Below, piece after piece: positions 1 through 64,000 of a stretch of 64,000 bases of DNA. Positions within the stretch are counted from its first letter, which is position 1. Every line of letters starts with the position of its first letter. The notes below the pieces were generated by a model. It was not told the origin of the DNA. It saw only the letters and a list, made by a program, of their open reading frames with translations, and made no database searches. The DNA is from Shewanella vesiculosa (GTDB taxonomy: Bacteria > Pseudomonadota > Gammaproteobacteria > Enterobacterales > Shewanellaceae), in the NCBI RefSeq assembly GCF_021560015.1, contig NZ_CP073588.1:2914001-2978000 (forward strand), written 5' to 3'. The position numbers and the translations under genes were made by a program.

Positions 1-903
1 ATTAGTGTTGCTGTTCGTCACGGTGCATTAGCCGGTGTTTTAGGCGCGACAGAACAAGAAAATATTCAAGGCGAAACTCAGAAAAAACTCGATGTCATCA
101 CTAATGACATGCTTAAAGATGCGCTAAAAACCGACGGTCACGTTCGTGGTTTAGCCTCTGAAGAAGAAGATTATGTGGTTGAAGTGAGTGCTAATGGAGA
201 ATATTTGGTGTGTTTTGATCCACTCGATGGCTCATCAAATATTGATATAAACTCATTGGTCGGGACCATTTTCTCTGTATTACCCGCACCAGACGGAGCC
301 TTAAACGAGCAAAGTTTTTTACAGGCTGGTCGCAAGCAAGTGGCAGCCGGTTATGTATTATATGGACCATCAACCATGATGGCACTAACGACGGGTAATG
401 GTACGCAATTTTATACTTTAGCTCCCGACAGCCAAGAGTTTTTACTGACCGACGATAACGTTCAAATCACCCCAGACACTGCGGAGTTTGCCATTAATAT
501 GTCAAACCAACGTTTTTGGGAAGCCCCAATGCAAACCTATATAGCCGACTTATTACTCGGTTCAATTGGTCCACGCGAGCAATCATTTAACATGCGTTGG
601 ATTGCCGCCATGGTAGGTGATGTGCATCGCGTATTATGCCGTGGTGGTATTTTTACTTACCCAACAGACAATAAAAACCCTGAAAAACCTTTTAAGTTAC
701 GCTTAATGTACGAGGCGAACCCAATGGCATTGCTCGTTGAGCAAGCGGGCGGCAAAGCTTCAACCGGCTACGAAACCATATTGGATATTGAGCCAACAGC
801 CATTCATCAGCGTGTAGCGGTGATCTTAGGTAGCGCCAACGAAGTCGATACTTGCTTAAGCTACCACGGTATTGATTACAGTGAAGAGCCATCAATCGAC
901 TAA
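1..903 (+). CDS. fbp: Fructose-1,6-bisphosphatase class 1 (5' end outside window)
   Basis: Hydrolyses fructose-1,6-bisphosphate to fructose-6-phosphate in gluconeogenesis, in the cytoplasm. The frame is open from base 1, so the gene begins upstream; an internal ATG at 109 is not the true start. Family motifs seen are the metal-site stretch [13 protein letters not shown] (near codon 74 of the visible part), the late [12 protein letters not shown] segment and the GGIFTYP stretch typical of type I FBPases. About 300 codons are visible, so only roughly 30 are missing compared with the usual 330-340. It is followed within 12 bases by a strong terminator, so it ends its transcription unit. Confidence 0.95.
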
Positions 904-913
904 ATTGAGCCAT

Positions 914-941
914 TAAAAAACCGCCTTTGGGCGGTTTTTTA
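914..941 (+). terminator. Rho-independent terminator after fbp
   Basis: Stem AACCGCC / GGCGGTT with a TTTG loop followed by a T run, starting 11 bases after the fbp stop codon. The A run on the other side could also let it work in reverse, but no minus-strand gene reads into it. Confidence 0.9.
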
Positions 942-1121
942 GTCTGGGCGCTAAGTAAACAAAGTCCATCAGCATCAATCTTCTGAGTCTGAGTATTAGA
1001 TACTTACCATCGATAAAACCTTAAGTTCACCCCCTAAGTACGGAGAGAAAGAAGCATTTCTTTACAATAACTTAAATAACCTCTAAGTTAATTTATTCAA
1101 TATTGATAATGGACTATAGCG

Positions 1122-2297
1122 ATGCAGCAAGTCAGCTCATCGAATAAAAAGACATATATTGCAGCTATTGTAGTATTACTGCTTATCAGCCTAGGATGTT
1201 ATGTCTATCTCACGTTAACTAAACCAGCATATTTACAAAATGGTACGGTTTTAGTGCTCCCGGTAAACCTCACATCAGACAAGATTGAACCACAATGGAA
1301 TCGCTATGCTGCGATGGATATGCTTATCCATCAACTCAATCTAGGGGTTAATTACCCCTTGCTGCAAACTGAGGATATTATCAATATCATCTCGCTTATC
1401 TCTAGAAAGCACTCAGATAAAGCGGCCGATATTCAGCAAATTATGGCGATTTCTGGCGCAGTCTTGGTGATTGAATCAAGTATTAAAGGCACTAATAATC
1501 AATACCAATTAGCCTTTACATTACACCAACAACACAGTAGTGAAAGTGATGTCGTTAATGTAGCGAGCATAGAGCAAGCATTGCTCACTGCAGCCGAGTT
1601 TATTAATCAACAGGTCCATCCACAGCACAGTAAAATCACAGAGCAATTCGATTCACGTTTTAGCCCGCCACAACTAATTCACGCAATAGCTCTGATGCAA
1701 GGTGGTGATAGCGTCGCAGCAGAGGAGCAATTATCTGCGCTGATAGATACTGCGCCCGATAACTTAGTCGCTCAGCGCCTACTTGCCATGATTCAATTAC
1801 AGCGACATCAATATCAACGACTGAATAGCACATTGACTGCCGCAATCATTGAAGCTTCTCGCCAAAAAGATGAACGAGAGCTGGCCAGGTTCAGATTACT
1901 CTTAGCCCAAAGTTACACTGAAACCAATAAGATAGAACACGCACTAAGCGTGCTTAGTATCGCCAAAACTAATGCTGCAAAAGTGCAAGACTGGCTAACG
2001 CTGGGTTATATATCACAGCTTGCTGGTGTGATAAATCAGCGCATCGGCCGTAATGCAGATGCCAGAGAGCAATTTAAAAAAGCCATTGAATATCATAAAA
2101 TGATGGGCTACCCCGTAGGGCAAACACAAGCACTCAACGATTTAGCGGAATTAGAAATGGTTGAACATAACTACCCGCAAGCTTATCGATATATTAATCG
2201 CTCTTATGAACTGGTTGCGCATCGCCGTTTAGATGATTTAGAAACATCTACATTAAAGATTATGTCTAAAATTGAAAATAAAATGCAGCATAGATAA
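1122..2297 (+). CDS. Membrane-anchored TPR protein resembling the periplasmic half of CadC-like regulators
   Basis: A 391-residue protein of unknown specific function. It has one N-terminal membrane segment (about residues 11-32) after a short polar start, then a long periplasmic part. Residues 40-165 (TVLVLPVNLTSD... region) resemble the sensor part of CadC/ToxR-type regulators, and residues 175-385 contain several TPR-like helical repeats (for example QRIGRNADAREQFKKAIEYH). There is no winged-helix DNA-binding domain: only 181 bases separate the gene from the fbp terminator region, too little to encode one. The ribosome site is weak. It stands alone between fbp and the convergent symporter gene. 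The CadC-like resemblance is judged by eye; a generic TPR scaffold is the alternative. Confidence 0.7.
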   Translation: MQQVSSSNKKTYIAAIVVLLLISLGCYVYLTLTKPAYLQNGTVLVLPVNLTSDKIEPQWNRYAAMDMLIHQLNLGVNYPLLQTEDIINIISLISRKHSDKAADIQQIMAISGAVLVIESSIKGTNNQYQLAFTLHQQHSSESDVVNVASIEQALLTAAEFINQQVHPQHSKITEQFDSRFSPPQLIHAIALMQGGDSVAAEEQLSALIDTAPDNLVAQRLLAMIQLQRHQYQRLNSTLTAAIIEASRQKDERELARFRLLLAQSYTETNKIEHALSVLSIAKTNAAKVQDWLTLGYISQLAGVINQRIGRNADAREQFKKAIEYHKMMGYPVGQTQALNDLAELEMVEHNYPQAYRYINRSYELVAHRRLDDLETSTLKIMSKIENKMQHR

Positions 2298-2393
2298 GGT
2301 CTTATAGTATCGCTAACCATTCTAGCCATAGGTTTGAATAGAAAATCCCAACGATACAATCCTCAGCACATCGTTTGCGTAAAAACATTAAAC

Positions 2394-2421
2394 ATAAAAA
2401 TGGCCTGCTTGTGCAGGCCAT
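2394..2421 (-). terminator. Terminator of the SLC1 symporter gene
   Basis: Perfect stem TGGCCTGC / GCAGGCCA (2401-2420) which on the minus strand is followed by TTTTTATG. It lies about 45 bases beyond the symporter stop codon. Confidence 0.8.
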
Positions 2422-2464
2422 GTTTATCAACAACTAAATCACCATGATGCTCACTCGATTATGG

Positions 2465-3721
2465 CTATGCTTCTTCAGCAGCTTTTGCCGCCTCAAGCTG
2501 ATGTACTTGCTCAGTTTGATCGACAATAGTTAATACCGCAGTATCACCCACCACGTTACATGATGTCAGCACCATATCAATAATACGATCCAATGCAGCC
2601 ACAATAACAAATGCCTCTGTTGGTAAACCTAATTGATAAATCAACACCCCAATCATCACCATGCCGCCGCCAGGAACGCCACCCGCACCTACTGACAATA
2701 AAAACACGCTAAACAGTAACGACGGGATTTGCTCATTGCTGATAGGCATCCCAAAGGCATTAGCAACGAAGAAAATCGCAATAGTGATATAAATCGATAC
2801 CCCACCCATATTCATAGTTGCACCAAGCGGTACACCAAAACCAGCAACTGCTTTACTCACCCCTAACTTGTCTGTCAGTGTGCGCATAGTAACTGGAATA
2901 GTCGCATTTGAACTGGCTGTTGATAGCGAAAATAAAATTTGCTCTTGGGTTTTCTCGCGAAAGGTTTTCGCTGAAATTGGGGTAAATAAACTGACAGAAT
3001 ATGGATATACGATAAAAATCCATATCAACAACAATGCCAAAATAAGCACTAAATACTCGACAACACTGACAAAAATTTCAGGCTCTAAGGTTGCACCTAA
3101 TTTAAACATCAGGGCAAATACACCGTACGGCGCTAAACTCATAACCACTGAAATTAAACGCATCATGATTTTATTGGCAGTTTGAAATCCTTTCACCGCA
3201 CCTTCAACAGATGCGCCCATTGACTTGATCACGCCGCCCATTAATAGCGCCATAAATATCACTTGCAGCATATTGCCAGAGGTAAAAGCTGAAAAAGGAT
3301 TATTTGGCACAATACTCACAATTAACGACATTAAATCTGGCAGTTCAGTCGCAGTAATATCCAGCGAGCCATTGCTCGACATATCCACGCCTTTGCCAGG
3401 CTCAAATATCATAGCAACGGTAAAGGCAGCTAAAATAGCAATCACGGTATTAATAATATAAAAACCAAAGGTTTTACCGCCTAAACGACCAAAACTTTTT
3501 AAATCTTGTAATTCACACACACCACAAACAATACTCACAAACACCAGTGGCACGACTAGCATCATGATCATATTAACAAACATGGTGCCAACACCACTTG
3601 CCAGAGTCACTAATGTGCCACCAAAAAAAGCATTATCGGCTAATAAAAACTGCACAATACTGCCCAGCACAACCCCGAGAAATAGACCAATAAAGATCCG
3701 TGCAGAAAGTGATTTTGTCAT
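2465..3721 (-). CDS. Dicarboxylate/amino acid:cation symporter (DAACS, SLC1 family)
   Basis: Inner-membrane secondary transporter coupling uptake of an anionic amino acid or C4-dicarboxylate to Na+ or H+. The sequence shows the SLC1 signatures: several long hydrophobic segments, the serine-rich hairpin LSTASSNATIPVTM, the NMGG element in place of the usual NMDG, and the glycine-rich hairpin VGAGGVPGGGMVMIG. Length (about 418 residues) is normal. A longer frame begins with an ATG at 3733, but the ATG at 3721 has GGGAAAAAAT immediately before it as a better-spaced ribosome site and gives MTKSLSAR, so 3721 is preferred. The substrate cannot be told from sequence alone; the NMGG change may affect cation or substrate preference. 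It is a single-gene unit with its own terminator. Confidence 0.9.
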   Translation of the reverse strand: MTKSLSARIFIGLFLGVVLGSIVQFLLADNAFFGGTLVTLASGVGTMFVNMIMMLVVPLVFVSIVCGVCELQDLKSFGRLGGKTFGFYIINTVIAILAAFTVAMIFEPGKGVDMSSNGSLDITATELPDLMSLIVSIVPNNPFSAFTSGNMLQVIFMALLMGGVIKSMGASVEGAVKGFQTANKIMMRLISVVMSLAPYGVFALMFKLGATLEPEIFVSVVEYLVLILALLLIWIFIVYPYSVSLFTPISAKTFREKTQEQILFSLSTASSNATIPVTMRTLTDKLGVSKAVAGFGVPLGATMNMGGVSIYITIAIFFVANAFGMPISNEQIPSLLFSVFLLSVGAGGVPGGGMVMIGVLIYQLGLPTEAFVIVAALDRIIDMVLTSCNVVGDTAVLTIVDQTEQVHQLEAAKAAEEA

Positions 3722-3733
3722 ATTTTTTCCCAT

Positions 3734-4030
3734 TCGAAATGCAACATTAGTTGCTAATTATTATTAATATACCCAATCCTAGGCATTTTTTTTATTCGAG
3801 CGCAGTGATACTGAGACATAGACAAAGATAATTCAATCATCATCTGAACAAAGCTGACCACTTTTTACAGACTTCATATCGAAATAATTATAAATGCCAT
3901 AATAAACATACGATTAGCCAATCAAAACATTAGTAAGTAAGGACATATTTATCGCAGAAAACCATTTATCATAACTTCAACACTGATTTATGCTGGCTCA
4001 AATGCCATAAATGGACAGTGCTTATAACCT
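3734..4030. other. Intergenic region, symporter promoter side
   Basis: About 297 AT-rich bases between the start of the symporter gene and the end of jetD. They must hold the symporter promoter (minus strand). No small gene, repeat or strong terminator for the SMC operon is visible. Confidence 0.5.
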
Positions 4031-5026
4031 CTAAAAGCACAATAACGACAAGATGAGCTTTTTTGCCAGCATATGTTGTTGCTTAATACTGACATGATAG
4101 CGTGCCACCCAAGCCACTAATTGATCCCAATCTACTGCTAAGCCTTTGCTGCCATCAATGACATCAGAGGTCGATGAACTCGGCATAAGTCGATTGACTA
4201 AAGGCGATGGCTGTGACCCAAGGTATTCACCAGGGTTATTTTTAGCCGCGATAGTTTCATTGATATAAGCTAACTGACGCTGCTGCTTATAAAAATCTGT
4301 CGCTGAATTGATTTGCGGCAATGCCAGTAATGTTGCGGGTGCACTGAGGGCTAATTGAGGAACGACGAGGTGTTGGCAATGATCTAGGCTATGGGCAATC
4401 ATTAACCCGGCGGGATCTAAATCGGTAAACGCAATCACTTGCACCTTGGCAGGATCAATCAAACCTAAGAAATGTTTGCGTCCAGCGGGGGAATAATGAT
4501 GACTGCCGCGATACACCACCATGCACCGTTCCATAAGCTTAGTCATAGATTGATCAAACTGATACTGGAAAACGTTATCAAAACTGTCTAAGTTTTCCAC
4601 CACCATAATGCAGTTAATGGCGAGCTGTTCGCAAAGGTTAACGGCACGATCAACCTTAAGTCTTAGTGCGCAATCATGCTCGGCCAATAGGCCTTGGCAT
4701 AACGGTGGGGCTAACTTTAGCAGCAGATAGTCGGCTTCTGGCGCAATATTGGCGTATTTCTCATTCGCGCTTTGCTGCGACATTTGTTGCCGTGTCACAT
4801 CAAAGTCTAGCGCTAGAATATCTAGGCCGGTATCGATTTGTGCCATTTGTCGCAGTAACTGATGATCGTTAACGCTTAAGTACAATTGCTTTTGGGCGCC
4901 GTCGGTTTCACCTATTTGCCATAGACGATAAACATGTTGCCAACCGGCATTAAATGGCACTCGCGGCAATCGTTGTTTTGCTGCGCGAGCCAACATTTGC
5001 AAGTGATGTTTACTGATACTCGCCAT
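4031..5026 (-). CDS. jetD: JetD/MksG-like Toprim nuclease subunit of a Wadjet-type system
   Basis: 331-residue protein with the conserved pattern of the DUF2220/JetD family, whose C-terminal half is a Toprim domain related to topoisomerase VI subunit A and cleaves DNA loop-extruded by the SMC partner. Visible catalytic motifs are VVENLDSF (Glu144), VYRGSHHYSPAGRKHFL (about 171-187) and FTDLDPAGLMIAHSL (Asp202, Asp204), matching the E...DxD metal site of Toprim folds. The N-terminal arm is shorter than in typical JetD proteins, which are about 380-400 residues. It is the last gene of the minus-strand operon, 97 bases after the kleisin gene; those 97 bases contain no obvious terminator. The family assignment rests on the motifs and on the three upstream partners. 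Confidence 0.8.
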   Translation of the reverse strand: MASISKHHLQMLARAAKQRLPRVPFNAGWQHVYRLWQIGETDGAQKQLYLSVNDHQLLRQMAQIDTGLDILALDFDVTRQQMSQQSANEKYANIAPEADYLLLKLAPPLCQGLLAEHDCALRLKVDRAVNLCEQLAINCIMVVENLDSFDNVFQYQFDQSMTKLMERCMVVYRGSHHYSPAGRKHFLGLIDPAKVQVIAFTDLDPAGLMIAHSLDHCQHLVVPQLALSAPATLLALPQINSATDFYKQQRQLAYINETIAAKNNPGEYLGSQPSPLVNRLMPSSSTSDVIDGSKGLAVDWDQLVAWVARYHVSIKQQHMLAKKLILSLLCF

Positions 5027-5123
5027 CTAGACTCTTCATCTTTTATATTGATCGTTTCAGTTTATTACACGTTAACAATATTGATCGCCGACAAGCTTAA
5101 TGGCCAACGAAATGACGGCAAGG

Positions 5124-6344
5124 TTACGCTAACCAAAGTTCAACATCGTGAATGACAAAGTTGCCACTATATACCGGGTCAGGCTTTCCTATAGGTTCAA
5201 GCTCAAAGTAATTCTTATGCTCATCAGCTAAGCCTTCATAGCCACCAATCACCTGATATAGCCAACTTTCTGCATCCCACTGCAATTGTTTCTCTGTAAG
5301 GTAACTGAGCGCCGATTGACGCAGACCTGAATCAATCACTTCACAGAAATACTCATCGACAGCAATTTTCAGTGGGTTTTCAGGGATATCAAAATCTTCA
5401 CTGTCACCCATTTCAAAGGTCACGTTGTGTTCACGCAGCATGGCCGGTAATGAATCACGGCTGATGGCTTTCACTTGCGCGACCAAACTCATTAGCTCAA
5501 GTTCATGATGCGGATTAGCAACATCAACACTCGCGGGGGCTATCAAGGCTTCAGCGCAGTTGAACAATACAGGTACTGTTTTATGCACCACATGGTTTTC
5601 AGGTTGATAATCTGGATGCATGCTGGTGTGTAATAACCAGCCTTTTAGTAATCTGGTGCGTCCTTGTATTTGTCTAAACCGGCCCAATAACTCGTACAAT
5701 CGCGCTTGCACAATGCTTAATTCCTGAGTGCATTGACTCAAGGTTTCTTGCAAGCTCGTCATTAATAAGCGGCGCAGTTCGCGGATATCACCAGCAATTT
5801 CACCTAGCTCGCTAAATTGGAACATGTCTAAACCGTTGAGCAGTTCTGATACTTGGCTTTGAGCTAATTCGTTTTCGCGAATTTTCGCACTTATGGTGCC
5901 TACATAGCCAAATTCATTATTAATGCGGCTCCACAACACCCGGATTGAATAACGTAAACTGTCGGTAAAACTGTACACATGCTCATTTAAATCAGCTAAA
6001 TAAGCTTCCGCTGCGCTAAAATCAACATCGCGGCGCGCTTCTTTATAGTGATCGGCTAAGGTTTTTATCGTCGCGAGCGCCGAACCGACGTTAGCATCAA
6101 TTTGTCTGTTGCGCTCATCGCTTAAGGCCTCTTCCAATAATGCCCGCACTGAACGCTTTAAGCGCAGTTCTTGATCAGGCTCAGGGCGCCATAAAATGCC
6201 ACTTTTTCTTAATTTTTCAATAACGCCACTATCATGGGCAGTATCGCTAATCGACCCCGCTAAATAGGCATCCATAATGACGTCGGCATGCCGCCCAAGT
6301 TGTTTGAGCAGCTTTACCCCAGCTTGGTGTAAGTTGCTGCTCAT
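5124..6344 (-). CDS. jetA: MksF/JetA-like kleisin subunit of a Wadjet-type SMC complex
   Basis: 406-residue soluble, helix-rich protein. In Wadjet/MksBEF systems the kleisin bridges the SMC heads and recruits MksE and JetD. The assignment is positional and by fold pattern: the N-terminal 60 residues look like a winged helix, the middle (about 100-250) is long amphipathic helix with coiled-coil character, and the last 100 residues resemble a second winged-helix cap. No enzyme motif is visible. Its ATG overlaps the stop of the MksE-like gene as ATGA (4-base overlap), indicating translational coupling. It is shorter than typical JetA proteins. Direct similarity could not be tested, so the role is inferred mostly from context. 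Confidence 0.72.
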   Translation of the reverse strand: MSSNLHQAGVKLLKQLGRHADVIMDAYLAGSISDTAHDSGVIEKLRKSGILWRPEPDQELRLKRSVRALLEEALSDERNRQIDANVGSALATIKTLADHYKEARRDVDFSAAEAYLADLNEHVYSFTDSLRYSIRVLWSRINNEFGYVGTISAKIRENELAQSQVSELLNGLDMFQFSELGEIAGDIRELRRLLMTSLQETLSQCTQELSIVQARLYELLGRFRQIQGRTRLLKGWLLHTSMHPDYQPENHVVHKTVPVLFNCAEALIAPASVDVANPHHELELMSLVAQVKAISRDSLPAMLREHNVTFEMGDSEDFDIPENPLKIAVDEYFCEVIDSGLRQSALSYLTEKQLQWDAESWLYQVIGGYEGLADEHKNYFELEPIGKPDPVYSGNFVIHDVELWLA

Positions 6345-6994
6345 ATAAGATCCCTTTGGGTCGCGGTTTCGGCTTGAGCCTCAAGACTTAGGCCTTCGGT
6401 TTCATCAATAAAACGGATCACTTCGTACAAATAATCGAGTTTACCCGTGGCGATATAAATCTGTTTTTCACTATTGGGTTTGGTTAAATAACCCAGCTCC
6501 ACTAACCGCTTAAACACCAACTTAATTTGGCCATCAACGTTAGTACTGCTTGAACCAAATAATCGATAATGGCTCAGCTTAGTCAGCTGTTCTCTGAAGG
6601 CTGGCGTGTCTTCAATCCGTGCTTGTAAGTCGGTTAAGCGAATAGGGGCACCTTCGCTTAAAGGCGCATCTTGACCACTGGCTTCTTGCACCAGAACTAA
6701 CCATTCCACCAGTGGGATAAGCGCGGCGCAAATATCTTTAAACTGCGACGAAATCACTTTACGTTCCACTTCGCCCAGCTGCAAATAGCCGCAAAAAAAC
6801 ACTTCACCTTCACCAGCGCTGGCAACGGTACGATTAATTTGATTCAGATAGGTTTCAACTCGGTCACGAGTACTATTATTCTTTAGGGCGCGCCAGCCGT
6901 CTTCGTTAGTCACACGGCAAACAAATTCACCGCGCAGCAGTTGCTCAATTAACGCACCAGTACCTACTAAGGTTGTTTCAGTCGAATCTGACAT
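6341..6994 (-). CDS. jetB: MksE/JetB-like accessory subunit of a Wadjet-type SMC complex
   Basis: 217-residue protein of the size expected for MksE/JetB (DUF4194-like), the tandem winged-helix dimer that binds the kleisin in bacterial condensins. Seen in sequence: the N-terminal helix with LIEQLLRGEFVCR and the C-terminal winged-helix-like stretch VFKRLVELGYLTKP...IYIATGKLDYLYE (about 160-195). It lies between the SMC ATPase and kleisin genes with a one-base overlap upstream (TAATG) and a four-base overlap downstream, so the three are certainly co-transcribed. The family name is inferred from size, context and the winged-helix-like end. Confidence 0.72.
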   Translation of the reverse strand: MSDSTETTLVGTGALIEQLLRGEFVCRVTNEDGWRALKNNSTRDRVETYLNQINRTVASAGEGEVFFCGYLQLGEVERKVISSQFKDICAALIPLVEWLVLVQEASGQDAPLSEGAPIRLTDLQARIEDTPAFREQLTKLSHYRLFGSSSTNVDGQIKLVFKRLVELGYLTKPNSEKQIYIATGKLDYLYEVIRFIDETEGLSLEAQAETATQRDLI

Positions 6995-9900
6995 TAGATG
7001 TGCTCCTTAGCAGTTTCAGTCATGCTGGTGTCGGTATGGGTCATTTCAGCATTACGTTGTGATAAACGTGCCGCTAATGGGTTGGCTTTTGGCTTCACCA
7101 CTTGCAATTTTTTAGTTTGTTTATTAATGATATAACGGTTAGCAAATAGATTTAACACTTCAGATTCTGGGTTCGGAAATGCGCCTAATACACTAATATT
7201 ATTGTTTTCACAGGCATCGAAAATTTTCTTCACGTTGGTGTGATGCAAAGTGCCTAACTCATCGATGGGCCAATGAATGGTCACATTGGCTTTGCCACGT
7301 AATAAACGAGTAAATGCTAATAAGAATTTACATAAAATTAGGTAGGCCATACCATGACTAGACGATTCGTTTAATTGGCGATCGGTACGAATAATTAAGT
7401 CGCTGTTACCTTCTTTTAGTCGCAGCTCAATTTCGAGCAGTTTGGCTATGCCGCCAGTTAATGCTGCGCGGCCAATAATGTCTAAAGCGCGGCGCATTGA
7501 GTTAGTGTAGTGTTCGTCTGGTAGCTGACTAAAACCATCTGCTTTCCACGCTTTAAAGGCTTTAACAAACACTTCAAGTTCGGGCCAAAATTCAAGTTCA
7601 CTAATACGCGAGCGAATACGGACCGCAGACTCTGATACGCCATCAAGAAATAACTCCTCGCCCACTTCACGGGTAATGCGCGCGCTTTGGCTGGCAATAC
7701 GGCGATCGATATCAGTTAATACATCATAAAACGCGGTTAAATCGATACCAAAAATTCGTCCTTGCTCACGAATCGCCATTAACGATTGCGGCACCATCAC
7801 ATTCAGTAGTTGTTCAAGCTGTGGCACCAACTTACGGTAGTCAAGTAAACGAATGCCTTTATCGTTGACAAAGCTCGACTCATCGCGGGCTCGTTCCCAA
7901 AACTCGGCTAAACTTGAACCTGATTTACTGGCAATAACCGAATCAAAGTGCTCAACATATTGCTTCACTGAACCCATTAAATAGTCGCGTTTTAGCAATA
8001 AATCTTCGCCTTGACGCAAACGTTCACCAATACCACCGGTCGCTTCATCATTGTTGCCGGGCAGTTTAAGCTCTGCGAGTTTGCGCATCACTGCACGCAG
8101 TTTAGTGAGGTTTTCAGAGGCCTCAACTTGGGCAGCATCACAAGCTTTACGGTCGGTTTCTAGGCTGTCACGACGTTGCTTAATTTCTGTGGTTTTCGCT
8201 TTTAATTGCTGCTCTAATTCCAGCGTAGCACGCTTAACATCGGCTAATTGAGTTTGCAATTTTGGCTTACGCACCAACCAAGTATGCTGATACCAATCAT
8301 CAAAACGCAGCACATCACTGCGACGTTGTTCGGCATGACTAATTTTGGCTTCAAGATCGCGTATTTGCTTTTTAAGCGCCAAAATCGTGCCTTCATCAAC
8401 TCCACGTGACTTAAGCTCGTTTTTGTACCAGGTTTCACCGGCCTTTTGTTCGGTTTTAGCATTAGCGCGGCGTTGTTCAATATTGGCTTTAATTTGCCCC
8501 AATTGATTATCAATGGCGCCGACCACTTCTTGCCAATAAGCATTTTTTTCCATACGCGCTTCCAGCGCCTGCTCTTTTTGCTCTGTTAACCAACCAAGAT
8601 GCTGATTATGAAGTTGCTTAAGCTCATGCTCAAGCTGCACTAATCTTTTGCTCGAATCTGCTTTGCGATCGGTTACTGCTTGATTAATTTTTTGTTGTTC
8701 GTTACGTTTTTCATCAAATAAACGGCGCAAGTCTTCACGACTATTTTTATAGGCTGTGCGAGCAAAGGTCAGCTCACGGGTAATACTATCGAGCGCTGCA
8801 TTCATGGCAACCAGCTGATCTTCCGCTTCTGCATGCATTTCTTGAGCGCTTTGCAATGCGTCTTCTGCTTTGGCTAAGCGAATACGCAAATCTTGCTCTG
8901 TTGCGGCATACTCGGGAACATCAATCGCTTTGAGGTCGAGATTCACCCCGAAGAGAGCTTCACTGCTGTCTTGGGTTAGGCTTGGGTGTAAGTCACTGCG
9001 ATGCAACAACTCTGGAGCGATAACCTTACCAAAGGTGTGCTCCCAACCGTGGGCTTCTTTTCGCAAAAATTCCAATAGTGTATGCGACTGCGGGAACAGC
9101 ATATGGTGCAGTTCTTCTTTGGCATTTTCTCTGTCGCTGACACGAATAGTGGCAATGCGCAGCGCTTCATTCGCTTGATCGCGTTTGGCCCGTTGTTTAC
9201 GTTCTTCAGTGGTTAAGCGATCGACCTTTTGATTGCAGGTTTCTTGCTCTTCGTCGGCCAAACTAATACGCTCATCAAAAATGGCTAGGCGCATTTTTTC
9301 ATCTTCGGTATAAGTCACACCATCCACTTGATGTTTGAGCTCGGCAGCAGTTAATTTGAGTTGATATTCTTGTTCGCTGAATGTTGCTTTACCCACATCG
9401 GTTTGTTCACGCCATTGCAGTTCTAACTTAGCAAGGTCGTCATTGGCGAGTTCGCGCTGCTTATCGCGGGCTTCACGTTGAGCGTCTTGTTCAAGATGTA
9501 AGACTTCAAGTTCACGATGTAATTGCTCAGCAATTTTACTGCGACGCGCATTAAAAGCCGCTTCGATGTCTTGGTGTTTTTCGGTTTGTAATTTATGACG
9601 TTCGTTAAGATTTTCAACATCACTGCGCCAATTCGGCAAATTATCAAGGTCTGCTTTGGCTTGTTCAATATCGGCATCTAAAAAAGCGGCGTGCTGATCT
9701 TCAATGGCATTGAGTTCATCTTCAAACTTACCTGAATCGCCTTTTGCTGCTGATAATTCTTGGTTTAGCTCATCACGAACATCTTTCCACTCTTCATCTA
9801 ACAAGCGCAATTTGAGGTTTAACTCTTTGCCATGAGTTTGATTACGGTCTTGGCGCTCAGACTCTAAGGTTTCATCTGCGCGATAACCGCGCGATAAACT

Positions 9901-10707
9901 GGCTAAGCGTAACTCGGCACTTAATAACTGATTAAATTCTTGTTCGAGCTTGTCATATTCTGGGCGGATTTGCTCAAAACCCTGCACCAGCTGGCTTTCA
10001 CGGATCCAGGTTTCTACTCGTTGCGGATTGAGTCTAGAAGTCGGCGGGTTAACACCATCTTCCTCTAAAATGGCTGCGATCATTGATTTAACCGTTTCCA
10101 TTTTGCCCTCTTTCGAGTGCACTGCTTTGGCGAGTTTTTCGATATGACGCAAGTTATGGTCGCCGTCACACAAGGAGAACTGACGCGCATAAGTGCGCAA
10201 CTCATTGCGGTTACTACCGGTGTTCAGCAAGCTGCGATCGTTTTGAATGATCGCGCGAAACTCGCGGGTATTTAACAAGTTAGTATGAGCAACTCCATCA
10301 CGTTTTACTTCACGGCCAAGCTCTGCCATTGAATGACAAATAATGGTGTCGCCATTTCGTGACTTAATGTAATGCTCTAACTCAAAACCGCGGGCTATAA
10401 AGCGGTAGTTAACCCCTTTACCGTCACCTGCTGAGGCTAAAACAGCTTGATAAAGTAAGCCATCATCTTTTTGATATTCATAGATAATGTAGCTTGAATC
10501 ATGGGGTAAATACCAACGTTCAAAACTGTCACGTGTTGAAGGCACCACTCGGCTTGGATATTCGCCATAAAATACCGGCACCAGACGTTGTAAGGTTGTT
10601 TTACCCGAGGCATTGGTACCGCAAATATTAGTGTGACCACTTAATAACAGTTCGACCACACCCGGTAGGTGGGTATTAATTAACACGATTCTAATCAAGC
10701 TTGGCAT
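6994..10707 (-). CDS. jetC: MksB/JetC-like SMC ATPase of a Wadjet-type system
   Basis: 1237-residue SMC-like ATPase, first gene of the operon, with an AAGGAT ribosome site seven bases from the ATG. The N-terminal head has Walker A GTNASGKTT (30-38). Residues about 250-1000 are two long coiled-coil arms rich in E, K, Q, L and R around a central hinge-like segment. The C-terminal head has an ABC-signature-like ESSSHGMAYL (about 1114-1123) and Walker B TIHWPIDELGTL with Asp1149 and Glu1150. Such proteins dimerise and extrude DNA loops; with kleisin, MksE and JetD they recognise and cut small circular DNA. The length suits MksB/JetC better than Rad50/SbcC, and the three partner genes support this. 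Confidence 0.88.
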   Translation of the reverse strand: MPSLIRIVLINTHLPGVVELLLSGHTNICGTNASGKTTLQRLVPVFYGEYPSRVVPSTRDSFERWYLPHDSSYIIYEYQKDDGLLYQAVLASAGDGKGVNYRFIARGFELEHYIKSRNGDTIICHSMAELGREVKRDGVAHTNLLNTREFRAIIQNDRSLLNTGSNRNELRTYARQFSLCDGDHNLRHIEKLAKAVHSKEGKMETVKSMIAAILEEDGVNPPTSRLNPQRVETWIRESQLVQGFEQIRPEYDKLEQEFNQLLSAELRLASLSRGYRADETLESERQDRNQTHGKELNLKLRLLDEEWKDVRDELNQELSAAKGDSGKFEDELNAIEDQHAAFLDADIEQAKADLDNLPNWRSDVENLNERHKLQTEKHQDIEAAFNARRSKIAEQLHRELEVLHLEQDAQREARDKQRELANDDLAKLELQWREQTDVGKATFSEQEYQLKLTAAELKHQVDGVTYTEDEKMRLAIFDERISLADEEQETCNQKVDRLTTEERKQRAKRDQANEALRIATIRVSDRENAKEELHHMLFPQSHTLLEFLRKEAHGWEHTFGKVIAPELLHRSDLHPSLTQDSSEALFGVNLDLKAIDVPEYAATEQDLRIRLAKAEDALQSAQEMHAEAEDQLVAMNAALDSITRELTFARTAYKNSREDLRRLFDEKRNEQQKINQAVTDRKADSSKRLVQLEHELKQLHNQHLGWLTEQKEQALEARMEKNAYWQEVVGAIDNQLGQIKANIEQRRANAKTEQKAGETWYKNELKSRGVDEGTILALKKQIRDLEAKISHAEQRRSDVLRFDDWYQHTWLVRKPKLQTQLADVKRATLELEQQLKAKTTEIKQRRDSLETDRKACDAAQVEASENLTKLRAVMRKLAELKLPGNNDEATGGIGERLRQGEDLLLKRDYLMGSVKQYVEHFDSVIASKSGSSLAEFWERARDESSFVNDKGIRLLDYRKLVPQLEQLLNVMVPQSLMAIREQGRIFGIDLTAFYDVLTDIDRRIASQSARITREVGEELFLDGVSESAVRIRSRISELEFWPELEVFVKAFKAWKADGFSQLPDEHYTNSMRRALDIIGRAALTGGIAKLLEIELRLKEGNSDLIIRTDRQLNESSSHGMAYLILCKFLLAFTRLLRGKANVTIHWPIDELGTLHHTNVKKIFDACENNNISVLGAFPNPESEVLNLFANRYIINKQTKKLQVVKPKANPLAARLSQRNAEMTHTDTSMTETAKEHI

Positions 10708-11052
10708 GATAATCCTTTTCCAAACAGCTCACATTACAGTGACTAAAAAGCAAAATACGGATGAAAAAATAACGTCTGTTTTTACAATGTCAATAAAGTA
10801 AAACAAACGCGGCCTAGAGGCAATTTTCACCCACAAAAATTGGCTTTATAATACGCTAAATAATTCAAAAATGGCGGCTAACAATGCAGCAAACAAGCAG
10901 AAACGGTTTATGTCGCATAAATGAGCTCAAGTTTAGGAAGTAAATAAGATCTTTTTTTCGCTGCAATAAAGCAAAAAACGCAGAGATTTCTCTCTGCGTT
11001 TTTTGTTATGCGGTACTAAAATTTAGCTGAGCATTTTATATTAAGATTAACG
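10708..11052. other. Intergenic region upstream of the SMC operon
   Basis: 345 bases holding the presumed minus-strand promoter of the SMC operon next to 10708 and the terminator of the chemoreceptor gene (listed separately). The stretch 10790-10860 is AT-rich; no small gene is evident. Confidence 0.5.
10973..11004 (-). terminator. Bidirectional terminator after the chemoreceptor gene
   Basis: Stem CGCAGAGA / TCTCTGCG (10979-10998) with a TTTC loop, flanked by an A run and a T run, so it can act on either strand. It serves the minus-strand chemoreceptor gene ending at 11053. Confidence 0.85.
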
Positions 11053-12672
11053 TTACAATTTAAATTGTGAGGTCGCATGGCTAAGCTCATTAGCAAACCC
11101 ATCTAATCCTTCTGAAATCCCCTGCACTTGTGCAAGAATACCCAGTGTTTGATCAAATGAAGCATTCATTTCAACTACGTTATTGGCAACATGTGCAGCA
11201 ACTAAAGACTGCTGTTCTGTGGCTGCTGCTATATGGGTATTCATACTGTTAATACTGACAATTTTAGATTGAATTGAACTTAATGCTGCACCGGTATCTT
11301 TGGCATAACGCTCGTTTTCTGATGACTTAGCAATGGCCACATCCATGGTGCTAACCGATGATTCAGCCGCTACTTTAAGCTTTTCTAATACGCCACGGAT
11401 CTCTTTAGTCGCGTCGGCAGTTTTAGACGCCAGTGCACGAACTTCATCAGCAACCACGGCAAAGCCTCGTCCATGTTCTCCCGCTCTGGCGGCTTCAATG
11501 GCAGCGTTTAACGCGAGCAAGTTGGTCTGTTCTGCAATAGAGGTAATCACGTTCAAAATAGAGCCAACACTTTCGGTATCTTTGGCTAACTCATTGATAG
11601 AATTTGATGCGAGTTCAATACCTGAATTAAGTTCTTGTGAAATTCTCACCGTGCGCTGCACTACTGCTAAACCTTCCGTTGCCTCACGTTCAGCAACTTG
11701 TGCAGCTTCAGCCGCTTGTTGGGCACTGTGTGAAATATCATTGACTGAATGACGCATTTCTTCCATCGACATATGCACAGTTTTAGCATCGTGACTTTGT
11801 TGCTTAGTCGCTTTAGTTGCAACCGCCATGCGCTCTTTTAGCGATGATGCGCTGTCTAGCAATGGTTTAGTCACACTCACAACGCTTTGAATTGACTCAG
11901 CAAGTAAGCGTAAAAATCGATTAAAGTTGCTTGATACCTGCCCTAATTCATCAGTCCCGACAACCGTCAGTTGGTGACGTAAATTGCCTTTACCGTCAGC
12001 TAATTCACCTAATGAGTTAGCCACATCACCCGCAGCGCCGCTAATGGCACGCGCAATTGAAATAGTTGAAAGAGCCATAAAGACCAATAATGCGACCCCT
12101 ATGCCCAATGACAGGTATAAACTCTGTTCAGAGCGGTCACCCGCTTCTTTAATAGTAGAGCTAAACTCTGCCACTTTATCGGCCTTATAAGCCGTGATCC
12201 CATTCGTTAAGCTTTCGAATATTTTGGCTTTTTTCTGACTAATTTGCCCTACATCAGCCATATCAATAGTACCGTCTAGCATTCCCCTTGCCAGTGACAG
12301 TGTCATGGTATTGTATTCGTCTAGGCTGTTAGATAATTGCGATAACAACGCACTTTCGGGCTGATCAATAGTTGATAGATTGGTTAAGTTATCTTTGAGT
12401 GAAGAAAAGGTTTTCATGGCGTTCCCGAGCAAATCTTCATCGGCAAAGGATACTGATTGGGTATACAACTCATCTAATCGTTGGACAAATATGACATTTT
12501 GATTTGCAAGCTCAACACGCTGTGCAACTTTGGTCTCCATGAAAGATAATGTGTCACGGTTTTTATTAATCGCAACTGTGCTGATGCCAAGGTTAACGGC
12601 AAAAATAATCACTGATAAGACAAAAATCAGTCCCACCTTTTTAAAGATTGACATGTTACTAAACCAATTCAT
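11053..12672 (-). CDS. Methyl-accepting chemotaxis protein with periplasmic four-helix-bundle sensor
   Basis: 539-residue chemoreceptor that feeds CheA/CheW at the cell pole. It has a first membrane segment at about 10-32, a periplasmic helical sensor (about 33-185, four-helix-bundle type), a second membrane segment (about 187-208), a HAMP linker (about 209-262) and a cytoplasmic signalling hairpin. The highly conserved tip is present: [20 protein letters not shown] then [15 protein letters not shown]. There is no C-terminal pentapeptide for CheR/CheB tethering. An AGGGG ribosome site precedes the ATG. No chemotaxis genes are adjacent, as is usual for stand-alone receptors. The ligand is unknown. 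Confidence 0.93.
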
Positions 12673-13065
12673 ATTTCGCCCCTAAGCGATAATCAAATGA
12701 AGATAAAGCAAACGTAAAACTTCTTAATGCAGCGACCAAAATTTTGTTTTTAAGGCAATTGATGCCTGTGCTCGCTCCTTGAGTTTGTATGTGCTGTAAA
12801 AATACCGCTTAACGCTATTCTTTAGTCAATTAACTATATGTTTTATTGTTATAAGCATCTTTGATAATAAGAGCATAATTTTATTTAATCTTAACCAAGT
12901 ATAAATTTTTGTTGCTGTAAATCACGAAGTTTTCAATGTATATCGGTGTAAATCAATATCGGCCTAACATCAATATACTTGAAATTTTTCTAATGTATCA
13001 ACTTGTTTGTGCTTATTTATAGACGGTAAATCCACTCACTTAAAGACTATAAATCAATATAACAA
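12673..13065. other. AT-rich intergenic region
   Basis: About 390 bases upstream of the chemoreceptor gene and downstream of ahpF. They are AT-rich and should include the chemoreceptor promoter on the minus strand. No small gene, RNA gene or clear operator is visible. Confidence 0.5.
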
Positions 13066-13086
13066 CAAAAAACCCGCAAAAGCGGG
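13066..13086 (-). terminator. Terminator of ahpF
   Basis: Stem CCCGC / GCGGG with an AAAA loop; on the minus strand it is followed by a run of six T. It lies about 57 bases past the ahpF stop codon. Confidence 0.75.
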
Positions 13087-13142
13087 CTGTTTTGGTTCAT
13101 TGAGGCGATTACAGCACCTCATTAAATGGCTATTGCAACATT

Positions 13143-14708
13143 TTATGCAGCTTGAACATCTGCTTCTTCTGAATGTCTTATTAAATAATCAAATGCTCCC
13201 AATGATGCGGTTGCGCCGCTACCCATGGCAATGATGATTTGTTTAAAGGGGATATTAGTGACATCACCCGCAGCAAAGACACCAGGAATTGATGTTTGAC
13301 CACGCTCATCGACAATAATTTCACCGCGAGGAGTCATATCAACCACACCTTTTAACCACTCGGTATTAGGCACTAAACCAATTTGTACAAAGATACCGGC
13401 TAAGGTTACGGTATGACTTTCACCACTGGCGCGATCGGTGTAAACCAAACTGGTTACACGAGTACCATCACCTTTAACTTCCGTGGTCATGGCTTGGGTA
13501 ATTATCGTAATATTGCCCATTGATTTAGCCTTACGCTGTAGCACTTCATCGGCACGTAATTTACTGTCAAACTCAAGTACAGTGACGTGTTCGACAATGT
13601 TTGCTAGATCAATAGCCGCTTCAATACCTGAGTTACCGCCGCCAATAACCGCAACTCGCTTACCTTTAAATAACGGACCGTCACAGTGTGGGCAATACGC
13701 TACGCCTTTGTTACGATACTCTTGTTCACCAGGGACGTTCATTTCTCTCCAACGTGCACCGGTTGCTAAGATAATCGTTTTACTGCTTAAGGTGGCGCCA
13801 CTTTCAAGCGTCACATCAAGCAGACCGTTTTTAGCTAAACTCAACGCACGTTGGTTTTGCATAATATCGACGTCATAATCTTTAACGTGAGCCTCAAGGT
13901 TCGCCACCAGTTTTGGACCTTCGGTTTTAGACACTGAAATAAAGTTTTCAATTCCGACCGTCTCGGCCACTTGGCCACCAAACTTTTCAGCAACTATGCC
14001 GGTATTTAACCCTTTACGAGCTGAATAAATGGCCGCTGCGGCGCCTGCTGGACCACCACCCACGACTAATATATCAAAAACCGACTTTTTATTAAGCTGC
14101 TCGGCTTGTCTGCTTGCGGCATTTTTATCTAACTTATTCAGTACTTCAACAACGCTAATAGCGCCCACAGAGAAGGCTTCGCCGTTCAAAAATACTGATG
14201 GCACTGACATGATATTGCGATCGCTCACTTCCTGTTGGAATAACGCACCGTCAATCATCACGTTAGTAATGTTTGGGTTAATTGCTGCCATCATATTAAG
14301 TGCTTGGATCACTTCAGGACAAGTTTGGCAACTTAACGAAATATAGGTTTCAAAATGGAATTCACCTGGTAGCTGACGGATTTGCTCAATGATATCCGCA
14401 TCCAACTTAATCGGATGGCCGCCGCTGTGTAATAGTGCTAGCACCAGTGAGGTAAATTCATGGCCCATTGGCAAACCTGCAAAGGTGATATTAGTTGCAG
14501 CTTGCGGGTTAATCACACTCATACTTGGTGTACGTTGACCTTGCTGATAAGTCACTGAGACTAGATCTGATGAGTCAACAATGTCCTGGGCTAGGCTGGT
14601 GAGTTCTTTGCCTTTGTTTGAGTCATCTGCAGATACGACAAGTTCAACTGGGCGCTTGAGGTTTTGCAGATAGGTTTTCAGTTGATTTTTTACATTCGCA
14701 TCTAACAT
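13143..14708 (-). CDS. ahpF: Alkyl hydroperoxide reductase subunit F
   Basis: NADH-dependent flavoprotein disulfide reductase that regenerates the peroxiredoxin AhpC. The 521-residue length is standard. Seen in order: an N-terminal double-thioredoxin region with CQTC (Cys127, Cys130), the FAD site [12 protein letters not shown] (about 215-226), the redox-active CPHC (Cys339, Cys342), the NADH site [13 protein letters not shown] and the C-terminal FAD-binding [10 protein letters not shown]. An AGGAG site precedes the ATG. It lies downstream of ahpC on the same strand with a 112-base gap that contains a hairpin. Expected to be co-expressed with ahpC under peroxide stress; no regulator site was identified with confidence. 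Confidence 0.97.
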
Positions 14709-14751
14709 AACAACTCCTAAAAATGGGAAATAATCGATGAATTTACAAGAT

Positions 14752-14782
14752 GCTAGTCAGTGCCGGGGGAACACCGACTAGC
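14752..14782 (-). terminator. Intercistronic hairpin between ahpC and ahpF
   Basis: Interrupted stem GCTAGTC-a-GTG / CAC-c-GACTAGC around a G-rich loop, located between the two genes. On the minus strand there is no T run after it, so it is more likely an attenuating or mRNA-stabilising structure than a full terminator. Confidence 0.45.
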
Positions 14783-14820
14783 TGGAGATGATATTCCTAA
14801 CCTAAGGGTTATCTTAGTGG

Positions 14821-15390
14821 TTAGATTTTACCGACTAGGTCAATTGAAGGAGCTAATGTTTCTTCACCTGGCTGCCATTTTGCAGGACATACTTCGCCAT
14901 CGTGAGTTGCAACATATTGTGCAGCTTGAATTTTACGAACTAGTTCAGAAGCGCTACGGCCAATACCTAGGTCATGAATTTCAGCTACTTTAACTTGGCC
15001 TTCTGGGTTAATCACAAAAGTACCACGTAGTGCTAAACCGTCTTCTTCAATCATCACACCAAAGTTGCGAGTGATTGCGCCAGTTGGATCACCTATCATT
15101 GGGTAAGTAATTTTACCTATAGTGTCTGAACTTGAATGCCAAGCTTTGTGAGTGAAGTGAGTGTCAGTTGATACTGAGTAAACTTCAACGCCCATTGCCT
15201 GTAGCTTCTCATAATGATCAGCCATGTCGCCTAATTCAGTTGGGCATACGAAAGTGAAGTCAGCTGGGTAGAAAAACACTACTGCCCATTTACCTAATAA
15301 ATCTTGTTCAGTAACGTCAACGAAAGCACCATTATGGAATGCAGTTGCTTTGAACGGTTTGATAGTGCTATTGATGATAGATTGTGTCAT
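14821..15390 (-). CDS. ahpC: Alkyl hydroperoxide reductase subunit C (2-Cys peroxiredoxin)
   Basis: Reduces hydrogen peroxide and organic hydroperoxides using a peroxidatic and a resolving cysteine, and is recycled by AhpF. With the start at 15390 the protein is 189 residues, close to the usual 187. Peroxidatic Cys49 lies in [13 protein letters not shown] and resolving Cys168 in [10 protein letters not shown] longer frame opens with an ATG at 15402, but GGAG sits six bases before the ATG at 15390, and the resulting N-terminus ([15 protein letters not shown]) aligns with known AhpC starts (MSLINTKIKPF type). It is first in the ahpC-ahpF unit. Confidence 0.96.
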
Positions 15391-15644
15391 GTCATGCTCC
15401 ATTTAGATTTACATTAAACCCGATACCAATATGGTTTCGGTGATGATAAACAAACTGTGCTCGTCATCTGATGTAGCTATAATAGCGATGGAGGCTAACT
15501 AAGTATAACGGATAAAAACTATCACCCTAATCGGTTTTTCATATTGAACCATCTTTGAGAGACTATTTGTATGAAGGGTATAAATCATCAACACCGAGTA
15601 CGCTTGAAAGCTGGTACTCGATTAATGATGTTTATTGGTGGATG

Positions 15645-16388
15645 TTATTCCCAAGGACCAAATCGTGTCAGCACGCGGCTAACATTAATATCGAGCTTTT
15701 GTGAAAGGGCTTGTAAATCTTGCTTATTATTTGCGGCAGAAAAACAATTGGCTTTATTGGTGGCAAATACCACCCAATTCCCGCCACCGGTTAAACAAGC
15801 AAAGACTTGATTAAAATGCTCATGAAGCGTGTCACGTAACTGTAAGTCTCGACTGTGTTCTTTCCAACAATTTAATACTAAAAAGCCATCCGTTTTAAGC
15901 AGCTGTTTTGTTTGCTGAATAAATTGGTTAGACAACTGTTGTTTATCTACACCTTTGTCGCTGTAGATATCAGCAAAAATAACATCGACTTTTTTATGCT
16001 CTGCTTGGGCTAAAAATACATAGGCATCTTGGTGCACTATGGTCAGTTTTTTACCTAAAGGTAATTGAAAAAAGCGTTTAGCCACTTCAATAACTTGTTG
16101 GCGCAATTCAACTGCAGTAATTTTAATCGCTGCATCAAAATGCCTAAGGGAATGCACGAGTGCACCGCCACCTAAGCCTAAAATAATCACACTTTTGGGT
16201 TGGCTGAATAACAGCACTGCTAACATGGCCTGAACATAAGTATGTTGCGGTACATGAGGTTGACTCTTATCCATCTTACTTTGCTCATCATTATCACCAA
16301 ATGATAAGACCCGATAGTCGCCATCGTCGAGCACACAAAAATCACCAAACCGATCACCGTCGACGTGCAATACTTTATAATCAGACAT
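15645..16388 (-). CDS. Spermidine synthase-like methyltransferase-fold protein
   Basis: 247-residue cytoplasmic protein with a Rossmann-type methyltransferase/aminopropyltransferase fold. The cofactor loop VIILGLGGGALVHSLRHF (about 69-86), the acidic strand ITAVELRQQVIEVA and the later DVIFADIYSDKG match the spermidine synthase superfamily. It lacks neighbours such as speD, and the substrate-binding tyrosine/aspartate pattern of true spermidine synthases is not complete, so a polyamine function is unproven. Divergent from the MscS gene at 16540 with a 151-base shared promoter region. Confidence 0.75.
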   Translation of the reverse strand: MSDYKVLHVDGDRFGDFCVLDDGDYRVLSFGDNDEQSKMDKSQPHVPQHTYVQAMLAVLLFSQPKSVIILGLGGGALVHSLRHFDAAIKITAVELRQQVIEVAKRFFQLPLGKKLTIVHQDAYVFLAQAEHKKVDVIFADIYSDKGVDKQQLSNQFIQQTKQLLKTDGFLVLNCWKEHSRDLQLRDTLHEHFNQVFACLTGGGNWVVFATNKANCFSAANNKQDLQALSQKLDINVSRVLTRFGPWE

Positions 16389-16539
16389 ACTTCACTCTGT
16401 GAGGAGTCTCGCCAATACGTGACAGCAAGATTTTTCTACTTTAAAACCTTATTATACCCCAGAATACAGTATAAAGTTGGCGGCAAGTGATACAGATAAC
16501 TCGCAGAATTAAATTAATACGACCAGATAGGAAATCGAC

Positions 16540-17103
16540 ATGTTTAACCATTTATTGATGATAATTTTGTATTTGGCGGTGTTCTTTCTAGCCCAGCGAC
16601 AGGTCAAAAAATGGATCCGTCAGCAAGCACAAAAGAAACAAGTCAGCGAAGTTCGTAGCCGTTTGATTACTCGTTTAATTTCTTATTTGTTGTTTTTTGT
16701 GACGATATCCGTCATGGCGGTGTCATTAGGTTTAGGTTATCAAGAGGTGTCGCTATTTGTGTCTTCAGCCTTTGCGGTATTAGGCGTGGCCCTATTTGCT
16801 CAATGGTCGATATTGAGCAACATCACTGCTGGTGTATTGATCTTTTTTGCATTTCCTTATCGTATTGGCGATCGCATAAAAATTGTCGATAAAGAAGAAG
16901 ACATGAGTGGCATTATTGTCGAAATCAGTTTGTTTCACGTATTGATCAAACGGGATATCGGCGATGTGATGACTTACCCTAACAGCTTGATGCTCCAAAA
17001 AGCGGTGATTAAGTTACCCGAACCACGCCACCCTAGTTCACTTGCAACAAGCAACAAAACCAAGGCGAAGATTAATGCAAGTAGAGCAAAATGGCTTAAG
17101 TAA
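16540..17103 (+). CDS. Small MscS-family mechanosensitive channel
   Basis: 187-residue inner-membrane protein of the small-conductance mechanosensitive channel family. Hydrophobic segments lie at about 3-20, 45-67 and 70-105; the third includes the glycine/alanine-rich pore-like helix AVLGVALFAQWSILSNITAG. It is followed by the beta domain typical of MscS (YRIGDRIKIVDKEEDMSGIIVEISLF in part). It is short: the C-terminal cage domain is missing and replaced by a lysine-rich tail. AGGA lies seven bases before the ATG. Likely an osmotic safety valve or ion channel. Confidence 0.85.
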   Translation: MFNHLLMIILYLAVFFLAQRQVKKWIRQQAQKKQVSEVRSRLITRLISYLLFFVTISVMAVSLGLGYQEVSLFVSSAFAVLGVALFAQWSILSNITAGVLIFFAFPYRIGDRIKIVDKEEDMSGIIVEISLFHVLIKRDIGDVMTYPNSLMLQKAVIKLPEPRHPSSLATSNKTKAKINASRAKWLK

Positions 17104-17335
17104 TCTTTTAGCGTATACCTAGTGGTGTGATTCATATCTGACTGATAGCAACTCATGCTCTGCTGTCTTAGCCATGTTGACAACAATTTCGGCTTAATAA
17201 TGCCGTAATAAGTAGAGAATCGATACATAATCTTATTAACATTAACTGGGCTTATGTATCGAATAGAATAATGCCTGCTTTATTTAAGCCCATATTTATA
17301 CTCAGACTTAAGCTCTGCGCAGACATATTGCGGTG

Positions 17336-18073
17336 CTAGTTTAATACTCGATGGAAAAACGCTACAGCTTGCAAGTACATCTGCAACGCTAAAGCTGCAT
17401 CAAAACGCTCACCTTCATCGCGCATAAAAGCGTGTTGAGCATTGACTTCAAGCCAAGTAAAGTTTGCATTCACTTGTTCAAGCTTTTGATAAATAAGCTT
17501 ACGACCTTCTTTAGTCACATGTGGATCTTGTTTACCAAAGACCATCACTAACTCGCCTTTTATGCTGCCAGCACGAGCCAATGAATCATTGCCCTCTTTA
17601 CAAGGTAATGTATTGGAATGAATATCTGTAGGATACAAACAAAAAGCCCCGCTAATATCAGGATTAAGCGCTGCTCGATAGGCTAAATGACCACCAATAC
17701 ATACGCCCATAGCGCCAACTTTATCACTGCAAAATGACTGTGCACGCGCAAAATCGACAAGCGCCTTAGTGTCACTGTCATGTTGCTCCAACGGCTTAGC
17801 CCACTTGTCTGCATTACCTTTATCTTTACCTGCGTCGTCATACGCCAACACAGTTCCGATAGGGTTGAGCTCATGAAACACTTCGGGTACTAACACCACA
17901 AACCCATGCCCAGCCAAGATCGCAGCAGATCGAGCTATCGGAGCCGTTTGCTGGAATATTTCTGAGTAGAAAATGATAGTCGCAAATTGGCCTTTAGTAT
18001 CCGGACGATAAAGCGTGGTACGCATTAAGCCCGTGGCCGTTTTAATATCGTGAATTTCAGTTGTTGTAATCAT
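17336..18073 (-). CDS. Dienelactone hydrolase family protein
   Basis: 245-residue alpha/beta hydrolase of the dienelactone hydrolase family. The catalytic triad is readable: the nucleophile Cys125 in GVCIGGH, Asp183 in GKQDPHV and His214 in NAQHAFMRDE. The Cys nucleophile rather than Ser is characteristic of the family. No aromatic-degradation genes are nearby, so the natural substrate is unknown and a housekeeping esterase role is as likely. Single-gene unit between the MscS gene (convergent) and ldhA (same strand, 145 bases upstream). Confidence 0.88.
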   Translation of the reverse strand: MITTTEIHDIKTATGLMRTTLYRPDTKGQFATIIFYSEIFQQTAPIARSAAILAGHGFVVLVPEVFHELNPIGTVLAYDDAGKDKGNADKWAKPLEQHDSDTKALVDFARAQSFCSDKVGAMGVCIGGHLAYRAALNPDISGAFCLYPTDIHSNTLPCKEGNDSLARAGSIKGELVMVFGKQDPHVTKEGRKLIYQKLEQVNANFTWLEVNAQHAFMRDEGERFDAALALQMYLQAVAFFHRVLN

Positions 18074-18218
18074 AATATTCCATTTATTTCACATTATACC
18101 CAACACAAGGCTCTACCCAACATAATGGCAATTGCCAGCGTATGTCCTATGCATTAGTAAGCTGATGTTTGTCGTGAGTTGGTATTAATGAGCTGCTCTT
18201 CCTGCTCACTATAACAAA

Positions 18219-19208
18219 TTAAAACAGCTCATTATTACAAACTTGCCCTGTGATCAACTGAGTCACATTGGTTAATGTTGTTGAGGCGATCGAGTTCAGC
18301 GCTTCTTCAGTTAAGAAAGCTTGGTGACCGGTAAAAATAACATTGTGGCAAGCCGATAAGCGGCGGAAGATATCATCTTGAATAATTTCATTTGATTTAT
18401 CTTCAAAAAACAGCCCTTTTTCATTTTCGTATACATCAAGTCCTAATGAACCAATTTTGCCATCTTTTAACGCTTCCATGGCATCCAATGCATCTAATAA
18501 TCCACCGCGGCTGGTATTAATCACCATCACGCCTTGCTTCATTTGATTAAAGCTAACGTTGTTGAGTAAATGATGATTATCTTTGGTCAATGGACAATGC
18601 AAACTGATGATATCGCATTGAGGATAGAGGGTTTCTAATGAAACATATTCGACACCAAGATCAATAACAGCTTGGTTTGGATAAGGGTCAAATGCCAATA
18701 CTTTACAGCCAAAACCTAATAAGATTTTAATGGTGGCTAGGCCAATTTTACCCGTACCTATCACGCCAACGGTTTTGCCAAACATATTAAAACCGACAAG
18801 CCCCGATAAAGCAAAGTTAGCGTCACGAGTGCGCTGATAAGCTTTGTGGATTTTACGATTTAACGTCAACATGAGTGCCACTGAATGCTCAGCAACAGAT
18901 TCTGGTGAATACGCGGGCACATTGACCACTTTCATACCTAAACGCTCAGCAGCCACTAGGTCAACGTTATTAAAGCCAGCACAACGCATAGCAATAATTT
19001 TTGTGCCACCTTTGGCCAACTCAACTAATACTTCTTCACATAAGGAGTCATTGACGAAAGCACAAACAACCTCATAGCCTTCCGCTAGTTTGACGTTTTG
19101 CATGCAAAGTCGGTAATCAAAAAATTCAATATCAACCTTAAAAGTTTGGTTAATACTGGTGAAATGGCGAATGTCGTAAGGCTTGGCGCTAAAAAATCCA
19201 ATTTTCAT
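18219..19208 (-). CDS. ldhA: D-lactate dehydrogenase (fermentative, NADH-dependent)
   Basis: Reduces pyruvate to D-lactate with NADH; 2-hydroxyacid dehydrogenase family. The 329-residue length equals E. coli LdhA. The NAD-binding GVIGTGKIGLATI (149-161) and the catalytic residues Arg234 (NTSRGG), Glu263 (VYENEKG) and His295 (GHQAF) are all in place and numbered almost as in E. coli. The 404-base upstream gap contains a half-matching CRP-like sequence, compatible with catabolite or anaerobic control but not proof of it. Confidence 0.93.
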   Translation of the reverse strand: MKIGFFSAKPYDIRHFTSINQTFKVDIEFFDYRLCMQNVKLAEGYEVVCAFVNDSLCEEVLVELAKGGTKIIAMRCAGFNNVDLVAAERLGMKVVNVPAYSPESVAEHSVALMLTLNRKIHKAYQRTRDANFALSGLVGFNMFGKTVGVIGTGKIGLATIKILLGFGCKVLAFDPYPNQAVIDLGVEYVSLETLYPQCDIISLHCPLTKDNHHLLNNVSFNQMKQGVMVINTSRGGLLDALDAMEALKDGKIGSLGLDVYENEKGLFFEDKSNEIIQDDIFRRLSACHNVIFTGHQAFLTEEALNSIASTTLTNVTQLITGQVCNNELF

Positions 19209-19612
19209 AGGTATCCAAATTTACTAATAGCGAATTGATGAGCAAATCATCAATATGATCAGCCCCTAGATATGAATTAATTGTATGTGAATTAACGGTT
19301 ATTGTCGTCAATATCACACTGAATAACGATGAAGTTGTGATCTAGATTCTCTCTGGTGAAGAGCCTTTAAGGATAGTGACTGGCAATTCAGTGGATTTGG
19401 TCATACCGATAATAAATCTGTCCCATTCGCCACACTAATATTCCATGACCATAATCAATATTAGAGTCAAATACTAACCATATTGAAGGAAATAAAATTT
19501 GATCCACCAGCAATATAACCACATTGATAATAAAAAGAACTGCTGCGTATATCACTGTTTTTACATATTGAAATTGCTAATATTAGCGCAATGTTATTAA
19601 GCCCACGACACT
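19209..19612. other. Intergenic region between ldhA and a membrane-protein gene
   Basis: 404 bases acting as the divergent promoter region. A CRP-like left half site TGTGATCTAGAT at 19336-19347 has a poor right half. No RNA gene or repeat is visible. Confidence 0.4.
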
Positions 19613-20032
19613 ATGAATCATAAAAAAAAACTACCAGTCTCAAACCGTCGTTTTTGGATCGAACGGATCAGTAAAACGTCATTAAGAGCACTGCATATTA
19701 TCGGTATAGTGGGCAGTGGCGGCGGTATTATCTTTAATCTTGAATTATCTCTATGGCTTAATTATTGGATTATCGCGATTACATCTGGCGTACTGCTAAT
19801 GAGTTGGGAAATCATTAGAGATTGGCGCTGGTTAATCCAACTCAAAGGAGTATTAACCTTATTTAAAATCATATTGTTAGGATTTTTTATTCAAATAAGC
19901 CAATGCCATTCTGAATTAATCATCTTTATTATTTTATTATCTGTTATTGTATCTCATGGACCCGCCGGATTGCGGCATTATTCGATAGTGCACCGGAAGG
20001 TGATTCAGAGTAAAAAAGAAATAAAAGGCTAA
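19613..20032 (+). CDS. Hypothetical small membrane protein
   Basis: 139 residues with about four hydrophobic segments (approximately 27-47, 49-64, 79-95, 100-118) and basic ends; the N-terminus starts MNHKKKL and includes a run of nine A in the DNA. It resembles no family I can name. The ribosome site is weak. It is followed after 32 bases by another small membrane protein gene on the same strand, so the two may be co-transcribed. The GPAGLRHY motif near residue 122 is the only distinctive polar stretch. Confidence 0.6.
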   Translation: MNHKKKLPVSNRRFWIERISKTSLRALHIIGIVGSGGGIIFNLELSLWLNYWIIAITSGVLLMSWEIIRDWRWLIQLKGVLTLFKIILLGFFIQISQCHSELIIFIILLSVIVSHGPAGLRHYSIVHRKVIQSKKEIKG

Positions 20033-20064
20033 TACCCAACTATAAATGACTTTAAGGACATGGG

Positions 20065-20355
20065 ATGTTCCCTTACCCAGATCAATATCGCATAGCAATG
20101 CCGCCAATGACGACCGCTTTTATGGTGGCGTGGGCAATAGTGACTCACGCCATTTTTGCTGATGCTAGTCCATTTTCGCTTTATCCTCTGCTGGTGCTGT
20201 TTCCCGCAGTGATCGCCACACACCTGTATTTAATTTGGTTAGCAAAAGGCATGAGTCGACTTGATCAATGTTTTTATGCATTAGTGCATATCCCGCTCGC
20301 ATTTGTCGTGTGGACGTTTACCATAATGCACGTTAACGGCAATGCATTCTCTTAA
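20065..20355 (+). CDS. Hypothetical small membrane protein
   Basis: 96-residue protein with three hydrophobic segments (about 15-32, 38-60, 70-90) and no recognised domain. The ATG is preceded by AAGGA at a workable distance. It sits between another small membrane protein and rluA, all on the plus strand. No function is assigned. Confidence 0.6.
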   Translation: MFPYPDQYRIAMPPMTTAFMVAWAIVTHAIFADASPFSLYPLLVLFPAVIATHLYLIWLAKGMSRLDQCFYALVHIPLAFVVWTFTIMHVNGNAFS

Positions 20356-20440
20356 GTCGCCACTTCTCAGTACCATTCTATACTTGCACATCATAAGCCC
20401 TAACGGTATCTTTGCCGCGAATTGACTCACGAGAGCAACT

Positions 20441-21118
20441 ATGGCTGATTTCATATACAACCCACCCACCAGCCCTTGGCTGGATATTTTGTATCAAGAT
20501 AAAGATATTCTGGTCGCAAACAAACCCTCTGGACTGTTATCGGTACCGGGAAGAGAAGCCATTTATCATGACAGTATTTATGCGCGGGTTTTAGCTGAAC
20601 ACCCTCATGCCCAAATTGTACATCGCCTAGATATGGCAACCTCTGGGGTGATTGTCGTCGCACTTAGACGCAGTGCAGAGCGCGAATTAAAACGTCAATT
20701 TCGTGATAGAGAAACGGCCAAAACTTATTATGCTCGGGTTGCCGGCCACATGAAGCCTAGTATCACTCAGGTTGATTTACCACTCATTTGCGATTGGCCT
20801 AATAGACCCAAGCAAAAAGTCGACCACGCCATTGGCAAACCTTCGGTAACACTTGTCGAAGTTGTCAGTTACGGTGCTAAATCAACGTTAGTAAAACTCA
20901 CCCCAATTACGGGACGTTCTCATCAACTGAGAGTTCATATGATGGCGTTAGGGCACCCGATCCTTGGCGATGGATTCTATGCCGATCCTTTAGCAAAAAG
21001 CTTATCACCTAGGTTACTGCTGCATGCGGCAGCATTATCGATAACTCATCCGTACTCACGACAAGCAATGCATTTTGAAGCAGCCGTCACTTTCATGACG
21101 CCAACCGATGAACAGTAA
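20441..21118 (+). CDS. rluA: Dual-specificity rRNA/tRNA pseudouridine synthase RluA
   Basis: Converts uridine to pseudouridine in 23S rRNA and some tRNAs (positions 746 and 32 in E. coli). 225 residues, the short RluA form without an S4 domain. The catalytic motif HRLDMATSG contains the essential Asp64; later motifs TPITGRSHQLRVHMMALGHP and LLLHAAAL fit the RluA family. A GAGAG ribosome site precedes the ATG. Single-gene unit as far as can be seen. Confidence 0.93.
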   Translation: MADFIYNPPTSPWLDILYQDKDILVANKPSGLLSVPGREAIYHDSIYARVLAEHPHAQIVHRLDMATSGVIVVALRRSAERELKRQFRDRETAKTYYARVAGHMKPSITQVDLPLICDWPNRPKQKVDHAIGKPSVTLVEVVSYGAKSTLVKLTPITGRSHQLRVHMMALGHPILGDGFYADPLAKSLSPRLLLHAAALSITHPYSRQAMHFEAAVTFMTPTDEQ

Positions 21119-21216
21119 AAATTAAACATTATTAATAAATATGTGGATTGTAGTAGCTATTACGCAATGAAAGTCGTAGATTTATGGCCAATTAATGGTT
21201 TGTTAGGCTTAATATC

Positions 21217-21678
21217 GTGGATAGCTCATTTCATCGTGATGAATTAGATAATCATATTCTTACCGCACTGATGCAAGATGCCAGAACACCTTTTGCGGAA
21301 CTGGCGAAACGTTTCAATGTCAGTGCAGGGACAATTCATGTTCGCGTTGAAAAAATGAAACAAGCTGGCATTATCACCGGCGCGCAAATTACCGTTAACC
21401 CCAAAGCACTGGGTTATGATGTTTGCTGCTTTATTGGCATCAATTTAAAGAGTGCTGGCGATTATCCAGCAGCGATTGCCAAGCTAAATGAATTAGAAGA
21501 AGTGGTAGAAGCATATTATACCACTGGTAATTACTCGGTATTTGTAAAGGTAATGTGCCAATCTATCGATGGATTACAGCATGTGCTGATTAACCGTATC
21601 CAATCAATTGATGAAATCCAGTCTACTGAAACACTTATTAGCCTTCAAAACCCTATTGTCCGATCGGTAAAGCCCTAA
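21217..21678 (+). CDS. asnC: AsnC/Lrp-family transcriptional regulator
   Basis: 153-residue DNA-binding regulator of the feast/famine family. An N-terminal helix-turn-helix (about 10-55, PFAELAKRFNVSAGTIHVRVEKM) is joined to a C-terminal RAM ligand-binding domain (about 70-150). It resembles AsnC more than Lrp in length and in the ITGAQITVNPKALGYDVCCFIGI stretch, but the target gene asnA is not adjacent, so the symbol is tentative. The start is GTG at 21217, preceded by TTAGG. Confidence 0.82.
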   Translation: MDSSFHRDELDNHILTALMQDARTPFAELAKRFNVSAGTIHVRVEKMKQAGIITGAQITVNPKALGYDVCCFIGINLKSAGDYPAAIAKLNELEEVVEAYYTTGNYSVFVKVMCQSIDGLQHVLINRIQSIDEIQSTETLISLQNPIVRSVKP

Positions 21679-21969
21679 ATCATTGAGGGCTTAATCTCTT
21701 TCCCCATCTGTATTACCTTCAGAATTGTCAAACGCTACAAGAGCATTCCGTAACCTAAATCACAAACCTACACATACTTATTAACAATTAATTGCCTTTT
21801 TTTTAAATCGGAGTGTTACTTTTGTTAATTCTTTGTGCTACAAATGCTGTTGATGCGCCATAGAGTGCAACACATAAGCAGAAATTAATATAAACACCAT
21901 CACTTAATATACATCGTCTTAAACGATATCCCCTCCACATTGAGTGATGTATAAAACAAGGAAGAAGTT

Positions 21970-24900
21970 GTGAAGACAAAATTAGCTCTAGCCATTTCGG
22001 CTGCACTGATATCAAGTGCGACTTATGCAAATACACAATATAACTCTAACCAAACAGGCTTAGAACTGCTGTCTGCTAAAAACAACAACAAATCAGTTAT
22101 AAAATCTAACAACGTTGTTGCTCCTCAACGTTATATTGTTGAATTAGAGTCGCCTGCCATTGCAAAATACCAAGGTGGCATTTCTACTTTAGCCTCTACA
22201 GCTATTAAAGATAAAAATAGCAAATTAGACGTTCAATCTGCTCCAGTGAAAAGTTACGCATCTCATTTGCAAGCAGAACAAGCTGCATTTACAAAAGCAC
22301 TTTCAAAAGTGGCTTCAAATGCTAAAGTTGAGCGTCAGTTTAAGACACTATTTAACGGTGTGACCATTGTTGGCCAAGGGTTAACTGTTGAACAGATCAT
22401 GGCTATTCCAGGGGTTATCTCTGTATACCCTGAAGCAATGTACCAAACAAATATGGATGCTTCACTTGGCATTATTAATAGTGAAGCTATGTGGAATGCT
22501 GTTGATGGTATGGAAAATGCTGGTAAAGGTATCCGTGTTGCAATTATTGACGGCGGTATTCGTCCTGAAAACCCAATGTTCTCAGGAGAAGGTTTTACCG
22601 CTCCAACTTCTATGATGCCAACCGATGACTATTGTTCAACGGTGGATAGCTCATTCTGTAATGATAAACTGATTGTTGCACGTTGGTCACAACCAACATT
22701 TGCGGTATGCCCAGATGAATACATGAGCCCATTAGGCTACGGTGGCCACGGTACTCACGTTGCTGGTACCGCTGTAGGTAACAAAGTAGATACCACTTTC
22801 CAAGGTGTTGACGTTACATTATCAGGTGTCGCTCCAGCCGCATATTTAATGGCTTATAAAGCGCTGTATTCTACAGAAGATTGTTCTGGTGGCAGCGGTT
22901 CTAACATTATGCTGATGGAAGCATTAGAGCATGCTGTTAATGATGGTGCAGACGTAATCAATAACTCATGGGGTGGTGGAGCCGGTGCAGATCCAGCAAG
23001 CAGCCCATATAAAACAATGTTTGAAGCTGCTGAAGCTGCAGGTGTTGTTGTTGTAAGTGCTGCTGGTAATGATGGTAACGCAGCTAAATCAGTTGGTTGT
23101 CCTGGTTGTATTGAATCTGGTATCACTGTAGCTAACAGTACTACTGGCCGTTATTTTGCTAACAGCTTCAATGTTGGTGGTGATGATTTATTAGCGGTTC
23201 CAGGATCTGATACCATCATTGAGATGGATATTACTGCTCCAGTTATTTCAGCTCTAAATATCGATGCAGAAAACACTGAAGGCTGTGATGCATTTGCCGC
23301 TGATTCGTTTAAAGATGGCATTGCATTGATTTCACGTGGTACTTGTAACTTTAGTGATAAAGTAACTAATGCTCAAAACGCTGGTGCTAAAGCGGTTGTG
23401 GTTTACAACAATCGTGCTGGTGCTCCAATATCTATGTCAGTTCCAGGCATTACATTCCCTTCTGCTATGATCTCACAAGATGATGCCATGGCAATTATTG
23501 ATTCAATGGGTGACACTCCGATTCAAGGTACCATTGGTTCTGAAATTAAACGTATTGTCGCAAGCAACCTAGCAGATACAATTAATCAGTCTAGCTCTCG
23601 TGGCCCAAATGGTAATGAAAATATTCTTAAGCCTGATCTAGCAGCTCCAGGAACAGATATTTTATCAGCTTTCTCACCAGACGATGGTGGAGAAAACTTT
23701 AACATGATTACTGGTACCAGTATGGCCAGCCCACATGTTGCGGGTGCTGCTGCTTTATTAAGCCAATTACATCCAGATTGGTCATCAATTGACATTAAAA
23801 CAGCATTAACGTCCACATCTACAATTGATGGTATTTTAGATTATGATGCATCAACTCCGGCAACTCCTTTTGATATGGGTGCTGGTCGCATGGATCTTGA
23901 TGCTGCAGCAAAAGCAGTATTAACATTTGATAAGCCTTCAATTGCAGCAGACTCTTGTGTCGGTATCTGTACATTTACTCGTACGGTTTACAATAAAGGT
24001 GATGAAAAATCATCTTGGGCGCTTTCAGCAAGTTCTGATACTGCTGGCCTAATGATTTCCCCATCAACACTTGAACTTGAAGCGGGTGCATCTGCAACCT
24101 TTACCGTTACAGTTGACTCTACATTCAGTGAATATGGCGATTGGATCTTTGGTAATGTAATGATCACCAGCACTGAAGGTAAGCAAAACGCTCATCTTCC
24201 ATTAGCGGTATTAGCTAAAGAGTCTAGTGATTCATCATTAATCTCTACTTATACAACTGATACTGATATTACTGTTGCAGATCCTTTCACTGTAAAATCT
24301 GTTGTTAACAATACCATGTTCGAAAATACCGTTACTGTGACAGCCTCAGCTCCTAAGGGCACTAAGCTTACATCGAAAGATGATGTATCTGTTGCTATGA
24401 ACGGCGCATCGCAAAATGGTCTATCTGTTGATGAGAATACTGGTGTTATCACTTGGGTTGGTTCAATGGACTTGCCTGAAATGGTTACCACAAGTGGTGT
24501 AGGCTCATACCCAAGCGTTGCGGCCACAATGTACACACCAGCTTGTCTTGACGGTTGTGATGAAACATCATTTGTATTTAACGTCCCTGCATTTAAATAC
24601 AATGGTCAAACTTATACTCAAATCACAATGTCTGATAACGGTATAGTTATTCCAGGTAATAGTTCAACTGCTGGTACTTATGCTAATAAAGAACTACCAG
24701 ATAGCTCAAATCCTAATAATATCGTTGCTCCATTCTGGGCAGATTTTGATTTAAGCGATGGTACAGTTGGTGATACTGGCGGCGGATCTGTTTCTATTGA
24801 CGTAGTAGGAAATGCTACGACTAGTTGGTTGGTTGTTGAATGGAAAGATGCCCAGCTTTGGAATGATAATTCTGGAGATAAATACAGCTTCAGCGTTTGG

Positions 24901-25827
24901 TTCCAAACTGGCGATACTGAAGAAGTCACGTTTAACTACTTCGACATTCCAGGAATGCCAGCTAACGTAACCATAGGTGCAGAAAACATCAGCGGTAGCA
25001 TCGGAACAACTCATTACTATAATGGTGTAGGTTCTGCTGTAACAAATGACGACTATGTAGACGTCAAATCAACAACTGCGGGTAGTGTTGAAATCGGCTA
25101 TAAAGCTATGGTCACTGAGTTTAGCTTCGGCCAAGCTGATGCGCCATCACTAGATGAAGACACTTCTATGGAAGGTAATGTATTAGATAATGATACTAAA
25201 CCAGACCAAAAAGTGGCTCGTACTCAAGTAACGGGCGATGGCATGACAGCTAAAGCTCAACGCTTAATTGACGTATCTCCAGCAGGAAAACTAAGTACTG
25301 TTGCTCTTGTTGATAACGTGACTAATGGTGAGCTTACTTTGGCCGCTGACGGTTCATTTACTTATACACCAAAAGCAGACTTCACAGGTACAGACACATT
25401 CACTTATACATCTACTGATGAAGAAGGGAATCTGAGCACTCCTGCACAAGTTGTTATTACGGTGACTAACGTAAATGACGCTCCTACTGTTGCACCTTCA
25501 GGAATGAATAGTGCCGGTGGTTTCGTTGTAACAGCCAAGGCTAATGGTAAAGATATCGATGGTGATGCTTTAACGTATAATTGGGTCCAAACTGGTGGTA
25601 AGAGTGTTAACTTTACTAACGGTGGTCCAACAATTAACTTTACGGCTCCTATAGGTAATGACACCTTCACTTTCACTGTAACCGCATCTGACGGCGAACT
25701 GACAAGTGCGCCTGGTACTGCAACCATTAATGTCACCAAGGAAGAAGAGAAATCTTCTGGTGGTTCTATGGGTTGGTTAACCGCACTATTACTACCATTA
25801 GCTGCATTACGTCGTCGTAAGCACTAA
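21970..25827 (+). CDS. Secreted subtilisin-like protease with PA domain, cadherin-like repeats and GlyGly-CTERM tail
   Basis: 1285-residue S8 serine peptidase. A GTG start is preceded by GGAAG. It has a signal peptide (MKTKLALAISAALISSATYA), an I9-type propeptide (about 50-160), then the catalytic triad Asp194 (AIIDGGIRPE), His260 (GGHGTHVAGT) and Ser584 (GTSMASPHVAG), with oxyanion Asn in INNSWGGG. A protease-associated domain is inserted at about 435-515. After the catalytic domain come a Fn3-like region, a large beta-rich segment with CxxxC pairs, and cadherin/Ig-like repeats (about 1050-1255, with LDNDT and FTYTPKADFTGTDTFTY). The end (SSGGSMGW, hydrophobic stretch, RRRKH) is a GlyGly-CTERM signal processed by rhombosortase after type II secretion. 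Likely a nutrient-scavenging exoenzyme. It ends at a strong terminator. Confidence 0.93.
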   Translation: MKTKLALAISAALISSATYANTQYNSNQTGLELLSAKNNNKSVIKSNNVVAPQRYIVELESPAIAKYQGGISTLASTAIKDKNSKLDVQSAPVKSYASHLQAEQAAFTKALSKVASNAKVERQFKTLFNGVTIVGQGLTVEQIMAIPGVISVYPEAMYQTNMDASLGIINSEAMWNAVDGMENAGKGIRVAIIDGGIRPENPMFSGEGFTAPTSMMPTDDYCSTVDSSFCNDKLIVARWSQPTFAVCPDEYMSPLGYGGHGTHVAGTAVGNKVDTTFQGVDVTLSGVAPAAYLMAYKALYSTEDCSGGSGSNIMLMEALEHAVNDGADVINNSWGGGAGADPASSPYKTMFEAAEAAGVVVVSAAGNDGNAAKSVGCPGCIESGITVANSTTGRYFANSFNVGGDDLLAVPGSDTIIEMDITAPVISALNIDAENTEGCDAFAADSFKDGIALISRGTCNFSDKVTNAQNAGAKAVVVYNNRAGAPISMSVPGITFPSAMISQDDAMAIIDSMGDTPIQGTIGSEIKRIVASNLADTINQSSSRGPNGNENILKPDLAAPGTDILSAFSPDDGGENFNMITGTSMASPHVAGAAALLSQLHPDWSSIDIKTALTSTSTIDGILDYDASTPATPFDMGAGRMDLDAAAKAVLTFDKPSIAADSCVGICTFTRTVYNKGDEKSSWALSASSDTAGLMISPSTLELEAGASATFTVTVDSTFSEYGDWIFGNVMITSTEGKQNAHLPLAVLAKESSDSSLISTYTTDTDITVADPFTVKSVVNNTMFENTVTVTASAPKGTKLTSKDDVSVAMNGASQNGLSVDENTGVITWVGSMDLPEMVTTSGVGSYPSVAATMYTPACLDGCDETSFVFNVPAFKYNGQTYTQITMSDNGIVIPGNSSTAGTYANKELPDSSNPNNIVAPFWADFDLSDGTVGDTGGGSVSIDVVGNATTSWLVVEWKDAQLWNDNSGDKYSFSVWFQTGDTEEVTFNYFDIPGMPANVTIGAENISGSIGTTHYYNGVGSAVTNDDYVDVKSTTAGSVEIGYKAMVTEFSFGQADAPSLDEDTSMEGNVLDNDTKPDQKVARTQVTGDGMTAKAQRLIDVSPAGKLSTVALVDNVTNGELTLAADGSFTYTPKADFTGTDTFTYTSTDEEGNLSTPAQVVITVTNVNDAPTVAPSGMNSAGGFVVTAKANGKDIDGDALTYNWVQTGGKSVNFTNGGPTINFTAPIGNDTFTFTVTASDGELTSAPGTATINVTKEEEKSSGGSMGWLTALLLPLAALRRRKH

Positions 25828-25866
25828 TTATTAGTTATCATTAATTTGGCATTGCCAAAATGATAT

Positions 25867-25901
25867 AAAAAAACCAGCTGTATTATTCAGCTGGTTTTTT
25901 A
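25867..25901 (+). terminator. Terminator of the subtilase gene
   Basis: Stem AACCAGCTG / CAGCTGGTT with a TATTATT loop, followed by a run of T, 40 bases after the stop codon. Confidence 0.88.
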
Positions 25902-26116
25902 TTAGTTAAAGAAATTAATCAAATAATATTCTTCACCTTAGCTTGGCTAACATAAGCGACAAGTGAGATAACAACATTTACCTCATATCATATCAAACGG
26001 ATGATTTTTACTTACAAGGTGTCATAATCCATCGATTACCAACCGATGCAAGTCAATGATAGCGAGCAAGGCTAAAAGTTATTAAATAAACGCTCACTAT
26101 CCCTAACCCCGATCAA

Positions 26117-26815
26117 CTATTCCTCTTCATCTGATTCATCAGCATGAGCTGAAGCCTCAAACATCTCAATATTGGCTAATTGTCCAAACCAGAAATCTGA
26201 ACTGACCATCTTAAACTGACGTGATAAGCCTTCACTTGTAACAGATTCTAACTGCCATAATATGCCAGTTGCTTCTGGAAATTGTGTGCCGGTAATTTGA
26301 TCTTCAAACAATCGATGTAATAACACATCGGGAGATAACCCTGATGCTAAAAGACGTACCATAGATGCATGTAGCGACTGATCAAATATGCTTAAATCGT
26401 CTGCATCTGTTGCGGTCACATTAACCGTAAACTCAACGCCGGTAGGCTCAGCAAAGACACCATTAAAAGCTTCTCTCAATAATGCATAAGCACTAAAAAA
26501 GCCTTCATGAAGCAAGCAATCAGAATATTCTTCCCACATCCTGTCACCAATCATGTCATTACTTAACTGGTCAATTTTACCTTCTGCTAATTCAGTGAAT
26601 AAATGAGTTAAGACAATTTTAGCGGCTTCGGTGGCCTCTAAATCATTTAAAGACATCATGCACATTTCTCTAAGTTCAGACTCCTCCATATCATCTAAGC
26701 CATCATTTAAGCCCATAATAGCCATCAATTGAAGGTAATCTTTATTTGACCAGGCGTTAGGAATCTTGTTGATTTTACGAAAAGAACCAATTTGAACATT
26801 AAATTGTGCTGTCAT
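26117..26815 (-). CDS. Acidic protein of unknown function
   Basis: 232-residue soluble protein, rich in Asp and Glu and ending DESDEEE. Mostly helical by composition, with no signal peptide, membrane segment, cysteine cluster or recognisable domain. AAGGAG six bases before the ATG supports the start. It is isolated, with 289 bases after the subtilase terminator side and more than 800 bases upstream. No function is assigned; the acidic tail would suit a protein-binding role, but that is a guess. Confidence 0.7.
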   Translation of the reverse strand: MTAQFNVQIGSFRKINKIPNAWSNKDYLQLMAIMGLNDGLDDMEESELREMCMMSLNDLEATEAAKIVLTHLFTELAEGKIDQLSNDMIGDRMWEEYSDCLLHEGFFSAYALLREAFNGVFAEPTGVEFTVNVTATDADDLSIFDQSLHASMVRLLASGLSPDVLLHRLFEDQITGTQFPEATGILWQLESVTSEGLSRQFKMVSSDFWFGQLANIEMFEASAHADESDEEE

Positions 26816-27643
26816 GGAAACTCCTTCAGGTGAGCATCAAAAATTGACGCACATTACCCAAACTAAAGCCCTGCATGTAAGAGCGCAACACTAGATCGAT
26901 TTGAAAACAAAAAATGTGAGATAACAATTTACCGATATAAACCTAAGTCACTGATAATAAATGCTTTATTTTATACAAATAACACATTAAGCGTTATATT
27001 AAACTTTGTTTATATGGTATTAATTTAGTTAATAATTAAACATCATATTGTGAGTTATTTCTTTGGATTAAATATGAAACAGCCAGAAAGTACGTAATTG
27101 TTAGCGATGACAATTAGATGAACAATGAACATTATCAATGAACAACTGACCTACCCGAACCAGATATATCACTGCTACGCTTGCCGTTAATGGCCAAGTC
27201 TTATGGCCAACGTTTTAACTTCATTTAAATTTCATCATTCTGCTCATTAGGTGTCCATCAAGCATTATATTGATAGAACAATGTATCGCTATAACAAGCA
27301 GTAACGTATTTTTTTTAGCTCTTTATTTGCTCCAGAAAAATAAAATGACCTTTATGTCGATATCTATTTTATTTTTAACTTCTATAACGCGTTCCATTAG
27401 TTGATCATCCCAACAGTTAGCGTCGTTATGCTCAGCTCAATTTGAAGTCGCTATCATAATTATCTGAACTCTGAATAGGCAAATGTGAACCTAAGTCGCT
27501 ATAAAGCAATAATACTCAGGCTTTACAATGAGCTCACAAGCCAGCAATAACGTTTTGCAAGTCAAATTATACTTACTGTCTCGAGGTCGTATACTGGCGT
27601 TGCTAAAAGGAAGATTTATGGGTCACTATTGAATTATAGGCAT
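26816..27643. other. Long gene-free region
   Basis: About 830 AT-rich bases with no open frame that looks coding, no clear hairpin with a T tract and no repeat. The first part must include the minus-strand promoter of the acidic protein gene. Next to the tRNA-Leu gene such space can be a scar of past integration, but no duplicate tRNA end was seen. Confidence 0.5.
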
Positions 27644-27678
27644 AAAAAAAGCCCCGTTCGATTAAGAACAGGGCTTTA
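27644..27678 (-). terminator. Terminator of tRNA-Leu
   Basis: Stem AAAGCCCTGTTC / GAACGGGGCTTT (one G-T pair) read on the minus strand and followed by a run of T, starting six bases after the tRNA 3' end. Confidence 0.88.
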
Positions 27679-27683
27679 AATAA

Positions 27684-27768
27684 TGGTACCTGAGGTCGGA
27701 CTCGAACCGACACGCCGCGAAGCAGGGGATTTTGAATCCCCCATGTATACCAATTTCATCACTCAGGC
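27684..27768 (-). tRNA. tRNA-Leu (anticodon CAA)
   Basis: Read on the minus strand it folds as a class II tRNA with a long variable arm (GCTTCGCGGC region). The acceptor GCCTGAG pairs with CTCAGGT, the anticodon stem-loop is GGGGA-TTCAAAA-TCCCC with CAA at positions 34-36, the T arm is GTCGG-TTCGAGT-CCGAC, and CCA is encoded. Total 85 bases. It is a stand-alone gene with its own terminator. Leu tRNA genes of this class are common integration sites, but no integrase is present. Confidence 0.95.
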
Positions 27769-28042
27769 AAAGACTTGTAAACTATATTTAGCTTTGCAAA
27801 AAAATCTGCTATGAGCAAATATCTTTGCAAAACTAACCATTAAATTAATCGACTTATGTTGTCACAATTGAGTGTTGGCGATTATACCTTTGCATTTAAT
27901 AATCGCAAGTACTTTACCTATTATTTCTATAAAAAACACTCAATTGCTCAAAAGTCATTCATAGTGCCAAATAACAATGGCTGATGGTTTTTGTGAGCTA
28001 ATTAGCAGTTTCACACAAATATAACATTATCACTGCTGAAGA

Positions 28043-28056
28043 TTGATCAAGATCAG
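28043..28056 (+). promoter_or_regulatory. FNR/CRP-family box upstream of the DUF3149 gene
   Basis: TTGATCAAGATCAG matches the FNR consensus TTGAT-N4-ATCAA at nine of ten positions. It lies 62 bases before the ATG at 28118, a suitable activating position. Suggests oxygen or electron-acceptor control (EtrA or Crp in Shewanella terms). Confidence 0.55.
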
Positions 28057-28117
28057 TATCACGACAGAGTTTTGACTTTATGATGATCATGATTTCACAT
28101 TCCAGAGGATAAATATC

Positions 28118-28249
28118 ATGGCATTTTGGTTAGATTTAATGTTTGGTAACGCAATAGGATTACTATCGATGACTGTAATCTTTTGTACCTTTGGAATAAT
28201 GTCTTATCTAATGTGGATGTTTATTGTGAAGTCTGCACCTACTAAGTGA
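28118..28249 (+). CDS. DUF3149 small membrane protein (43 residues)
   Basis: Short gene missed by length cut-offs. The translation starts MAFWLDLMFGNAIGLLSM and ends VKSAPTK, with one long hydrophobic helix (about 13-37). The WLDLMFGN-xGLLSM pattern and the single membrane helix fit DUF3149, a small family of unknown function in gammaproteobacteria. AGAGGA lies nine bases before the ATG, an FNR-like box is upstream and a strong terminator follows about 110 bases later, so it looks like a complete single-gene unit. Function unknown; association with a respiratory complex is a plausible guess. Confidence 0.8.
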   Translation: MAFWLDLMFGNAIGLLSMTVIFCTFGIMSYLMWMFIVKSAPTK

Positions 28250-28360
28250 GTCTCTAACTAGGCTAAGTATTTTACTGCTTATTATTTCATGATCAATATG
28301 GATTCTTCCTTGCGAATCATACATTGGCGATAAAACACATGGAGTGTTTTTATGTCAAGT

Positions 28361-28388
28361 TGGGGGCTATATGGCCCCCATTTTTTTA
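28361..28388 (+). terminator. Terminator after the DUF3149 gene
   Basis: Stem TGGGGGC / GCCCCCA with a TATATG loop followed by seven T. It lies between the DUF3149 gene and the convergent SieB-like gene. Confidence 0.85.
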
Positions 28389-28422
28389 TTTATACCAATC
28401 AAATACTGCACAAAATATTAAA

Positions 28423-29034
28423 TTAAGCGGCATGCTTGCGTGATTGAACCAAGCCATTAATAAAATGTGGACGTGTTTTGATTAGATAGGTCATTTCCTC
28501 AGCACTCGGCTCACCTGCTGGTAAACGTAATACATCGCGATTTAAATAATTTCGCGCCGGCATCGATATCTTGTATTCTGCCGTTGGTCCTTGAATCGCA
28601 TAGTGGCGCTCATTTCCAAGCATCTCAAGTATACTGCTATGAACTAGATTTTTAACTGCTAACTCATTTTGCGGCAGGGTTAAAATAGTCTGTCCCTGTA
28701 AAAAGAATTCGCGTAACAAGGCTCGTTCTGCCGGATCGAGTAGTTTCACTTTTGCTTCGATGGTTTCTACTGTGCGTTTTTGGCGAAAAAACACAATAGA
28801 CTCATCAACCACAAAGGCAAAAATTTGACTTAAAAAATACGCGACTCCCATTATTAATCCTAAGCCAATAAACTGACCATATTGATTGACTAGGTGATCT
28901 AACGATAAAAACGCCAGTAAATCTTTAGGCGCAAACAGTAAACTAGTACATGTTACAACAACCCATGTCATAGCACTTACGAATAAACGTTTGCTATTAA
29001 ACAACTTTATTGAACCTACTTTTATTTTCATCAT
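28423..29034 (-). CDS. SieB-like (superinfection exclusion B family) membrane protein
   Basis: 203-residue inner-membrane protein. Two hydrophobic segments (about 17-35 and 52-75) are followed by a cytoplasmic domain with KLLDPAERALLREFFLQG and a strand/helix region including ILEMLGNERHYA. This two-helix plus LxxxE-LLxxF layout is that of the superinfection exclusion protein B family, named for lambda/P22 SieB, which aborts growth of other phages. Chromosomal members in marine bacteria are common and mostly uncharacterised. It stands alone near tRNA-Leu. The start could be either of two adjacent ATGs. Family placement is by pattern, with moderate certainty. Confidence 0.6.
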   Translation of the reverse strand: MMKIKVGSIKLFNSKRLFVSAMTWVVVTCTSLLFAPKDLLAFLSLDHLVNQYGQFIGLGLIMGVAYFLSQIFAFVVDESIVFFRQKRTVETIEAKVKLLDPAERALLREFFLQGQTILTLPQNELAVKNLVHSSILEMLGNERHYAIQGPTAEYKISMPARNYLNRDVLRLPAGEPSAEEMTYLIKTRPHFINGLVQSRKHAA

Positions 29035-29263
29035 AGCGTACCCGCAGTGTCAGATTTTTGATCATACTGACTTAAAGCAAAATATATGCCATAAAAAACA
29101 TCACTAACATTATCTTTATTTACACCATTTCAATTCCATATTAGGACATTCAAGCTATGCTTGAATAAAATTCAGAAAGTTGGAATTAACACTAGCGCAA
29201 CAAGCTGTAAGCTCGTATTTTATATGTCACTCATCATTGATAATTAATCACATTGAAGAAAAT

Positions 29264-30844
29264 ATGCTGATATTCATACGACAATTGCTCCAGAGCCCTA
29301 TTGCCCGAAAGTTAACACTGTCTATCGTGGTGTTTAGCTCTTTGATTACGATTGTGACGACAGCTTATCAGCTTATAAGTGATTATCAGGAGGATGTGAA
29401 TAGAATTGATCGCGTATTTTCAAGTATAGAAGCGGTAAATTTAGAAGTATTAGCATCCAGTGTTTGGGTAATAGACGAAGACTTAATTAACACTCAACTC
29501 TATGGTTTAAGCCAATTACCTGACATTAAATATATTTCTATCCGTGATGACAGTAATCAAGAATGGCATTTTGGTGAGTATCAGAAAACGGCCGTTATCG
29601 AAAAGCAATTTCCGTTGATTTATACCAACAATGAAAATATTCCTGTTGGGACCCTTACTGTACAAGCCGATCTCAATGCCATTTATGATCGTCTGTATAA
29701 TAAAACAATACTGATTTTACTGTCCAACGCGATCAAAACCTTCTTCGTTGCAGGTTTTATTTTGTTTTTGGTCTGGTTCAATGTCACCAAACATCTGCGC
29801 CAATTAAGCCAATATTGTGATGAAATTAGCTTAGACAATCCCTTTACGCCCTTAAATTTTAACCGTAAGCCACAACGTGATGAGTTCAGTTTAGTCGCCG
29901 AAGCCGTCAATACAATGCAGCAACAAATTCGAGGATCTTATCAAGATCTGCAGCAATCAAAAGTCGATTTAATGCATGCCGTTGAAGATCGAGATCGCTT
30001 ACTATTATTAGAGCGTAGTTATAAAGATGAACTTGCTCGCCAAGTAAAAGAGCAAACCAGAGAACTTGAACAATCACTGCAAATGTTAAAACGAACACAA
30101 CAAGTGCTGATAGAAAAAGAGAAAATGGCCGCATTAGGAGGATTAGTTTCCGGCGTCGCCCATGAAATTAATACCCCGATAGGTATTTGTTTAACGGCTG
30201 CAAGTTCACAATTGGCTTATGTAGAAGATCTGATCAAGCTTATCCATAGTGATCATGCCACATTAGAACAAATCAATGGGATTTTAGAGCAATACCAAAA
30301 AAGCAGTCAGTTAATTGTGAGTAATATCACTCGTGCCAGTTATTTAATCCAGCAGTTTAAATCTATTGCGGCAGAACAAAGCCAAGAAAAATACACTCTA
30401 TTTAATCTAAATCACCAATTACGCGATATTACCGACTCAACCATAATGATATTTTCGCCGCAAAAGGTTGAGATAACCGTCAATATTGATGAGCAATTGC
30501 AGGTTTACACTAATGCCAGCCTACTCTCCCAAGCTATTAATAACGTGATATCAAATGCATTTTTACATGCATTTAAAGATACCTCACAAGCGAAGATCTG
30601 CATTAATGTAATAACTAAACCTGACACTATTGATATCGAAATTCAAAATAATGGTGCGCTTATTCCAAGTGATATTGCAGAGCATATATTTGAACCCTTC
30701 TTTACCACCGCTCGCCACAAAGGTGGCGTCGGCTTAGGGCTCGCAGCTGCATTTAATGCAATTACGCAGATAAAAGGCAGCATTCGCTATGTTGCTATGT
30801 CACCCCTTGGAGGACCTATGTTCGTGATAAGCGTGCCGCGATAA
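29264..30844 (+). CDS. Orphan sensor histidine kinase
   Basis: 526-residue membrane kinase when started at the ATG at 29264 (GAAGAA just before it). An in-frame TTG at 29180 would add 28 residues and is less likely. Membrane segments at about 13-35 and 148-172 flank a periplasmic sensor of about 110 residues. A HAMP-like linker and coiled coil (225-285) lead to the phospho-acceptor box ALGGLVSGVAHEINTPIG with His300, then an N box (NNVISNAFLHAF) and a G2 box (GGVGLGLAAAF). There is no receiver domain and no response-regulator gene nearby. Resembles kinases that control two-component outputs at a distance; the signal is unknown. Confidence 0.88.
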   Translation: MLIFIRQLLQSPIARKLTLSIVVFSSLITIVTTAYQLISDYQEDVNRIDRVFSSIEAVNLEVLASSVWVIDEDLINTQLYGLSQLPDIKYISIRDDSNQEWHFGEYQKTAVIEKQFPLIYTNNENIPVGTLTVQADLNAIYDRLYNKTILILLSNAIKTFFVAGFILFLVWFNVTKHLRQLSQYCDEISLDNPFTPLNFNRKPQRDEFSLVAEAVNTMQQQIRGSYQDLQQSKVDLMHAVEDRDRLLLLERSYKDELARQVKEQTRELEQSLQMLKRTQQVLIEKEKMAALGGLVSGVAHEINTPIGICLTAASSQLAYVEDLIKLIHSDHATLEQINGILEQYQKSSQLIVSNITRASYLIQQFKSIAAEQSQEKYTLFNLNHQLRDITDSTIMIFSPQKVEITVNIDEQLQVYTNASLLSQAINNVISNAFLHAFKDTSQAKICINVITKPDTIDIEIQNNGALIPSDIAEHIFEPFFTTARHKGGVGLGLAAAFNAITQIKGSIRYVAMSPLGGPMFVISVPR

Positions 30845-30870
30845 CATCAGCAAAGCAGCACTTAACGATG

Positions 30871-31674
30871 CTAAACTGTTCTCGCGGATAATTTACTCAG
30901 TACACGACTCACAGCAACAAAAGCAAATGTTCCCGTCACCATGGTAATGGCGCCAAAGCCAGAAGCGCAATCCATCCGCATACTGCCTTGTGCTGTTTCC
31001 TTAGTGTTGCATACGCTGCCATCAGCTTGAGGATAGACTAGATGTTGGGTCGAAAACACCGCATCTACAGCAAAGCGGCGCTGAATATTTTTAGTAAAAT
31101 TATAATCTTTGCGTAATATGTTGCGCACTTTTGCCAACAATGGATCTTGTACTGTTTTAGCCAAGTCAGTCACTTGAATTAAGGTCGGATCGGTTTGGCC
31201 GCCAGCACCACCAATAGTCACTAGGGCAATTTTATTGCGCTTACACCAAGCAATTAAACCTGCTTTAGGTTTTACCGCATCAATACAGTCAATCACATAA
31301 TCAATATCACCACCCTGTGAGGCTGGCTTAAAATACTCCGCCAGATTGTCTAAAGTAATAAAATCTTCTACTTCATTAACCATACACTCGGGATTGATTT
31401 CACCAATGCGTTTTGCCATAACCTCGACTTTTGATTGGCCAATAGTAGAGGTTAATGCATGTATTTGGCGATTGGTATTGGTAACACAAATATCGTCTAA
31501 ATCGATAAGGGTGATCTGTCCTATACCACTTCTCGCTAGAGCTTCAGCGACCCAAGTTCCGACGCCACCGATACCCACAACCACCACATGTGCTTTTGAA
31601 AAAGTCGCGAGTGCTGCTTGACCATATAAACGGCCGACACCAGCAAAACGATGAGTATAAGATTCTGACAACAT
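30871..31674 (-). CDS. tcdA: tRNA threonylcarbamoyladenosine dehydratase
   Basis: E1-like ATP-dependent enzyme (CsdL/TcdA) that cyclises t6A37 in tRNAs to ct6A. 267 residues. Seen: the nucleotide site VVVGIGGVGTWVAEALARSG (30-49), the ThiF/MoeB-type DLDDICVTNTNRQ (about 58-70) and the C-terminal hydrophobic segment typical of TcdA. It is convergent with the histidine kinase gene, with only 26 bases between the stops. csdA/csdE are not adjacent. Confidence 0.92.
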   Translation of the reverse strand: MLSESYTHRFAGVGRLYGQAALATFSKAHVVVVGIGGVGTWVAEALARSGIGQITLIDLDDICVTNTNRQIHALTSTIGQSKVEVMAKRIGEINPECMVNEVEDFITLDNLAEYFKPASQGGDIDYVIDCIDAVKPKAGLIAWCKRNKIALVTIGGAGGQTDPTLIQVTDLAKTVQDPLLAKVRNILRKDYNFTKNIQRRFAVDAVFSTQHLVYPQADGSVCNTKETAQGSMRMDCASGFGAITMVTGTFAFVAVSRVLSKLSARTV

Positions 31675-32475
31675 TGGTTACGCCCTAATTAACGACTATT
31701 TTTTTTCGCGGCTAATTTTAAACGATTTATCGCCAAAGCTAAACGTTTGTCACGATTTGCTCGACATGAATCTGATTAAGGTGGCGGTTCAAGTTATTCA
31801 TAAGCATCTGATGTAAGCATTTACTGATAATGATCCACATCAACTTGGATAAGTGTTGCGATAAAGCAATCAAAAATAGCCTGTGGTTAAACTATCCAAA
31901 TAAAACTGACACTTTAGTTACTAAAAAGTGGATTGATACCTCAAGAGCACGTCTATTACGAATTAATACAAGTAATTAATCTTCGCAATAAGCCAGGAAC
32001 AGCATTTTGTAGTGGTCAATAAAGGCCTCACTCTGGAGGTAATCAAATATAAATGGGTCGCACAAACTAATCGATTATCACAAAACGCTTAAAAAAATGC
32101 TTAATTTATGACCTTATTAGACTAAAGAGATCAATTTATCATTCAATATTCGCGATGATTAAATTAACATGGGCTAAAATACAATTCTGCAACTTTTGTG
32201 GTTGAGCGCTAGCCAATTTTACATAAATAGGTACGCCCCTAAGAGGCAGATTTAAGACATATATTGATTTAATTACACAAATGGTCGCTGATATCACAGA
32301 TTTATCGACAAAATTTCAAGTTGGGCTTGTTTATTTGATCTAGCCCACACTATGAAGGAACTAAATCTGTGAAAATCTGCACCAGATTGTTACAGAATTA
32401 AATCTGCGACAAACTTCACTAACTAAAACCATGAAAAATGGAATATAGAACATAACGTTCTAGGGAGCATGAAAG
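31675..32475. other. Long regulatory region upstream of the porin gene
   Basis: 800 bases without a plausible gene. The last 230 bases contain several copies of an 8-base box (TAAATCTG), listed separately. The first part includes the tcdA promoter on the minus strand. Confidence 0.6.
32247..32406 (+). promoter_or_regulatory. Cluster of TAAATCTG boxes upstream of the porin gene
   Basis: The octamer TAAATCTG occurs exactly at 32362-32369 and 32399-32406, and in inverted orientation at 32247-32254 and 32297-32304. Near copies are AAAATCTG at 32372 and inverted CAGATTGT at 32383. Two copies extend to an 11-base inverted match, TAAATCTGTGA. The clustering just upstream of the porin suggests binding sites for a regulator, which cannot be named. 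Confidence 0.5.
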
Positions 32476-33504
32476 ATGAAAAAAACCTTAATCTCTGCAT
32501 CGGTAGCATCAGTACTCACATTAGTTTCTTTCGCTACACTTGCTGAAGGCCCAAGTTTCTATGGACGTTTAGATTTAGCCGTGACTAATTCTGATAAAGG
32601 CGCTACAACTCAAAATGGTAAAGAAGGCACAGTATTAGAAAACAACTTTTCTAACTTAGGCGTAAAAGGTAGTGAAAAGTTTGCTAACGGTATTGAACTG
32701 TTATACCAAATGGAATTCCAAGTTGAAAATACCACTCAAACTGAAGGCAAAAATGGCAGTGACGAAGTCGTATTTAAAGCGCGTAACACATTCTTAGGTT
32801 TAAAAAGTGACGCTGGTACTGTGTTAGTCGGCCGTAACGATACAGTATTCAAACAATCTGAAGGTGGCATAGATTTATTCGGTAACTTTAACGCCGATAT
32901 CGATCGTATGATTGGTGGCCAATTACGTAGAGCTGACGGTATTTGGTACTACTCACCAGTGATTGCTGGTTTAGTCACATTAAACGCAACTTATTTAATG
33001 GATGACAACTACGAAGGTTCAGATGAAGACCAATATGCATTAAGTGCAACCCTTGGTGACAAAGGTCTTAAAGCACAACCTTATTATATTGCTGCAGCTT
33101 ATAACACTATTGGTGGTATTGATGCTTATCGTGGTGTGGCGCAAGTTAAGCTAGGTGAGTTCAAGCTTGGTGGTTTATACCAAAACACTGAAAGCCAAAC
33201 CACTGATCAAGAAGGTGATTCTTTCTTCCTTAACGTATCTTACAACCTAAACGGCGTAAACTTAAAAGCTGAATACGGTCAAGATGAAGCTGGTTTTGGT
33301 AGTTACTACAAAAATATTAAAGAAGCGACAGGTACAGACGTAAATATCACTCAAATTACTGTGGGTGCTGACTATCGTATCTCTAAGTCAACCTTAGTTT
33401 ATGGTCACTATGCTATGTATGAAGGCGACCACAAAGTCGGTACTGCTACTGTTGATTTAGAAGATGACAATATCTTCACTGTTGGTGCACGTTACGACTT
33501 CTAA
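32476..33504 (+). CDS. Gram-negative general porin
   Basis: 342-residue outer-membrane beta-barrel with a signal peptide (MKKTLISASV... cut after ATLA) and the mature start EGPSFYGRLDLAV, standard for the OmpC/porin-4 family. Alternating hydrophobic strands run throughout and the last residues are VGARYDF, with the C-terminal Phe needed for BAM recognition. A GGGAG ribosome site lies before the ATG. The long upstream region with repeated boxes suggests controlled expression. It ends at a strong hairpin terminator. Confidence 0.92.
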   Translation: MKKTLISASVASVLTLVSFATLAEGPSFYGRLDLAVTNSDKGATTQNGKEGTVLENNFSNLGVKGSEKFANGIELLYQMEFQVENTTQTEGKNGSDEVVFKARNTFLGLKSDAGTVLVGRNDTVFKQSEGGIDLFGNFNADIDRMIGGQLRRADGIWYYSPVIAGLVTLNATYLMDDNYEGSDEDQYALSATLGDKGLKAQPYYIAAAYNTIGGIDAYRGVAQVKLGEFKLGGLYQNTESQTTDQEGDSFFLNVSYNLNGVNLKAEYGQDEAGFGSYYKNIKEATGTDVNITQITVGADYRISKSTLVYGHYAMYEGDHKVGTATVDLEDDNIFTVGARYDF

Positions 33505-33545
33505 TCATAGTGCTAGCCGCTTCGGCTTAACAGCATAAATGATTA

Positions 33546-33578
33546 AAAATGCCAGTCTATGTAGACTGGCATTTTTGT
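33546..33578 (+). terminator. Terminator of the porin gene
   Basis: Stem AAATGCCAGTCT / AGACTGGCATTT with an ATGT loop and T run, 44 bases after the porin stop codon. Confidence 0.9.
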
Positions 33579-33668
33579 ATTTGTAATACCATCATTACGA
33601 TGTGGTCATCAGATGTTAAACAGTGATTTAAAATTAGGCTGTTGCACTTTACGATTAACAACCGTCAG

Positions 33669-33986
33669 CTAAGCAATCACTTGATTGAACACTTCAACAT
33701 GATGTGACTCAACCAACTCTGGCATCACATGGTGAAAATAATGCTCAATCGCATCTTTAGCGCAATGTTGATCAAACGCAGCTCGGTCGACAAACTTTTC
33801 CACAAAGGCGACTTTATTGTCATCATCAATACTGATATTCAGTTCATAACGAATACAGCCTAGCTCACGTCGAGTATCTGGAACTAAACTTGCCAATGCA
33901 GCCACTAAGGCATCGCGTTTTCCTGCTTTAGCGGTAAATTGAGCGACACAAACAATTTGTTGGGTGTTTATTGCGTAATCTGACAT
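33669..33986 (-). CDS. Putative quinol/antibiotic biosynthesis monooxygenase (ABM family)
   Basis: 105-residue ferredoxin-like alpha+beta protein of the ABM domain family (YgiN-like). Typical features are the start QIVCVAQFTAKAGKRDAL, the GCIRYELN strand, VAFVEKFVDRAAFDQH and the conserved His pair near the middle. AAGGA lies before the ATG. Members oxidise quinols or act as small stress enzymes. It is 14 bases downstream of elaA on the same strand and is probably co-transcribed with it. Confidence 0.85.
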   Translation of the reverse strand: MSDYAINTQQIVCVAQFTAKAGKRDALVAALASLVPDTRRELGCIRYELNISIDDDNKVAFVEKFVDRAAFDQHCAKDAIEHYFHHVMPELVESHHVEVFNQVIA

Positions 33987-34000
33987 TATTTTTCCTTACA

Positions 34001-34459
34001 TTAATAAATTAACAGCATATCTAAATGCTCAATCCCATCTTCAAGATACACCGCAGAATTAACCACGAAACCATGCTGTTGATAAAACTGACGTAAATAA
34101 TCTTGCGCACCGATTTGGATATTGTCATTGGGCCAATGTCGTTTGGCAATACTAATAGCTCTTTGGATTAATTGATTAGCAATCCCCTGACCCCGTGTTA
34201 CTTTCGCCACAGCAACACGGCCAATACTGGCCTGAGGATAACTCAGACTAGGTGCTAACACACGACTATAGGCCACAACATGGCCAAGCTCGTCCAGCCC
34301 AAGTAAGTGCCTTGTTTGCGGATGTTTGTCTTTACCATCTAACTCAGGGTACGGACAATTTTGTTCCACCACAAACACATCAACTCGAAGTTGTAATAAC
34401 CCATAAAGTTGTTCCAGCGTCAATTCAGAAAAGCCAACATCTACCCATTGTAATGTCAT
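34001..34459 (-). CDS. elaA: ElaA-type GNAT acetyltransferase
   Basis: About 152 residues. The ElaA signature ELTLEQLYGLLQLRVDVFVV then EQNCPYPELDGKD is clear, and the acetyl-CoA loop (VTRGQGIANQLIQ) and C-terminal fold of GNAT enzymes are present. The frame also opens at a GTG three bases earlier; the ATG at 34459 has AAGG six bases upstream and is chosen. Substrate unknown. It lies downstream of emrB on the same strand. Confidence 0.87.
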   Translation of the reverse strand: MTLQWVDVGFSELTLEQLYGLLQLRVDVFVVEQNCPYPELDGKDKHPQTRHLLGLDELGHVVAYSRVLAPSLSYPQASIGRVAVAKVTRGQGIANQLIQRAISIAKRHWPNDNIQIGAQDYLRQFYQQHGFVVNSAVYLEDGIEHLDMLLIY

Positions 34460-34503
34460 CACAAACCTTATTTATCCCTGCTCTATACGCCATATTAGCA
34501 TGA

Positions 34504-36135
34504 TTAATGTATCTCACTAGGCTCATCTGATGGGCTTTTTTCTGGGGGTTTTCGAATAAATAATACTGCAAAGACTGCGATAAAAAGAAAACATGCCATA
34601 ATAAAAAACACATCATTATAGGCTTGAATATACGCTTGTTGTGACATGGTTTTAGCAAGTAAAGCATAAGCTTGCGAGTTAGCGCTTACAGCGTCCGAGC
34701 CAGCAGTCTGTAATATCGAACTGGTGTGAGCGATATAATTATAGGCTTGCGAACTTACGGCGGGTAACGTTTCTTTTATGTGTGCCAAATGCCCCCTTGC
34801 GAGGTTATCGGTTAATGTTGCCACCAAAGCGATACCAAACGCCCCACCTAAATTACGCATCACATTGAGCACAGTCGATGCCGAAGCATTTTCATGTGGT
34901 TTTAAATGCATGGTCGCCAAAATACCAATAGGAACTAAGATAAACGGTTGACCCAAGGCGCGTACTATTTGCGAGGTAATCATCTGATCGCCCGCATAAT
35001 CAAGAGTCATATTGCTATTCATGTAATAACTGGTGGCAAATAAAGCGAATCCAAGTGCAGCCAGATAACGCGGATCAAACTTCTGCATTAACTTAGGCAC
35101 TAAAGGTAGTACCAGTAATTGTGGAAAACCCATCCACATAATGACTTCACCTATTTCTAGCGGAGTGTAGTCATGAATTTGTGATAGATATAAGGGGATC
35201 ATGTAAATGGCCCCAAATAATGCCATACCGAGTAAAAAGTATGCCACGGTAGACAAGGCAAAATCACGCTGAGCAAGCAGACGGATATTGACTAAGGGTT
35301 GTGCTTTACGTAACTGAATCCAAATAAATAGACTGATATTAATGGCGGCAATTATCGCGAGGTTACGAATAAGATCTGAACCAAACCAGTCTTTACGATT
35401 GCCCTCTTCTAGCACCACTTCTAGGCAACCCATACCCAGTGCCATCGTCACAATACCGGAATAATCAGCATCTTTTAACTTTTCCCAAATAATGGGTTTG
35501 CGCTCTAAACCATAAGCTAACATCGCCATTACCAATAAGCCTGGCGGAACATTAATATAAAATAAATAATGCCAACTAAATTGCTCAGTTAACCAGCCTC
35601 CCAGCGTCGGCCCAATAGAAGGGGCAAATGTGGCCGTCACCCCAAACAAAGCCATACCCATAGCACGTTTATTGTCAGGTAAGCACTCAAGTATGAGTCT
35701 AAATGCTAACGGAATTAATGCTCCACCGAAGAACCCCTGCAAGGCACGAAAAGCAATCATCGACTCAAGGTTCCAAGACAAAGAACATAATATCGATGCC
35801 AAGATAAAAGCCGCTGTGGTCCAGAGTAAATAACGTCGAGTCGATAATCCGGTACTCAACCAACCCGAAAGGGGAATCGCGATCATCTCTGCCACTAAAT
35901 AGGCGGTAGCAATCCAGCTCCCCTCCTCTAAAGTGGCGCCTAAACTACCTTGGATCTCTTTCATCGACGCATTGGTGATTTGAATATCCAAAATCGCCAT
36001 AAATGCACCAATTAGGCCGCCCGCAACGGCTATCCAAGATCGGACACTACCACGCTGGTACCCAGTCGGTTTATCATCCTGTTTACTAGCAGAGCTAACT
36101 TCAGAAGCATTTACCTCTGCAGTTGATTGACTCAT
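34504..36135 (-). CDS. emrB: EmrB-type DHA2 multidrug efflux transporter
   Basis: 543-residue MFS permease of the 14-helix DHA2 class, working with the periplasmic adaptor EmrA and a TolC-type outer channel to expel hydrophobic drugs. Motifs include the N-terminal LDIQITNASMKEIQGSLG, the RALQGFFGGALIPLA segment and the motif C-like GPTLGGWLTEQFSW. It begins one base after the emrA stop codon and is clearly co-transcribed with it. TolC is not encoded here. The adjacent LysR-type gene is disrupted. Confidence 0.92.
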   Translation of the reverse strand: MSQSTAEVNASEVSSASKQDDKPTGYQRGSVRSWIAVAGGLIGAFMAILDIQITNASMKEIQGSLGATLEEGSWIATAYLVAEMIAIPLSGWLSTGLSTRRYLLWTTAAFILASILCSLSWNLESMIAFRALQGFFGGALIPLAFRLILECLPDNKRAMGMALFGVTATFAPSIGPTLGGWLTEQFSWHYLFYINVPPGLLVMAMLAYGLERKPIIWEKLKDADYSGIVTMALGMGCLEVVLEEGNRKDWFGSDLIRNLAIIAAINISLFIWIQLRKAQPLVNIRLLAQRDFALSTVAYFLLGMALFGAIYMIPLYLSQIHDYTPLEIGEVIMWMGFPQLLVLPLVPKLMQKFDPRYLAALGFALFATSYYMNSNMTLDYAGDQMITSQIVRALGQPFILVPIGILATMHLKPHENASASTVLNVMRNLGGAFGIALVATLTDNLARGHLAHIKETLPAVSSQAYNYIAHTSSILQTAGSDAVSANSQAYALLAKTMSQQAYIQAYNDVFFIMACFLFIAVFAVLFIRKPPEKSPSDEPSEIH

Positions 36136-36136
36136 A

Positions 36137-37231
36137 TTAATGCCCTGCTGCCGCTAACGTGGCTTGATCAGCGGACGACTTAGCCAGCGCCTGAGATTGA
36201 GCAGCAGATTCAGTATCGACTTCAACCACCGCACTCAGCCCTGGCAAAATACGTCCGATAGCAGATGAAGACTGCTTTCGTTCAAGCCGAATGCGCACCG
36301 GAATACGTTGAACAATTTTAGTAAAGTTACCGGTCGCATTTTCTGCAGGTAACAAGCTAAATTTAGAGCCCGATGCTGGAGCTAAGCTGTCGATAAATCC
36401 ACTAAACACCTCATCAGGATAGGCATCTAAACTGACGTTAACGCTTTGTCCGGCTTGCATGTGCTCAATTTGAGTTTCTTTAAAGTTAGCCGTTATCCAC
36501 ACTTGGGTATCTGGTACTAAACTAAACAATGCTTGTCCCGGTTGAACATACTGGCCTACCATGGCACCACGCTTACCTATAATGCCTGAAAATGGCGCAG
36601 TAACGCGTGTATCAGCCAATTGAATATTAGCTAATTCGACACTAGCCTCAGCCTGCTTAACATCTGCTTGCACTTGCAATAGCTGAGCATTAAACACTGA
36701 TAATTCACGCTGTTTAGCCACCAATGCAGCTTGGGCTTCATCGACATGTGCCGAGGCAGAATCGAAACCCGCCTGAAGTTGGTCAACATCATTTTGTGAG
36801 CTGTAATTACTGACTTTTAATTTTTGTGAACGTTTTAATTGTTGCTGGGCGATTAACTGTTCAGACTGTGAGGCCACAACAGCAGCCTTAGCCTGATTAA
36901 TTAACGCTTGCTGCAAATCAACCTTCGCCGCCAAGGTTTGCAAGTTAGCTTGCGAGCTGGCTAATAAGGCTTTACTTTGAGCTAACTTGGCAACAAATTG
37001 GCTATCTTCAAGTTGAGCCAGTAGTTCACCTTTGCTGACATGCTGATTATCTACCACGGTAGACTGGACAATATAACCTGGCACTTTGACACTGATATTA
37101 GAAATATCGGCCTCGACATAAGCATTATCCGTTGATTCTATAAATCGAACTTGTGACCACCAATAAACACCGGCAACAACTAATACAAGGATAATACTTG
37201 GCACTAATACTAAGCGCTTATTGATAGACAT
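36137..37231 (-). CDS. emrA: EmrA-type HlyD-family periplasmic adaptor
   Basis: 364-residue membrane-fusion protein. It has a short cytoplasmic start, one membrane helix (about 7-25), then the biotinyl-lipoyl half motif SVKVPGYIVQSTVVDNQHVS (about 48-67), a long alpha-hairpin coiled coil (75-200), the second lipoyl half (TRVTAPFSGIIGKRGAMVG) and a beta barrel (FSLVPDTQVWITANFKETQ). AGGAG is upstream of the ATG. First gene of emrAB, divergent from the LysR gene with a 96-base shared promoter gap. Confidence 0.92.
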   Translation of the reverse strand: MSINKRLVLVPSIILVLVVAGVYWWSQVRFIESTDNAYVEADISNISVKVPGYIVQSTVVDNQHVSKGELLAQLEDSQFVAKLAQSKALLASSQANLQTLAAKVDLQQALINQAKAAVVASQSEQLIAQQQLKRSQKLKVSNYSSQNDVDQLQAGFDSASAHVDEAQAALVAKQRELSVFNAQLLQVQADVKQAEASVELANIQLADTRVTAPFSGIIGKRGAMVGQYVQPGQALFSLVPDTQVWITANFKETQIEHMQAGQSVNVSLDAYPDEVFSGFIDSLAPASGSKFSLLPAENATGNFTKIVQRIPVRIRLERKQSSSAIGRILPGLSAVVEVDTESAAQSQALAKSSADQATLAAAGH

Positions 37232-37327
37232 GTTTGACTCCTAATTTATTCTCGCCTAGTTTACTACTGTTTCCTTTAGTTTATTAGATAGTAAAAATAT
37301 AACCCACTGTTCCACAGGTGTAACAAT

Positions 37328-38265
37328 ATGGATCTAAATCGTGTACAAATTTTCTCACAGGTGGTTGAGCAAGGCAGTTTTACTGGTGCAGCCAAAGCTT
37401 TAGGGATCACCAAAGCCACAGTGAGCCGAAAGGTTGCTGAACTCGAAGCCGATGCCGGTGTGCTATTACTATTTAGAACCACTCGATCATTAAAACTGAC
37501 CGAAGCGGGTTCGAGTTATTACCATCGCATCAGTAAAATTTTGCAAGATTTACAAAATGCCGAAGACTTACTCAGCGCAAGCCAACAAGACATTAAAGGC
37601 AATTTAAAAGTAATTTGTCCTATCGAGCTAGGTCAGTTATATCTGGGGCGGATTCTTGCGTTTTTTGGCGACTTATCCCAACATTACCATTGATGCAGAA
37701 CTGACTAACCGCAAAGTGGATGTAATAGAAGAAGGCGTCGATTTCTTATTTCAAATTACCGAACAACACGATCCAAAGCTGCAAAGTTACTCTCTGGTGA
37801 CCGCAAGCAGACAATTAATGGCAAGTCCAAGTTACCTTAAACGTCATGGAGCTCCAGCAACACCGCAGGACTTAATGAATCATACTGCAATCAAGCTTCA
37901 ATCGGCCCATATTGATGGTGGCTGGCGTATTTTTGATGGCATCAAATGGCTAGATCTGGATCCACCAGCACAGCTGAAGGTCAATAATGTTACCTTTGCC
38001 CCGAGAGGCAGCCATTGAAGGCCTAGGTATTACCGCGGTACCGGTTTTTATTGCTCAAGAAGCTATTGATAGTAAGCAACTACTGCCAGTATTAGAAGAT
38101 TTCCCCATGATGCAAACTAAGGTCACACTCAGCTTTCCCAAGCGAATATATCTCCCACGAAAATACCGAGTATTCATCGAATTTTTATATGATGCCCTGT
38201 TTCAGCGTTGGGGAGATGGTGTGCTGGAAATCCCCGACTTTATAGTACAAAACAATCATAATTAA
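37328..38265 (+). pseudogene. LysR-family regulator, disrupted by two frameshifts
   Basis: Three consecutive frames together spell one LysR protein of about 310 residues. The first (37328-37693) gives an intact helix-turn-helix (MDLNRVQIFSQVVEQGSF... GITKATVSRKVAELE). The second (37656-38018) starts as RFLATYPNITIDAEL and holds most of the effector domain. The third (37987-38265) resumes at REAAIEGLGITAVPVF and runs to the C-terminus. Each break is equivalent to losing two bases or gaining one; the first lies at GCG before a T run, where GCGCG would restore the frame. It is divergent from emrA and would be its local regulator. Either a real pseudogene or sequencing errors. Confidence 0.88.
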
Positions 38266-38532
38266 AGATGAGTTTTTAAGCACAAAATAATCTATAGGAT
38301 ATATAGATATTTTTAACTGACTAGGTGCTAGTATCAACTCAATAAAGTGATTAATTGAGATCATAGAGGTCAGCTTTCGCACTATTAATTCGCAATATCA
38401 ATGATAAGTTTGGTTCAGGAAATTGTTCAAAGGCTAGGTAAGTATTAAGCGACTGATCCATTGTCTGCTGCAATACTAACCACACACATTACATTTATTA
38501 GTCACGCATTATGCGCGCTAGGAGCTATACAA

Positions 38533-38655
38533 ATGAGCAAAGAACGTAATAATTCAAAAGAAGCGAAGAAAAAACCGGCATTATCTTTAAAAGAGAAACG
38601 TGCAGTTAAGCAGTCAAAAAATTCACCTGAAAATTTTGCCAGCAAGATCAAATAA
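38533..38655 (+). CDS. Small basic conserved-looking protein (40 residues)
   Basis: Short lysine-rich protein, MSKERNNSKEAKKKPALSL at the start and ENFASKIK at the end; predicted disordered and cytoplasmic. The ATG at 38533 has AGGAG eight bases upstream, which is better than the longer frame opening at 38461. It is followed by a strong terminator 50 bases later. Similar small KEKRA-type basic proteins occur in related bacteria; function unknown, possibly nucleic-acid or ribosome associated. Confidence 0.68.
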   Translation: MSKERNNSKEAKKKPALSLKEKRAVKQSKNSPENFASKIK

Positions 38656-38707
38656 TTTATGCGTCGTTTAACCTATAAATAGCTTGATGCAGGCATGCTG
38701 AGCACAT

Positions 38708-38740
38708 AAAAATACCGAGCTAATTGCTCGGTATTTTTTG
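38708..38740. terminator. Bidirectional terminator
   Basis: Stem AATACCGAGC / GCTCGGTATT with a TAATT-type loop, flanked by A and T runs, placed between the small basic protein gene (plus) and the TonB receptor gene (minus). It can serve both. Confidence 0.85.
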
Positions 38741-38793
38741 TTTAGCGCTTATTTATTCGCGCCCTGCTTAACAGCATTCTACTTAACAGATGG

Positions 38794-41700
38794 CTAGAAC
38801 TTGTACTTCACGCCCACTTTAAGCTGCCAAGCTGATTTGTTGATGTCATAAGTATCGTAATTGTTAGTCTCAATACCATCTTGGCCAAATGGAACAGAAT
38901 AAGTATAAACTCCCGTCGTCGCATTGTAGTCATGATCAACTAACTTAGCATTATTAAAACTTTGGTATTCAACCACGCCCCAATCTTCATTAACTAGGTT
39001 AAGTACGTTTTTGATATCAAAGTATAAAATACCTTTATGCTCGTCAGTAAATCCTGGCAACTCTTGCGTAAAGCGGAAGTCTAACTGATGTATCCATGGC
39101 TGGTTGTCAGTACCTTTTGGTGCTATACCTCCGGCATATTGGCCTAAACCAATTTCATCAATAGCCGCTTTAAACTCCTCATAAGTTAATCCACCTGCAT
39201 ACTCAACATTGGCATCATCAGCACCTGTTGGAATGTAAGGTAAGTAATATGATGCGCCAGCAAACTTACTTTGATCACCTAAATTACCATCACGATATGA
39301 ACCTAGTGTCCAGGTTAATGGGTTACCTTCACGAGCTTCGTAGAATAAGTTAAAGCTAGAGTTATAACCTGCAACAAACTCTACATCATAACCCAAGCTA
39401 AAGGTGAAGCGATGCGGTGTTTCATAATAGCCAGTCCCCATAGTGGTGCCATTACGATCATATTGTACTGGAGTATATTGATAATTAGACGTTGCTGTAG
39501 ATGACGAGCCTTGGTTGCCTTCTTCAACTGAGTTATATGCATAGCCCGCACGCATGCTAAGGCCCATATCCCACTCTTTGGCAATCGAGAAACTTAACGT
39601 CTTACTTGAGCCATCTTCTTCTGCATTGGTTAACATGAGGTCATAACGCTCGGTATTACCACCAGCACCATTATTGGCTAATGGGTCCCATGTTTCGTAT
39701 ACCACACGGCCAGTGGCATCGGTTTTCACTTGGCGACGGGCTAAATCAACCCAAGCTAAGTCGTTTTCTTTTTGAATGTATAAAAATTCACCACCCACAA
39801 ACCAATTATCACCTAAAGCACCTAAATCCCATGTACTGTCAAAACCAATACTTGCACGCCAGTCAGAAGGTAACTCAAAGTTAGGATCGATGGCATTAAC
39901 ATTACCGTCCCCCCCGACTAACCCCGCTTGAGCATCAGCTGGGACGTTACCAAAATCTGGGGTGCCCCAAGCTGGGTTCCAACCATCGTTATAGCTTAAT
40001 AAGCTGTTGCCATCATTTGAAAAACTATTTGAAATCCATACTGATGGCGAGCCACCACTGTAACGACCCACACCACCGTATAGAGTCACATCATCGCTTA
40101 ACAGGTATTTAAGCCCTACGCGAGGTAACCAAATATCTTGGCCATCTAAGGTTTCGTTGTTAGCAAAACCATATCGATTAACAAAATTTTCATTTATGGC
40201 TGGTTTATCTGACATGCTAATGGTTTCATAACGCATGCCGAACGTGAGCTCTAAATCGGCCGTAATATCCCATGTGTCTTCAACAAATAATGCCAAGGTG
40301 TCCATGTTAAAATTGGCACTTACATCATTTGGGTTACCCGAAGTTGCATTTTGATAACGGAAACCATCGACAGTACCTGTCGCTAAGTTATCAATAGAAT
40401 CAAACTCCCAATTACCCAACACATCTTGAGCAAATAAGTTAAATATTTCAACGCTATTGTATTGAGCACCAAAGCCAATATCATGATCGCCCAAGTAATA
40501 GTCGCCCACAAAACGTAGCTCAAGATTTTGGTTATTTAATTCATTTGCTTGGCGAGAACTGTCAGTACCAAAAATAACTTTATCACCTGACTTTTCGAAA
40601 GTTTGTACCGATACCATACCAATGCCTAAGTCATCAATGGTTTTCGATTTAGTGGTGGTATCTTTATAAGCAATTTTGATTTCAGTACTAAAATCGTCAG
40701 TCCAATCGCTATATAAGTTTGCCGCGTAGGTTTCTAAAGTCTCTTCTTTATCATACCAAGTGCTTGATAATTTTAATGACGAACTATTCGATGACATGTT
40801 GTTAGTTAAATTACCTACGGTCGATTGGTAAGTAAAACTAGCACGGTGTTGGTCATTAATATTCCAATCCACTTTAGCTAAGATTTTTTCATCTTTTTCT
40901 TGAGGTGAGGTGGTGTAACCGCCAATGCTATCAAGACCATAAACAGACTGGGCAATTTGCTCAATTCGAATAAGCTCTTCTGAAGTCACATCTGACTCAT
41001 TGGCAAAACCAGCGCCCTTTGGCCCCCACTCAGCTGATTTTGGCGCATCAAAGTTTTCATATGAGCCAAAGAAAAACAGGGTATCTTTAATTAGAGGGAA
41101 GCCAACCGTGCCACCAAATGTGGTTTCTTCAAAATCTTGGGTTAAGGTGTCACCAGAGTCTTGGTCTTTACCATCACCAGCCATACTATCGTTGGTGGTT
41201 TCCCAAAAAACCGTACCAGATAAATCATTGGTACCAGACTTAGTGACCGCGTTAATTTGCGCACCAGTAAAGCCACCACTACGAGCGGAATAAGGCGATA
41301 CGTTTAGGGCAACACTCTCTACTGCGTCGATAGAAATAGGTGAACGCTGAGTTGGATAGCCATTTGAATTAAGACCAAAATCATCGTTTTGAGAAATACC
41401 ATCGACGACGAAAGTATTAAAACGTGGATTCATGCCTGCCACGCTCATTGAAATACCGTCAGTGCCCACAACAGCCATTGGGTTTTGGCGTAATACATCT
41501 TTTAAATCACGGCTAATACCGGGTGCATTAGCAATATCTTGCTCACCAAAATCACTGTTACTGCCGGCGCTTCGATAATAACTCGTATTGCCAACGACAC
41601 CTACACGCTCCATCGCAGAAATGGCCTCTAGCGTGCGGTTAAAACGGAATGTTTCGCCTAATCCTAAGTAGACATTGTCTTCAACTGTGTCAGCAAACAC

Positions 41701-41967
41701 ATCAGAATCAACTTTGATAATATAAGGACCACCGACACGCAAACCGCGGGCAGTAAACTGCCCGTTGGCACTCACAGGAACTTCAGTAACAGTTCCGGTT
41801 GGCTGGTGGATAATAGTAATTTTTGCATCAGTCACAGCATTACCCGCAGGTCCTATAATCTGACCACGAATATCAGATGCGGTATCGGCCGCCATTGCAG
41901 GTAGAGCAATTCCCATAGCAAAACATGTCGCCAGCGCGAGACGACTCATCTTATGATTAAGCAACAT
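38794..41967 (-). CDS. Oar-like TonB-dependent receptor with carboxypeptidase regulatory-like domain
   Basis: 1057-residue outer-membrane protein. A signal peptide (cut after AMA) is followed by a carboxypeptidase-D regulatory-like beta domain (about 30-110, IRGQIIGPAGNAVTDAKITI), a plug (ISRDLKDVLRQNPMAVVG, FNTFVVDGISQNDDFG) and a barrel ending VGVKYKF with a C-terminal Phe. This layout matches the Oar/OmpA-like TonB receptors of gammaproteobacteria. The first ATG at 41967 is preceded by AGGGG and fits. Probable role: uptake of a large or peptide-type substrate, not identified. Single-gene unit with the terminator at 38708-38740. Confidence 0.88.
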   Translation of the reverse strand: MLLNHKMSRLALATCFAMGIALPAMAADTASDIRGQIIGPAGNAVTDAKITIIHQPTGTVTEVPVSANGQFTARGLRVGGPYIIKVDSDVFADTVEDNVYLGLGETFRFNRTLEAISAMERVGVVGNTSYYRSAGSNSDFGEQDIANAPGISRDLKDVLRQNPMAVVGTDGISMSVAGMNPRFNTFVVDGISQNDDFGLNSNGYPTQRSPISIDAVESVALNVSPYSARSGGFTGAQINAVTKSGTNDLSGTVFWETTNDSMAGDGKDQDSGDTLTQDFEETTFGGTVGFPLIKDTLFFFGSYENFDAPKSAEWGPKGAGFANESDVTSEELIRIEQIAQSVYGLDSIGGYTTSPQEKDEKILAKVDWNINDQHRASFTYQSTVGNLTNNMSSNSSSLKLSSTWYDKEETLETYAANLYSDWTDDFSTEIKIAYKDTTTKSKTIDDLGIGMVSVQTFEKSGDKVIFGTDSSRQANELNNQNLELRFVGDYYLGDHDIGFGAQYNSVEIFNLFAQDVLGNWEFDSIDNLATGTVDGFRYQNATSGNPNDVSANFNMDTLALFVEDTWDITADLELTFGMRYETISMSDKPAINENFVNRYGFANNETLDGQDIWLPRVGLKYLLSDDVTLYGGVGRYSGGSPSVWISNSFSNDGNSLLSYNDGWNPAWGTPDFGNVPADAQAGLVGGDGNVNAIDPNFELPSDWRASIGFDSTWDLGALGDNWFVGGEFLYIQKENDLAWVDLARRQVKTDATGRVVYETWDPLANNGAGGNTERYDLMLTNAEEDGSSKTLSFSIAKEWDMGLSMRAGYAYNSVEEGNQGSSSTATSNYQYTPVQYDRNGTTMGTGYYETPHRFTFSLGYDVEFVAGYNSSFNLFYEAREGNPLTWTLGSYRDGNLGDQSKFAGASYYLPYIPTGADDANVEYAGGLTYEEFKAAIDEIGLGQYAGGIAPKGTDNQPWIHQLDFRFTQELPGFTDEHKGILYFDIKNVLNLVNEDWGVVEYQSFNNAKLVDHDYNATTGVYTYSVPFGQDGIETNNYDTYDINKSAWQLKVGVKYKF

Positions 41968-42243
41968 TTCAAACCCCTGAATATTTTTATATTTTAATGT
42001 TTAGTTACCCGTTTATCGGGCTTGGTAAATCAATAGAGCAAAAACTTCAGGGCGAAGTCTAAGGTCGATATGTTGCATTTTAATGTCATTTTTAAACGAA
42101 AAAAGCCACAGAAAAACAACTTTGGAGTAACACATAAATGTCATATTGTTGCTATATAGTCGCGACTCGAGTCTGTGTCGCGACATAAAAATCATCTCGT
42201 ATGCTGGCACATTAAAGACGCGCTTCTTGCTTTAGAAACAATA

Positions 42244-43069
42244 ATGAATTGGAAATTTTTTATGAAATCGTCTGTTTTACTGAATAACATGTTATTGCTG
42301 GTGAGCTGTGCTTTGTTCATCTTAACATTCAGCCTCCCAGCCAAAGCATTTGGTCAATTAGGTCACAGAATTATAGGCCAAATCGCTCAAGCCAATTTGT
42401 CCCCAACGGCTCAACAGCAAATAAACCAACTGACAGATGGCGAAGGCTTAGCACAAATGTCGACTTGGGCAGATGAAATCCGCTCCGATAAGACTTGGGA
42501 TCGTGCTGCCCCATGGCATTACATTTCAATTGAAGACGATGAAACATGGAAGACCGTTAAGCGTAATCCTGATGGCGATATCATCGAAAGTTTACAACGC
42601 TTTGAAAAAGCATTAGCGAACCCTAAAGCCAGCCAGCAAAGAAAAATGGCAAGCATTGGCATTTTACGTACATTTTGTTGGCGACATTCACCAACCACTA
42701 CATGTGGGTCATAGCCATGATAAAGGTGGCAATACCGTTAACCTGAAGTGGTTCGGCGAACTTACAAATTTGCATACAGTGTGGGACAGCAAACTAATAG
42801 AACAGCAGCAGTTAAGTTATACAGAGTACAGTGATTTTTTAAAGCGTATTAACGAGCAACAACGCCAAAAGTGGATAGGTCAAAGCTATTACCAATGGGC
42901 AGATGAGTCAAAAGCATTAAGGCAAGGTGCTTACCAGCTCGAACAGAATTATCAAGGTGAAGACGATTTACGTTTTAACTATGTATTTACCAGTAAACCA
43001 ATTATCGAGCAGCGATTGCAGCAAGCAGGCATCAGATTGGCAGAAAAACTCAATGCTATTTTTAACTAG
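42244..43069 (+). pseudogene. S1/P1-type nuclease with one frameshift
   Basis: Secreted zinc-dependent single-strand nuclease/phosphomonoesterase family. The first frame (to 42714) encodes a signal peptide ending PAKA then FGQLGHRIIGQIAQ, WADEIRSD and the zinc ligand WHYISI. The second frame (from about 42656) continues with FVGDIHQPLHVGHSHDKGGN and LHTVWDSKLI, which carry the remaining His/Asp zinc ligands. The two join if one G is removed from ATTGGCATT near 42658; the corrected protein would be 268-274 residues, normal for the family. The start may be 42244 or 42262. The usual N-terminal Trp ligand is Phe here. Real decay or an indel error cannot be separated. Confidence 0.85.
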
Positions 43070-43195
43070 CGCTATTACTAGTTATTATCTTTATTGTAGG
43101 ACAGCAATGTTTAGCTTAATAAAAAGCCAGTGATATTTATCACTGGCTTTGTTATGTACTTAACTCACTTTAGTTAACCTATTTGGCGTAACAGA

Positions 43196-44702
43196 TTACG
43201 AGCAACAGCCCTTCTCTTTATGGCCTTTTGGGATCATGTCCCACAATACTTTGGCCATTAACACCGCAAGCACAATGCCAGAAACAGCCACGATGCCTTG
43301 AGGTAATAAAGCATGCTCCTGGCCAATTTGCGGCATCACTTCAAAACCAAAGGTATCGACTAAATAATTGACTAATATGCCGAAGACTAACGCTACACCA
43401 ATCACGCCACCAAGATAGCCATATAATGCGCGCTTACCTAGCTCTTTAGTCACCACACCTAAAGTGGCAATATTGGTCGCAGGCCCCGCCATCATAAATA
43501 CCAATACTGCACCTGGTGATACCCCAGCTAATAGCAAACCAGCAGCAATGGGGGTTGAAGCAGTGGCGCAGATGTACATAGGGGATCGACACCAGTACCA
43601 TCACTAACATCGCCAGAATACCGTCGCCCCATTTGACTAAAAAGTCCGCTGGAACATAAGTTTGCACTAAGGCTGCAAAAAATAATCCGACTAATAGCCA
43701 CAAAGTTGTGTCTTTAACTAAATCTGTTGCGGCGTAATGCAAACCCGATAACACTCGGCTTAATACGCTGTTGTGCTTCAATTCTGTTGCCATATCTTGG
43801 GTCGAAGCGCAGCAACTGGCTTGATCACTGCTCTCACTTGGCGCCTGGCTTTGCGCTTTAGAGGCGCAACAACTGCTTGTTGCTGCCACTTCAGCTTGCG
43901 GCTCAATTTTGCTACTGCAACAGCTTGATGTAACCGTTTCATCTTTTGTCTCGTGTTTTACTTCATCTTTTACTGTCGCGCTGCAACAGCTTGAGGGTAT
44001 AGATTCAATGGGTTTATCAGCGGCTTTAGAGGCACAACAGCTCTGCTTTGCTTCTGCAGTATTGGTTGAAAATGAACGCGCTGGCGCCATCGGGCTCAAC
44101 ACAGACTCAGGCTTAACTGATGCTGAGTTAATCGCCGTCATTTTTACGCTAGCAGTTTGCATTGTACTAGCAGGGGTTTTATGTGTTGATGTTGTTTCAG
44201 GACTAGGCGTTGATTTAGAGCCACAACACGATGAAACTGCTTTGGCACTTGTTGAGGCATCTGTTGCCGTTTGCCCTTTTGCAGATGCTGATGCTGGAAT
44301 ACCGTCATCGTCATCACGGCCGACTAACAACCCCGCCACTATCGCACTGGTAATCGCCGCAATCGGACGCACAATAGCCATAAAAGGCCCGAGCAAAACA
44401 TAGGATACGGTAATAGAGTCAACGCCAGTTTCTGGGGTCGATACTAAAAAAGAGGTGGTCGCCGCTTTTGAGGCGCCAGCTCGACGCAAACCGACTGCAG
44501 CAGGAATAACACCACAGGAACATAAAGGCAAAGGCGCGCCTAATAATGCCGCCTTCACCACGGTTTTCATTCCATGGCCACCGAGTTGCTTTTGCATCCA
44601 TACCATAGGCACAAATACTTTTAACAGCCCAGCAAGCACTAGACCCAGTAACAACCACGGAGCAGACTCTAAAAATAAGTGCAGAAAATTGGTCAATAAC
44701 AT
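43196..44702 (-). pseudogene. SO_0444-type Cu/Zn efflux permease with Cys-rich loop, one frameshift
   Basis: Two overlapping frames (44702-43446 and 43579-43196) form one permease of about 501 residues. The membrane domain has PLPLCSCGVIPAAVGLRRAG (Cys61, Cys63), typical of the DUF318-like permease family to which the Shewanella SO_0444 Cu/Zn efflux proteins belong. A hydrophilic loop (about 130-300) has six CC pairs at 159, 222, 239, 261, 278 and 297, and the C-terminus ends GCCS. The break lies at ATCCCCTATG near 43580: one C fewer gives IPMYICATAST and restores the frame. It begins two bases after the zntR stop codon, so it is co-transcribed with a metal sensor. The CCC-T context could also be shift-prone, so an intact product is not excluded. 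Confidence 0.82.
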
Positions 44703-44704
44703 GC

Positions 44705-45166
44705 TTAATCCTTATGACCTGGTTGAGAAAAATGATGATGTTCTTTTTTAGCAATAATGTGTTTGTCTGACGACTCTAACGCTTCAAGTATTGAGCAATG
44801 CTCAGCACTATCAGGTCCGCCACAGCAGGTATTCGATAAACTCTTCAGTGAAGTGGCAAAATGTTGTAGCTCAGCTAACTTGGCTTCGACTTGCTCAAGC
44901 TTAGTATCGACTAAGCCTTTAACATCGGCACATGCACGGTTTGACTTGTCCACTTCAATAGACAGTAAATCGGCAATTTCATTAAGCGAAAAACCAACCG
45001 CTTTAGCACGTAAAATAAATTTAAGTCGCTCGGAATCACTACTATTATAGAGTCGATAACCGGCATCTGAACGGCTGGATGGTGATAATAAGCCGTGTTT
45101 TTCGTAAAACCGTAATGTGTCAGCCTTAATGTCGTACAAGGCAGAAAGTTCGCCTATTCGATACAT
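44705..45166 (-). CDS. zntR: ZntR-type MerR-family metal-responsive regulator
   Basis: 153-residue MerR-family activator. N-terminal winged helix (MYRIGELSALYDIKADTLRFY, RSDAGYRLYN), a dimerisation coiled coil (about 80-118), and a metal-binding end with NTCCGGPDSAEHCSILEAL, matching the Zn ligands of ZntR; a His-rich tail (KKEHHHFSQPGHKD) follows. It lies immediately upstream of the Cys-rich efflux permease, and its own promoter region carries a MerR-type operator with a 20-base spacer, so it probably controls its own operon in response to zinc or a similar metal. Confidence 0.87.
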   Translation of the reverse strand: MYRIGELSALYDIKADTLRFYEKHGLLSPSSRSDAGYRLYNSSDSERLKFILRAKAVGFSLNEIADLLSIEVDKSNRACADVKGLVDTKLEQVEAKLAELQHFATSLKSLSNTCCGGPDSAEHCSILEALESSDKHIIAKKEHHHFSQPGHKD

Positions 45167-45221
45167 ATCGTCACCGCCGCTTGAGATAATGAAGCCATCA
45201 ATCTAGTGTAGATTTTACCTG

Positions 45222-45253
45222 AGTATAAACCTTAGAGTTTAATCCAAGGTCAA
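45222..45253 (-). promoter_or_regulatory. MerR-type promoter/operator of zntR operon
   Basis: On the minus strand a TTGACC -35 element and a TATACT -10 element are separated by 20 bases, the elongated spacing used by MerR-family activators. Between them is the dyad ACCTTGGA-N6-TCTAAGGT (45229-45250), seven of eight positions matching. It lies about 60 bases upstream of the zntR ATG. Confidence 0.7.
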
Positions 45254-45494
45254 GGGTTGTTTAATGATTATGTTTGCGTATCTTTGTTCTTATTTCAATA
45301 TTGTGAAATCACGTAGAAAAAACACCTTAAAGAAGCGGATTACGATAAAATACGTCCGCCTGATCACAACACAGTCGGCCTAGAAGGTATTAAGCAATCG
45401 TAAAAACACTATGAGGGACTTTGGTAAAGCAGACTTAGCCTGATTCTGTTTTACGAAAGATCCTTAAAATCAAACTAGTGGACCCTGTACCTAC

Positions 45495-47084
45495 ATGAAT
45501 AATGTCAGACCAATTCGTCGCGCGCTATTAAGCGTATCAGATAAAACTGGAATCCTTGAGTTTGCACAAGCGCTGCATGCACAAGGTGTCGAACTCCTGT
45601 CTACGGGCGGTACTGCAAAACTACTTGCAGACAACAACATCCCGGTAATTGAAGTTTCTGACTACACAGGTCACCCAGAAATTATGGATGGTCGTGTTAA
45701 AACCTTACATCCAAAAATTCACGGCGGCATTTTAGCGCGTCGTGGTATCGACGAAATCGTCATGGAGCAAAACGCCATTAAGCCTATCGACTTAGTTGCT
45801 GTTAACTTGTATCCATTTGCAGAAACCGTTGCAAAACCAGGTTGTACCTTAGCGGACGCTGTTGAGAACATCGACATTGGCGGCCCAACTATGGTGCGTT
45901 CAACCGCGAAAAACCACAAAGACACTACGATTGTGGTTAATGCAAAAGATTACCGTCGCGTCATTACAGAAATGCAAGCTAACAACGGCAGCACCACGCT
46001 AGCAACGCGTTTTGACCTAGCGATTGCCGCATTTGAACATACCGCCGCCTATGACGGTATGATTGCTAATTACTTTGGTACTATGGTTCCGGCGCACAGT
46101 AACGACGAATGCCATGACGACTCAACGTTCCCGCGGACGTTTAATTCTCAGTTCATTAAAAAGCAAGATTTACGCTACGGTGAAAACAGCCATCAAAAAG
46201 CGGCGTTTTATGTTGATACCCAAATTGATGAAGCCTCTGTTGCCAGTGCGATTCAGTTACAAGGTAAGGCACTGTCTTACAATAATATCGCCGACACAGA
46301 CTCAGCCCTTGAGTGTGTTAAAGAATTTGAAGGCCCTGCCTGCGTTATCGTTAAACATGCTAACCCTTGTGGCGTTGCATTAGGCGCTAACTTGTTAGAA
46401 GCTTATGACCGCGCATTTAAAACCGACCCAACCTCAGCGTTTGGTGGCATCATCGCCTTTAACCAAGAGTTAGATGCTGACACTGCGCAAGCGATTGTTG
46501 ACCGTCAGTTTGTTGAAGTGATTATCGCCCCGAAAGTGAGCCAAGCTGCTCGTGATATTATTGCCGCTAAAGCTAACGTGCGTTTACTCGAATGTGGCCA
46601 GTGGAATACCAAAACCACAACGCTTGATTACAAACGTGTTAATGGCGGTTTATTAATACAAGATCGCGACCAAGGCATGGTCGACTTAGCCGACGTTAAA
46701 GTGGTATCTAAGCGTCAACCCACTGCTGCAGAATTAAAAGACTTAATGTTCTGCTGGAAAGTGGCTAAGTTTGTTAAATCGAATGCTATTGTTTACGCCA
46801 AAGACGGCATGACGATCGGTGTGGGTGCAGGCCAAATGAGCCGAGTTTACTCAGCTAAAATAGCAGGTATTAAAGCTGCCGATGAAGGTCTAGTAGTTGA
46901 AAATTCAGTAATGGCATCAGATGCCTTCTTCCCATTCCGCGATGGTATCGACGCCGCTGCCGCGGCTGGTATTAGCTGCATTATCCAACCGGGTGGTTCT
47001 ATTCGCGATGAAGAAATCATCGCTGCAGCAGACGAGCACGGTATGGCCATGGTATTTACTGGCATGCGCCACTTCCGCCACTAA
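45495..47084 (+). CDS. purH: Bifunctional AICAR formyltransferase / IMP cyclohydrolase
   Basis: Catalyses the last two steps of IMP synthesis. The 529-residue length is standard. An N-terminal MGS-like IMP cyclohydrolase domain (about 1-195, [37 protein letters not shown]) precedes the AICAR transformylase domain with [11 protein letters not shown] and the [12 protein letters not shown] and [10 protein letters not shown] motifs. The ribosome site is weak. It is followed by a 211-base structured gap and purD. An upstream sequence resembling half a PurR box (45391) was considered too weak to call. Confidence 0.97.
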
Positions 47085-47099
47085 TAAACGCAAATATGG

Positions 47100-47165
47100 G
47101 TATCGCTTATCAATCTTGCTTTGCTAAATGTTTTTGCAAAAGTAGATAACAAGCGATACTTTTTA
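47100..47165 (+). terminator. Structured element between purH and purD
   Basis: A long-range stem GTATCGCTT / AAGCGATAC (47100-47108 with 47151-47159) closes a loop containing a smaller CTTTGC / GCAAAAG hairpin and is followed by a T run. It may be a partial terminator or attenuator that lowers purD relative to purH. Confidence 0.5.
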
Positions 47166-47245
47166 AATTTTGTTTAAACGAATTAGAGCATAGCTATTTT
47201 TTCTAGTTCAATGAAAGCACGCGCAGCTTATAAGGATAAGTGAGC

Positions 47246-47284
47246 ATGCTTGAAGCAGAAATAGAGAATATAGCGCAGCTATAA
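47246..47284 (+). CDS. Possible 12-residue leader peptide before purD
   Basis: ATG CTT GAA GCA ... TAA reads MLEAEIENIAQL and stops 11 bases before the purD ATG. It has its own AAGGATAAG ribosome site. The sequence around that site (gcgcagcttataaggat, 47221-47237) is repeated as gcgcagctataaaaggat at 47273-47290, which supplies the purD ribosome site. Regulatory role is speculative. Confidence 0.3.
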   Translation: MLEAEIENIAQL

Positions 47285-47295
47285 AAGGATTAAAG

Positions 47296-48597
47296 ATGCA
47301 GGTACTTATAATTGGTGGCGGCGGTCGTGAACATGCTCTAGCTTGGAAAGCCGCTCAGTCTGCTCAAGTTGAAAAAGTTTTTGTTGCACCCGGTAATGCC
47401 GGCACTGCCTTAGAACCAAAATTAGAAAACGTTGCCATTGATGTAGAGCAAATTGACGCCTTAGTCGCCTTTGCCCAAGATAACGCTATTGCAATCACAA
47501 TTGTCGGCCCAGAAGTTCCATTATCGTTAGGTGTCGTTGACGCTTTTAATGCCGCTGGTTTAGCGATTTTTGGCCCAACTAAAGGCGCTGCGCAGCTTGA
47601 ATCTTCAAAAGCCTTCACCAAAGACTTTTTAGCCCGTCATCATATTCCTACAGCTGAGTATTCAAACTTTACTGACATTCCATTAGCTAAAGCGTACGTG
47701 ACTGAACTGACGAGCAAAACAGGCTTTCCAGTTGTGATTAAAGCCGACGGTTTGGCTGCGGGTAAAGGGGTGATTATCGCCGCAGATCAAACCCAAGCTG
47801 ATGCCGCCATTGATGACATGTTAGCAGGCAATAAGTTTGGTGATGCTGGTTCTCGCGTGGTGGTTGAAGAATTTTTAACAGGTGAAGAAGCCAGCTTTAT
47901 CGTCATGGTAGACGGCAAAAATATTCTTGCTATGGCCACCAGCCAAGACCATAAAGCCCGTGATAATGGCGACTACGGCCCTAACACTGGCGGCATGGGT
48001 GCATACTCACCAGCTCCAGTGGTAACACAAGCTGTACACGACTGGACTATCGCTAATGTTATTCGCCCAACGGTTGATGGCATGGCGGCTGAAGGTAATG
48101 TCTATACTGGCTTTTTATACGCAGGTCTAATGATTGCACCAGACGGTAGCGCCAAAGTGCTTGAGTATAATTGCCGTTTTGGTGATCCTGAAACCCAACC
48201 GATCATGATGCGTTTGCAGTCTGATATTGTGGAGCTTTGCTTAGCCGCAACTCGTGGCGAATTAGACAAAGTCACTGCAGACTTCGACCCACGTGCGGCT
48301 GTTGGTGTTGTTATGGCTGCAGGCGGGTATCCTGACGCGTATAACAAAGGAGATGTGATTGACGGCTTAACCCTTGGCGATACTAACGGGAAAGTGTTCC
48401 ATGCAGGAACCTGCATCAAAGACGGCCATGCAGTGACGAATGGTGGCCGCGTGTTATGTGCTACCGCATTAGGAAATACCGTCACTGAAGCACAAAAAGC
48501 GGCTTACGCATTAGTGAATACCATCCACTGGGATGATGTCTATTTCCGTACCGATATTGCTTATCGCGCAATAGCTCGTGAGCAAGCTAAAGGATAA
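47296..48597 (+). CDS. purD: Phosphoribosylamine-glycine ligase (GARS)
   Basis: ATP-grasp enzyme that joins glycine to phosphoribosylamine in purine synthesis. The 433-residue length is normal. N-terminal MQVLIIGGGGREHALAWK, the ATP-grasp region (FPVVIKADGLAAGKGVIIA), DHKARDNGDYGPNTGGMGAY and the late EYNCRFGDPETQPIM are diagnostic. AAGGAT precedes the ATG. It lies downstream of purH, as in many gammaproteobacteria, after a structured gap. It ends at a strong terminator. Confidence 0.97.
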   Translation: MQVLIIGGGGREHALAWKAAQSAQVEKVFVAPGNAGTALEPKLENVAIDVEQIDALVAFAQDNAIAITIVGPEVPLSLGVVDAFNAAGLAIFGPTKGAAQLESSKAFTKDFLARHHIPTAEYSNFTDIPLAKAYVTELTSKTGFPVVIKADGLAAGKGVIIAADQTQADAAIDDMLAGNKFGDAGSRVVVEEFLTGEEASFIVMVDGKNILAMATSQDHKARDNGDYGPNTGGMGAYSPAPVVTQAVHDWTIANVIRPTVDGMAAEGNVYTGFLYAGLMIAPDGSAKVLEYNCRFGDPETQPIMMRLQSDIVELCLAATRGELDKVTADFDPRAAVGVVMAAGGYPDAYNKGDVIDGLTLGDTNGKVFHAGTCIKDGHAVTNGGRVLCATALGNTVTEAQKAAYALVNTIHWDDVYFRTDIAYRAIAREQAKG

Positions 48598-48623
48598 ATA
48601 GCGAGTATCATTTAGCCCATTAT

Positions 48624-48660
48624 AAAAATCCCTGTGATGGCAACATCTCAGGGATTTTTC
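48624..48660 (+). terminator. Terminator of purD
   Basis: Stem AAAAATCCCTG / CAGGGATTTTT with an inner GATG / CATC hairpin and a T-rich 3' side, 26 bases after the stop codon. Confidence 0.85.
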
Positions 48661-48722
48661 ATTATTAACAACGTAGTGCGAAAAATTAATTACTGTTTAG
48701 ATTATCCATCATCAGCCATTTT

Positions 48723-48738
48723 TTTGATTTAGATCACA
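48723..48738 (+). promoter_or_regulatory. CRP-like box upstream of a 72-residue gene
   Basis: TTTGA-TTTAGA-TCACA matches the CRP consensus TGTGA-N6-TCACA at nine of ten positions. It lies 115 bases before the ATG at 48854, compatible with class I activation. Confidence 0.45.
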
Positions 48739-48853
48739 AAAACATCTTATCCCATGGCGCAATCTACTAAGTCCAAAGGAGTGTGATGAGCTTTTCAGCT
48801 CTTCCAACTTCTGTACTTTAGATGGCCTATTCATAAAGATTTTGGAGGATTAA

Positions 48854-49072
48854 ATGAAATTTTCTAGCGGCGACCTGATTTATCAAGGTGAAAAATCAGG
48901 GGTACACAACTGGAATACCGTGTCAGGAACCTCTTTTTATTGGCATCCTGATTGGTTACATATTGCAGAAGACATGACAGGTCACAGCGCGACAGCAAAA
49001 CTCGATGTAGTCAAGGGAAAGGCGACTATAGCAGATGCTGAAAAGACCATAATAAGTCATTTAAATAAATAA
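48854..49072 (+). CDS. Small protein of unknown function (72 residues)
   Basis: Soluble 72-residue protein (MKFSSGDLIYQGEKSG start, EKTIISHLNK end) containing several Trp and His residues (HNWNTVSGTSFYWHPDWLH). A strong GGAGGATTAA ribosome site and a CRP-like box upstream show a genuine, regulated gene. No domain recognised. It is followed by a hairpin at 49135-49165. Confidence 0.7.
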   Translation: MKFSSGDLIYQGEKSGVHNWNTVSGTSFYWHPDWLHIAEDMTGHSATAKLDVVKGKATIADAEKTIISHLNK

Positions 49073-49134
49073 TCTGTGTCATAGCAATACTGATGTATTG
49101 CGCATATCGCTCTATTAACGCTCTTCGTTTCCAT

Positions 49135-49165
49135 GAGGATACGTCTGGTAACACCAGGTATCCTC
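49135..49165 (+). repeat. Stable hairpin downstream of the 72-residue gene
   Basis: GAGGATAC-gt-CTGG-taaca-CCAG-GTATCCTC: twelve base pairs with one two-base bulge. There is no proper T run after it, so it is an RNA structure or weak terminator. Confidence 0.5.
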
Positions 49166-49266
49166 AGCGGCTATTTATTCACACTAAACCTTATATATCA
49201 CATATATAACCACACAAAGTACTTAACCAAGCACACTCATAGTTAACAGTAATAAAACCCCATCAT

Positions 49267-49313
49267 AAAAATACCTGTTAAGCCCAACAATGTTCGACTT
49301 AACAGGTATTTTT
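49267..49313. terminator. Long perfect hairpin before nhaC
   Basis: A 16-base perfect stem AAAAATACCTGTTAAG / CTTAACAGGTATTTTT with a 15-base loop and flanking A/T runs, so it could terminate either strand. It lies 112 bases before the nhaC start. Confidence 0.7.
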
Positions 49314-49424
49314 ATGTCAGGATGTGGACCTGTTACGAATAAGTTACCAACCTATTACGATAACACTTAGCCAACTCACACGAATGAGATATTGGTCAAA
49401 AATAATAACAACAAGGGAAGTACT

Positions 49425-50924
49425 ATGTCTCAATCGGCGCCACAAAACCCATCTCCATCCGAGCACAAAAAACCTACTTTATTCGATGCTCTTATCCCCG
49501 TTTTTGCACTAATTATTATGCTCGCGGCGGCAGTGTATCTTTTTTCATCAGACAGTTCCTCTGGCGCTAACCAAATTGCCCTAGTGCTGGCGGCGTGTAT
49601 TGCGATGATTATCGGTTATAAAAATGGTTATAGCTGGAATCAAATGGAGCGCGGTATTGTAAAAAGTATTGGCGTAGCCACAGGCGCATTGCTGATTTTA
49701 TTCAGCGTGGGGTCACTGATTGGTACTTGGATTCTCGCTGGTACAGTACCGACGATGATTTATTACGGTATGCAAATCCTTAACCCTGATTATTTTTACA
49801 CCGCCTGCTGCTTACTGTGTGCAGTAGTCGCGCTGAGTATTGGTAGCTCTTGGACAGTAGCCGGTACGCTTGGTATTGCCTTGGTGGGAATTTCTTCAGC
49901 GATGGGATTAGATGTTAATATCACTGCTGGCGCTATTATCAGTGGCGCTTATTTTGGTGACAAAATGTCGCCAATGTCAGACACCACCAACCTTGCTCCA
50001 GCCGTTGCGGGTACAGATATTTTTAGCCACATTCGCCACATGACGTGGACCACTGTACCCAGCATTATCATTGCACTTATTGGTTTTACCTTTTTAGGCC
50101 TGACCGCAGATGCCGCACCAATTGAAAACCAACTGACCGATACTCTGGCATTACTGGATCAAACTTATCATCCGGGAATGCATTTATTAATACCATTATT
50201 AGTGGTGTTATATTTAGCGAACCGAAAAATGCCAGCATTCCCAACGGTCATATTAGGCACCTTGGCGGGCGCGGTATGTGCAGCGCTATTTCAGTTTGAT
50301 AACGTGATAGCCTTTGTACACGATGACACCTTGCTACCCATTGTCGCCCTTGTGAAAGGTATCTGGATAGCCATGTTTGACGGCTATGTTGCTAACACTG
50401 GTGATGCTGTATTAGACAGCTTATTAAGTCGCGGCGGCATGAGCAGTATGGTAACGACAGTATGGCTCATACTGTGTGCGATGGCCTTTGGTGGCGTGAT
50501 GGAAGTGACCGGATTATTAAGCCGCATTTTAGAAAGCATTCTTACTGTCGTAAGCGGTACCACCAGTTTGATCATTACCACTCTGGGAGTGTGTATTGGC
50601 GCTAACATCATTACTGCAGACCAATACATTGCCATCGTACTGCCAGGCAGAATGTTAAAAGTAGAGTACACTCGCCGTAAATTAGCCGCAGTTAATTTAA
50701 GCCGCACACTAGAAGATGCAGCAACAGTAACCAGCCCACTAGTACCTTGGAATACCTGTGGCGCATTTATGGCAAGTACCCTAGGTGTTGCAACTATCGC
50801 TTACCTACCCTACGCCTTTTTTAACCTAGTTTGCCCATTGGTGAGCGCTTCTTATGCTTATTTTAATTTTAAAATTGAGCCATTAGACGAAACTAAAATC
50901 AGCACAGGTGAAGTGGTCGGTTAA
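49425..50924 (+). CDS. nhaC: NhaC-family Na+/H+ antiporter
   Basis: About 499 residues with 11-12 hydrophobic segments. Family stretches include SIGSSWTVAGTLGIAL, ISGAYFGDKMSPMSDTTNLA and GANIITADQYIAIVLPGRM. The ATG at 49425 has an AGGGAAG ribosome site; an upstream TTG at 49392 is unlikely. Exchanges Na+ (or an organic substrate such as malate in the related MleN branch) against H+. It converges on the next gene with a four-base overlap of the coding ends at 50921-50924. Confidence 0.9.
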   Translation: MSQSAPQNPSPSEHKKPTLFDALIPVFALIIMLAAAVYLFSSDSSSGANQIALVLAACIAMIIGYKNGYSWNQMERGIVKSIGVATGALLILFSVGSLIGTWILAGTVPTMIYYGMQILNPDYFYTACCLLCAVVALSIGSSWTVAGTLGIALVGISSAMGLDVNITAGAIISGAYFGDKMSPMSDTTNLAPAVAGTDIFSHIRHMTWTTVPSIIIALIGFTFLGLTADAAPIENQLTDTLALLDQTYHPGMHLLIPLLVVLYLANRKMPAFPTVILGTLAGAVCAALFQFDNVIAFVHDDTLLPIVALVKGIWIAMFDGYVANTGDAVLDSLLSRGGMSSMVTTVWLILCAMAFGGVMEVTGLLSRILESILTVVSGTTSLIITTLGVCIGANIITADQYIAIVLPGRMLKVEYTRRKLAAVNLSRTLEDAATVTSPLVPWNTCGAFMASTLGVATIAYLPYAFFNLVCPLVSASYAYFNFKIEPLDETKISTGEVVG

Positions 50925-52261
50925 CCAAAGCGATCTTTTAACCAGCCATAATGATAATAACCCCATTGCCCAAGCCGCCTTGCTTGGGTAAAGGGGAATC
51001 TCGGCAGTGGTTGCTGATACAAGGGTAGATTGGGCAAAGCTTCACCGGCAATACTTTGCGCTAAGCGATACGCAGCTTGGCTACTAAAAGACACTCCAGC
51101 ACCGCAATATCCTAGGCTATACCCCACACCACCTTTGCTGTACACATGAGGCATATCATCCATTGCGGCAGCAATCCACCCGGTCCAGTTATAGGCAATG
51201 GCTTTATTAGTTAAGCTTGGAAAGCACTTATTTAACGCCATTTTTAAACGCTCGCCGTAAACAGGGTTAGCAGCATCTTTACCCCACACCGCGCCTCGGC
51301 CACCAAACAATAAACGGTTGTCGGGTAATAATCGGTAATAGTATTTTAAAATACGGGTATCCATGGTCACTTGATAAGTATGTAAACCCGCTTCTGTAAG
51401 CTCTTGAGCGGTAAGCGGCTGGGTCACAATAACATTGCTTAGTATTGGTAAAAACTTATCGTCTACGCGGTGATTAAACCGTTTAGGTGTATAAGCATTG
51501 CCAGCCATAATCACTTTATTGGCAACCAGTTCCCCACTGTCGGTGATCAGACGATGTTTGCCGCCCTCTTCAATCCAATCTAACACGCACGACTGTTCAG
51601 AAATCGTCACCCCTTGAGCTTGCACCATCGCTTTATAACCGAGCAGTAACTTTAACGGATTGACCCCAAAACCGTCTTTTAAGCGAAGCGCGCCAAAAGC
51701 TTGATGATGATCTAAATACTGCATCCGAAAGTCTTGGCTTGAAATAAATTCAGCGCCTGAATCTTGGTTACTTGCTAGGTTTTGTTGAATATAATTGGCG
51801 GCATTTTGCAGCGACACTAGCGCCTTGGGATTATGCGCCACTTTTAAGTATCCCGCCTCTTGCGGTTCACAAGCAATACAGTGCTGTTTTATCAGACCAT
51901 CAACTCTAGCCACTGCTTGAGTAAACTCATCATATATCCCCTTAGTCGTCGCTAAGTCCCAACGCTGAGTCATTGCCGCATAACCTAAACGACCCGAGCC
52001 TTTTAATACAAAACCGGCATTGCGGGCACTGGCACCAAAACCGACTTGGTTGGCCTCAAGTACATGGCAATCAATATTAAATTCGGTTGCTAAATAATAC
52101 GCCGTTAATAAGCCGGTATAGCCGCCCCCGATAATGGCGACATCAGTTTTTTGGCGGCCCAATAATGGTGCCGTCGGCTCGGGTAATGCTTGGGTGCTTG
52201 CCCAATAACTGGAGGCGAACTGTTGGTTATTGGGGTGAGAATTAATCAGCGGATCGTACAT
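50921..52261 (-). CDS. FAD-dependent amine/amino-acid oxidase (PuuB-like, DAO family)
   Basis: 446-residue flavoprotein. The N-terminal dinucleotide motif VAIIGGGYTGLLTAYYLA (about 42-59) and a C-terminal GYSLGYCGAGVSFSSQAA FAD closure are of the D-amino acid oxidase family, closest in layout to gamma-glutamylputrescine oxidase PuuB. No other puu gene is adjacent, so the substrate is uncertain. A GNAT gene lies 40 bases upstream on the same strand. Confidence 0.84.
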   Translation of the reverse strand: MYDPLINSHPNNQQFASSYWASTQALPEPTAPLLGRQKTDVAIIGGGYTGLLTAYYLATEFNIDCHVLEANQVGFGASARNAGFVLKGSGRLGYAAMTQRWDLATTKGIYDEFTQAVARVDGLIKQHCIACEPQEAGYLKVAHNPKALVSLQNAANYIQQNLASNQDSGAEFISSQDFRMQYLDHHQAFGALRLKDGFGVNPLKLLLGYKAMVQAQGVTISEQSCVLDWIEEGGKHRLITDSGELVANKVIMAGNAYTPKRFNHRVDDKFLPILSNVIVTQPLTAQELTEAGLHTYQVTMDTRILKYYYRLLPDNRLLFGGRGAVWGKDAANPVYGERLKMALNKCFPSLTNKAIAYNWTGWIAAAMDDMPHVYSKGGVGYSLGYCGAGVSFSSQAAYRLAQSIAGEALPNLPLYQQPLPRFPFTQARRLGQWGYYHYGWLKDRFG

Positions 52262-52301
52262 ATTAGTCTTCTTTTTTTATTATTGATTTAGACAGTAGAC
52301 A

Positions 52302-52859
52302 TTAAAATACCAGCAACATTTCGCAGGCAACACAGTGACAATCTTCACCACATAACACGCAAATATAATCTTCGCCCATATAACGTTGATGCCAACGCTG
52401 AGGATGTTGTTTGATCAGCTTACCACCTGCCTTGGTAAAATAACGCACCGCAGCATTATTAGGGCTTTGCTGCCATAAATGACTCACTCCCGCCTTAGCG
52501 CCTTGTGCCATGACTGCCGCTTTAGAGGCTGCTAACAACTTACCACCAAGCCCTTGGCCGCGGCCAGATTCAGCAATGGTGTTTGATTTGAAATAACACA
52601 CATCATTAAAATCAACGCCCCATCGATCAACAGTGCACCATTGATCTTGCGGCCATTGTCCTGCGGCATACGTTAACCGAAAGCCAATAAGTTGTTCATT
52701 TTCAAGTGCGACAAAATTGGCATTAATGCCCTTTTTTATCCCTTTATGGTAAATAGCTGTTAGTTCAGCCAAATCCATATAGCCACTTCCGTGGACGATT
52801 TCACCTAAGTTGATCACCGCGTCAAAGTCAGTGGCAGTAAGCTCTCTAATCATATTCAT
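52302..52859 (-). CDS. GNAT acetyltransferase with Cys-rich C-terminus
   Basis: About 185 residues from the ATG at 52859 (MNMIRELTATDFD); a GTG at 52892 would extend it by 11 residues and an ATG at 52853 shorten it by two. The GNAT acetyl-CoA motif GRGQGLGGKLLAASK and the NNAAVRYFTKAG segment are clear. The last 20 residues contain five cysteines (CVLCGEDCHCVACE), an unusual addition that could bind a metal. Probably co-transcribed with the downstream oxidase. Substrate unknown. Confidence 0.83.
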   Translation of the reverse strand: MNMIRELTATDFDAVINLGEIVHGSGYMDLAELTAIYHKGIKKGINANFVALENEQLIGFRLTYAAGQWPQDQWCTVDRWGVDFNDVCYFKSNTIAESGRGQGLGGKLLAASKAAVMAQGAKAGVSHLWQQSPNNAAVRYFTKAGGKLIKQHPQRWHQRYMGEDYICVLCGEDCHCVACEMLLVF

Positions 52860-52892
52860 TTTATTATTATGAGTGTTAACACACTTTAGCAC

Positions 52893-53033
52893 ACGCCTAT
52901 ATTAGCGGCTACGATGTTAAGCCTTTGTAATAAATTGGCAAAAATTAGTTGAGATTCCTTATTCATACGGGTCGCAATTAAATAAAGAATTTTGATTATG
53001 ATCCTATACTAGATCATCCAAATCCATGACAGC
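52893..53033. other. Promoter region of the GNAT gene
   Basis: AT-rich bases upstream of the GNAT gene; they mark the left edge of the gene-poor accessory stretch. No feature was resolved. Confidence 0.4.
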
Positions 53034-53330
53034 TTGAGCATTGGCCAGCAAACATCTACAGACAAAGTTTTAGAGTTTACCTCTCTTGAACATGGCAAAA
53101 TAGGCTCACAAATTGGCCGATCATGCCCTGCGTTACACTCCCGCCGGATGCAAAAGTCAAATCATCAATGCACTCCACAATGGTCAAAAATACTTGTTCG
53201 TGCGCGACTCTGGCGCAGGTATACCCTTGATGATCTTAAACAATTGGCGATAATCACATTGTCGTTTAACGCTAATCAAAGCATGCCACAACTCGGCGTC
53301 TGGATACCATCATCAGACAGTCATTAGGCT
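53034..53330 (+). pseudogene. Decayed histidine kinase ATPase-domain fragment
   Basis: In the frame 53110-53253 the translation reads KLADHALRYTPAG, then LHNGQKYLFVRDSGAGIP: the N box and G1 box of a histidine kinase ATPase domain (NLxxNALRYTPxG ... VxDxGxGIP). The frame then stops, and the neighbouring frame continues with LDDLKQLA, the expected next element. Upstream and downstream parts are unreadable or out of frame. No start, phospho-acceptor His or G2 box remains, so this is a remnant. Confidence 0.55.
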
Positions 53331-53551
53331 TATTGAAATATAATTGGAATAGACAGCCAACTGAGTGTAGGCAGTGAATTTAAGATAGAGCTTGGTTACG
53401 CAGGGTTAATCTCATTTTTGAATAGCAAATGATCAGCAATTTAATTCATGGCCTCAATGGTACTGACCAAGTTGTATCTACCGTTGAGCTTTACTTTAAC
53501 TAATTGCCTGCAGCAGGCTATCGTGCAGATAATTCAGCGAGACGCCACAAG
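53331..53551. other. Non-coding part of accessory region
   Basis: About 220 bases with no intact gene. A TGCCTGCAGCAGGCTA palindrome lies near 53507-53522. The minus strand holds a short open stretch ending STIEAMN that may be the relic of a reading frame, but nothing can be named. Confidence 0.4.
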
Positions 53552-53590
53552 CACATCCATGTGGGCTTAACCAAAACATCCCTGTTTTGG
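53552..53590 (-). repeat. Pair of GGATG-core palindromic hairpins (left, minus orientation)
   Basis: CACATCCATGTG (53552-53563) and CCAAAACATCCCTGTTTTGG (53571-53590). Read on the minus strand both are palindromes with the core ACA(T/G)GGATGT. They mirror the pair at 54387-54430. Confidence 0.65.
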
Positions 53591-53736
53591 ATACTCTCTG
53601 ACTCATCTACACCTGCGATTTAGCCTTATGGCTTATGCTAGGTAAGAGATAAACAAAACACAGACAAACAATTCGAAATCAACGAGTTTGTACTGTGGTG
53701 TAAGCACTCAATCCTAATAATCCTAATTCGAATTAA

Positions 53737-54044
53737 CTATTTCAGCTGTAGTGGCACACGAAACTTCACTCTACTAACTGTTTCCGTACCTTGTTTTAAA
53801 TCTCCACCTATTTTTCCTACGCCCGCAATACTTAATTTTGCTCCTCCATCTTTTGATGTCGATTCTGTTACTGCGATGTCAAAGTCTACGTGTGTAACAA
53901 AACCATCATCATGTCTGAACATATTGATGGACTGTAACTTGTCTATGCTCCCAAAGACTTGGACTTTTTATAAGTAGTTTTATTCTCTTGAACCGCTTCA
54001 CTAACTTGTTTCAGTATTTCAGCCACGAACTCTTTTACATCCAT
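53737..54044 (-). pseudogene. Trypco2-like (trypsin-co-occurring domain 2) small protein, frameshifted
   Basis: The first frame opens with ATG at 54044 (GGAG nine bases upstream) and reads MDVKEFVAEILKQVSEAVQE before drifting off frame near 53970. A second frame ending at 53737 reads THVDFDIAVTES...SIAGVGKIGG...SRVKFRVPLQLK. Together they match the trypco2 pattern: an N-terminal helix, a V-x-FDxAVT strand and an SRxxFxVPxxL end. One A missing from an A run in TATAAAAAGTCC restores a 102-residue protein. Trypco2 proteins are linked to trypsin-like proteases and bacterial conflict systems, but no protease gene is next to it. Confidence 0.65.
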
Positions 54045-54386
54045 TTTAAAATACTCCTATTAATAGATTCGTTTACTATTTTGTTAATTAACTTTATACG
54101 TTTGAGTTATTTCTACGATGCAAAAATTATTTGTTCAGTATGGTAAATATCGAATTCAAATTATTCAGTAATGCTTTTCTAACTTAAGATGCTATATGCA
54201 CTTTATTTTTTCGTTACATTTTTATACCCAAATAAAGCTAGTTTTTTGTTCTAATTATATATTTCAATATTTTATAAATTTTCATTTACGATTACGGTCG
54301 TTACTAGACTGTAGTTTCATTATGTTTCTTGCTCTATCACTTTCGGGATTCAATACATTGAGGCTGTTGAAGAAAATAGCGTGAGT
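54045..54386. other. AT-rich stretch in the accessory insert
   Basis: About 340 very AT-rich bases, clearly different from the surrounding chromosome. The trypco2 promoter (minus strand) should be here. An open frame at 54196-54384 has hydrophobic, low-complexity composition and no support. Confidence 0.5.
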
Positions 54387-54430
54387 CCAGACATGGATGT
54401 CTGGCTAGCTTTCAAGGTACAGGATGTACC
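54387..54430 (+). repeat. Pair of GGATG-core palindromic hairpins (right, plus orientation)
   Basis: CCAGACATGGATGTCTGG (54387-54404) and GGTACAGGATGTACC (54416-54430): two adjacent palindromes sharing the ACA(T)GGATGT core with the minus-strand pair at 53552-53590. Confidence 0.65.
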
Positions 54431-54640
54431 ATCGGAAGCGTTAGCATTTTCGAATAAGGCCGAAGACGGTTAAAGATGAAGCCAAAAGCTGGATCAATCC
54501 CCATGGCGACTTTTCGCAGCTCTTGTTTTGTAAATAGCGAAAATGTTGCGGGGCGGCTGGGAGCTCCAAGAGGGAACAGCCGTTGGTTTCCTCTTGGTCT
54601 GGTGTGGGCGAAGCGCCACGACGTTAGTGGCCGTAGGCCA
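54431..54640 (+). repeat. Structured non-coding element, tandem hairpins
   Basis: A GC-richer block with many nested stems: CCAAGAGGGAA / TTTCCTCTTGG (54566-54576 with 54587-54597), GGCG-AAG-CGCC (54607-54617), CCAC / GTGG (54616-54619 with 54627-54630) and GGCC-gta-GGCC (54629-54639). It contains no open frame of note. It looks like a repetitive or RNA element; family unknown. Confidence 0.5.
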
Positions 54641-54762
54641 TAAAACCTATATAATAAAGCATAAATAATTAAAAACAGTTGGATTCCGGCTCACAAGCAT
54701 TACCGGAAAGACGTAAAATAGAAAAATTAACCGCTCAAATTTAAAAAACAAAAAACGAGCAA

Positions 54763-54795
54763 CAAAAAAGCGAATCCGAAGATTCGCTTTTTTTG
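54763..54795 (-). terminator. Terminator of hemE
   Basis: Stem AAAGCGAATC / GATTCGCTTT with a CGAA loop; on the minus strand it is followed by a T run, about 20 bases after the hemE stop codon. Confidence 0.9.
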
Positions 54796-54813
54796 TTAGT
54801 CAGTACCACTAAA

Positions 54814-55879
54814 TTACTTGTGGTATTTACCAGACAACTCATGCACAGAATTGATAAATGCACCTGCATGTTCAGGATCAACATGTTGATGAATGCCATG
54901 GCCTAAGTTAAATACATGGCCAGTACCTTCACCGTAACTTGCTAGAATTTGATCAACTTCTTGATGAATACGCTCTGGCGAAGCATACAACATTGATGGG
55001 TCCATGTTGCCTTGTAAAGCCACTTTATGACCTACGCGGCGACGAGCATCACCAATATCAACAGTCCAATCTAAACCTAATGCATCACAACCGGTTTCAG
55101 CCATAGACTCTAACCATAATCCGCCGCCCTTAGTGAACAAGGTAACAGGCACTTTACGGCCGTCAGCAAAACGGGTTAAACCATCAACAATTTTTTGCAT
55201 GTAACGTAATGAGAACTCACGGTAAGCGTGATGCGATAATGCACCGCCCCACGAGTCGAATATCATTAACGATTGTGCGCCGTTAGCCACCTGAGCATTA
55301 AGATATAACACTACTGAGTCTGCTAACTTGTCTAATAACATGTGCAATGCAGCAGGTTCTGCATAGGCCATACGCTTAATTTTTTCGAAGGTTTTGCTTG
55401 AACCACCTTCAACCATATAAGTGGCTAAAGTCCAAGGTGAACCAGAGAAACCGATTAATGGCACTGAACCATTTAATTCACGGCGAATGGTGCTCACAGC
55501 ACGCATTACATAACCTAGCTCGTCTTCTGGATCAGGAATAGATAATTTTTTAATGGCATCGATTGTGTCAGTTGGACGCTCAAAACGAGGACCTTCACCC
55601 GCTTCAAAGTACAAGCCTAGGCCCATTGCATCTGGCACAGTCAGGATATCTGAGAATAAAATCGCAGCATCTAAATCATAACGACGTAATGGCTGTAATG
55701 TCACTTCACAAGCGAGTTCTGCATTACGACATAACGACATAAAGTCACCAGCCTGGGCACGAACTTCTTTGTACTCAGGTAAATAACGGCCTGCTTGACG
55801 CATCATCCAAACTGGAGTGACATCGACTGGCTGCTTTAGCAACGCACGTAAATAACGATCATTTTTTTAATTCTGCCAT
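54814..55879 (-). CDS. hemE: Uroporphyrinogen decarboxylase, apparent frameshift near the start
   Basis: Decarboxylates uroporphyrinogen III to coproporphyrinogen III in haem synthesis. The long frame from 55842 (TTG) begins [20 protein letters not shown], so the first dozen residues are missing. Just upstream an ATG at 55879 reads MAELKK and then meets a stop. With six A instead of seven in the run at 55862-55868 (complement), it reads [19 protein letters not shown], the standard HemE start, and the protein is 354 residues, the same as E. coli HemE. Signature [18 protein letters not shown] and [14 protein letters not shown] are intact. The extra A is most likely a sequencing error, or else translation starts at TTG or uses slippage. 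Confidence 0.93.
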
Positions 55880-56099
55880 GTGGACTTTGTTCCTAGACTG
55901 TTATGATTTCTGCTGGGCGTTAGTTTAGCACTTACGCGATTAATGTAACCACTGATGCCGAATTTATGTGAGCTAATCCTAAATCTATTGGCGATTTTAT
56001 TAGCACAACCGCCCTTGTGCTCACAAAACGCTCAACTCTGATGTGTAAATCGCAATTTATCGGATTAAAAGTTGCGTCGAGTTATCGGGTTTGGTATTA
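55880..56099. other. Promoter region of hemE
   Basis: Intergenic bases upstream of hemE on the minus strand; they hold no visible gene. The plus-strand side leads into a candidate small RNA. Confidence 0.4.
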
Positions 56100-56197
56100 A
56101 AAAGTGTGCGCTAGCAAGAACAATCAAGAAGCCCGACACATCGAGCCTTTGAAAACTTAGTTACCCCGTGATGGCATGCCCATCACGGGGTTTTTTA
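56100..56197 (+). ncRNA. Candidate small RNA with rho-independent terminator
   Basis: A strong plus-strand terminator (ACCCCGTGATGG / CCATCACGGGGT, loop CATGC, then six T; 56163-56196) has no plus-strand protein gene before it: the nearest upstream gene, hemE, runs the other way. The roughly 60 bases before it are not coding and could be the body of a small RNA. The promoter and 5' end are not defined. Confidence 0.4.
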
Positions 56198-56334
56198 TGA
56201 GTGTGGTTTTAATATCTGATGTCTTTTGCACAAAAATGGCTTATTCCTAGGCAAATAAAATAAAACAGTTGATCGTTATATACTTTGTCCAATACATTAG
56301 TTGTTATAGAAAAACGGCTAATTAGAGAGAAAAC

Positions 56335-56802
56335 ATGCTAACTAAATTAGAAAAAGCAGAGAAACGCTGGGGTGGTTCTCATAATTTGATCGACCAATGG
56401 ATTAATCATCGCCGTAAATTATTGATCCAATATTTTATCGTTGCAGGTTTAGCACCCTATTCTCGTAGCGAAAAATCACTTCCTAGCATGGATCAAGTAA
56501 AACAGTTTTGCGCTCAATTAGTTGATTATGTTTCGGAAGGCCACTTTGAGGTGTACAACAATGTTGTTAAAGCCTGTGAAAAGTTTGGTGAAGCCAGTAT
56601 AGAAACCGCTAATGGCTTATTGCCAATGATAAGTGAAAGCACTGACATCGCATTAGACTTTAATGATAAATATACCGATGCGGTAGACGAACAAGTATTG
56701 TATCAACTCGACAACGATTTATCCCATTTGGCACAAGCAATGGAGTCACGTTTCGAATTAGAAGATGAGCTAATAGAACTACTATACCAACGCCTTCCTT
56801 AA
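56335..56802 (+). CDS. rsd: Regulator of sigma D (anti-sigma-70 factor Rsd)
   Basis: 155-residue helical protein that binds sigma-70 region 4 and the PTS protein HPr in E. coli. Rsd-family features include the start MLTKLEKAEKRWGGSHNLID, WINHRRKLLIQYFIVAGLAPY and EVYNNVVKACEKFGE. An AGAGAG ribosome site precedes the ATG. It lies opposite hemE, as in enterobacteria where rsd is near hemE, supporting the call. Confidence 0.92.
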   Translation: MLTKLEKAEKRWGGSHNLIDQWINHRRKLLIQYFIVAGLAPYSRSEKSLPSMDQVKQFCAQLVDYVSEGHFEVYNNVVKACEKFGEASIETANGLLPMISESTDIALDFNDKYTDAVDEQVLYQLDNDLSHLAQAMESRFELEDELIELLYQRLP

Positions 56803-56889
56803 GTGGAACGGTTGCTTAAAAGTGCGACGTTTACGCACTTTTAAATGCCGTGGGAATTTTACTATAACAAGTTTATATTACTGCCAATA

Positions 56890-57939
56890 TTATTGACGCT
56901 TACGCCAGTTTTCAGGTATCTCAACTTGTGACCATAATTGTTGACATAACTCTTGCGGTTGCTGCCAATCCCCCATTTTTATCCACTTAGCCAATGCATC
57001 TCCTATTTGCGGATACGCGATAGGCTTAGGTGATGGACTTTTCAACCAGCGTTTCAGCACCACAGGATCTAACGTTTGCATACTATCTGCGGCGGCGAGT
57101 AATTGTAACGCTGCAACATTGGCTGATTGCTCATACTGTCCCTGTAGAGGTTTAACTAATAATTTCTTACCTAATGTCATCGCTTCACTGGCTAACTCAA
57201 AACCAGCATTACCCATAACGCCACCGCACTGCGCCATGTGCTGCTTAAAACCATCGCGATCAAAGCCATGCCAATGAATGTGATCCGATAACGGTTTCAA
57301 AGGTTGTGTACTGTGATAAACAAAAAAGTGGTATTGATCAAAGGGTGCTAAAAATTCAGCGACGCTATCGGCATCCTCAAACGGTAAATACACCAGAATT
57401 TGATGACTATGATCGCCGCCATTGGGTGAGACCTCAACAAAAGGAGGTAAAATAGGAAAGCCAAAGTGATGCCAGTGACAGCCTAAAGCAATATCCACTG
57501 GTGCAAAATGTTTTAGTAAATACTCATTAAACCAGCTATTACCCTGTTTAGGCACAGGATATTGTAATGCCGCCTGATGACTAATGGCAATTGATGGAAC
57601 ATTTTGTTGCTTTGCAGCCCAGGCACTCACGGGTTCAAAATCATTCAACACTAAATCATAACCTGATAAATCTAACTGTTTTATCTCAGATAAGATTGAG
57701 GTTTTCATATTGGACATGACCGTTTTTGCAGTATTAACACGGCCACTTTCAGTCACGAATGTCATACCATTTCGAGTCTGATAATCGCCAAAGCATTGCA
57801 TATCGAAATAATGTTGGGGTGCGCGACCAGAGAATAAAAAATCAACATCAATATTCTGTTGCTTAAGCGCTTTAGACATCACACGAGCGCGACTGATATG
57901 GCCATTCCCAGTGCCTTGAACTCCGTACAAAATTTTCAT
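56890..57939 (-). CDS. MJ1255/VC2487-type glycosyltransferase
   Basis: 349-residue cytoplasmic glycosyltransferase-like protein. It begins MKILYGVQGTGNGHISRARV, the GT-B donor/acceptor loop of the MJ1255/VC2487 family, and has the late GNAGFELASEAMTLGKKLLV stretch of GT1/MurG-like enzymes. Substrate unknown. It is 100 bases downstream of the PAP2 phosphatase gene on the same strand, a combination suggesting lipid-linked sugar metabolism. Confidence 0.85.
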   Translation of the reverse strand: MKILYGVQGTGNGHISRARVMSKALKQQNIDVDFLFSGRAPQHYFDMQCFGDYQTRNGMTFVTESGRVNTAKTVMSNMKTSILSEIKQLDLSGYDLVLNDFEPVSAWAAKQQNVPSIAISHQAALQYPVPKQGNSWFNEYLLKHFAPVDIALGCHWHHFGFPILPPFVEVSPNGGDHSHQILVYLPFEDADSVAEFLAPFDQYHFFVYHSTQPLKPLSDHIHWHGFDRDGFKQHMAQCGGVMGNAGFELASEAMTLGKKLLVKPLQGQYEQSANVAALQLLAAADSMQTLDPVVLKRWLKSPSPKPIAYPQIGDALAKWIKMGDWQQPQELCQQLWSQVEIPENWRKRQ

Positions 57940-58039
57940 GTTAGCTCACTTTCCTTGACGGCTTATTAATTAAGATTGCAAGACGCTACACTGGTTACCA
58001 CATACGCTGTGGCACTATGAAGGATTACCATATATGTCG

Positions 58040-58555
58040 CTATAATATGAATTGTTCAACAAATAATACGCTTGCGATCCCTAACCCTGCTCCAGCAATA
58101 ATATCCATAGGGTAGTGCACTCCAAGAGAGATACGTGAAATGCCGACAAAGCACGCCCAGGCAAAGGCTACTGGGGCCAAGGCAGGAAAAACCACATTGA
58201 TGACACTAGCAAACAAAAATGCACCTGCGGTATGCCCTGAAGGTAAACTAAATTTGTCTGAAGGCTCATAACTTGACGTAAAACCGGCTAATGCGTGACA
58301 TGGACGATGACGTCGAATAGTATTTTTCAACAATAAATACAACGGAAATTCAACGACAAAACTGCCAAGTGCCAAATTAAAAAGATGCTGCCCATTTGGA
58401 TGAAGAAATAATAATGCGACAGATAGATACGCATAATAATGTCCATCTCCTGTTGCTGACACACGTTTAGCCGCCACATTTAAGCCGTTATCTCGGCTAA
58501 ATTGTACAATCCAATAAAAACAATATTTATCTAACTGACTGATACTTATCTTCAT
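58040..58555 (-). CDS. PAP2-family membrane phosphatase
   Basis: About 171 residues from the ATG at 58555, which has GGAGG six bases upstream; an ATG at 58582 lies further out and is less likely. Five or six hydrophobic segments carry the three PAP2 motifs: KNTIRRHRPC, LPSGHTAGAF and SRISLGVHYPMDI. Hydrolyses a lipid phosphate or polyprenyl diphosphate on the periplasmic side. Pairs with the following glycosyltransferase gene. Confidence 0.88.
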   Translation of the reverse strand: MKISISQLDKYCFYWIVQFSRDNGLNVAAKRVSATGDGHYYAYLSVALLFLHPNGQHLFNLALGSFVVEFPLYLLLKNTIRRHRPCHALAGFTSSYEPSDKFSLPSGHTAGAFLFASVINVVFPALAPVAFAWACFVGISRISLGVHYPMDIIAGAGLGIASVLFVEQFIL

Positions 58556-58582
58556 GCTTGCCTCCATGCCAAACGTCAGCAA

Positions 58583-58815
58583 TATTATTGCGCTAATATT
58601 AGCCTGACTAAAGTTATGTATTTGTTAACAGTCTGAATAATAGAGTGAGGGAATGAACGCGAGGTGACAGTTAGCCTAAGGTTTTGTGACAGCTCAAATG
58701 AATCAACTGCCTGCTGGGATATGTTAGATCATCGCTAGTCAAGGTGAGCGTCGTCAAAGTGTGTTGGGCTATACAGCTAACTAATACAATCAATAGCAGA
58801 TGATTAATTCCCATA
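58583..58815. other. Intergenic region
   Basis: Holds the PAP2 gene promoter on the minus strand. No gene or repeat is visible before the terminator at 58816. Confidence 0.4.
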
Positions 58816-58852
58816 AAAATACCCCCGCATACAAGTATGCGGGGGTATTTTT
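58816..58852 (-). terminator. Terminator of the YgjV-like gene
   Basis: Stem AAATACCCCCGCATA / TATGCGGGGGTATTT with a CAAG loop and T tracts on both sides. It lies 43 bases after the YgjV-like stop codon. Confidence 0.9.
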
Positions 58853-58894
58853 TAGAAGCTTAGCGTAAGTGGAGTCAACCCACTTTGACAAACG

Positions 58895-59143
58895 TTATGC
58901 CGTTTGCGCCTGCTGACCTTTATTACGATAAATCTTCACTAAGTGATAAATATTAATACATGCAACAAAGGCATTCATGCCCGCCACTGGCCACGCTTCA
59001 ATTGCATATCCATAAGCAACAAAAAAAGCACAACCGGTAAAATTTAACCATCTTAGTAAAATGATGTCTTTCATCATCAGAGAAATGGCAACCATAACTG
59101 ATGCAACATACCCTAAGATTTCAATAATATTGATATTTTCCAT
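58895..59143 (-). CDS. YgjV-like small membrane protein
   Basis: 82 residues with three hydrophobic segments (about 8-25, 29-47, 52-70) and a polar tail. The pattern IEILGYVASVMVAISLMMKDIILLRWLNFTG resembles the YgjV/PQ-loop-like family of unknown function. AGAGG lies before the ATG. Single-gene unit. Confidence 0.72.
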   Translation of the reverse strand: MENINIIEILGYVASVMVAISLMMKDIILLRWLNFTGCAFFVAYGYAIEAWPVAGMNAFVACINIYHLVKIYRNKGQQAQTA

Positions 59144-59529
59144 AAGAACCTCTGTATCAGGCTCTCTGCCTTCCGTAAGCGTAACGAGGATTCCATGCCC
59201 CTAAAGCTAGCATTATTTTGTAAACTAACATTAATTAATCTACCAATATGCTAACAAACTGCTGAGTAAAAATGTAATTAAAAAACGTATTAGGATGACC
59301 TAAATCAACATATATCAACTAATACATTCAATTTGAAAGAAAATTACTTCCAAATCTGATCCCTGTTCTGTATTTAGGTCAATGGCATATTTAGGCATAT
59401 GTAACACCATAAGTTGATTTATAACAATCCGGTGATTGATAAGGCTTTTATTTTCATAAAAAGCTCATATAATTCATTTAACTTTGCTTTACCCAGCATT
59501 TTACCTTTGCTGTCCAACAGGAGTTAAAT
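59144..59529. other. Divergent promoter region of the YgjV-like gene and rraA
   Basis: 386 AT-rich bases. A short near-repeat, GGCATATTTAGGCATATG, is at about 59383-59400. No gene or terminator is evident. Confidence 0.45.
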
Positions 59530-60015
59530 ATGGAATACAACACCTCAGAACTTTGCGACATGTATATAGATGTAGTCGATGTCGTTGAACCAATGTTCAG
59601 TAACTACGGTGGTTGCAGCTCCTTCGGTGGCTCAATCAGTACAATTAAGTGTTTTGAAGATAATGGTCTGATTGCAGAAGCCTTAGAAGAAGACGGTGAA
59701 GGTAAAGTATTACTTGTAGATGGCGGTGGCTCATTAAGACGCGCTCTGCTTGATGCCAGAATAGCTGAACTAGCTGTTGCCAATAACTGGGAAGGTATTC
59801 TCATTTACGGTTCAGTGCGCGATGTTGATGCTCTTGAAGAACTTGATATTGGTATTCAGGCACTTGCTTCAATTCCTGTGGGAGCTGAAAGTAACGGAGT
59901 AGGCGAAATCGAAATTCCAGTTAATTTTGGTGGGGTAACCTTCTTACCTGGTGACCATATCTATGCCGATAACACCGGTGTTATTTTATCGCCAGAACCA
60001 TTAGATATTGATTAA
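59530..60015 (+). CDS. rraA: RNase E inhibitor RraA
   Basis: 161-residue protein matching RraA in length and sequence ([66 protein letters not shown]). It binds RNase E and the degradosome and slows RNA decay; the fold is shared with HMG aldolases, but the enzyme residues are not considered here. AGGAG is present upstream. Single gene with its own terminator. Confidence 0.95.
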
Positions 60016-60064
60016 TGACTTCATAGCCGATTTCGCTTTGTAAAAAGCTGGCAAACGATTACTT

Positions 60065-60091
60065 TAAAAACCAGCTATGCTGGTTTTTTTA
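60065..60091 (+). terminator. Terminator of rraA
   Basis: Stem AAAACCAGC / GCTGGTTTT with a TAT loop and a T run, 50 bases after the stop codon. Confidence 0.85.
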
Positions 60092-60366
60092 TGGCTATAC
60101 CTAAGCGACCTGAATATGCTTAGTTCAGCAAAAATAGCTTGGTTGTTAGACAAAGTAATCATTTTCATGGGTTAGTTATTCTCCATCTAGAATGGTTAAC
60201 GCAAGCTGGCGGCCAAAAACACTGGCCCTTTGGAGTCCATCATCGGCCCTGTTTCGTGGTCTAGAAATGCATACAATGACAGCGTCATTAGATTGTATTT
60301 TTAACTCGAATTGAAACCGATGATGAGACTCTGAATCTTGTCTTTCAGGTAATTTGGAGAATCATC

Positions 60367-61395
60367 ATGTTTAGTGCATTTACCCAACAGCACTGCGATA
60401 GCTTATTAACCTTGCGGCCTAATGAAACAAAACTCGGTCAGCAAGTTTATCTGGCATCGACACAATGGTCATTAGCACAAAATGCCCAGCAGGCTAAATC
60501 TGCTGGCGCACAGTTTGCCATTATCGCCATTACAGAAGATGTTGGACCAAGGGCTAATTTAGGCCGGGGTGGAGCGGATGATGCCTTTATCGCCAGCATG
60601 CAGCAGTTGTTAAACTTACAGTCCAATCGCTTTCTTAATGGCAATGAATGTGCCATTTTGGGGCAAATTAGTCTTGACCATTCGCTACCCATAACCGCAA
60701 GTATTGAACAATTACGTGATGCAACTGCGCAATTAGATGACATCGTTATTACTGCGATAAGTGATGTAATGCAAGCCGGGTTAGAACCTATCGTCATTGG
60801 CGGCGGCCACAACAATGCCTATGGATTATTGATGGCGACTAAGGCTATTACAGGCTTACCCGTTGCAGCGGTAAACCTTGATCCTCACAGTGACTTTAGA
60901 CCGCGTGAAGGCCGCCATAGTGGTAATGGGTTCAGTTACGCGGCAGCTAATGGCGCCCTCGACCATTATCATATCCTTGGATTGCACGAGCTAAAAAACA
61001 GCGAACAAACCCTAGAACAACTGAGTTTGTTTGGCGCTACATGGAACAGTGTTCAACAAATTTGGATCCGGCGTGAACTGTCACTAGAAACTGCATTAAA
61101 ACAGATCGCTAAATCATTAAATCAAACCCAATTGCCAGTAGCATTAGAGCTTGATGTCGATGCGATTGCCAATATGCCTAGCAGCGCGGCTACCTTTGCC
61201 GGTATTCCGCTCCTCGATGCCTGTCATTATGTGCACTATATCGCTAAGCATTGTTCATGTCGTTATGCTCATTTTGCCGAAGCCGCTCCAGCATGTCATC
61301 ACGCAGGGATAGATGCGGGATATCGCGATGCAGGCCAAAGTCTAAGCGAGCTAATCTATGCATATATTCAGGGACGACTAACTTGTCTCAATTAG
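60367..61395 (+). CDS. Arginase/formimidoylglutamase-family hydrolase
   Basis: 342-residue Mn-dependent ureohydrolase family protein. Metal ligands are visible: His148 in IGGGHNNAYG, Asp172, His174 and Asp176 in NLDPHSDFR, and Asp263 and Asp265 in ELDVDAI. The usual GGDHS is GGGHN, and DAHxD is DPHSD; these changes occur in divergent members such as HutG-like proteins. No his/hut genes lie beside it, so formimidoylglutamase versus another guanidino substrate is open. GGAG lies before the ATG. Confidence 0.85.
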   Translation: MFSAFTQQHCDSLLTLRPNETKLGQQVYLASTQWSLAQNAQQAKSAGAQFAIIAITEDVGPRANLGRGGADDAFIASMQQLLNLQSNRFLNGNECAILGQISLDHSLPITASIEQLRDATAQLDDIVITAISDVMQAGLEPIVIGGGHNNAYGLLMATKAITGLPVAAVNLDPHSDFRPREGRHSGNGFSYAAANGALDHYHILGLHELKNSEQTLEQLSLFGATWNSVQQIWIRRELSLETALKQIAKSLNQTQLPVALELDVDAIANMPSSAATFAGIPLLDACHYVHYIAKHCSCRYAHFAEAAPACHHAGIDAGYRDAGQSLSELIYAYIQGRLTCLN

Positions 61396-61651
61396 AATCA
61401 GTAGCAGCTATTCATTAAACACTAATTTTATGCTCTAATGCAGTGCAAATTTTTAGCCCTAATAGTGGATATTTATTGAGGCTAATTGGCGCGAAGATCA
61501 TTGCTATGTTCAAGTTGATGTGGAATGTATATTAGGTGTAAAGCAAGACAACTAATTGATTGTTGTCACACTCTCACACCGCAACATTTCAGCAATCATT
61601 CGCAATGGCATACACTTGCTATTAATAATCGCACATTATAGGAATATACCG

Positions 61652-62407
61652 ATGTCTGAAGGCGAACCAAAAAACACTCATTTTGGATATAAAACTGTCG
61701 AAGCCGATAAAAAAGCAGACTTAGTCGCTGATGTGTTTCATTCCGTCGCGGCAAAATACGACATTATGAATGACGTAATGTCTTTTGGTATTCATCGCTT
61801 TTGGAAGCGTCACACTATTGAAGTCGCTGCAGCTCGCCCAGGTATGAAAGTGCTTGATTTAGCCGGTGGAACAGGTGATTTAACCGCTAAGTTCTCTCAT
61901 TTAGTTGGCGAACGTGGCCAAGTGGTACTTGCCGATATTAATGATTCTATGCTCAAAGTGGGTCGCACTAAATTACGCGACAAAGGCATAGTCAATAACG
62001 TCAGCTATGTGCAAGCTAACGCTGAAGCACTGCCGTTTCCAGATAACCATTTTGATATCATTACTATTGCGTTTGGTTTACGTAATGTAACCGATAAAGA
62101 TGCCGCGTTACGCTCGATGAAGCGCGTCTTAAAACCGGGTGGGAAACTTTTAGTATTGGAATTTTCTACCCCAAAACATGAGTTAATGCGCAAAGTGTAC
62201 GACATGTACAGCTTTAAAGTATTGCCAAAAATGGGCGCGATAATCACCAAAGATGCTGACAGCTACGAATACCTAGCTGAATCTATTCGTATGCACCCAG
62301 ACCAAGAAACCCTTAAGCAAATGATGATAGATGCTGGGTTTGAGCAAGTTGACTACACCAATATGACAGACGGCGTTGTCGCATTGCACAGAGGTTATAA
62401 GTTCTAA
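61652..62407 (+). CDS. ubiE: Ubiquinone/menaquinone C-methyltransferase UbiE
   Basis: SAM-dependent methyltransferase for both quinone types. The ATG at 61652 ([13 protein letters not shown]) has AGGA upstream and gives 251 residues, equal to E. coli UbiE; the longer frame from 61556 is rejected. Motifs [33 protein letters not shown] and LRNVTD are diagnostic. First of ubiE-ubiJ-ubiB, overlapping ubiJ by one base (TAATG). Confidence 0.96.
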
Positions 62408-63027
62408 TGATGCCTAATCACTTTGCTTTGCTAACTTGTGCCGCGATAGAAACCGCTTTTAACCAACTGCCAGCACAGGCTAAAAGTGACTATGCGCGAC
62501 AAAAATCATTGCACGGCAAAGTATTTTGTATCCAGTTAAGCCAGTTAAATTGGCCTATTTACTTAGTATTTGCTAAGCAAGTTCAAGTACTTAGCCATTA
62601 TGAAGGTGACATTGCGGTAACTGTGCGCGCTGATATATCGACTTTATATCAGCTTACCGAAGGTGCCAACTTAACTGAGCTAATCAAACAAGATAAGCTC
62701 AGCTTGCAGGGTGATATTCAATTATTACAATCATTAAGCCACTATTTACAGCACATTCATGTTGATTTTGCCGAGCCATTATCACGCTATATCGGTGATG
62801 CTCCGACACATAAAATTGTCTCTGGCGCCAAACAATTTAGCCATGATATTAAGCAAGTCATTCATAAAACACGCTCGCACATCAGCCAGTTAACCACTGA
62901 AGAATATCGTCTGGCACCGCATAAAATTGAATGGCTACATTTTCGTGATAATCTGGATGAGCTCGTTAGCCAAACCGATAGTATTGAAGCCAAAATAGCC
63001 CAATTAAGAGAAAACATAACTCAATGA
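62407..63027 (+). CDS. ubiJ: Ubiquinone biosynthesis accessory factor UbiJ
   Basis: 206-residue SCP2-type lipid-binding protein that scaffolds the Ubi enzyme complex. The SCP2 domain (about 10-125) and C-terminal coiled coil ([20 protein letters not shown]) are typical. It starts inside the ubiE stop codon (a second ATG follows at 62410) and overlaps ubiB by four bases (ATGA). Confidence 0.93.
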
Positions 63028-64000
63028 CAACTGCAAGTATCAGGCGTGGTTACCATGTCATTAAAACCATTTTACATTTTGGCTTAGATGACCTAATTCC
63101 TCGACACAAAAAGCCCTGGTATTTCTCAATCCTGCGCAATAGCCTGTTTTGGATCCGTAATAAACACAAAGATAAATCACCTGCCGAACGCTTAAAACTG
63201 GCGATGCAAGATTTAGGGCCAGTGTACATCAAACTAGGGCAGATGCTGTCGACTCGTAGAGATTTACTTGACGACGAATGGGCTTATCAATTGGCTATGC
63301 TGCAAGACAGAGTACCGCCGTTTGATTCTGCTTTAGCACGTCAAGCGATCGAAGCTGAACTGGGTGCACCCATCACGACCTACTTTGATGATTTTAACGA
63401 TACCCCATTAGCATCAGCCTCAATTTCACAAGTGCATACTGCAACCTTAAAATCTAACGGTAAAGCTGTGGTGCTTAAAGTATTACGCCCAAATGTTGAG
63501 CAGCAAATTTTAGCTGATCTCCAGTTAATGACGCAAACAGCCAATATCCTGGAAGCTATATTAGGTGAAGGTAATCGTTTACGCCCTGCTGAAGTGATTG
63601 AAGATTATCAAACCACTATTTTGGGCGAGCTAAATCTTAAACTCGAAGCACTTAACGCCATCAGGCTGCGCAATAATTTTATTGATTCCAATTCGCTGTA
63701 CGTTCCATTTGTATACGAAGAACACAGCTACCAACGGTTAATGGTCATGGAACGTATTTACGGTATTCCAGTTTCTGATACCGAAGCGCTACGCGCACAA
63801 GGAACCAACTTTAAACTGCTTGCCGAACGTGGCGTAGAACTCTTTTTTACTCAAGTATTTCGCGATAATTTTTTCCATGCCGATATGCACCCGGGTAACA
63901 TCTTTATCAGTCGTGAACATCCAGATGACCCATTCTATATAGGTCTAGACTGCGGCATTATGGGTACCTTAACCGAGGTGGATAAGCGCTATCTTGCAGA
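63024..64000 (+). CDS. ubiB: Ubiquinone biosynthesis kinase-like protein UbiB (3' end outside window)
   Basis: ABC1/UbiB atypical kinase family. The ATG at 63024 overlaps the ubiJ stop as ATGA; 325 codons are visible with no stop. The start [20 protein letters not shown] is UbiB-like, followed by [20 protein letters not shown] (the KxGQ signature), then ALA-like [11 protein letters not shown] and [13 protein letters not shown]. The hydrophobic C-terminal membrane segment lies beyond the window. Third gene of the ubiE operon. Confidence 0.95.

Follow-up and report, generated by a model that had tools for sequence, protein, structure and literature searches.

The closest described relatives of the locus studied here belong to the MukBEF/MksBEF/Wadjet superfamily, in which an SMC ATPase, a KITE protein and a kleisin would together form a DNA motor that reels DNA in by loop extrusion. 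The original survey of MksBEF is said to be that of Petrushenko and colleagues in 2011. In Wadjet type I (JetABCD; MksBEFG of Corynebacterium glutamicum and Pseudomonas aeruginosa PA14) the three motor proteins share one operon with a Toprim nuclease of the JetD/MksG type; the gene order is given as kleisin-KITE-SMC-nuclease (mksFEBG) in PMC10123090. The abstract of PMC10586767 calls it a paradox that related SMC complexes tend chromosomes on the one hand and restrict extrachromosomal DNA on the other.

We analysed a window of 64,000 nucleotides (NZ_CP073588.1, positions 2,914,001 to 2,978,000) from the complete 4.78-Mb genome of Shewanella vesiculosa, for which Shewanella frigidimarina is the nearest named relative at the locus (SMC 96% identical). 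It contains a real, conserved Wadjet/Mks-like SMC system, which forms a divergent subfamily with a reversed gene order and a short, optional nuclease. As in Wadjet type I, an SMC, a likely KITE, a likely kleisin and a Toprim nuclease lie in one operon, but compared with type I the order is SMC-KITE-kleisin-nuclease, the N-terminal part of the nuclease is more than 100 residues shorter, and the type I profiles of PADLOC match the proteins of the window weakly. The nuclease-less MksBEF of Pseudomonas aeruginosa is likewise a second condensin beside SMC-ScpAB (ScpA is present in the S. vesiculosa genome), and nuclease-less forms of the operon exist in Shewanella as well; here, however, the gene order is reversed, and forms with the nuclease (armed) and without it (disarmed) coexist, sometimes at the same site. 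The SMC here is a DUF3584 protein of 1237 aa. With MukBEF of Escherichia coli the operon shares the predicted kleisin fold, whereas the MukB Pfam family (PF04310) is absent from the whole S. vesiculosa genome and a nuclease is present. The A subunit of topoisomerase VI and Spo11 also have a Toprim domain with E and DxD acids, but the Shewanella nuclease lies in an SMC-motor operon that holds no gene of the Topo VI B type. Literature searches found no paper on DUF7281 (the family of the nuclease) and none on MksBEF, Shewanella and plasmids together; judged by title and start of the abstract, no DUF3584 paper treats this system, although an earlier mention of the subfamily is possible.

Operon layout and the motor proteins

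The operon consists of four open reading frames on the minus strand, at positions 4031-10707 as the preliminary description had placed them. The SMC ATPase (JetC/MksB-like; 6994..10707, minus strand) matches PF12128 (DUF3584) at 1670.4 bits over profile positions 1-1191 of 1191, and all three ATPase motifs are present, including the Walker A and Walker B sequences reported before: Walker A GTNASGKTT (residues 30-38; 10594..10620, minus strand), the ABC signature-like SSSHG (7351..7365, minus strand) and Walker B IDELG (residues 1148-1152; 7252..7266, minus strand). Each motif is the same in all 74 Shewanella SMC proteins longer than 1150 aa (42 of them from testable loci that lack the nuclease), while S1117, G1119, D1149 and E1150 are invariant in 20 diverse rows.

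The start of the second gene (217 aa; 6341..6994, minus strand) overlaps the SMC stop in TAATG, and the start of the third (406 aa; 5124..6344, minus strand) overlaps the stop of the second in ATGA, so that the coupling of these three genes described earlier is seen in the sequence. The 217-aa protein is likely a KITE subunit (JetB/MksE-like), judging from its match to the MksE profile PF21980: the E-value of 2e-5 speaks for the earlier MksE-like assignment, but the score of 25.4 bits is slightly below the cut-off of 27. A homologue on a phage (L182:9665-10282) reaches 28.8 bits with the same profile, which is above the cut-off. Likewise, the 406-aa protein is likely a kleisin (JetA/MksF/MukF-like). 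Here the evidence comes from its AlphaFold model, for which MukF is the best structural match; in the list obtained with VIA a Wadjet-II chain ranks below MukF, and a closer tie to JetA may still hold. No kleisin match was found for it among Pfam, PADLOC and NCBIfam profiles, nor did any of 25 relatives match the PADLOC JetA profiles. The kleisin proposed in the preliminary description is favoured by the predicted structure but not by the profiles; that neither this protein nor the KITE should match a profile had been named beforehand as a refutation, and the missing kleisin match is half of that condition. The protein had also been called small, yet its 406 residues are near the 431 of the chain in the matching MukBEF entry. 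PDB sequence searches, in which the nuclease and the SMC served as single queries and each of the four proteins as a profile, returned nothing informative.

The nuclease gene (331 aa; 4031..5026, minus strand) is separated from the kleisin gene by a 97-bp spacer (5027..5123, minus strand), in which a ribosome-site-like stretch, GAAGAG, was recognised by eye ahead of the start. Since the nuclease starts 97 bp past the kleisin stop, the two genes lack overlap coupling at this locus, unlike 24 of 32 Shewanella copies, where the nuclease start lies 12 bases ahead of the final base of the kleisin gene. Just before the SMC start we note a sigma-70-like promoter candidate, TTGACA-16-TATTTT (10766..10793, minus strand; 10 of 12 consensus letters), and between the operon and the upstream gene (11053-12672) a terminator-like hairpin with a 15-pair stem followed by a T-rich tail (10972..11005, minus strand). 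Both kinds of site are mildly more common in the region than in shuffled sequence (20 promoter-like sites observed against 14.5 expected, which makes the promoter candidate weak by itself, and 11 terminator-like sites against 8.8). The neighbouring genes (FBPase, a dicarboxylate-type symporter, a chemoreceptor, AhpF and AhpC) are presumably housekeeping genes. Among 75 loci (one scan) the symporter gene lies 3' of the operon in 66, and KITE and kleisin adjoin the SMC gene in 74, the exception being a contig end. Together with the full-length PF12128 match and a nuclease well over its cut-off, this adjacency argues that the operon is more than a chance arrangement.

The Toprim nuclease and its relation to Wadjet

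The 331-aa protein matches PF23947 (DUF7281) at 95 bits (cut-off 27), and its Toprim fold, already proposed in the preliminary description, is clear from the matches of the predicted structure. MksG, Topo VI-A and JetD are the best matches of the model: VIA ranks the C. glutamicum plasmid nuclease (8b7f_A) first, with JetD (7til_B) also matched and Topo VI-A among the best, and Foldseek puts Topo VI-A (1d3y_A, E=5.2e-4) at the top. A profile of the nuclease touches Spo11 among the PDB sequences at E 0.12. The predicted metal-binding acids, E144 (4595..4597, minus strand) and D202-x-D204 (4415..4423, minus strand), lie where they had been placed and are conserved without exception in 29 Shewanella nucleases, in the 39 rows of a wider alignment and in the 16 mobile copies examined. 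About 95 residues precede the Toprim domain, and since the matched part starts at residues 206-218 in type I, the N-terminal part is more than 100 residues shorter, in agreement with the short JetD and divergent subtype suggested earlier.

The assignment to Wadjet, in the sense of types I-III, is not supported by the profiles. The JetA and JetB profiles of PADLOC do not match the kleisin and KITE of the window; JetC1 matches residues 1-42 of the SMC alone (E 1.3e-4), compared with 2170 bits for the type III JetC in locus L136; and JetD1/JetD3 match the nuclease weakly, in the Toprim region (best E 9.7e-4). For the nucleases of relatives the JetD profiles gave best E-values of 4.7e-7 and 2.1e-7 in some and no match in others. 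Pfam JetD_C found nothing in the whole genome and touches one relative (L184) below the cut-off, as type III JetD does DUF7281. Because the PADLOC profiles for Wadjet I-III fail to recognise the operon, we name it a Wadjet/Mks-like variant outside types I-III.

The order C-B-A-D given in the preliminary description does recur. We drew 394 genomes from the taxonomic order, with DUF3584 in 126 (123 over the cut-off) and DUF7281 in 75 (70 over the cut-off); 127 of 132 SMC rows were entered, and three weak matches from other operons (G113, G172 and G302) were then discounted, which left 124 SMC places (three of them fragments). At 67 of these a DUF7281 nuclease lies downstream on the same strand, at a distance of 2.0-2.7 kb in 65 cases (room for KITE and kleisin) and of 7.2-7.9 kb in the other two, which indicates that SMC-KITE-kleisin-nuclease is a stable architecture. 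Conversely, 67 of the 70 nucleases over the cut-off are placed in this way, the exceptions being G139 (on a different contig), G209 (without an SMC match) and G113. This type of nuclease is not tied to a single motor: in another genome (L122) the genes ahead of a DUF7281 nuclease encode a 419-aa protein, an MksE (118.7 bits) and an SMC-like protein of 917 aa.

Distribution and exchange of the nuclease in Shewanella

A search of 129 genomes of the genus, which covered the SMC and nuclease genes, found the SMC gene in 129 and the nuclease in 62 (in three of these, G281, G442 and G478, it is not beside the main SMC copy according to a comparison of the tables by eye). Of the 75 scanned loci 73 are testable (L007 and L048 end at contig edges), with the nuclease present at 31 and lacking at 42. 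All three core genes are kept in 42 of the 42 nuclease-less loci; in 36 of them the gap from kleisin to symporter measures 341-741 bp, the other six having no symporter. Within the 42 nuclease-less intervals (for the six symporter-less loci 800 bp were searched each) no convincing remnant of a nuclease was found: the best match (L067, E 0.005) is antisense, and the sense-strand matches at L051 (E 0.04; 73 residues, 26%) and L021 (E 0.1; 25 residues), though possibly old remnants, are too weak to call. On a tree of the core proteins (86 rows including 12 outgroup; L007 and L072 left out) the nuclease state changes at least 10-11 times.

The nuclease-less cores show no decay. In 12 pairs that lack the nuclease, SMC has a dN/dS of 0.011-0.056 and kleisin one of 0.008-0.036; in 13 armed pairs the values are 0.015-0.049 and 0.008-0.074, respectively, which shows that in the sampled pairs the core is under strong purifying selection with or without the nuclease. 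No residue of KITE, kleisin or SMC cleanly separates armed from disarmed copies, a comparison that is confounded with phylogeny. The seemingly broken nuclease of L003/G443, a strain that has small contigs, was discounted: matches to kleisin, AhpF and FBP are likewise truncated at this locus, which points to assembly errors.

The nuclease itself evolves at a very different pace. Between the window and the S. frigidimarina locus (L001) identity is 96% for SMC, 97% for KITE, 96% for kleisin and 96% for the symporter, against 58% for the nuclease. Over the 29 complete loci compared, mean nuclease identity is 69% for the 41 pairs with 90-95% SMC identity and 42% for the 184 pairs with 80-85%. Its dN has a median of about six times that of SMC (range 0.9-15, 13 pairs), and its dN/dS of 0.08-0.20 (from the 12 pairs, out of 13, whose dS was measurable), together with the invariant Toprim acids, implies that it is kept for a function. 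Neither the universal presence of the SMC gene in the genus nor the optional, fast-evolving character of the nuclease was mentioned in the preliminary description.

The nuclease also looks to have been exchanged between some lineages, as far as the trees and flanking sequences tell. The window and L001 are sisters on the core tree, whereas on the nuclease tree L001 joins six others and the window falls outside (96/96); forcing the two together on the nuclease tree is rejected (p-AU 0.024, a single test chosen after the identities were known). The nuclease of L062 groups with the side of the window (99/97, on a long branch), although the loci closest to L062 on the core tree, L034 and L036, are without one. 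L034 and L062 provide a clean present/absent site in close relatives, their alignable flanks stopping at 15535 in both and resuming at 15701 in L034 and 16582 in L062. Between L002 and L006 the SMC is 81-92% identical and the nuclease and symporter 97-100%, a pattern that recombination through the flank would give. Otherwise the nuclease tree mostly tracks the core tree, so exchange appears to be occasional.

Mobile copies and possible function

A tblastn search with the SMC as query gave matches in 41 plasmid records and one phage. We examined the best 15 of the 41 plasmids and the phage, a cyanophage; all 16 have the order SMC-KITE-kleisin-nuclease on a single strand and retain the Toprim acids. 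Not every copy is independent of the others (L190 and L191 have all four protein accessions in common, L193 and L194 one), and in L184 the SMC and the kleisin are each split over two frames. All but one of the 15 plasmids (40 kb) are larger than 100 kb. This fits the statement in PMC10586767 that Wadjet spares circles larger than about 100 kb, but large plasmids have more genes to begin with.

The explanation we favour, and which we hold to be probable, is a genus-wide MksBEF-like condensin with a swappable, likely anti-plasmid nuclease; passages of PMC10586767 and PMC7485682 lend it support in print. The four-protein complex would likely extrude DNA loops and cleave small plasmid circles. The three core proteins would keep a chromosome-organising role of their own (as is reported for the nuclease-less MksBEF of P. 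aeruginosa), and the nuclease, a detachable fourth gene that closes the operon on its 3' side and diverges fast, would make the motor a plasmid-restriction machine. Lineages might then flip between the armed and disarmed state by swapping the nuclease gene through conserved flanks. Judged by homology, plasmid restriction is the likely task of the armed form and chromosome organisation that of the disarmed one. A result in PMC10123090 speaks against armed forms having both roles: MksB of C. glutamicum had no effect on how the chromosome is organised. Plasmid exclusion was not seen in a survey of Rep_3 genes: these occur in 14 of the 62 armed and 6 of the 67 disarmed genomes, a trend in the opposite direction. 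Among few-contig genomes, armed ones have second contigs (which may not be circles) of 279, 249, 231, 212, 162 and 150 kb and also of 52, 23, 19, 13, 9, 6 and 3 kb, and two disarmed ones have second contigs of 50 and 63 kb (again, possibly not circles). The proposed mechanism therefore rests on homology and anatomy.

It might be argued that the operon is an ordinary Wadjet-like defence and nothing else, and that nuclease-less copies are decaying remnants heading for loss. The JetABC-like parts with their Toprim nuclease, and the presence of that nuclease in all 16 mobile copies examined, would suit such a reading; we nevertheless regard it as unlikely, since the SMC gene is missing from none of the 129 genomes and the nuclease-less testable loci keep their core genes without exception (42 of 42), with unchanged ATPase motifs and, in 12 pairs, a dN/dS as low as that of armed pairs. 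The universality of the SMC in the genus, mostly at one site (with the symporter next in 66 of the 75 loci), could instead suggest a pure condensin, in which the Toprim protein acts in DNA topology or repair (like Topo VI-A/Spo11) and is no weapon. The Foldseek and VIA matches to Topo VI-A and the lack of visible plasmid exclusion point the same way. Yet the nuclease is missing from 67 of 129 genomes, its dN is about six times (median) that of its SMC partner, unlike a housekeeping topoisomerase, the top VIA match is a plasmid nuclease, and the same four genes are carried on large plasmids and a phage, so that we consider a pure condensin improbable.

The fast nuclease beside a slow motor would also suit an anti-phage defence, in which phage DNA is sensed by the complex during replication or packaging and cut by the nuclease, whose evolution phage inhibitors would drive; competition between phages would suit the four-gene copy of the cyanophage. 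We give this reading very little credence, as the closest characterised relatives restrict plasmids according to PMC10586767 and PMC10123090. Returning to the condensin with a swappable nuclease, a wider form of it may be put forward tentatively: a single universal, vertically inherited condensin could serve as the chassis for a nuclease gene that is clipped on, passed between species or lost by way of the conserved flanks, being organiser and executioner by turns, with the armed cassette mobile on large plasmids and phage.

Since armed and disarmed forms occur at the same site in close relatives, as in the kleisin-to-symporter interval of L062 and L034, the addition or removal of one gene could show what the motor does with and without its nuclease. 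The PADLOC profiles for Wadjet that were tried fail to recognise this family, and surveys that rest on them would consequently miss it, while the copy encoded by a phage poses the question of what use such a machine is to a phage. Overall, with the SMC gene in every one of the 129 genomes and the nuclease in less than half of them, the genus Shewanella may show how a machine of this kind gains and loses its weapon.

Kleisin annotation and the 3' end of nuclease-less loci

Many of the Shewanella homologues of the likely kleisin (5124-6344 in the window), and some in other genera, carry the NCBI name 'phosphoenolpyruvate carboxylase', an identity that is implausible given their length, predicted fold and operon context. 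In the nuclease-less loci L017 and L033, a terminator-like hairpin followed by a T run was seen by eye soon 3' of the kleisin stop codon.

Copies on a phage and a plasmid

The entire four-gene operon is also present in a cyanophage of 209 kb, Dolichospermum phage Dfl-JY45 (L182:5974-12329, corresponding to PP438435.1 86907-93262). Its proteins measure 1233, 205, 411 and 272 aa, all four genes are annotated as hypothetical proteins, and the nuclease retains the Toprim acids intact. On the Vibrio campbellii plasmid pLA16-1 (L184:4914-10508) the SMC and kleisin genes are split, each being annotated as two frames.

Divergent second SMCs and low-scoring main SMCs within Shewanella

Two Shewanella genomes hold, beyond the main locus, a second and divergent SMC accompanied by a nuclease (L117 in G281, and G479:C1:1998969-2005361); in G281 the main SMC copy (L131) is without a nuclease. 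The main SMC itself reaches just 1050-1180 bits in seven genomes of the genus (G182, G461, G394, G467, G406, G468 and G479), against 1440-1830 bits in the remaining ones (the split gene of G474 set apart). The nuclease is found in all seven of these low-scoring genomes, where the whole operon allele has perhaps been replaced.

The nuclease at a distance or with another motor

At L127:6911-11767 (G110) the nuclease is separated from the kleisin by about 4.9 kb, a gap that encodes an L,D-transpeptidase, a DUF3087 protein, an aminotransferase and a zinc-type dehydrogenase; a similar kleisin-nuclease gap is observed in G207. At L122:771-6260 (G113) the classical order is found, with a 419-aa protein, MksE (118.7 bits), a 917-aa SMC-like protein and a DUF7281 nuclease. 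This type of nuclease thus also accompanies another motor.
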